Positions 1 through 25,266 of a stretch of DNA of 25,266 bases are shown here, piece after piece. The DNA is taken from positions 1 through 25,266 of IMG/VR virus record IMGVR_UViG_3300025154_002714, one strand, 5' to 3'. Made by a program: the position numbers and the translations under genes. The stretch is from a virus. The notes beneath the pieces were generated by a model. It made no database searches, had not been told where the DNA came from, and saw only the letters and a program-made list of their open reading frames with translations. Every line of letters starts with the position of its first letter. The stretch's first letter is position 1.

Positions 1-1
1 T

Positions 2-265
2 CGCAATCGTGTTTGCAATGCCGTTATGGCAGCAAAGGTTAGTCCGATGATGGGTATGCTCGCAATGAAAGTCCGGGCATACCCTCCGGACAAACGAAAA
101 CGCGATATCGACAATATTCAAAAACCTCTTCTTGATGCCTTAGAAAAAGGCATGGCCTTTTATAACGATTGCCAGATCAAACATCTGACCACCGTTATGA
201 AAGAACCAATCAAGTATGGCAAAACAATAGTAACGATAAGGAAAATCAATGATAGAGCTTCGTGA
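2..265 (+). CDS. RusA-like Holliday junction resolvase (C-terminal part, cut by window start)
   Basis: The reading frame is open from the window edge, so the N-terminus is missing. The visible part carries the hallmark of RusA-family endonucleases: a basic-acidic stretch KRKRDIDNIQKPLLDAL followed about ten residues later by NDCQI. These match the conserved RxDxDNxxKxxLDAL and DDxQI blocks that bind catalytic metal. RusA enzymes are dimeric endonucleases that cut four-way junctions; in phages they resolve replication and recombination intermediates before packaging. The gene ends 17 bp inside the following helicase gene, so the two are probably cotranscribed. Internal ATGs exist at 26 and later, but since the frame continues upstream they are unlikely to be the start. 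E. coli RusA is about 120 residues, so some 30-40 residues are probably outside the window. Confidence 0.85.
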   Translation, partial: RNRVCNAVMAAKVSPMMGMLAMKVRAYPPDKRKRDIDNIQKPLLDALEKGMAFYNDCQIKHLTTVMKEPIKYGKTIVTIRKINDRAS

Positions 266-1925
266 TTATCAAAAACAGGCTGTTGAAGCCTGCTATAAAT
301 ATTTAAAAGAACGCGATGGTAACAGCTGCATTGTGCTGCCGACAGGTTCAGGCAAAAGCGTTGTCCTTGCCCAAATATGCAGTGATGCGGTAACACTGTG
401 GAATGGAAGAGTCTTGGTTCTTGCGCATGTGCAGGAACTTATCGAACAAAACGCTGGAAAAATAAAACATTTCCTCGGTGATAATTTTGTTGGCATTTAT
501 TCAGCCGGTTTAAAGCAGAAAGATATGCACCAGCCTGTTATCGCAGCATCGATTCAGTCTATTTATAAAATGGCATTCGAATTTGAGCCATTTGATTTAA
601 TCATAATTGATGAAGCACATTTGCTTCCGGCAGATGGTGAAGGCAGGTATCGGTCATTTTTGCAAGATGCCAAAATTATTAATCCCAATCTCAGATTGCT
701 TGGTTTGACCGCTACACCATATCGAACCAGCACAGGTATGATATGCGGGCCGGATATTATTCTAAACGAAATCTGCTACGAGGCAGGAATTAAAGAGCTT
801 ATTCGCGATAGATACTTGTCACCATTGCGCAGCAAGGCATCAAAAACTCATATTGATACAAGCAGTCTTCATGTCAGAGGCGGTGAATTTATCGCCAATG
901 AAATTGAAAAATTGATGGACACGGATGCACGTGTTAAGGCTGCATGTTCTGAAATACTCGAATACACACAGAATAGAAAAGCGGTTCTGATTTTTGCAGC
1001 GGGTGTTGAACATGGCAAGCACATTCAAAAAATATTCCAGCAAGAGCACAACATTGATTGTGGATTTGTTTCAGGTGACAGTCCCGATGGCTGGCGAAAG
1101 AAGATGATTGATGATTTCCGAAGCGGCAAACTCAAATACCTCTGTAATGTAAACATTTTAACCCAGGGCTTTGATGCACCTCACATTGATTGTATTGCAA
1201 TGCTCAGGCCAACTATGAGCACAGGGCTTTACGTTCAAATGGTAGGAAGAGGAAGCAGGCGTGCGGAAGGTAAAGAGGATTGCTTAGTTCTCGATTTTGG
1301 CGGCAACATTCTTCGACATGGCCCGATTGACTGTCTGAAAATACATAAACAATTTTCCAGGGGCAATGGTGATTCGCCTGCAAAAGAATGTCCCGAGTGT
1401 AATGAAATTGTTCATGCGGCATATTCCAAATGTCCTGTGTGCGGGTTTGATTTTCCGCAGCCGGAAAAATCAAAGCATGATACCAAGGCAAGTTCCGAAA
1501 GTGTTCTCTCTGGAGAGCCGGTTGTTGAAGAATATGATGTCCAGGATGTGCTTTATAACGTTCACACAAAAAGAAAAGCTGATGAAGATGCGCCAAAGAG
1601 CATGCGTGTTCAATATAAGGTTGGCCTGGATAGATATATTTCTGAATGGATATGTTTTGAGCATAGTGGTTTTGCCCGCTATAGGGCTGAGCTTTGGTGG
1701 AAACAAAGATCCCATGAGGACGCTCCGGAAAAATCCGATATGGCAGTATTTTTTGCACAAAACGGCAGATTAATTGAGCCTATAAAAATAATCGTTAAAA
1801 AAGTTCCGGGTGAGAAGTTTGAAAAAATAGTCAGCTATCAATTCGAAAGTTCGGAATCTTCGAATTGGCAGATTGATAAAGAAGTTCCTGACTATATTCA
1901 GGCAGACGATGAAATACCCTTTTGA
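249..1925 (+). CDS. Superfamily 2 DEAH-box DNA helicase with C-terminal zinc ribbon
   Basis: An ATP-dependent DNA helicase/translocase of the Ssl2/type III restriction subunit-like SF2 group, 558 aa. Visible motifs: a Q-motif-like LRDYQKQAVE near residue 4, Walker A PTGSGKS at 31-37, DEAH at 121-124, motif III TATP at 154-157, and motif VI QMVGRGSRR around 331. A CPxC...CPxC zinc ribbon follows at about 383-400. The last 130 residues are an extra domain (aromatic/basic, with WWKQRS) that I do not recognise. AAGGA lies six bases before the ATG. The gene sits between a junction resolvase and a primase, pointing to phage replication or recombination rather than restriction, because no endonuclease or specificity subunit accompanies it. 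Its stop overlaps a possible TTG start of the primase gene, though the primase more likely starts at 1940. Confidence 0.92.
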   Translation: MIELRDYQKQAVEACYKYLKERDGNSCIVLPTGSGKSVVLAQICSDAVTLWNGRVLVLAHVQELIEQNAGKIKHFLGDNFVGIYSAGLKQKDMHQPVIAASIQSIYKMAFEFEPFDLIIIDEAHLLPADGEGRYRSFLQDAKIINPNLRLLGLTATPYRTSTGMICGPDIILNEICYEAGIKELIRDRYLSPLRSKASKTHIDTSSLHVRGGEFIANEIEKLMDTDARVKAACSEILEYTQNRKAVLIFAAGVEHGKHIQKIFQQEHNIDCGFVSGDSPDGWRKKMIDDFRSGKLKYLCNVNILTQGFDAPHIDCIAMLRPTMSTGLYVQMVGRGSRRAEGKEDCLVLDFGGNILRHGPIDCLKIHKQFSRGNGDSPAKECPECNEIVHAAYSKCPVCGFDFPQPEKSKHDTKASSESVLSGEPVVEEYDVQDVLYNVHTKRKADEDAPKSMRVQYKVGLDRYISEWICFEHSGFARYRAELWWKQRSHEDAPEKSDMAVFFAQNGRLIEPIKIIVKKVPGEKFEKIVSYQFESSESSNWQIDKEVPDYIQADDEIPF

Positions 1926-1939
1926 GACCAGGAGAAACA

Positions 1940-4228
1940 ATGCCCAACATTAGAGAAACTTCTTTAGCTTACCTTCAGGCAGGTCTTTGTGTTTTGCCAG
2001 CGAATGTGCAATTGAAATTTGCAGCACTGTCAGGCTGGAAGCAATATCAGCAGCGTCTGCCTTATGATTCGGAACTGCAAAGCTGGTTCACAAGCGGCAA
2101 CACCGGTATCTGCATTGTAGCCGGCAAAGTTTCTGGCAATCTCGAAATGATAGATTTTGATCTGCAAGCCCAGGCATACAAAAAATGGTACGATCTTGTA
2201 CAAACCCAGTCACCCGGCCTGATTGACAAACTTGTGATTGAAAAATCACAGTCTGGGGGCTTCCATGTAATTTACCGCTGCCAAGCAGAAATATGCGGCA
2301 ACATGAAACTTGCCCAGCAGAAGGTTATCGTACCGACAGAAGATGAAGCTGAGGTTTGCAGCAAAAAATATAAACCTCGTAAGGATAAGGATGGAAACTG
2401 GTTTATTGTTCTTACTCTCATTGAAACTCGCGGCGAAGGTGGATTATTTTTATGTGCACCGTCAGCGGGTTATGAATTAATTGCGGGTGAGTTTACATCC
2501 ATACCTGTTTTATCTAGTGATCAGCGGGATATTTTACTTTGGGCGGCATGGTCTTTAAATGAATTCATGCCGGAGCCAGCCAGCGAACCTGCTATTTCTG
2601 TATCAAACGATGGGCTCCGTCCCGGTGACGATTACAACGCTCGCGGCGATTTTAAAGCGGTTTTGATATCTCACGGATGGGCTTTAGCCCAATCAGGAGA
2701 AAGCGAGCGTTGGCGTAGGCCCGGAAAAACCATTGGCTGGTCGGCTTCAATTAAAGATAGGACTTTTTATGTTTTTTCAACAAATGCGTATCCATTCGAA
2801 AGTGAAAAGGCATATTCGCCTTTCGGAATTTATACATTACTGGAACATAATGGCGATTACAGCAATGCGGCTAAAATATTAGCAACACAGGGTTTTGGCA
2901 AAGTAGACGATACAAGCGGCGTGGACATCTCAAATATTACAGCCAATGATTGTGCTGACGATACCGAACCTGCCGCTTCCGATCCGGGACCAATGCCGCA
3001 TGAATTATTAAATGTTCCCGGATTTGTAAACCAGCTGCGTGATTTTATGATGGAGACCGCTCCGCACCCGGAACCGGTACTATCATTTTTTGGGGCACTT
3101 GGCGAGCAGGCGCATTTGGCAGGCCGAAAGGTTCGTGACGATAATGACAACCGCACTAATTTATATATTTTAAATCTTGCGTATCCCGGCTGCGGAAAAG
3201 ATCACCCGCGAAAAGTTAATAGCCGCATATTACAAACCTTAGGGCATGATACAAGTACAGCTGACGGTTTTGCAAGCGGTGAAGGTATAGAAGATAAATT
3301 ATTCATGCACCCGGCATCGCTGTTTCAGACCGATGAAATAGATTCCCTTATTACAGCAACATCAAAAGGTAAAGATTCACGAATCGATATGATTATGAAC
3401 ATCCTTTTAAAGATGTTCTCTTCATCAAATTCGATTTATACAACGCGATTGAAAGCAGGCAAGAAAGATGGAGGAACTATTGACCAGCCATCGTTGACTA
3501 TTTACGGCACAGCGGTACCAGAAAATTATTACCAGGCACTATCAAGCAAAATGCTCACCAATGGTTTTTTTGCCCGAATGCTGGTTGTGGAAGCGGGACT
3601 AAGAGCACCTGAGCAGGAAGCAACATTTCGTGAAATCCCCGAATCGATTATTCGAGCGGCTAAATACTGGGTTGAATTCAAACCCGGCACTGGCAACTTT
3701 GCCAATTTCCATCCGACTCCAATTTGTGTACCCCATACAGAAGCAGCCAAGGCGATGCAGCGTCTGTTTGGCAAAACCGCTGACAGCATGTATGACAAGG
3801 CCCAGGAAAAAGCCGATCTCGTCACGATGGCTATATGGGGCCGAGCAGCTGAAAAGGCCAGAAGATTGGCGCTTATTTACAGCTGTAGTGAAAACGCAGT
3901 AAATCCGGTTATTGCCGAGGCGGCGGTCCAGTGGGCCACCAGCCTTGTTACATATACCACCGAACGCATGCTTTATATGGCATCCCAATATGTAAGTGAA
4001 AGTGATTTCCATTCAAGTTGCCAGAAATTGCTTCGAGTACTTCGCCAGTGGCAGAAAAGCAAAGGCAACGAATGGATGCCATTCTGGCAACTCAATAGAA
4101 AACTGCCATGGTCACAACGCGAACATGAGGAAGTCAGGCAAACGTTAGTAAATCAACGCAAAATTGAATATGCAGAAGAGGCAACCGGTGGAACGCCAAA
4201 GCGACTTTACAGGCTGGTGAAACTATGA
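1940..4228 (+). CDS. Primase-polymerase with DUF3987-type helicase-like domain
   Basis: A 762-residue replication protein. The N-terminal part (about 1-200) looks like a bifunctional primase/polymerase domain, with the opening pattern of an AYLQAGLCVLP helix-strand, GNTGICIVAG and an acidic IDFD metal motif. The C-terminal half resembles DUF3987 helicase-like proteins, with a P-loop-like PGCGKDHPRKVN near 416-427, a Walker B-like LFQTDEID, and the block MLTNGFFARMLVVE. The final 80 residues look like a winged-helix domain. The P-loop has Asp where Ser/Thr is usual; I think this is shared by relatives but cannot check. ATG 1940 was chosen because GGAG lies five bases upstream, whereas TTG at 1922 overlaps the helicase stop and has no such site. 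It probably primes and unwinds phage DNA, likely at the repeats just downstream. Confidence 0.85.
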   Translation: MPNIRETSLAYLQAGLCVLPANVQLKFAALSGWKQYQQRLPYDSELQSWFTSGNTGICIVAGKVSGNLEMIDFDLQAQAYKKWYDLVQTQSPGLIDKLVIEKSQSGGFHVIYRCQAEICGNMKLAQQKVIVPTEDEAEVCSKKYKPRKDKDGNWFIVLTLIETRGEGGLFLCAPSAGYELIAGEFTSIPVLSSDQRDILLWAAWSLNEFMPEPASEPAISVSNDGLRPGDDYNARGDFKAVLISHGWALAQSGESERWRRPGKTIGWSASIKDRTFYVFSTNAYPFESEKAYSPFGIYTLLEHNGDYSNAAKILATQGFGKVDDTSGVDISNITANDCADDTEPAASDPGPMPHELLNVPGFVNQLRDFMMETAPHPEPVLSFFGALGEQAHLAGRKVRDDNDNRTNLYILNLAYPGCGKDHPRKVNSRILQTLGHDTSTADGFASGEGIEDKLFMHPASLFQTDEIDSLITATSKGKDSRIDMIMNILLKMFSSSNSIYTTRLKAGKKDGGTIDQPSLTIYGTAVPENYYQALSSKMLTNGFFARMLVVEAGLRAPEQEATFREIPESIIRAAKYWVEFKPGTGNFANFHPTPICVPHTEAAKAMQRLFGKTADSMYDKAQEKADLVTMAIWGRAAEKARRLALIYSCSENAVNPVIAEAAVQWATSLVTYTTERMLYMASQYVSESDFHSSCQKLLRVLRQWQKSKGNEWMPFWQLNRKLPWSQREHEEVRQTLVNQRKIEYAEEATGGTPKRLYRLVKL

Positions 4229-4689
4229 AACCCATTGATTTTTCACATAGTCCTATTGCACCTATTGTTTTTGGCATTTTTAGCCTCTTGCAACTTATTG
4301 CTAACCTATTGTATATGCCGGTAAGCAATAGGTTTGAATTGCAAGTACTAGGAAATATATATATTTATAAAAAATATATATACCTATTAACCTATTACAG
4401 TATATACACCCTCACATTCATTTTTTGGGGCGTTTTTCATGCGCGCATACGCGCGTGCGCGCGCGAGGCAATAGGTTTGATCCCAAAGTTATCGATGCCT
4501 ATATCATCGCCATCCTGTAAGAAAGTTATCCTGACATTCTACGCACACTATTGTCTCGACTGCCAAATGATGTATTTCGGCAAAGAGCTGAATGTAGTCA
4601 AACCTTGTATCCGCTGTGGAAGCACAAATGTTATCAATGGACCTCTTATGAGCTCAAAAGAAAAATCGGCAAATGTTGCCGGTAAATAA
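4225..4689 (+). CDS. Small zinc-ribbon protein of uncertain start, overlapping a possible origin
   Basis: The reading frame begins with ATGA overlapping the primase stop, giving 154 residues if that start is used. Only the C-terminal third looks like a protein domain: CLDC...CIRCGS with about 13 residues between the cysteine pairs, typical of a small treble-clef or zinc-ribbon fold. The first 90 residues are hydrophobic and low in complexity, and are encoded by iteron-like repeats, an A/T run and a GC-alternating tract, so they may not be translated. A shorter start at ATG 4495 (64 aa) has no good ribosome binding site. Zinc ribbons next to primases are often nucleic-acid-binding accessories, but no function can be assigned here. 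An origin embedded in a coding region would not be unprecedented, since the lambda origin lies in gene O. Confidence 0.4.
   Translation: MKPIDFSHSPIAPIVFGIFSLLQLIANLLYMPVSNRFELQVLGNIYIYKKYIYLLTYYSIYTLTFIFWGVFHARIRACAREAIGLIPKLSMPISSPSCKKVILTFYAHYCLDCQMMYFGKELNVVKPCIRCGSTNVINGPLMSSKEKSANVAGK
4252..4480. other. Candidate replication origin: CCTATT iterons, A/T run, Z-DNA-prone tract
   Basis: Seven copies of a CCTATT core occur in 224 bp: + orientation at 4252, 4261, 4305, 4383 and 4391, - orientation at 4326 and 4469. Two copies form a perfect inverted pair (AACCTATTG 4303-4311 and CAATAGGTT 4326-4334). GCAATAGGTTTGA is repeated exactly at 4325-4337 and 4468-4480, and ACCTATTA is in tandem at 4382-4397. 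Between them lie 30 consecutive A/T bases (4353-4382) and a perfectly alternating pyrimidine-purine stretch (4438-4465). Direct iterons next to an A/T-rich element immediately after a primase gene is a classical origin arrangement. The function is inferred. Confidence 0.5.
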
Positions 4690-4716
4690 TAACCAATGTT
4701 TTTAGGAGTACGAAAA

Positions 4717-5349
4717 ATGAAGAATGTGAAAACAATTACGAAATGGGATGTTGCGATTGTGATAATTCTAATCGCCACAACTTTGGCTTTATGGCTTGGC
4801 GGATGTCAAAGCGTAAACATCAGGCCCGACGATCTCCAAGCTTTAGCTGACCAGACCCAGCAGTTAAGTAGCCAGGTGGACCAGTTTCAAGAGCAGACGA
4901 CTGCGACGCTGGAAACGCTTAAACAAAATGGAGCGGTCGATGGCAACACCATCGCGAAAGTTGAAAAACTCCAAAGCACAATCAATGCAGTTCAGGATAA
5001 GACGCAGGTTATTGCCGGAGCGATTAAAAACGCGCAGTACACAAATCCTGACGATGGTCTGACAACTGTACTGCAGGGAGCAAGGGCCATAAATGCAGCG
5101 AGCACACCTTTTAATCCTTACGCGCCTCTGATTGACATAGGATTGGGTCTGGCGGCGGCATTTGCAGCAGGCTTAGCAAAAAAGAATGCACAAAAAGCAG
5201 CAGAAGCACAGGCAAAGTACGATGCTCACAAGCAAGGTGTTGAACTGACTATGAAGCAGGTTTCGCAATCAACCGTGCCGGAAGTGAAAGCTGTTGAAAC
5301 ACAGTTGTATGAAAATATTGGCGAAGCAAGATTGGTAAAGAAGATCTAA
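4717..5349 (+). CDS. Lipoprotein with coiled-coil body and C-terminal hydrophobic segment
   Basis: A predicted exported lipoprotein of 210 aa. The N-terminus has lysines, then a hydrophobic stretch (about 12-27) ending in the lipobox LGGC with Cys30 as the acylation site. Residues about 40-105 are rich in Gln, Thr and Leu with heptad-like spacing and probably form a coiled coil. A Gly/Ala-rich hydrophobic segment (LIDIGLGLAAAFAAGLA, about 137-153) could enter a membrane and is followed by an Ala/Lys-rich helix. ATG 4717 was chosen because AGGAG lies eight bases upstream; the ATG at 4696 precedes that site. Possible roles are a lysis (spanin-like) component, superinfection exclusion, or host envelope modification by a prophage. 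None is proven by the sequence. Its stop overlaps the next start (TAATG). Confidence 0.75.
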   Translation: MKNVKTITKWDVAIVIILIATTLALWLGGCQSVNIRPDDLQALADQTQQLSSQVDQFQEQTTATLETLKQNGAVDGNTIAKVEKLQSTINAVQDKTQVIAGAIKNAQYTNPDDGLTTVLQGARAINAASTPFNPYAPLIDIGLGLAAAFAAGLAKKNAQKAAEAQAKYDAHKQGVELTMKQVSQSTVPEVKAVETQLYENIGEARLVKKI

Positions 5350-5633
5350 TGAAAGCCCAGCAATTAATCATGTTAGAGCATTTTCTTCAAACCACATCTA
5401 ATGCCGTAAGGAGATGCGTTGTCTGCAATGAACCGCTTCATAAGAATCACAAATGTTCGAAAGAAAGCGAAGCGAGGTTTAACCATAACCTGGCTAACAG
5501 ACAATATAAGCAGATATCTAAAAGGTGTCAAAGATATGGCCATGGACTTAGCTTTGATGAAAAGCTTGATGACGCATTTAACGTTTTTAGTAGTGAGCCA
5601 TTAGATGATTGCTCTATTGTTGATGCGCCGTGA
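5349..5633 (+). CDS. Small cysteine-containing hypothetical protein
   Basis: A 94-residue protein that begins on the TAATG overlap with the lipoprotein gene, so it is probably translated by coupling. It contains CVVCNEPLHKNHKC (residues about 23-36), a compact CxxC-x9-C arrangement with two histidines that could bind one zinc ion. The remainder is basic then acidic, with no recognised domain. It is one of several tiny zinc-finger-like proteins in this phage (also near 4.6 kb and 11.1 kb). Function unknown. A competing ORF in another frame inside it is shorter and lacks a ribosome binding site. Confidence 0.55.
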   Translation: MKAQQLIMLEHFLQTTSNAVRRCVVCNEPLHKNHKCSKESEARFNHNLANRQYKQISKRCQRYGHGLSFDEKLDDAFNVFSSEPLDDCSIVDAP

Positions 5634-5683
5634 TCGCACACGTTCGCACGGGTTGCGACGTTTTAAAACAAGTGGAGGTGTAC

Positions 5684-5800
5684 TTGGAAATAAAAACGAC
5701 GCGACCTGTCGCGACGTGGATTGAAATGGGTCCTCCCTGTGCGAAATTGTTCGCATTGGCGGCGGGAACGGTCAAGGCATTAAAGACATTCGGTCGCTAA
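5684..5800 (+). CDS. Possible 38-aa peptide between small zinc protein and methyltransferase
   Basis: A short frame starting with TTG 5684, five bases after GGAGG (5674-5678), or GTG 5672 upstream in the same frame. It reads LEIKTTRPVATWIEMG at the start, then an Ala/Leu/Lys-rich helix KLFALAAGTVKALKTFGR. The good ribosome binding site and amphipathic C-terminus favour translation. The length, rare start codon and overlap with a CRISPR-repeat-like sequence leave it doubtful. Function unknown. Confidence 0.35.
   Translation: MEIKTTRPVATWIEMGPPCAKLFALAAGTVKALKTFGR
5698..5727 (+). repeat. Solitary CRISPR-repeat-like sequence (type I-C-like 3' tag)
   Basis: The stretch has the palindromic core CGCGACCTGTCGCG (5700-5713) followed by ACGTGGATTGAAAT (5714-5727). 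Type I-C CRISPR repeats are about 30-32 nt, with a GTCGC-type hairpin and a 3' end GCGTGGATTGAAAC/T that becomes the crRNA 5' handle. The match to that 3' end is striking, but only one unit exists and no array or cas gene is in the window. It lies inside a small possible ORF, so chance or coding constraint remains possible. Confidence 0.3.
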
Positions 5801-5826
5801 CTACATTTTTTTTAGGAGTATATATC

Positions 5827-7122
5827 GTGAAAATAGAATTACGCAGCATTGAAGAAATAAAACCATATGCGCATAATCCCCGCATAAACGACAAGGCTGT
5901 TGAGGCGGTTATGGCCAGTTTGAAGGAATTTGGATTTCGCCAGCCCGTTGTGGTTGATAAAGATTATATTATTATCGTTGGCCATACCCGCCACAAAGCA
6001 GCAGAAAAACTTGGGTTAGAAAAAATCCCTGTGCATGTGGCCAAAGACCTCACCGAAGCCCAAATAAGAGCATATAGAATTGCCGACAACCAAACAGCTA
6101 CTATCGCAGAATGGGATTATGAATTGCTTCCAATCGAATTAAAAGATCTGCAGGCAATGGATTTTAATCTCGAACTGCTTGGTTTCGACAGTGACCAGCT
6201 CGCTAAAATTCTTGATCCCGGCATACAGGATGGTTTGACCGACCCTGATGATGTACCGGAACCACCAGCAAAACCTATAACAAAAATCGGCGATCTTTGG
6301 ATTTTAGGTGACCACCGACTTTTATGCGGCGACAGCACGAACCGAGATGAAGTTAGCGTTCTTATGAAAGGCGACAAAGCAGGTATGATTTTCACTGACG
6401 CGCCATACAACGTCGATTATGGCTCATCAAAAAATCCACGTCATAAAATAAGAGCCATCAAAAACGATTCCATGTCCACAGACGAATGGAGCATCTTTTG
6501 CCATAAGATGTATGAAATATTCCGTGAGTTCAATACCGGCGATATTTATATGTGGGGAGCTTCTGGCCCGGAAGGAATGAGAATGAGATTGTGGCTTATT
6601 GAGATGGGCTTCCACTGGTCTGCGACAATTATCTGGAAAAAACAGCAACTGGTTTTATCCCCGGCGAAATATCAGCGGATGTATGAACCATGTTACTATG
6701 GCTGGCTCGAAAAAAGTAGTTTTGGTGACGACCGTACACAAACAGAAGTTTGGGAAATTAATCGTCCACTTAATTCGAAACTTCACCCAACAATGAAGCC
6801 GGTCGAACTGTGCATAAAAGGTATAACCAACAGTTCCGTTCCGGGTGCAATTGTTTTCGATGGCTTTCTTGGCAGTGGAAGTACACTGATTGCATGCGAG
6901 CAGATTGGGCGTAAATGCTATGGCCTGGAAATAGATCCGGCGTATTGTGACGTGATAAAAGAAAGGTGGGAAAAATTCACAGGTAGGAAAGCATACCGCG
7001 ATGGTGAATATAATTATGAAGTAGGAAGACTTGATCACATGACTCTTGCGGAGAGAAAGAAAAAGATTACCAACGACAAAACCCCAACTGATGAGGCTGG
7101 GGTTGTCTCGGAGAAAAAATAA
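5827..7122 (+). CDS. ParB-domain DNA methyltransferase fusion (beta-class, N4/N6 type)
   Basis: A 431-residue protein with GTG start and AGGAG eight bases upstream. Residues 1-130 form a ParB/Srx-like domain, with GHTRHKAA at 52-59 and RIADNQT at 85-91. A DNA amino-methyltransferase follows: motif IV region at 189-198 with TDAPYNVDYG, HPTMKPVEL near 330, and the AdoMet-binding motif I DGFLGSGST at 345-353. The order motif IV before motif I fits the beta class. The enzyme would transfer a methyl group from AdoMet to adenine-N6 or cytosine-N4, most likely protecting phage DNA; no partner endonuclease is nearby. The catalytic tetrad is DAPY instead of the usual DPPY, which may reduce activity. 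The last codons contain an inverted repeat probably used as terminator by the opposing operon. Confidence 0.9.
   Translation: MKIELRSIEEIKPYAHNPRINDKAVEAVMASLKEFGFRQPVVVDKDYIIIVGHTRHKAAEKLGLEKIPVHVAKDLTEAQIRAYRIADNQTATIAEWDYELLPIELKDLQAMDFNLELLGFDSDQLAKILDPGIQDGLTDPDDVPEPPAKPITKIGDLWILGDHRLLCGDSTNRDEVSVLMKGDKAGMIFTDAPYNVDYGSSKNPRHKIRAIKNDSMSTDEWSIFCHKMYEIFREFNTGDIYMWGASGPEGMRMRLWLIEMGFHWSATIIWKKQQLVLSPAKYQRMYEPCYYGWLEKSSFGDDRTQTEVWEINRPLNSKLHPTMKPVELCIKGITNSSVPGAIVFDGFLGSGSTLIACEQIGRKCYGLEIDPAYCDVIKERWEKFTGRKAYRDGEYNYEVGRLDHMTLAERKKKITNDKTPTDEAGVVSEKK
7080..7104 (-). terminator. Intrinsic terminator for the reverse operon, inside the methyltransferase 3' end
   Basis: AACCCCA (7080-7086) and TGGGGTT (7098-7104) form a perfect 7-bp stem with an 11-nt loop. 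Read on the - strand, the second arm runs into a TTTT tract, as in a rho-independent terminator. On the + strand no U tract follows. It lies about 30 bp past the stop of the last - strand gene. Confidence 0.6.
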
Positions 7123-7130
7123 TGTTGAAC

Positions 7131-7613
7131 CTACTTGGCAAATTCAAATTTACCACGCTCGGTCTTACGGAATCTGGATTCAGTGCCTTTTTCTTTTATC
7201 TCCCGGCTAATTGCAGAGTGAAGCGTTGCCGATGGCGTTTTGCCATCGGTTTTCCACAGACCTTTTTCCAGCATACGCTTGACCATCTCCTGACAATTGA
7301 GCGGCTGCTCTGCTTCTTGCAGAACCTTAACCGCTCCGCTCAAACCGCCAAGTCGCGTTGTGTTGTTTTGATTTTTGAAAGTGATATCCTCGGCAGGTTC
7401 AGAAGTTTTGTTTTCTTCCTGAGCCTTAGCTTTCGCTGCACGATAAACACCGGTAAGCTGATTTGCGGATTTGATAATCACGTTATTATTGGTTTTAAGA
7501 TTGTTTGCAATCCAATAGCCATCCTTGTCTTGGCTCATAATACGAACACCAATAATGTTTTTGCCAATCTTCATTTTATAAAGTCCGTTAATTTTAATTT
7601 CTGCTTTCTTCAT
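7131..7613 (-). CDS. Winged-helix (HARE-HTH-like) DNA-binding protein
   Basis: A 160-residue protein, last gene of the - strand cassette. The C-terminal 75 residues (from about LSGAVKVLQEAEQPL to the end) fit a HARE-HTH/ASXL-type winged helix: a helix with AVKVLQEA, then L(N)CQEMVKRMLEKGLW, TPSATLHSAISREI as recognition-helix region, and a final RFRKTERGKFEF wing strand. The N-terminal half is a small strand-rich region (KINGLYKMKIGKNIIGVRI). Such proteins occur as regulators or in chromatin- and restriction-linked contexts. It may regulate the cassette or the phage. AAAGGGA precedes the ATG. A long + strand frame runs opposite but looks like a shadow. Confidence 0.75.
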   Translation of the reverse strand: MKKAEIKINGLYKMKIGKNIIGVRIMSQDKDGYWIANNLKTNNNVIIKSANQLTGVYRAAKAKAQEENKTSEPAEDITFKNQNNTTRLGGLSGAVKVLQEAEQPLNCQEMVKRMLEKGLWKTDGKTPSATLHSAISREIKEKGTESRFRKTERGKFEFAK

Positions 7614-7640
7614 TGTGATTTCCCTTTCAAAAAATATTGG

Positions 7641-7811
7641 TTATCTGCTTTGAACTATTGTTATTTGAAACTCACTGCCATCGCTGGTTCGGACAACAAG
7701 TCCTTTATTTCGTGTGAGCATTCCAGCTTCATCAAATGTCAGGATGGATCTGATTTCATCCTGATCTGCCAGAAGCTCTTGCATAAAGTCTTCAAACATT
7801 TTTTCGTTCAT
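7641..7811 (-). CDS. Small acidic hypothetical protein
   Basis: A 56-residue frame beginning MNEKMFEDFMQELL and ending FQITIVQSR. AAGGAG lies eight bases before the ATG, overlapping the stop of the upstream gene, which strongly supports translation. The composition suggests an N-terminal acidic helix followed by a beta-rich C-terminus. No family is recognised. It is the fourth gene of the tightly spaced reverse operon and probably depends on the same promoter. Confidence 0.6.
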   Translation of the reverse strand: MNEKMFEDFMQELLADQDEIRSILTFDEAGMLTRNKGLVVRTSDGSEFQITIVQSR

Positions 7812-7823
7812 TTTAAATTCTCC

Positions 7824-8075
7824 TTAATCTGCAAAAAGTGTGATGACTCTGAAATAATCATGTTTCATGCTGTTGGTACCCCGGCAGCCATCCAATTGGA
7901 ATTGAATGCATTCGGCAAGGCTGAACTGATCATCCCGATCATCGGGGGATACAAGATGGATGTTGACGGAATTTCCGTTTTTATCTGCGATATGACACAC
8001 GATACTTTTTTCTTCTCTGCTGATCGTTGCTATGTATCCTGTTTCGCCTTCGAGTATGATTGTTTTTACTTTCAT
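7824..8075 (-). CDS. Hypothetical small beta-rich protein
   Basis: An 83-residue protein, third gene of the reverse operon, separated by three bases from the gene upstream. AGGGAG is nine bases before its ATG. The sequence alternates short strands (VKTIILEGETGYIATIS, SIVCHIADKNGNSVNIHLV) and an acidic turn DDRDDQF, suggesting a small beta-barrel or sandwich. Two cysteines (C52 region and C64 region) do not make an evident metal site. Function unknown; the context suggests an accessory role with the winged-helix protein. Confidence 0.6.
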   Translation of the reverse strand: MKVKTIILEGETGYIATISREEKSIVCHIADKNGNSVNIHLVSPDDRDDQFSLAECIQFQLDGCRGTNSMKHDYFRVITLFAD

Positions 8076-8078
8076 AAT

Positions 8079-8261
8079 TTAGATCTCCCTGCAATTTTTA
8101 ATTTTGATGACCATTTGTGTGGGCATTTTTGGTTGGCTGGGTTTTATGGGGTGTGTGGGTTTGGATTTGATGACGTTGATGTCGTATCTTCCGTCAGTAT
8201 AAACTCCGACAACTCTTCCTCGAACTCCTTTGAATTTACCTTTTGTGATTTCGATCTTCAT
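8079..8261 (-). CDS. Small KOW-like basic protein
   Basis: A 60-residue basic protein. Residues about 6-27 (TKGKFKGVRGRVVGVYTDGRY) resemble a KOW motif, a short beta-barrel element found in ribosomal proteins and NusG-like factors that contacts RNA or protein. The rest is Pro/Lys-rich and ends in MVIKIKNCREI. AAGGAG lies upstream, and its start overlaps the stop of the first cassette gene by 4 bp (ATGA), indicating translational coupling. KOW assignment is by pattern only. Confidence 0.6.
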   Translation of the reverse strand: MKIEITKGKFKGVRGRVVGVYTDGRYDINVIKSKPTHPIKPSQPKMPTQMVIKIKNCREI

Positions 8262-8473
8262 TTGGTTTCTCCTTCATTTTGTGTGTGGGTTAATTCTTCA
8301 AGTGACTCTTTGATTTGTTTTTCTGATATGCCGCTGTATAAGGCAAGTGCCCGGATCAATTCGCGTCTGGCATCAATTGGCGATCCGATATTTGATTCTT
8401 TTGCTAATTCGCATTCAAACCAGCCCAAAAGGTTTGCGATATCGAATTTCGCGGCTTTATCTGTCTTTTCCAT
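8258..8473 (-). CDS. Small hypothetical protein, first gene of the reverse operon
   Basis: A 71-residue, largely helical, acidic protein starting MEKTDKAAKFDIANLL and ending HTQNEGETK. I chose the ATG at 8473 because AAAGGA lies five bases upstream. An in-frame ATG at 8512 would add 13 residues, but it lies within a palindrome and lacks such a site. The helix pattern (ARRELIRALALYSGISEKQIKESLEEL) could be a helix-turn-helix, though no family is recognised. As the promoter-proximal gene of a divergently transcribed cassette it could be a regulator. That is inference only. Confidence 0.6.
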   Translation of the reverse strand: MEKTDKAAKFDIANLLGWFECELAKESNIGSPIDARRELIRALALYSGISEKQIKESLEELTHTQNEGETK

Positions 8474-8583
8474 GTTTTTCCTTTCAACAAATTTGTCTTT
8501 AAGAACATGCATGTGTTATCTAAATAAATATGTTAAAGCAAGTAATTAAGTGCATTAATTTAAAGGATTTATGGTAATTTTAT
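8474..8583. promoter_or_regulatory. Divergent intergenic control region with palindromes
   Basis: An A/T-rich 110-bp gap separates the reverse cassette from the packaging genes. It holds a perfect 10-bp palindrome ACATGCATGT (8505-8514) and an inverted pair AATTAA (8544-8549)/TTAATT (8555-8560) with a 5-nt spacer, both candidate operators. Promoter hexamers are only weakly recognisable (for example TTGCTT on the - strand at 8541-8536), so I place no exact promoter. Confidence 0.45.
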
Positions 8584-8790
8584 ATGTGCCCAATTAATGA
8601 TGTTAAACCTATTAAAAATGCGATAAATCCGGCCGCATTAACGCTGGAAACAGCAGCTAAAATGCTCGGATTGCAAGTTGAGATTATCCAGAAACATATC
8701 GAACAAGGTGCACCCGTCGCGGCGGACGGAACAATTAATTTAGTAAATTACGGCGCATGGCTTTGCAGCAGGATAAATAATGGCAATTGA
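8584..8790 (+). CDS. Small DNA-binding-like protein, possible small terminase subunit
   Basis: A 68-residue protein directly before the large terminase and overlapping it by 11 bp. The pattern LTLETAAKMLGLQVEIIQKHIEQGAP looks like a helix-turn-helix of the type found in small terminase or excisionase-like proteins, followed by DGTINLVNYGAWL. The same INLV-Y--WL block recurs in the N-terminal domain of the large terminase, so the two are probably related by duplication. By position it may recognise the packaging site. The ribosome binding site is weak: AAAGGA lies 16 bases upstream. Confidence 0.6.
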   Translation: MCPINDVKPIKNAINPAALTLETAAKMLGLQVEIIQKHIEQGAPVAADGTINLVNYGAWLCSRINNGN

Positions 8791-11038
8791 TGTAAATAAT
8801 TTAACGCAAATTCAACTGCTTCGTTTGATGAATGCAACGCCATTGGGAAATGTCCTGTCGCAGAACCAGCTTCGTTGGCAAATGAACTCGGCGGCGTATC
8901 GCATTGGTGATGGCAAGCATATTAATCTGGTGAGATATGTTTCGTGGCTTGCTCGAGAATATGAAAAACCAAAGCAGCAAAAACAGTCTGTCGATGAATC
9001 CAGATTAAAAGATTTGATTTCTAAAAATGCCGCTCGTAAAGAAGCTCAGGACATTGGTGAAATTCCAGCGATTGAAAATCAACAGCGCCGAGAACGCGCC
9101 TGCATAGATTTTAGATTTTTCTGTGAGACTTACTTTTGTGATGTTTTTTATTTGCCATGGTCTGACGATCACCTGACAGTAATTTCAAAAATAGAACAAT
9201 CGGTTCTTCAGGGTGGATTGTTCGCATTTGCGATGCCGCGCGGAAGCGGCAAATCAGCACTGACTCGCTCGGCTGCTATATGGGCAATTTTAATTGGCGC
9301 AAGGAAATATGTCTGCCTGATTGGCTCCGCGACACGGCAATCATTGAATTTATTTCAGAGCGTTCAGGCGGCAATGCTTGGAAATAGTCTGCTCCTGGCG
9401 GATTTCCCTGAAATTATTTATCCAATCCAGTGCCTTGAAAATAGTGCCCATAAACAACGCGGGCAGCGATATCGTGGAGAACTTACTTATCCTGTCTGGG
9501 GAACGCACAAGATTGTAATTCCCACCATTGCTGGCAGTTGTGCCTGCGGTTCTGTCATTACCGTCGATAGCCTGGATAGTAATATTCGTGGCCAGATCCA
9601 TACGACAATGGATGGTAGGATTATCCGTCCTGATCTGGTCCTCATCGATGACCCCCAAACAAGAGAATCGGCCAAATCAGTAGACCAGACTAATCAGCGG
9701 CTGAGCACATTAAATGGTGATGTACTCGGTATGGCAGGTCCCGGCAAAAAGATTTCTGGTTTACTTACCTGCACGAAAATCTACTGTAATGATTTAGCTG
9801 ATCAGCTTCTTGACTCGGATAAAAATCCTGAATGGCAAGGCCAGTGCACTAAGATGGTTTATTCGTTCCCAACAGATACTAAACTGTGGGACCAATACGA
9901 AGAACTCAGGGCTCAAAGTTTGCGGGCAGGCAATGGCGGCAAGGATGCGACAGAATTTTATATTCAAAATAGAGATGCCATGGATTTGGGGAGTAAAGTT
10001 GCCTGGCCACAGCGTCATAATGAAGATGAAGTTTCCGCCATTCAGCATGCAATGAATTTAATGCTGCGTAATGAGGTAGCATTTTATGCTGAATATCAAA
10101 ATGATCCAATTGCTGATCAGTCTGATGAGCAGGTTTTGACAATCGAGCAGGTCATGGAGAAAACCAATGGCCGAAAAAGAGGCGAGGTGCCTTTGAGTTG
10201 TCAGTATCTTACGATGTTTATTGATGTGCATGATAAATTGCTTTTTTACACGGTATGCGCATGGGCCGAAGATTTTACCGGGTACGTTGTCGATTATGGA
10301 ACTTATCCTGATCAGAAGCGCCTCTCGTTTACGCTACGAAAAGCACAAATCACTTTGCCGGACATTTACCGTGGCATGGAAAAAGAAGGTGCGATACAAG
10401 CAGGTTTGGAAAAATTATGCAGCGATTATTTAAATCGAGATTGGGCAAGAGGAACCGGTGTCGTGAAAATCGACCGCTGTTTGATTGATAGTGGTTATAT
10501 GCCTGGCATTGTTGAAAATATACGCCATAAACTTGGAGGCACGATCATGGCATCAAAAGGTGTCGGTATTCGCGCAGCCAATAAACCAATGTCAACATAC
10601 AAACGCAAGCCCGGCGAACGGCACGGTCATCACTGGTATGTTCCGAATATCAATAAGACCGGTGAATTTACACATGTGGCAATTGATACTAATTATTGGA
10701 AAACATTTGTGCATGAAAGATTCTTTGTAGCAGCTGGTGACCATGGTTCTCTAACTATTTTTGGCAAAAGCGGCCATCAGCATTCATTATTTGCCGAGCA
10801 TATCGCAGGTTCGGAAACCTGGGTACGAACCGAAGGACATGGCCGGGCAGTTTATCAATGGTCGCCAAGAATAGGTGGTATTGATAATCACTGGCTTGAT
10901 TGTATGGTGGGAAACTCTGTGGCGGCCTCGATGTGTGGGTGCAACATCACAGGGCAGGCTGTTGCGCGTGCCAAACGTGAGAGAATTACATTGTCGGAAT
11001 TGCAAAAGCAGAAAAGGATAAATGTCATCAATGTCTGA
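8780..11038 (+). CDS. Phage terminase large subunit (GpA-like) with fused N-terminal DNA-binding-like domain
   Basis: The packaging motor ATPase and headful/cos nuclease, 752 aa. Residues 1-60 match the preceding small protein, then a linker. The ATPase has Walker A PRGSGKS at 153-159 after FAFAM, and Walker B DLVLIDD at 285-291. The nuclease domain begins around 475 with MFIDVHDKLLFY (acidic D482), with a second acidic site CLIDSGY (D570) and later a WLDCMVGNS block. This architecture fits the GpA/lambda-type large terminase. It cuts concatemeric DNA and drives it through the portal. AGGA precedes the ATG; its end overlaps the next small gene. At 752 residues it is longer than typical (about 500-650) because of the N-terminal extension. 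Confidence 0.92.
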   Translation: MAIDVNNLTQIQLLRLMNATPLGNVLSQNQLRWQMNSAAYRIGDGKHINLVRYVSWLAREYEKPKQQKQSVDESRLKDLISKNAARKEAQDIGEIPAIENQQRRERACIDFRFFCETYFCDVFYLPWSDDHLTVISKIEQSVLQGGLFAFAMPRGSGKSALTRSAAIWAILIGARKYVCLIGSATRQSLNLFQSVQAAMLGNSLLLADFPEIIYPIQCLENSAHKQRGQRYRGELTYPVWGTHKIVIPTIAGSCACGSVITVDSLDSNIRGQIHTTMDGRIIRPDLVLIDDPQTRESAKSVDQTNQRLSTLNGDVLGMAGPGKKISGLLTCTKIYCNDLADQLLDSDKNPEWQGQCTKMVYSFPTDTKLWDQYEELRAQSLRAGNGGKDATEFYIQNRDAMDLGSKVAWPQRHNEDEVSAIQHAMNLMLRNEVAFYAEYQNDPIADQSDEQVLTIEQVMEKTNGRKRGEVPLSCQYLTMFIDVHDKLLFYTVCAWAEDFTGYVVDYGTYPDQKRLSFTLRKAQITLPDIYRGMEKEGAIQAGLEKLCSDYLNRDWARGTGVVKIDRCLIDSGYMPGIVENIRHKLGGTIMASKGVGIRAANKPMSTYKRKPGERHGHHWYVPNINKTGEFTHVAIDTNYWKTFVHERFFVAAGDHGSLTIFGKSGHQHSLFAEHIAGSETWVRTEGHGRAVYQWSPRIGGIDNHWLDCMVGNSVAASMCGCNITGQAVARAKRERITLSELQKQKRINVINV

Positions 11039-11201
11039 AAACAAAAAACAAAACGAGACTGGACTTGAATGCCGGAGCTGTGGATGTAGGCATTTTACTG
11101 TTCAGGGGACGCGTATTGCAAATAAGCAGATTATTCGGTATCGCCTTTGCAGGAACTGCGGCAAGCGGCTTACTACTATCGAAAGGCCCGTGCTAAAATA
11201 A
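11022..11201 (+). CDS. NrdR-like zinc-ribbon miniprotein
   Basis: A 59-residue frame (56 if the ATG at 11031 is used) overlapping the terminase end. It contains CRSCGCRHFTV, then IIRYRLCRNCGKRLTTIERP, the same spacing as the NrdR zinc ribbon (CPxCG...RxRRxCxxCGxRFTTxE). There is no ATP-cone, so only the DNA-binding ribbon is present. Similar isolated ribbons occur in phages as presumed transcription factors (compare Ogr/Delta activators of late genes, also small zinc proteins). It could activate the late promoters just downstream. AAGGA lies three bases before ATG 11022 and twelve before ATG 11031. Confidence 0.65.
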   Translation: MSSMSENKKQNETGLECRSCGCRHFTVQGTRIANKQIIRYRLCRNCGKRLTTIERPVLK

Positions 11202-11220
11202 AAACTTTCTCTTTTGTAGA

Positions 11221-11250
11221 TTGACAAATAATCGTATTAAAGAGTATTAT
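11221..11250 (+). promoter_or_regulatory. Sigma-70-type promoter upstream of the nuclease gene
   Basis: A perfect -35 box TTGACA (11221-11226) and a -10 box TATTAT (11245-11250) are separated by 18 bp, in an A/T-rich gap starting right after the zinc-ribbon gene. Transcription would begin near 11257, 24 bases before the nuclease ATG. Confidence 0.75.
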
Positions 11251-11280
11251 AGATTTAAAGAATTTTAAAATGGAGATATT

Positions 11281-11955
11281 ATGATTAAACGTCATTTTGC
11301 GGTCACTAAAAAAACTGATGGTAGCCCTAACATAAGCCCGTTGAAAGAATGGTTTAGGTTAAATGAAAAAGATATTCAAGGAGCGTCAGACCTTGAGAAC
11401 CCTACTTCTCATGAGATGAGAAGATTTCTCAAAAAAAATGGATGGGAAATAGAAGAGTTGCCCGACCGTGTCTTATCGATTAGGCCCGATGAAAAGGGAG
11501 ACACATCTTACGCTGACACGCTGTTTGGTGAAGCTGCAGAGATTGAAGCCGATATTCAAGAAGATGAATTGATTGAAGCACATGAGGTTACTTTCGGGCT
11601 TGAACGAGACATGCAAGCAGCACTACGTGCAAATATTGAACAATTGGAAAGTGGTCTGCAAATAACCGATGGAGGCAAAGAGCAAGTAACAGAAGCAGGA
11701 AGAATAGATATAACTGCATCCGACGATAAAGGGCAAATAGTTGTTATTGAACTGAAAGCTGGTGATGCACCACAAACAGTAATTACGCAGATTTTGGCGT
11801 ATATGACAGCAGTTGCTGAAAAGGACAATAAACCTGTAAGAGGAATTCTTGTGGCGGGTGATTTTGATAAAAGAATTGTTTTAGCCGCAAGAGCAATTCC
11901 GAACATTAGCCTGAAAAAATATTCATTTCAGTTCACATTTGAGTCTATAAAATAG
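11281..11955 (+). CDS. NucS/DUF91-like PD-(D/E)XK nuclease domain protein
   Basis: A 224-residue protein with GGAG five bases before its ATG. The C-terminal half (about 100-224) resembles the nuclease domain of NucS/DUF91: an LE..L..NIEQLESGL helix, GRIDITASD with the first metal aspartate, then IVVIELKAGDA carrying the ExK pair, and a helix TVITQILAYM. The N-terminal 90 residues (with FLKKNGWEIEELPDRVLSIRP) are not recognised and might bind DNA. NucS-type enzymes cut mismatched or branched DNA; the fold is also common in defence nucleases. Its own promoter and downstream hairpins, between the terminase and portal genes, make it a typical moron-like insertion, perhaps acting against other phages or in DNA processing. 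The function is inferred. Confidence 0.78.
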   Translation: MIKRHFAVTKKTDGSPNISPLKEWFRLNEKDIQGASDLENPTSHEMRRFLKKNGWEIEELPDRVLSIRPDEKGDTSYADTLFGEAAEIEADIQEDELIEAHEVTFGLERDMQAALRANIEQLESGLQITDGGKEQVTEAGRIDITASDDKGQIVVIELKAGDAPQTVITQILAYMTAVAEKDNKPVRGILVAGDFDKRIVLAARAIPNISLKKYSFQFTFESIK

Positions 11956-11990
11956 GATTATTGAATCACTGTAATTCATTAAAAATGAAC

Positions 11991-12014
11991 ATAGTTTCTA
12001 CTAATAGAAACTAT
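11991..12014 (+). terminator. Perfect 10-bp hairpin after the nuclease gene, possible weak terminator
   Basis: ATAGTTTCTA (11991-12000), loop CTAA, TAGAAACTAT (12005-12014), followed by TTCTAAATCTTT. The stem is perfect but A/T-rich and the U tract is interrupted, so it may be a weak terminator or a protein-binding operator. Confidence 0.45.
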
Positions 12015-12047
12015 TTCTAAATCTTTATAAAAACATCCATAGACACA

Positions 12048-12076
12048 TTGACTTACAAAAACCATAAGTGTAAATT
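12048..12076 (+). promoter_or_regulatory. Second sigma-70-type promoter ahead of the head genes
   Basis: TTGACT (12048-12053) and TAAATT (12071-12076) are spaced 17 bp. Transcription would start near 12084 and run through a strong terminator at 12140-12180 before reaching the first head gene. Confidence 0.5.
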
Positions 12077-12083
12077 AGATTTG

Positions 12084-12180
12084 ACAACTTAATAAGCTTG
12101 GCGACTAGCTATCGAGCAGGCAAAAATTCCAAAAGTTATAAAGCCGTTGAGGGCTCAACACCTCAGCGGCTTTTTCTTTT
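12084..12180 (+). ncRNA. Possible short leader or small RNA ending at an intrinsic terminator
   Basis: The roughly 95-nt interval between the promoter at 12048-12076 and the terminator encodes no protein. It contains the palindrome TAGCTA and ends in the terminator hairpin. This resembles the lambda late-promoter arrangement, where a short terminated RNA is extended only by antitermination. It could equally be the tail of the nuclease transcript. Confidence 0.3.
12140..12180 (+). terminator. Strong rho-independent terminator before the portal operon
   Basis: AAAGCCGTTGAGG (12140-12152) pairs with CCTCAGCGGCTTT (12161-12173) across an 8-nt loop: 13 pairs including one G-U, followed by TTCTTTT. 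It ends 15 bp before the first head gene and would block transcripts coming from the nuclease island. Confidence 0.85.
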
Positions 12181-12195
12181 GGTATGGAGAAAAAA

Positions 12196-12390
12196 ATGTC
12201 AGATTTAACTTCAAATATTGAAAACAATGCAGCAGCACCTGCCAAGGTAACTACCGATGCAGGTTCTGTTGAACAGCATCCACTGACGGAACAGATTGCC
12301 GCTGATAAATATTTAAAATCGCAGCAGGCCACAAAATCAAAGGGCTTGGGAATTAAATTCACTAAATTAAATGCTTCAGGAAGTGTGTAA
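12196..12390 (+). CDS. Small hypothetical protein preceding the portal gene
   Basis: A 64-residue hydrophilic protein, with GGAG six bases before ATG 12196; an in-frame ATG at 12184 lies ahead of that site and is not chosen. The N-terminus is disordered-looking (Asn/Ala/Thr-rich) and the C-terminus basic (KSKGLGIKFTKLNASG). In lambda-like phages this position holds the head-joining protein W, but I see no convincing similarity to it. It may be a minor head or connector component. The stop overlaps the portal start (TAATG). Confidence 0.6.
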   Translation: MSDLTSNIENNAAAPAKVTTDAGSVEQHPLTEQIAADKYLKSQQATKSKGLGIKFTKLNASGSV

Positions 12391-13838
12391 TGTTCGGTTT
12401 TGGTAAGAAAAAAGTACAGATAAATACCTCAGCGACAGGTTCGCAGCGTACAAATGTTCGCGCAAGGTATGATGCTGCCCAAAACTCGCCTGATAACGCC
12501 CGGCACTGGGCGATGGCAGACTCGTTCAGTCCTGACCTTGCTGCAAGTCCGCAAGTTCGCGCCACACTTCGTAACCGCTCGCGATATGAGGTCGCAAATA
12601 ACAGCTATGCAAAGGGCATGGTTTTGACACTTGCAAATGATTGCGTCGGAACCGGGGCCAGATTGCAGATGCTCACCGCTGATGATGAGGCAAATAAAAC
12701 AATTGAAAGCATGTTCTCAGAATGGGCTGATGAAGTTTCACTTGCCTCAAAGCTCAGAACCGCTCGCATGGCACGCGCGGTAGATGGTGAGACATTTTGC
12801 ATAAAAACCCACAATCCCAAGCTAAGGTCACCTATAAAACTTGATTTAAAAATTATTGAGGCCGAGCAGATTACAACACCATGGCAGAAAATCTCTACCC
12901 TATCATCCAATCAGGCCGATGGTATTGAGTTTGATCAATATGGGAATCGAAGTTTGTATTATATTCTCAAGCAGCATCCATCTTCATCGGGCCAATTTCT
13001 TAATCCCGGATACGATATCGTTGCCGCTGAAAATGTAATGCATCTTTACAGAGTTGATAGAGCCGGGCAAAATCGCGGCATTCCGGAAATTACACCAGCG
13101 CTTCCGTTATTTGCTCAGCTTCGAAGATATACATTGGCAGTAATTGCGGCAGCGGAAACGGCTGCTGATTTTGCAGCGGTGCTTTATACCGATTCACCTG
13201 CTAATGGTGAAGCCGATAATGTAACACCGCTTGATACCATTAACCTAGACAAAAATATGGCAACAACGCTTCCGAATGGCTGGAAGCTTGGTCAAATCGA
13301 GGCAAATCAGCCAATTACAACGTATGCCGAATTTGTGCGGGCCTTACTTAATGAGATTGCTCGATGCATGAATATTCCGCTGGGTGTGGCTATTGGAAAT
13401 AGTTCACAATATAACTACGCCAGCGGCAGGCTTGATTATCAAATGTATGGAAAAACCATCGATGTCGATAGAAGTGATATTGAATTGACGATACTTGACA
13501 AGATTTTGATGCAGTGGCTTGATATGGCAATCCTTGTAGGACCACCTATGCCGCTTTCAATAAGGTCCATTCAGTCATATCCGCATAAATGGTTTTGGGA
13601 TGGCAGAGAACACGTCGATCCGGCGAAAGAAGCTAACGCTCAGGAGACCCGCCTGCGCAGTAATACTACAACCCTGGCAGAAGAATATGCAAAACAAGGC
13701 AAAGACTGGCGTCAGGAACTTGATCAGAGAGCGATAGAAGTCGCTTATTGCAAATCAAAAGGTCTTATGCTGGAAGAGGCGATGCCAAATAAAAATACCG
13801 CAACTGCGGTAATGGAGGATGAAGATGACCAGAAATAA
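12390..13838 (+). CDS. Phage portal protein, lambda family
   Basis: A 482-residue portal subunit. The portal is a dodecameric ring at one capsid vertex through which DNA enters and to which the tail attaches. Diagnostic for the lambda GpB-type family are the N-terminal block around residues 62-88 (YEVANNSYAKGMVLTLANDCVGTG), a WADEVSLASKL-type segment, the VMHLYRVDRAGQNRGIPEITPAL block near 210-235, and LNEIARCMNIPLGVAIGNSSQYNYAS near 318-343. AGGAAG precedes the overlapping TAATG start. Its 3' end overlaps the protease-capsid gene, whose ribosome binding site GGAGG lies inside the portal gene. Confidence 0.93.
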   Translation: MFGFGKKKVQINTSATGSQRTNVRARYDAAQNSPDNARHWAMADSFSPDLAASPQVRATLRNRSRYEVANNSYAKGMVLTLANDCVGTGARLQMLTADDEANKTIESMFSEWADEVSLASKLRTARMARAVDGETFCIKTHNPKLRSPIKLDLKIIEAEQITTPWQKISTLSSNQADGIEFDQYGNRSLYYILKQHPSSSGQFLNPGYDIVAAENVMHLYRVDRAGQNRGIPEITPALPLFAQLRRYTLAVIAAAETAADFAAVLYTDSPANGEADNVTPLDTINLDKNMATTLPNGWKLGQIEANQPITTYAEFVRALLNEIARCMNIPLGVAIGNSSQYNYASGRLDYQMYGKTIDVDRSDIELTILDKILMQWLDMAILVGPPMPLSIRSIQSYPHKWFWDGREHVDPAKEANAQETRLRSNTTTLAEEYAKQGKDWRQELDQRAIEVAYCKSKGLMLEEAMPNKNTATAVMEDEDDQK

Positions 13839-15753
13839 TGAAAAAACTATTGGTCTGAATCTAATCTGCGAAGAGATGCAGCTTAATATCGAAGCGGCAA
13901 ATGCTGAATCAAAGAATCGCACATTCAATATGGTTGCCTATACCGGCGGTCAAATGCGTGTGATGGGCTGGTACGATCCTGTTGTCGTTGATCTTTCTGG
14001 CCTGAAAGTTAATTCGCAATCTAAACCGATATTTTTCGGCCATGAGCAGGATTTGGATTCGTTGGTGGGCCAGACTGATTTGATAAAAGTTGAAGCTGGT
14101 CAATTGATCGCATCCGGAGACATCCTTGGCGAATCAGACCGCGTGAAACAAATTTTATCGCTTGCTGATAAGGGCTTTAAATGGCAGGCAAGTATCGGAG
14201 CGCGTGCAGAAAAATCAGAGCGGCTCGCAGAGGACCAGACAGCCAAAGTAAATGGCCGCCAGGTGACTGGTCCTGCGACGATTGTCCGTAAGGCAACGCT
14301 TGGTGAAATAAGTTTTGTAATGCTTGGGGCAGACGACCAAACATCGGCCCAGATAGCGGCCAATAAACAAAGTTTAAAGGAGCTTTTAAATATGGCAAAT
14401 GAAAAAGAAGAAACAAAAGAAGTTAATGCTGCTGCAACTACGGTTCCCGATATCACAGCTGAAATCAGGGCCAAGGCATCTATCGAACTGACGCGTATTG
14501 CTGAAGTTCGTAAAGCAGCTTCTGGTAATGCGGAAATTGAAGCCAAGGCAGTTGCCGAAGGCTGGGATGTCGATAAGACAAAACTGACAGTGCTTGAAGC
14601 AAATCTGGCCAAAGCCCCGGCAGTTGGGACTGAAATGCGCCTTGATGCAAAGATGATCGAGGCAGCGGCATGTTTGTCTGCCAAAGTGCCTGAGCAGACG
14701 GTGCTAAAAGTTTACGGCGAGCAGGCAACCAATCAGGCCGAAAAATACCGCGCAATCGGTATTCAGGATTTGTTCAGGCTTGCGGCAAAGGCCGAAGGAA
14801 TCGAGCTGCCATCAATGATAGCTGATAAAAACGGTTTTATTCGTGCTGCATTTTCGACAGTAAGCTTGCCAAACATTCTCAGTAATGTGGCGAATAAGAT
14901 ATTGCTTGATGCATATCTGCATCAGGAAAATTCGTGGCGGCCAATTGTCAAAGTTGCAAGTGTAAATGATTTTAAAACCCATTCGAGATACCGGCTAACA
15001 GATAATATGCAGTTTGTGAAAGTTGGCGCCGATGGTGAACTGAAGCACGGCAAACTTGGTGAGCAGGTTTACACTCAAAAAGCTGAAACAAGCGGCATCA
15101 TGTTCTCATTGAATCGCCAGACGATTATCAATGACGACATGAGTGCGTTTGCTGATATTCCAAGGATGCTCGGTATTGGCGCGGCCGATGCGATAAGCGA
15201 TGCTGTATGGGCATTGATTATGGCCGGTACGCTTTATTCGGCAACTCCAACCGGGTACAAGGCGAATTATGCAACCGGAGCGGCAACAGCATTGTCGGTT
15301 GCAGCTTTAACAGCGGCAGAACTGTTATTCCTCAATCAGCAGAAACCAAATGGTAAACCGCTTGGTCTTCGACCAAAGTATCTGGTAGTTCCAAATGCCC
15401 TGAAAGTAACAGCGCAGCTTCTGATGACGAGCATTAAATTGAACGAGGCGGCAACCGCTGGATCACCTGCTCCGGAGGATAATCCGCATGTCGGTCAATA
15501 TGAGGTGATTCCAAGCTCGTGGCTCGGCAATACTACAATCACCGGTAACAGTACCAAGGCATGGTATCTGTTCGCTGATCCTGCCAGACTTGCATCCTAT
15601 GAAGTTGCATTCCTCAATGGTGTCGAAAATCCAACCATTGAATCTGCTGATGCGGATTTCAATACTCTGGGCATGCAGTTTAGAGGTTACATCGATTTTG
15701 GTGTAGCGATCCAGGACCCAAGAGCCAGTGTAAAGATCAAGGGTGAAGTGTAA
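13825..15753 (+). CDS. Fused prohead protease and HK97-fold major capsid protein
   Basis: A 642-residue polypeptide joining two morphogenesis functions usually encoded separately. Residues about 20-185 resemble the HK97-type prohead protease: IFFGHEQ with likely catalytic His73 and GFKWQASIGA with Ser123. Residues about 190-310 are charged, Ala/Glu/Lys-rich and helical, like the scaffold delta domain removed on maturation. From about 320 to the end is an HK97-fold major capsid protein, with SWRPIVKVASVNDFKTHSRYRL and a final GMQFRGYIDFGVAIQDPRASVKI strand. ATG 13825 was chosen because GGAGG lies six bases upstream. An internal ATG at codon 190 (14392) follows AAAGGAG and could yield a protease-free capsid precursor. 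The self-cleaved capsid would form the icosahedral shell. Confidence 0.85.
   Translation: MTRNNEKTIGLNLICEEMQLNIEAANAESKNRTFNMVAYTGGQMRVMGWYDPVVVDLSGLKVNSQSKPIFFGHEQDLDSLVGQTDLIKVEAGQLIASGDILGESDRVKQILSLADKGFKWQASIGARAEKSERLAEDQTAKVNGRQVTGPATIVRKATLGEISFVMLGADDQTSAQIAANKQSLKELLNMANEKEETKEVNAAATTVPDITAEIRAKASIELTRIAEVRKAASGNAEIEAKAVAEGWDVDKTKLTVLEANLAKAPAVGTEMRLDAKMIEAAACLSAKVPEQTVLKVYGEQATNQAEKYRAIGIQDLFRLAAKAEGIELPSMIADKNGFIRAAFSTVSLPNILSNVANKILLDAYLHQENSWRPIVKVASVNDFKTHSRYRLTDNMQFVKVGADGELKHGKLGEQVYTQKAETSGIMFSLNRQTIINDDMSAFADIPRMLGIGAADAISDAVWALIMAGTLYSATPTGYKANYATGAATALSVAALTAAELLFLNQQKPNGKPLGLRPKYLVVPNALKVTAQLLMTSIKLNEAATAGSPAPEDNPHVGQYEVIPSSWLGNTTITGNSTKAWYLFADPARLASYEVAFLNGVENPTIESADADFNTLGMQFRGYIDFGVAIQDPRASVKIKGEV
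14376..14394 (+). promoter_or_regulatory. Internal ribosome binding site and start at the protease-capsid junction
   Basis: AAAGGAG (14376-14382) lies nine bases before an in-frame ATG (14392), exactly at the boundary between the protease and the scaffold/capsid part. A nested product of 453 residues would result. No other internal ATG I examined in this gene has such a site. Confidence 0.45.
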
Positions 15754-15810
15754 TATTCGCTTAGACGTTTTTAAAAGTACATAAAATTAGAATTTTCTCG
15801 GAGATATAAA

Positions 15811-16557
15811 ATGGCATATTCAGTTAATTTTTATCAGGATGGTAAATCCATCGATTATACCCCAGCGGCACCTGTTGCAGGTGGCGAGCTTATACCGGTT
15901 CGCGGCATGGTTGGCGTTGCAAAATCCGATATTGCAGCGGGCGTTTTAGGTGCAATTGCAGTTGAAGGAGTTTTCGCAGTACCGAAGAAAAATGAGGTTT
16001 TCGTTGCGGGATTACCCGTTTTGTTCGATGCCAATGGTGATCCATATAACGGAGTTGCTGGCAGCGGCGCTGCCACTCAAATCGGCGGCGATGCGCAGGC
16101 AGCGACAGATATACTGCTTGGCTCCTGCGTTGTTGATGCGGCTGCAACTGATACACATGCGTATGTTAAAATCAACAAATTTGATCCGCGTATTCCGACG
16201 TTTGCACAAGCTGCAAGAATCACCAAGGCGGCAAGTGCAAATGCGGCAGTTACAGAATCGGGAGTTTGTTACGATTGTACCGCTGATAATACAGTAATAA
16301 CCTTGCCTGCAACCGCTGTCGGACTTGAATTTACGGTAATGAATACAGCTGCTGATGGCGGCGCGCTTGTTGAAGTTGATTTCCAGGCAGCTGATAAAAA
16401 CCTTGGCGGTCTTGGCATTGCGGCAGGCGGTGATGGTAAGAAGTTATCCAATACAAAAGTAACTGCAAAGAAAGGTGACTTTATCACATTTACCGCTGAC
16501 GGTACTGATGGTTACCGCATTAAGGCAATTCGCGGAACTTGGGCACAAGAAGCTTAA
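15811..16557 (+). CDS. DUF2190-type capsid cement/decoration protein
   Basis: A 248-residue protein just downstream of the capsid gene, with GGAG seven bases before its ATG. Residues 1-120 fit DUF2190: YTPAAPVAGGELIPVRGMVGVAKSDI, GVLGAIAVEGVFAVPK, and PVLFDANG. This family binds the outside of capsids and stabilises them. The second half (about 130-248), rich in Ala, Gly and Asp with short strands (ITLPATAVGLEFTVMN, GDFITFTADGTDGYRI), looks like an additional beta domain that may project from the capsid surface. The 57-bp gap upstream contains no clear terminator. Confidence 0.85.
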   Translation: MAYSVNFYQDGKSIDYTPAAPVAGGELIPVRGMVGVAKSDIAAGVLGAIAVEGVFAVPKKNEVFVAGLPVLFDANGDPYNGVAGSGAATQIGGDAQAATDILLGSCVVDAAATDTHAYVKINKFDPRIPTFAQAARITKAASANAAVTESGVCYDCTADNTVITLPATAVGLEFTVMNTAADGGALVEVDFQAADKNLGGLGIAAGGDGKKLSNTKVTAKKGDFITFTADGTDGYRIKAIRGTWAQEA

Positions 16558-16707
16558 TTAAACCCTAAGCACTAAACCCTAAATTCTAAACAATATTAAA
16601 TTTAGAATTTCAAATGTTCAAAAACGTAAGGGTTTTAGATATTTAAATTTTGTGCATTTGAATTTGTTTAGGGCTTAGATATTAGGATTTAGAATTTTTG
16701 AGATTTT
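16558..16707. repeat. 150-bp imperfect palindrome of CCCTAAA/TTTAGGG-like words
   Basis: A non-coding gap built of degenerate words: AAACCCTAA and AAATTCTAAA on the left, TTTAGGGCTTAG and GGATTTAGAA on the right. The halves are imperfect inverted copies: CTAAATTCTAAACAA (16579-16593), CAAATG (16611) and CAAAA (16619) mirror TTTTG (16648), CATTTG (16655) and TTGTTTAGGGCTTAG (16664-16678). I recall similar mosaic repeats dispersed in planctomycete genomes, but this needs a search. It may fold as a hairpin in RNA. Confidence 0.65.
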
Positions 16708-17061
16708 ATGGCTAATTTACTAAAACGCGGAATCGAATTTTTAGCAGATAAACTCAAGGCTCACGCATCAGAAGAAGTTATCTATAAACGCGGCCTGGAT
16801 ACAATCAATATCCAGGCTACGTTTGGCAAGACAGATTACAAAATAGAAGATGATTCAGGTTTTCAGATAGGCGGCCAGATTACGGACTTTTTATTTGCCG
16901 CATCAGATTTAATTATTGATGGGTTATTAACGCTGCCAAAAGCAGGTGACCAAATTCAAACGGATAGTGCACTATACGAAGCACAATTCATTGGAGATGG
17001 CTGCTGGCGTTACAGCGATCCATATAGAAAAATGATTCGTCTTCATACAAAGGAAGTTTAA
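16708..17061 (+). CDS. Head closure/head-tail connector-like protein
   Basis: A 117-residue protein. The pattern LADKLKAHASEEVIYKRG, INIQATFGKTDYKIEDD, then QITDFLFAASDLIIDGLLTLPKAGDQI is what I associate with small head-tail joining proteins encoded after the capsid genes: a short N-terminal helix and a beta-barrel with a strand-loop 'LPKAGD' segment. Such proteins cap the portal after packaging and provide the docking point for the tail. It starts directly after the palindromic repeat, with only a weak ribosome binding site (TGAGA), and is followed three bases later by the next gene. Confidence 0.65.
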   Translation: MANLLKRGIEFLADKLKAHASEEVIYKRGLDTINIQATFGKTDYKIEDDSGFQIGGQITDFLFAASDLIIDGLLTLPKAGDQIQTDSALYEAQFIGDGCWRYSDPYRKMIRLHTKEV

Positions 17062-17064
17062 AAA

Positions 17065-17415
17065 ATGTCTCTATCAACTAAGATAGTTTTATCGGCGGTT
17101 CCATTTTATATGCTTGCATCCGGGGCAGGTCAGGCAAATGAAGTGGTTACCGTTGCTGATGCATTTATGAAATATGGCGAACTCGGTCTTTGTTTTGCCC
17201 TGGTTGCATATCTCATGTACAGCAATTACTGCCTTGTTGCCTCGCTTCAAAAACTTATCAAAGAAAAAAGTTTACAGGAAGAGCGGCTAATTAATGCAAT
17301 TCAGACATTTTGTGCGGTATGCAGAGAACGGCCATGTTTATTGGATGCAAATGCATTCAAAGTTGATAATCCAAATGGAATAGCTGGCCTGCAAAGACAG
17401 GAGAATGACAAATGA
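17065..17415 (+). CDS. Small membrane protein, possible holin-like
   Basis: A 116-residue protein with AGGAAG eight bases before its ATG. The N-terminus reads like a signal peptide (TKIVLSAVPFYMLASGAGQA), then a second hydrophobic segment (LGLCFALVAYLMYSN, about 40-56), a charged coiled helix KLIKEKSLQEERLINAIQTF, and a Cys-containing tail (CAVCRERPC). A short hydrophobic segment followed by a charged helix would suit a one- or two-pass holin that permeabilises the membrane for lysis. However, no endolysin is adjacent, so it may be another envelope protein. Its end overlaps the next gene by 4 bp. Confidence 0.55.
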   Translation: MSLSTKIVLSAVPFYMLASGAGQANEVVTVADAFMKYGELGLCFALVAYLMYSNYCLVASLQKLIKEKSLQEERLINAIQTFCAVCRERPCLLDANAFKVDNPNGIAGLQRQENDK

Positions 17416-17834
17416 ACGTAATCGATCTTGCCGACAAGGTAGTGCTATCTCTTAACTCTGAAAATTATAGTTTGAGCTTTACTGCTGTAAGGACACTGTT
17501 TCCATTCTATGAATTAAAAGATTTGACAGTTCTGCATGTTACAGTTGTTCCTAAAAGCATAAATATTGAATCTGCAAGTCGCAGTTCGAATGAATATGAA
17601 TATCAGGTCGATATTGCCATTCAAAAAGCTGTCAAGTCTCCAGACGATGTGGAAGTTAATTCTTTAATGGATCTGGCTATTGAAATTGCTAAAAGTTTTC
17701 GCGGCAAGGTTTTTCAAAACCTTGGCACAGTGTGCTCTAAGCAATCCATTGATCCGCTTTATTCGGTTGAGCATATTCAGCCGCCTTCTGTTTTTACAAG
17801 CGTTGTAACATTAAATTTCAAAATAATTGAATAA
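17412..17834 (+). CDS. Tail terminator-like (tail completion) protein
   Basis: A 140-residue protein with GGAG eight bases before its ATG. The layout, an N-terminal helix, mid-protein strand LTVLHVTVVPKSINIE, a long helix VNSLMDLAIEIAKSFRG, and terminal strand SVFTSVVTLNFKI, resembles small alpha/beta tail terminators that stop tail tube growth and join the head. The order (after head closure, before tail tube) supports this. The match is by architecture, not by a strict motif. It may also be a connector protein of unknown detail. Confidence 0.5.
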   Translation: MNVIDLADKVVLSLNSENYSLSFTAVRTLFPFYELKDLTVLHVTVVPKSINIESASRSSNEYEYQVDIAIQKAVKSPDDVEVNSLMDLAIEIAKSFRGKVFQNLGTVCSKQSIDPLYSVEHIQPPSVFTSVVTLNFKIIE

Positions 17835-17844
17835 GGAAAATAAA

Positions 17845-18144
17845 ATGCCTTTACCAGTTGAAACACAGATAGAAACGCCAAATGCAGTTTATGCGTCAAA
17901 TATTGTTTTGTCGTCACGAATTGTAAACGGACAATTGCGCGTATCTGCAAATATTGTTCTGGCTGGTGCAATAAATAACGATGGCACCTGGATAAAAGCA
18001 ACAGGACAACACGCAGGCATAAGAATACCGGACATAGTGAACTTGCCAGCCGATTTAGTTTCACTGGCTCCGCAAGTTGCGCCTCTGTTTGATGGGCTTG
18101 TAGCGGTAATAGGAGCAATCAATTCAATAAGGAAGGCGATATAA
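17845..18144 (+). CDS. Hypothetical small structural protein
   Basis: A 99-residue protein. ATG 17845 is chosen, with AAGGA about seven bases upstream; TTG 17827 overlaps the previous gene. It reads as short beta strands (VYASNIVLSSRIVNGQLRVSA, NIVLAGAINNDGTWI) followed by an amphipathic helix rich in Leu, Val and Ala. No domain is recognised. Located among head-tail joining genes, it may be a minor tail or connector protein. Confidence 0.5.
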   Translation: MPLPVETQIETPNAVYASNIVLSSRIVNGQLRVSANIVLAGAINNDGTWIKATGQHAGIRIPDIVNLPADLVSLAPQVAPLFDGLVAVIGAINSIRKAI

Positions 18145-18147
18145 TTA

Positions 18148-19047
18148 GTGGCAATCTGGTACGCACAACTTGCTGGTCAAAATTTCAACGCTCCGCAGCA
18201 GTGGAATTCTATGGCAAATGGCACAGGTGATTGGCTTGATACTGCGGTAGCAGACTATAGTAATGATACATTTTATTCGAATGGTAAAATCGTTGTTATT
18301 ACGAATAACCTGACCTGCGCAAAATTAAAGCAGGATTCTAACTTTTTCAGATTCGCCGGTACTGGTCTTATCGTAAACGCAGATATTGAGGTTGATACAA
18401 CCTATGGTAGCATTGATATACAGCCAGATTCCGATGTTACCATTTATGGAGATTTATTTGCAAATGGCACCGAAAATGCCGCGATTTGTATGTATCAAAA
18501 CAATTCCAGCTTAAATATATATGGCGATATCATATGTACTGGAGACAATTCAATTGGTGTGATGTTGACCAGTGGCGATGTTGTTGCAAATGTCTTTAAT
18601 GGCACGCTAATCGCCGGAGGTGAATATTCCGCTTGTGTATTAAGCTCAATCTATGGCGCTGCAATATCCATCAGTAATTGCACTCTTATCGGGGGACCAG
18701 GATATGGTTCGAATGCAATTCGCCTGGAAGACGGAACCTGCTCTATTGAAAATTCAACTTTAATAGCAGGAGAAGGGTTTTTCTGCGAAGCTGTAAATAG
18801 CTTAGCGTATCCCGCAGTTATCAATGCCAGCAATATGATAAGTTCGGAATATTCGATGCCTGTAGCCGGAAGTATGGTTTATATGCCGCAATCGCAAAAT
18901 TATTATGAAATATGGGCTGCGATTACGCCAGCAACTATGGCTGTTGTACCTGATGCTGTAAATATCAAAAAAGGTGTTGTCTGCGGCAGTACAGTTGGAA
19001 CGCTTACACCTGCAAGTCCATTTAGAAGGTTAAATCGGTTGGTGTAA
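18148..19047 (+). CDS. Right-handed beta-helix-like protein, possible appendage or receptor-binding protein
   Basis: A 299-residue protein with GTG start. The central region (about 55-220) shows repeated short strands ending in Gly/Asn turns (VTIYGDLFANG, LNIYGDIICTGDN, VVANVFNGTLIAGG, ISISNCTLIGG, CSIENSTLIAGEG), typical of right-handed parallel beta-helices of tail spikes and other carbohydrate-binding appendages. The C-terminus has NIKKGVVCGSTVGTLTP, a turn-rich segment also seen in tail fibre-like proteins. It could bind host surface sugars, though its position near the head-tail connector is unusual for a spike. AGGAAGG lies some 12 bases upstream of the GTG. Confidence 0.6.
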   Translation: MAIWYAQLAGQNFNAPQQWNSMANGTGDWLDTAVADYSNDTFYSNGKIVVITNNLTCAKLKQDSNFFRFAGTGLIVNADIEVDTTYGSIDIQPDSDVTIYGDLFANGTENAAICMYQNNSSLNIYGDIICTGDNSIGVMLTSGDVVANVFNGTLIAGGEYSACVLSSIYGAAISISNCTLIGGPGYGSNAIRLEDGTCSIENSTLIAGEGFFCEAVNSLAYPAVINASNMISSEYSMPVAGSMVYMPQSQNYYEIWAAITPATMAVVPDAVNIKKGVVCGSTVGTLTPASPFRRLNRLV

Positions 19048-19048
19048 T

Positions 19049-19543
19049 ATGAATAATTTACGAAATAATTCAGGTTGGCAGTTGTTACGCTCGGTTGAGG
19101 CGGTTGATAATCCGGCTCTTTCTGCAAATACTTTCGATAGTAGACCAAATTATGCGCAGAGTATTAATGCGGCGGCAATCAGGGGTTTGGAATTAATACT
19201 TGCAGCAATAGGCGATGAAAACGGCACAGTCGGCGTTCGTTTCTGGGGTGGCAGGGATATAAACTCCGGACCAGCGCAGCTTATTGCAGATATTACTTTT
19301 ACGTTGGGTACTATGGTCTGCAATAAAGACCCGCAAACTTTAGGTTCAACTGATTTAACAAGATATGCAGATACCGCGGCGATTACTTCCTACTGGCCTA
19401 CAGATATTAAAGCAGTAAATAACGGCAATAATTTAATGACAACGGTTAGTTTTGATGGGCTCGATATCGCATGGATTGCCGCGGAGGTAATTTCACTTAC
19501 CAATGTAACAAAGGCTAACATTTATTTTGGGTATTTTAGCTAA
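19049..19543 (+). CDS. Hypothetical structural protein
   Basis: A 164-residue protein lying directly after the beta-helix gene. The N-terminal part is loop-rich (NNSGWQLLRSVEAVDNPALSANTF), then come strands VGVRFWGGRD, LIADITFTLG, MTTVSFDGLD and a terminal ANIYFGYFS, suggesting a beta-sandwich. No catalytic motif is visible. The layout suggests a partner of the beta-helix protein or a decoration protein. Its stop overlaps the next start (TAATG). Confidence 0.5.
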   Translation: MNNLRNNSGWQLLRSVEAVDNPALSANTFDSRPNYAQSINAAAIRGLELILAAIGDENGTVGVRFWGGRDINSGPAQLIADITFTLGTMVCNKDPQTLGSTDLTRYADTAAITSYWPTDIKAVNNGNNLMTTVSFDGLDIAWIAAEVISLTNVTKANIYFGYFS

Positions 19544-19995
19544 TGGCAGGACAGGTCTCTAATTTTGGTAAGTCTATTTGCAAAGTAAAAACTTTGTTCT
19601 TTGACAGTCCGGCTGTTTTAGCTTCAGTAGATTCTGCAACGCGGAAAGTTCTAAATCGTATCGGCGGTATGATAAGACTTACTGCTCGAAGGTCTATCAA
19701 AAAAACATCTTCGCACAATTCTGTTAGTAAACCCGGCAAACCGCCATTTAGTCACACGGGACTCCTTCGAAACTATATTTATTATTCGTTTGATCCTGCA
19801 AGCAGATCAGTTGTGGTTGGTCCTGCAGCATTAAATGCAAAGAGTAAAGATGTGCCGCATACACTTGAATATAGCGGGAGCACAAGAATAAAAGGTAAAA
19901 ACGTTCATATTGCTGCAAGACCGTTCATGGGTCCGGCCTTGGCTGTAAACCAACCCCGTATGGCAGCTTTATGGAAAAATAGTGTAAAGAAATAA
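19543..19995 (+). CDS. HK97 gp10-like/minor tail Z-like tail completion protein
   Basis: A 150-residue protein. The pattern FDSPAVLASVDSATRKVLNRIGGMIRLTARRSI, then PGKPPFSHTGLLRNYIYYSFD, then VVVGPAALNAKS and a long basic tail is characteristic of HK97 gp10-like proteins in the tail completion or neck region, which bridge tail and head. The helix near residues 20-50 and the PPxSHTGLLR turn are diagnostic. The start overlaps the previous stop without its own ribosome binding site, implying coupling. Its function is to complete the head-tail joint or the tail tip end. Confidence 0.8.
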   Translation: MAGQVSNFGKSICKVKTLFFDSPAVLASVDSATRKVLNRIGGMIRLTARRSIKKTSSHNSVSKPGKPPFSHTGLLRNYIYYSFDPASRSVVVGPAALNAKSKDVPHTLEYSGSTRIKGKNVHIAARPFMGPALAVNQPRMAALWKNSVKK

Positions 19996-20018
19996 CAATT
20001 TATATAGGAGTGTAAAAA

Positions 20019-20465
20019 ATGCCAGCAGCAGATTTTATTTTAGGAATAAACGCAAAGTTATACTATGGCACTAATGATGCGGAATTAACAGCAATGACCG
20101 AAGCATCAAATGTGAAAGATTTAACCGTTTCAGTTTCGGCGGGCGAGGCCGACATCAGCACACGCGCAAACAGCGGATGGCGAGCGACAGCGGCTACACT
20201 TAGGGAGTGTGAATTGTCATTTACAATGAACTGGAAACCTGGCGATGCGTTTTTCACAGCAGTTAAGACTGCAATGCTAAATAGTACTACGCTATGTCTT
20301 GCTGCATTGACGGGTGCTAAAGATGCAGAGTATAGCTCTGGCCCACATGGCAATTTTGCAATCACAAAGTTTGATCGAAAAGAATCACTCGAAGAGGCCA
20401 TTACCGTTGATGTTACCGCAAAACTTGCAAAGTATATTGCATGGGTGGATGTGGCAGGTGCATAG
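20019..20465 (+). CDS. Major tail tube protein
   Basis: A 148-residue protein with AGGAG eight bases upstream. The N-terminal LGINAKLYYG, then EASNVKDLTVSVSAGEADISTRANSGWRATAATLRECELSFTMNW, is the hallmark of TP901-1/lambda V-type tail tube proteins: a beta-sandwich whose hexamers stack into the tail tube through which DNA passes. The C-terminal strand region ITVDVTAKLAKYIAWV completes the fold. It precedes the chaperone and tape measure genes in the usual order. The following 44-bp gap carries only the next ribosome binding site. Confidence 0.88.
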   Translation: MPAADFILGINAKLYYGTNDAELTAMTEASNVKDLTVSVSAGEADISTRANSGWRATAATLRECELSFTMNWKPGDAFFTAVKTAMLNSTTLCLAALTGAKDAEYSSGPHGNFAITKFDRKESLEEAITVDVTAKLAKYIAWVDVAGA

Positions 20466-20509
20466 TAACCGGAACAAATAAGATATTTTTATTTTAGTGA
20501 GGTAAAAAG

Positions 20510-20956
20510 ATGAAGACTTTTACAGATAGTGCCGGTAGAACATGGACCATCTCTCTAACCATTGATAGCGCAAAGCGCGTTCGTGATTTATTGAGCATCA
20601 ATTTATTAGAGCCGGAGGTTGGTGATCCGCCATTAATAACAAGGCTCGGTACGGACGAATTTTTATTATGCGATGTCATATATTGTCTTATTAAACCACA
20701 GGCGGATTCATTAAGTATTTCCAGCGAGCAGTTTGGTCAGGCACTTGGTGGTGATGTAATACTTGCAGCGCAGAATGCTTTTTATGATGAGGTAATTGAT
20801 TTTTTCCAGAAACGGGGTCGAACCGACAGAGCCAAAGCGGCAGCGACTCAGCAGAAAATGATAAATCTGGCGATAGAGCAAGTGACCAAGAATCTGACTC
20901 AAATCGACCTGGGCGGGAAACTGACGGAAATATTTGGCGGACGGTCTATACAATAG
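20510..20956 (+). CDS. Tail assembly chaperone, short form (G-like)
   Basis: A 148-residue protein with GAGG seven bases before its ATG. It reads as a helical protein (RTWTISLTIDSAKRVRDLLSIN, DEFLLCDVIYCLIKPQ), the composition expected of lambda gpG-type chaperones that wrap and prepare the tape measure protein before tail tube polymerisation. A heptamer T_TTT_TTC at 20800-20806, in the correct frame, allows a fraction of ribosomes to slip into the -1 frame and make the longer form. Without slipping, translation stops at 20954-20956. Confidence 0.75.
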   Translation: MKTFTDSAGRTWTISLTIDSAKRVRDLLSINLLEPEVGDPPLITRLGTDEFLLCDVIYCLIKPQADSLSISSEQFGQALGGDVILAAQNAFYDEVIDFFQKRGRTDRAKAAATQQKMINLAIEQVTKNLTQIDLGGKLTEIFGGRSIQ

Positions 20957-21237
20957 CAGGCTTTTTAGGCGTTGACCCCGCGCCTTTGACGCTGCGTGAA
21001 CTTTGGTGGATGTCTGAAGCGATTGAACTGCGGGACAGGATGGAATGGAACAGGGTTTCGGCACTCATGGCTCTGCTATGCAATATAAATAGTGACCCGA
21101 AAAAAGGTAAAACATTCTGCCCGGCTGATTTTAATCCATATTTTAGTAAAAAGCAGAAACACCAAAACGCAATAGAAGTCAAAGACGCAGAGTCCAGAAA
21201 ATCATTTAAAGAAGCATTCGAAGGAAGAAGATTTTAA
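20510..21237 (+). CDS. Tail assembly chaperone, frameshifted long form (GT-like)
   Basis: The -1 frame is blocked by TGA at 20797-20799 and is open from 20800 to the stop at 21235-21237, so it can be entered at T_TTT_TTC 20800-20806. The fused product is 242 residues: 99 from the zero frame, then a hydrophilic linker (PETGSNRQSQSGSDSAEN and onward), then a conserved-looking T domain with GNIWRTVYTIAGFLGVDPA, TLRELWWMSEA and WNRVSALMALLCNI. There is no good independent start for that domain: the TTG at 20986 lies in the middle of it, behind IWRTVYTIAGFLG. The arrangement matches lambda G and G-T, where GT recruits tail tube subunits to the tape measure complex. The stop is followed two bases later by the tape measure start. 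Confidence 0.82.
20800..20806 (+). promoter_or_regulatory. Programmed -1 ribosomal frameshift slippery site
   Basis: T_TTT_TTC sits in the right register: zero-frame codons are GAT TTT TTC CAG, and slipping by one base gives TTT TTT then CCA. The -1 frame's nearest upstream stop (TGA 20797-20799) ends immediately before it, so this is the first possible entry point. I see no strong hairpin directly downstream. Confidence 0.8.
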
Positions 21238-21239
21238 TA

Positions 21240-23312
21240 ATGGCAAATTCAGGTTCAATAAAAGCTGGTGCTGCATACGTAGAAATCTTTGCAGATAGAA
21301 GTCCGTTAATTCGCGGACTTCGCGCAGCTGAGATAAGTGTGAAAAAATGGGGTCAATCTGTGTCAGCAATGGGCAGGCAAATGATGGGCCTTGGTACTGC
21401 TATAATTGGTCCACTCATTGGCGCTGCGAAATATTTTTCAACATTTGGAGACAATATTGCAAAGATGTCTAAAAGGACAGGTATTGGTGTTGAATCCTTA
21501 AGCGCTCTTGGCTTTGCTGCAGAACAATCTGGAAGTAATTTAGAAACAGTGGAAAAGGCAATCCGCAAAATGCAGCAGAATATTTTAGATGCGAATATAG
21601 GTTTAAAGACTGCAACTGATGTATTTGCAATGTTGGGAGTGAGTGCTGAATCTTTTGCCGGTTTAAAACCGGAAGAGCAATTTCGTCTTATGGCTGATAG
21701 ACTCAGTAAAATAGAAGACCCATCCAAACGTGCCGCGATAGCTATGAAAATATTTGGAAAAAGTGGAACCCAGTTACTGCCTATGCTTGAAAAAGGCAGT
21801 GCAGGCTTAGATGAATTAATGAAAGAAGCCAAACAGCTTGGCCTTGTTTTATCAAGTGAAGATGCTATGGCTGCGGAGGAACTTAATGATGCGTTGAATC
21901 GTATGTGGCGGACAATAAAGATGTCTTTTGCTAATATCGGCGCAGCTGTCGCTCCTATTATTACGGATTTATCAAATAAAATAGCTGTCATCGTCGGCAA
22001 AATATCAAACTGGATTAAGGAGAACAGAGGGCTGTTTCAAACAGCCCTTTTTGTCGGCGCAGGTCTGATTGCAGCAGGCGGTGCATTTGTTGTTTTTGGA
22101 AATGCTTTAATTTATGCAAGCAAAGCATTTGCCATCATAAGAACTAGTTTTACTGCGTTAAGAACAGGACTTGCGTTTTTAATGTCGCCAATTGGTTTAG
22201 TAATAGCAGCTGTTATAGCTTTGACAGGAGTATTTTTATATTTTACCGGTTACGGCAGCCAGCTTCTTAACTGGCTGGGAGGCTGTTTTAATACATTAAA
22301 ACAGGATGCGACGAATGCCATTGGTGGTATTTCAGCTGCGTTTGCAAAAGGTGACCTGGGGCTTGCTGCACGTATCGGCTGGTTATTTGTAAAAACCGAA
22401 TGGCTGCGTGCAAAGGAATGGATGCTTGGATACTGGCACAGCATCAAACTTTTTATTATGGATGTTTGGTATTCATTAGTTTATTCAATTGCCGCTGCCT
22501 GGTACGCTGCGGTTTATGGAATCGAAGTTGCCTTTGCTGAAACTGCCGCTTTTTTAGGCCAGGTTTGGACAAGGGCCGGGGCAATTTTAAAAACAGCATG
22601 GGTTGATGCGGTACAGTTTTTCAAAACTATATGGGTAGGCTTTAAAGAGTGGTGGGCTAATACGATCGATGCAGTTGCAAAGAAATTAATGCAGGTATGG
22701 ATATGGTGGAAGAAAATCACAGATTCAAGTTTTGATGCAGCAGCTGCAGAAAAACAGTTACATGATAGTTTTACACAGGATAAACAGGAACGACACGAAA
22801 ATTCTGATGCTAAAATTTTAGCAATCGATAAAGAAGCTGATGCAAATCGCAGTGCAATCGAACAGGAAAAAGAACAATCTCTACGCGAAATTGAAACCCG
22901 CAGATCAGGCAGACGCGAGCAATCAAAAGCTGAATTCGATTCGGGTATGGCCGGAGCAAACCAATACGTTGAAGATGGATTGCAGGGTATGATTGATGCA
23001 AATGCCCAAAGTTCAAAAGAAGTTGCCGATGAACTTGCCAAAACCAAAGAAGAATTCAATGCTGCCATTGCTAAGGCCAAAGAGCCTGTTGAATCCAAAG
23101 CAAAAACTCTGGTACCTGCCCAAAAAGATTGGCAGGCCCAAAGTGGTCTTACAAAGGCATCGACAACCGGAACCTTCAGTGCATTCGGTTTATCTCAGAT
23201 GGGTGCAGGCGGTGTAATGCAAAAAATTGCTGATTTTACACAGCGAACAGCCCAGGCAACTGAGGAGATCGCTGAAAATTCTGACAATGGCACAGCAGAG
23301 TTCGGAGATTAA
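21240..23312 (+). CDS. Tail length tape measure protein
   Basis: A 690-residue, mostly helical protein. The N-terminal part reads as typical tape measure: AAYVEIFADRSPLIRGLRAAE, then MGRQMMGLGTAIIGPLIGAAKYF, IAKMSKRTGIGVESLSALGFAAEQSG (about 80-100) and FGKSGTQLLPMLEKG. Two long hydrophobic segments (about 262-292 and 306-338) could insert in the host membrane during DNA ejection. The C-terminal portion (about 490-640) is charged and probably coiled coil (DKEADANRSAIEQEKEQSL). It lies in the tail tube lumen, sets its length and is ejected with the DNA. For long-tailed phages about 690 residues would imply a tail of very roughly 100 nm. An AAGGAAGAAG tract is upstream. The next gene starts 4 bp after its stop. 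Confidence 0.93.
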   Translation: MANSGSIKAGAAYVEIFADRSPLIRGLRAAEISVKKWGQSVSAMGRQMMGLGTAIIGPLIGAAKYFSTFGDNIAKMSKRTGIGVESLSALGFAAEQSGSNLETVEKAIRKMQQNILDANIGLKTATDVFAMLGVSAESFAGLKPEEQFRLMADRLSKIEDPSKRAAIAMKIFGKSGTQLLPMLEKGSAGLDELMKEAKQLGLVLSSEDAMAAEELNDALNRMWRTIKMSFANIGAAVAPIITDLSNKIAVIVGKISNWIKENRGLFQTALFVGAGLIAAGGAFVVFGNALIYASKAFAIIRTSFTALRTGLAFLMSPIGLVIAAVIALTGVFLYFTGYGSQLLNWLGGCFNTLKQDATNAIGGISAAFAKGDLGLAARIGWLFVKTEWLRAKEWMLGYWHSIKLFIMDVWYSLVYSIAAAWYAAVYGIEVAFAETAAFLGQVWTRAGAILKTAWVDAVQFFKTIWVGFKEWWANTIDAVAKKLMQVWIWWKKITDSSFDAAAAEKQLHDSFTQDKQERHENSDAKILAIDKEADANRSAIEQEKEQSLREIETRRSGRREQSKAEFDSGMAGANQYVEDGLQGMIDANAQSSKEVADELAKTKEEFNAAIAKAKEPVESKAKTLVPAQKDWQAQSGLTKASTTGTFSAFGLSQMGAGGVMQKIADFTQRTAQATEEIAENSDNGTAEFGD

Positions 23313-23315
23313 GCT

Positions 23316-24134
23316 ATGGCAGGCATATATACAGTCTCAGAACGATGGTCAGCTCGCAAACGCAGCGGCGGCTCTAATAAAGGCGCAACTGTTGAATATG
23401 TAATTCAAGAGACAACTGCCGGTACACCAGAGATGGATGATGGCCAGGTAATAACTGCACTTATCGATAGTGCACCTGCGACCTGGGGGCAGGCTCAAAT
23501 CCCACGCGTATCTTATGATGTAGAGCAAATATCCGATCGGGTCTGGATCGGCACCGTTAATTATGGATTCAATAAAAAAGAAGTTGGTGATGTTGAATAC
23601 AGCTTCGATACAGGTGGCGGCAGCCAAAAAATCACGCAAACAATTTCACCTTTAAATGTTTGGAGATATGGAAATAGTGCACCTGATTTTAAAGGTGCGA
23701 TCAATGTCGATGACAACAGTGTCAATGGCGTTGATATTATAGTGCCGGTATATAGTTTTAATGAAACCAGAATTGTTGATAATGATGATGTTGGCTCAGC
23801 TTTCAAATCTGCTTTATTTAATCTCACAGGAAAAGTTAATCATTTAAGCTGGCATGGATTCAATGCTGGTGAAGTGCTATTTATGGGAGCAAGTGGTTCA
23901 CGTCATGGCCGAAGAGGCGATTGGGAGATAAATTACAAATTTGGTGCAAGTCCCAATAAAACCAACATAACAATCGGAACTATCACGGGTATTGATAAAA
24001 AAGGATGGGAATATCTTTGGGTCAGATATGAAAAAAGTACTGACCAAAACTGCCTGGTACAAATTCCTAAGGCAGTTTACGTGCATCAGGTTTATGAATA
24101 TGGTGATTTTTCAGCGCTTGGGCTAGGTAACTAA
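23316..24134 (+). CDS. Distal tail/tail tip-associated protein
   Basis: A 272-residue protein after the tape measure gene, the usual place for the distal tail protein. GGAG lies eight bases before the ATG. The sequence is beta-rich: VSERWSARKRSG, GATVEYVIQETTAGTPE, VSYDVEQISDRVWIGTVNYG, then HLSWHGFNAGEVLFMGASG and a closing block GWEYLWVRYEKSTDQ ... VYEYGDFSALGLG. I believe this ending recurs in tail proteins of related prophages, but no domain name is certain. The probable role is the tail tip, binding the end of the tube and further appendages. Confidence 0.6.
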   Translation: MAGIYTVSERWSARKRSGGSNKGATVEYVIQETTAGTPEMDDGQVITALIDSAPATWGQAQIPRVSYDVEQISDRVWIGTVNYGFNKKEVGDVEYSFDTGGGSQKITQTISPLNVWRYGNSAPDFKGAINVDDNSVNGVDIIVPVYSFNETRIVDNDDVGSAFKSALFNLTGKVNHLSWHGFNAGEVLFMGASGSRHGRRGDWEINYKFGASPNKTNITIGTITGIDKKGWEYLWVRYEKSTDQNCLVQIPKAVYVHQVYEYGDFSALGLGN

Positions 24135-24135
24135 T

Positions 24136-24975
24136 ATGGGTGATACGTTCCGAAAAGTCCGTGATGGTGAAAAACTGCGAATACCTGCCCGTACTTATAA
24201 CGCCATGGTTGATGCTGCACAGGACTTCATCAATCGAAAAAACAATGTCTCGTCAGAAACCGGTAATCATCTTCCTGCAAATATGGTTTACGTCAAAAAC
24301 GACAGCGGCGCAAATGTTGATAGATTCAATGTACTTGGAATTGCAGGTTCTGCCATTCTTCCAGGCGGCTCTGATGCGAGTAACTTCTTTCGAAGTGTAG
24401 TTTTTTCGGGTGTAACACCTCTATTGCCTGACCATAGAGGTGGCAATTTTGTTATTACAGCTGAACCTATCGCAAACGGCTCGGTTGGCCTTGGCTATAT
24501 TTCGGGTGTTATTCAGGTAAAAGTTTACGCGCCATACGCCGTACTAAATGGTACGTTTGCAGATATTGCACACAACGATGTTACACAGCTTGCCGTTACC
24601 AATTCGCCATCTACGACAAAAATTATGTTCCGCCATAGTACGATAGTTGGACCAAGCGGCAATACTTATTGGGCAATTGTAAGGCTCAATTATTCCGAAA
24701 ATCCAATCAGGCGTGCGGTTTGTAAGCAGGCAGCAGGTGCATCGAATACAATTCAAGTGAATTTAATCAGGAACAATGCAGAACAGACATCGGGTATAGA
24801 ATCCAATGTAACTGTTACCTGCGATATATTCGGCGGCGAAACAGCACTGCAAGCTGCAATGCCGAAACTGCAAAGCGGTGATATTATTTATGTAACTAAT
24901 GTTGATGGAATCTGGCGTTGTATAAATACTTTCACACCATTTGTTGGTTGTGATTGTTCGGATGAGGCTGTATGA
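24136..24975 (+). CDS. Hypothetical tail tip/appendage protein
   Basis: A 279-residue protein. It opens FRKVRDGEKLRIPARTYNAMVDAAQDFINRK, a helical segment I associate with tail-associated proteins ('IPARTYNAMVDAA' pattern), then is largely beta (VYVKNDSGANVDRFNVLGIAG, NFVITAEPIANGSVG, VKVYAPYAVLNG, and SGNTYWAIVRLNY). The C-terminal quarter has short strands with cysteines (VTVTCDIFGG and a final FVGCDCSDEAV). No catalytic motif is visible. Its place after the distal tail gene suggests a structural component of the tail end. No clear ribosome binding site precedes the ATG; the stop overlaps the next start (ATGA). Confidence 0.6.
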   Translation: MGDTFRKVRDGEKLRIPARTYNAMVDAAQDFINRKNNVSSETGNHLPANMVYVKNDSGANVDRFNVLGIAGSAILPGGSDASNFFRSVVFSGVTPLLPDHRGGNFVITAEPIANGSVGLGYISGVIQVKVYAPYAVLNGTFADIAHNDVTQLAVTNSPSTTKIMFRHSTIVGPSGNTYWAIVRLNYSENPIRRAVCKQAAGASNTIQVNLIRNNAEQTSGIESNVTVTCDIFGGETALQAAMPKLQSGDIIYVTNVDGIWRCINTFTPFVGCDCSDEAV

Positions 24976-25266
24976 CGTATTTACCACCTATTTATGGAGA
25001 AGCTAATTGGACTTATCAAGCTAATAAGTATAAGTATAGAAACGTAGCAAGAAATGTTCAGCGAACGCCTGATAACAAACTAAAAGTTCATGATAATAAA
25101 ATTATGGTAACTTGCGATTGGCCTCAAAAATTATGTTTAACGTTTAAAGATGTTCGTGAAGATAGCCCGGGTTGTCAATATTCTTATGATTATAGCTGTG
25201 ATGCACCTGCCTGGATTAATCCTAATCGCAAATTCATTGTACATAAAATAATGGATTTTGATGGTG
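24972..25266 (+). CDS. Start of a further tail-region protein, cut by window end
   Basis: A frame opening on the ATGA overlap with the previous gene, with no stop before the window end: 98 residues visible. It starts MTYLPPIYGEANWTYQANKY and is rich in Tyr, Asn and Cys (VTCDWPQKLCLTF, GCQYSYDYSC). Nothing identifies a family. Position suggests another tail or adsorption protein. The close coupling to the upstream gene supports real translation. Confidence 0.6.
   Translation, partial: MTYLPPIYGEANWTYQANKYKYRNVARNVQRTPDNKLKVHDNKIMVTCDWPQKLCLTFKDVREDSPGCQYSYDYSCDAPAWINPNRKFIVHKIMDFDG

Follow-up and report, generated by a model that had tools for sequence, protein, structure and literature searches.

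The question raised by this locus is whether a short tail gene of a virus and a second reading frame overlapping its end are two separate genes, or one gene with two products. The sequence analysed, called here the window, is the IMG/VR virus record IMGVR_UViG_3300025154_002714 (25,266 bases). The answer proposed, with a probability of about 0.94, is a tail assembly chaperone pair of the lambda/SPP1 type, G and GT, produced by a -1 frameshift at the heptamer T_TTT_TTC. The features on which the argument turns are the following.

20019..20465, + strand: major tail (tube) protein (phrog_1407, 1.4e-10; PF06199, 2.8e-6)
20499-20503, + strand: GAGGT, ribosome-binding-like, ahead of the G start
20510..20956, + strand: ORF of the G-type tail assembly chaperone, frame 0, 148 aa, with relatives in viral loci and a mostly helical prediction
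20789..20793, + strand: GAGGT, Shine-Dalgarno (SD)-like, 6 nt before the heptamer and identical to the GAGGT that precedes the G start
20797..20799, + strand: TGA closing the -1 frame directly upstream of the heptamer
20800..20806, + strand: slippery heptamer T_TTT_TTC, where a tandem -1 slip of two tRNA-Phe is proposed
20800..21237, + strand: -1 frame (T part of GT), with its stop at 21235-21237
20807..20956, + strand: C-terminal 49 codons of G and its stop, unshared with GT, overlapping the linker and the first part of the T domain
about 20806-20928, + strand: GT linker, -1 frame, about 41 residues
about 20929-21234, + strand: T domain, -1 frame
21240..23312, + strand: tape measure protein (phrog_8462, 1.1e-46)

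Frame 0 of the ORF at 20510-20956 reads GAT TTT TTC at 20798-20806, and the X_XXY_YYZ register of the heptamer is therefore right. The -1 frame opens directly after the TGA at 20797-20799, which makes any earlier -1 shift into T impossible, and it stays open from the heptamer to the stop at 21235-21237. On both points the reading of the first-pass annotation, which had called the site a clear programmed frameshift, is borne out. In synonymous redraws of G, TTTTTTC arises at the Asp-Phe-Phe site in 17.6% of cases, any in-phase XXXYYYZ (Y = A or T) arises in a 50-codon zone in 77%, and the -1 frame is open up to the end of G in 1.4%. Taken from the window by itself, the heptamer is weak evidence against chance; comparison with relatives raises it, as a predicted signal, far above that level. 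A GGGAAAC at about 20915 was considered as a later shift site and rejected, because a -1 slip out of frame 0 would need another phase; it occurs in just 6 of 33 aligned rows.

Pfam and PHROGs matches in the window give the order tail tube, G/T pair, tape measure, in agreement with the earlier placement of the pair just ahead of the tape measure gene, whose ATG lies 2 nt past the GT stop. In a set of 40 loci, the contigs carrying relatives are mostly labeled Planctomycetota. A few contigs (those of L073, L076, L086, L087, and L091) are labeled as Acidobacteria, Nevskiales, or Nitrospira MAGs, by mis-binning or by a wider host range. Several other genes of the window deserve mention in their own right. 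A single 644-aa ORF at 13819-15753 apparently fuses a head maturation protease with the major capsid protein (phrog_4523, 7.7e-82; PF25209, 3.2e-48), and a NucS C-terminal or PD-(D/E)XK-like nuclease (PF01939, 2.4e-10) is found at 11281-11955, between the terminase and portal genes. On the minus strand, at 7131-7613, a HARE-HTH domain protein (PF05066, 1.5e-11) is encoded by a gene that faces the ParB-N / N6-N4 methylase gene at 5827-7122. Two ORFs of 299 and 164 aa at 18148-19543, between head and tail genes, have no Pfam or PHROGs match at E<=0.01, and Rfam at its gathering thresholds gives no match in the window.

Judged from the sequence, a virus of planctomycetes very probably makes two forms of a tail-building helper protein by a -1 slip. 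In the model that we infer for the slippage, its frequency, and the chaperone roles, most ribosomes would read G through to its own stop (148 aa), while a minority, with P-site TTT and A-site TTC, would slip back one base and continue in the -1 frame, giving GT with a predicted length of 242 aa. With 49 codons of G still to come after the shift, the two products would have only their first 99 residues in common; in GT these would be followed by a linker of about 41 residues and then by the T domain. If lambda is a guide, G may coat the tape measure protein and GT may recruit tail tube subunits, neither of them staying in the finished tail.

The properties of the two predicted proteins are consistent with these roles to different degrees. 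Sequence and profile searches with G returned no convincing family match, and its function is therefore assigned from position, architecture, and the accompanying T. Its predicted structure is mostly helical (mean pLDDT 88.1); residues 100-148, the part absent from GT, are conserved and include predicted helices at 105-131 and 134-142, with confidence dropping after about residue 130. Against solved structures, a Foldseek search with the G model gave no match at E<=0.001 and listed no known chaperone, and the best VIA match (Z 5.2) was to a designed protein; an absent fold match is no evidence of a new fold. The linker of GT is probably disordered, and its residues are weakly constrained (identity 0.56 in the -1 frame vs. 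0.54 in the +1 frame). Translation of the -1 frame predicts linker peptides that include ASDQESDSNR and QSQSGSDSAENDK, and at the predicted junction DFF is followed by PETGSNR. The T domain had been described as conserved-looking, and its alignment contains invariant residues (Trp46, Gly57, Pro60, Leu65, Arg66, and others). PF06223 (Phage_tail_T), a family named for lambda T, is matched by 27 of 30 T members at E<=0.1, the best at 2.7e-6; the T of the window reaches E 0.032 and 15.1 bits, under the curated cut-off of 25.9 bits. On this basis the domain looks like a remote relative of Phage_tail_T. In profile comparison to lambda, neither G nor T aligns to its counterpart, and the T model (pLDDT 57.7) is too poor for a fold search.

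Conservation of the heptamer in relatives had been proposed as a check of the frameshift. The relatives of G and those of T were looked for separately, with peptide patterns that never span the heptamer, and a viral search found a G relative encoded in 32 viral loci. The first set comprises 251 records (250 loci plus the window, which is also L001); both G and T were present in 247 of these, L055, L090, L212, and L218 being left out, and the 247 collapse to 133 distinct G-T sequences. From the viral searches the best 80 of 192, at least 434, 237, and 205 relatives were taken, so that distant relatives are under-sampled. Relative to G, T occupies the -1 frame in all but one of the distinct pairs (132/133), and no pair (0/133) has the two fused in frame; the lone exception, L076, has T in the +1 frame and a broken G frame. 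The heptamer TTTTTTC is in register in 113 of the 133, and the -1 frame is open from heptamer to T in 111. Frameshifting at the heptamer is thus the best reading of the G/T pair, as the earlier annotation had supposed.

The heptamer is conserved beyond what the encoded residues require of their codons. Two consecutive Phe residues occur in this stretch in the same number of pairs (113/133), the other 20 being without them, and T_TTT_TTC_C stands at the first Phe-Phe in 112 of these 113 loci, including 70 of 70 loci above 58% GC. For reference, TTT makes up 175 of 1485 Phe codons (12%) in the other long ORFs of 57 heptamer loci of 62-75% GC; in 20 heptamer loci of 35-45% GC, TTC is used for 250 of 968 Phe codons, and the second codon of the heptamer is TTC in these loci by definition of the set. 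The heptamer is thus kept in loci spanning both GC classes. Among relatives with TTTTTTC, L138 reads TTTTCTC, with one base changed, and L064 and L072 have the heptamer followed by a -1 stop before T; in these copies, as in L367 below, the complete GT would not be readable in the ordinary way.

The point at which the -1 frame comes under constraint was located with 83 heptamer loci and 50 loci of the derived type described below, dereplicated at 88% identity. In the 30 codons upstream of the site, -1-frame stops are present in 50 of the 83 heptamer loci, and in the 30 codons from the site on they are present in none (0/83); L064, whose -1 stop lies 8-9 codons past the heptamer, is outside the 83, so that the last figure does not deny it. 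Within the G/T overlap, none of the 20 loci whose G is as long as that of the window has a -1 stop, vs. 19.3 of 20 on average when synonymous codons are redrawn. The agreement of -1-frame residues, taken as an excess over the expectation from synonymous redraws, ranges from -0.00 to 0.03 per six-codon block upstream, rises to 0.29 in the first block from the site, and is 0.02-0.07 thereafter. Within this first block of six codons, the two for Phe follow from how the loci were selected; the third, for Pro, does not, and there the -1-frame agreement is 1.00 vs. 0.44 expected.

Eighteen of the first 133 distinct loci, all from genome contigs, are of a type without the heptamer. Two further viral scans, with two heptamer-less loci as queries, yielded 133 records, of which 127 have both G and T and collapse to 90 distinct pairs; 89 of these 90 have T in the -1 frame, and 12 have the heptamer. 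Taken together, the two sets contain 92 distinct loci with the pattern NNT TTY TSC CC: 46 have T_TTT_TCC, 40 T_TTC_TGC, four T_TTC_TCC, and two T_TTT_TGC. Three loci of the further scans are unplaced: L273 (T_TTT_TCA) and L284 (T_TTT_TCG), both before TGG and outside the 92, and L305, which was mis-anchored. This derived clade keeps only the P-site half of the heptamer (NNT_TTY, then TCC or TGC). A T-ending codon before the Phe was part of the selection rule for the 92; in the further scans, where the rule did not demand it, T is still the last base of this codon in 86 of 87 anchored loci. Codon agreement in the clade is 3.16, 4.41, and 2.96 times expectation, the last two values belonging to the downstream codons AGC and AGG, with near relatives included in the calculation. 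Individual loci such as L288, L094, and L323 carry T_TTC_TGC, T_TTT_TGC, or T_TTT_TCC in place of the heptamer, and many are capable of forming a downstream stem; L288, for instance, has T_TTC_TGC with the stem, and L087 has T_TTT_TCC and lacks the 8-bp stem.

Among the 50 dereplicated derived loci, 24 have a -1 stop before the site and none has one after it; L367, whose -1 stop comes later, is an exception within the clade. At codons 3 to 6, which are free of the selection rule (two of the first three codons are fixed by it), the observed and expected -1 agreements are 0.85/0.26, 0.96/0.31, 0.84/0.37, and 0.92/0.44. The excess -1 agreement is 0.03 to 0.14 per block upstream, and from the site on it is 0.46 and then 0.19, so the jump at the site is less clean than in the heptamer loci. 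Start codons (ATG/GTG/TTG) between the site and the T domain are absent in 79 of the 92 derived loci and present in 13. Since the stops cease at the site and the -1 agreement is highest from the Phe codon on, the derived clade most likely changes frame at the same Phe codon as the heptamer loci. The first-pass annotation had considered that loss of the heptamer in relatives keeping both frames would refute the frameshift. Exactly such a loss is found, literally, in the 92 distinct derived loci; because the frame still changes at the same Phe codon there, that test is judged too strict, and the frameshift reading survives it. In these loci the P-site tRNA-Phe would re-pair in the -1 frame, while the A-site tRNA on TCC or TGC would mispair. 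In the first tree, the heptamer-less type sits amid heptamer lineages and at least two changes are needed; the tree is rooted at its midpoint, so the direction, loss of the heptamer, is a presumed one. One heptamer locus, L264, falls inside the derived clade.

A stem may accompany this change. An 8-bp stem, mostly GCCCGAGG with CCTCGGGC, begins 4 nt past the A-site codon and is possible in 38 of 40 T_TTC_TGC loci, 4/4 T_TTC_TCC, and 2/2 T_TTT_TGC, vs. 5/46 T_TTT_TCC and 0/120 heptamer loci (T_TTT_TTC). Against the 38/40 observed in T_TTC_TGC, synonymous redrawing of the 3' arm gives an expectation of 12% (maximum 30% in 300 draws), and redrawing of both arms gives 0.7%. This contrast is inflated by relatedness, almost all T_TTC types that bear the stem being grouped in a single part of the tree. 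Of the cells of the stem, 84.9% are paired, vs. at most 47.7% in slid versions. RNAalifold on 49 loci of mixed type did not predict the hairpin, and six single-sequence z-scores range from +0.98 to -1.85. Double-sided changes are seen in two cells, both of L323, and sliding the 3' arm by 1 to 3 columns gives as many; that the 5' arm codes for conserved residues in both frames also counts against a hairpin. The structural support is thus modest, and the stem may be read as a stimulator compensating for a weaker slippery site. That the chemistry of the frameshift changed in place, from the tandem slip on T_TTT_TTC to a single P-site tRNA-Phe slip aided by an 8-bp hairpin, is a tentative proposal, to which we would give slightly less than an even chance; on this view, stem formation becomes more frequent as the slippery sequence weakens.

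The arrangement could also have arisen without any ribosomal slip. If the frames were two plain overlapping genes, T would begin at the TTG at 20986 or at another weak start, and the heptamer would be incidental. That TTG is present and usable by a gene caller; it is the first ATG, GTG, or TTG in the -1 frame of the window, 62 codons in. Against its use, it encodes residue 63 of the frame, inside the conserved T domain and behind the invariant Trp46, Gly57, and Pro60. Between the site and the T domain, no -1-frame ATG exists in any of the 113 heptamer loci, and ATG, GTG, and TTG are all absent in 111 of them, which upholds the earlier claim that T has no start of its own. Nor would an independent start explain why stops vanish from the -1 frame exactly where the heptamer begins (0/83 vs. 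50/83 upstream). Separate genes are accordingly highly improbable. An annotation starting at 20986 would cut the beginning of T, as had been warned; the loss is real and amounts to 62 codons, not to the 60 residues given.

Transcriptional slippage, in which RNA polymerase would add a base in the T6 run and ribosomes would not slip at all, is very unlikely as well, if marginally less so than two separate genes. Its appeal lies in the T6 run that forms the core of the site and in the T5C4 run of many derived loci, which is near the T5C5 motif of a review (PMC5009743). Efficient bacterial slippage, however, is attributed in the excerpted text of that review to runs of 9 A or T (PMC5009743), and T5C5 is described there as losing one C, which leads to the +1 frame and not to -1; slippage on T5C4 in the derived clade was rejected for this wrong direction. 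Moreover, 40 of the 92 derived loci have T_TTC_TGC, with no T run longer than three, and 113 of 133 pairs retain the ribosomal register. As for a decayed or mis-assembled single gene, functionless after an indel, isolated broken copies do exist among the relatives (L076, L064, L072, and L367). The same -1 relation recurs in 132 of 133 distinct pairs of the first set and in 89 of 90 of the second, with protein conserved in both frames, which is not what decay would leave; this account is the least probable of all.

A -1 frameshift at T_TTT_TTC being the preferred reading, the signals that may stimulate it can be considered. In the wider family an SD-like GAGGA about 9 nt upstream of the heptamer appears to be favored; it is absent in the window, whose GAGGT lies 3 nt closer to the site. 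Of 113 loci, 89 have an SD-like four-letter word within the 20 nt that precede the heptamer, vs. 244 of 1472 other 20-nt pieces of G. This excess is due in part to a conserved Glu-Glu, and the codon choice seems to be selected too: Glu at position -14 is GAG in 49 of 52 dereplicated loci, vs. 321 of 500 Glu codons elsewhere in these genes (p 1.6e-6). Another residue stands at -14 in 34 of 113 heptamer loci, including the low-GC sub-clade of the window, to which the preference would not extend. Past the site, no stable structure was found in the window (z -0.05 to -0.45), and no consensus structure was predicted for 44 aligned heptamer loci, so that a conserved downstream hairpin was rejected for this group. 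The 60-nt segment just past the site in 45 sampled loci has a mean z of -1.04, vs. -0.10 to -0.79 in ten other segments (one of them overlapping), an excess too small to claim an element. Downstream structure bears on stimulation only, and a G/GT site need not carry one. The dnaX gene of E. coli combines A_AAA_AAG with an SD-like sequence about 10 nt upstream and a downstream stem. The GAGGA favored in the wider family resembles the first of these two stimulators, and the window lacks both an SD-like sequence at the family position and a stable stem.

The feature is of a known kind, already present in other phages. As proposed for the window, lambda makes G/GT by shifting -1 in the gene that precedes the tape measure gene, and its T domain is read in the shifted frame; its heptamer is GGGAAAG, in register and with 5 G residues left after it, whereas the window has TTTTTTC with 49. 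A U-run slippery site is also used in the tail assembly gene pair E/E' of phage P2, where it reads TTTTTTG; P2 has a contractile tail, and the A-site codon differs from that of the window. Frameshifting in P2 is mentioned in the excerpted review (PMC5009743). The nearest likeness in site and layout is to SPP1, a Bacillus phage, for which an excerpt of the published description gives a UUUUUUC and a putative -1 shift inside the G-type gene (gp17.5/gp17.5*), just ahead of the tape measure gene 18 (PMC6316719). A long unshared C-terminus of G is common to both, 112 of 173 residues being shared in SPP1 (PMC6316719) and 99 of 148 in the window; the hosts differ, and the likeness is to SPP1 as described in that excerpt. 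In the excerpted PRFect study (PMC10274946), XXXYYYZ is absent from most of the annotated frameshift overlaps in its data and looser motifs are listed, so that heptamer-less sites as such are not new. Searches of open-licence PMC, a weak guide to print, gave no paper among the matches listed on frameshifting in planctomycete phages, and none on TTTTTTC in tail genes, SPP1 having surfaced as UUUUUUC.

In annotation, G and T of these viruses need joining; annotated apart, they leave GT unrecorded and T without the beginning of its domain. Searching 50,697 phage records by tblastn with both frame products gave no match at E<=1, and the record of G/GT pairs thus gains a largely uncultured branch. 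The heptamer-less sister clade is the part of interest to specialists in frameshifting, as a natural experiment in how a programmed frameshift survives the loss of its slippery heptamer.
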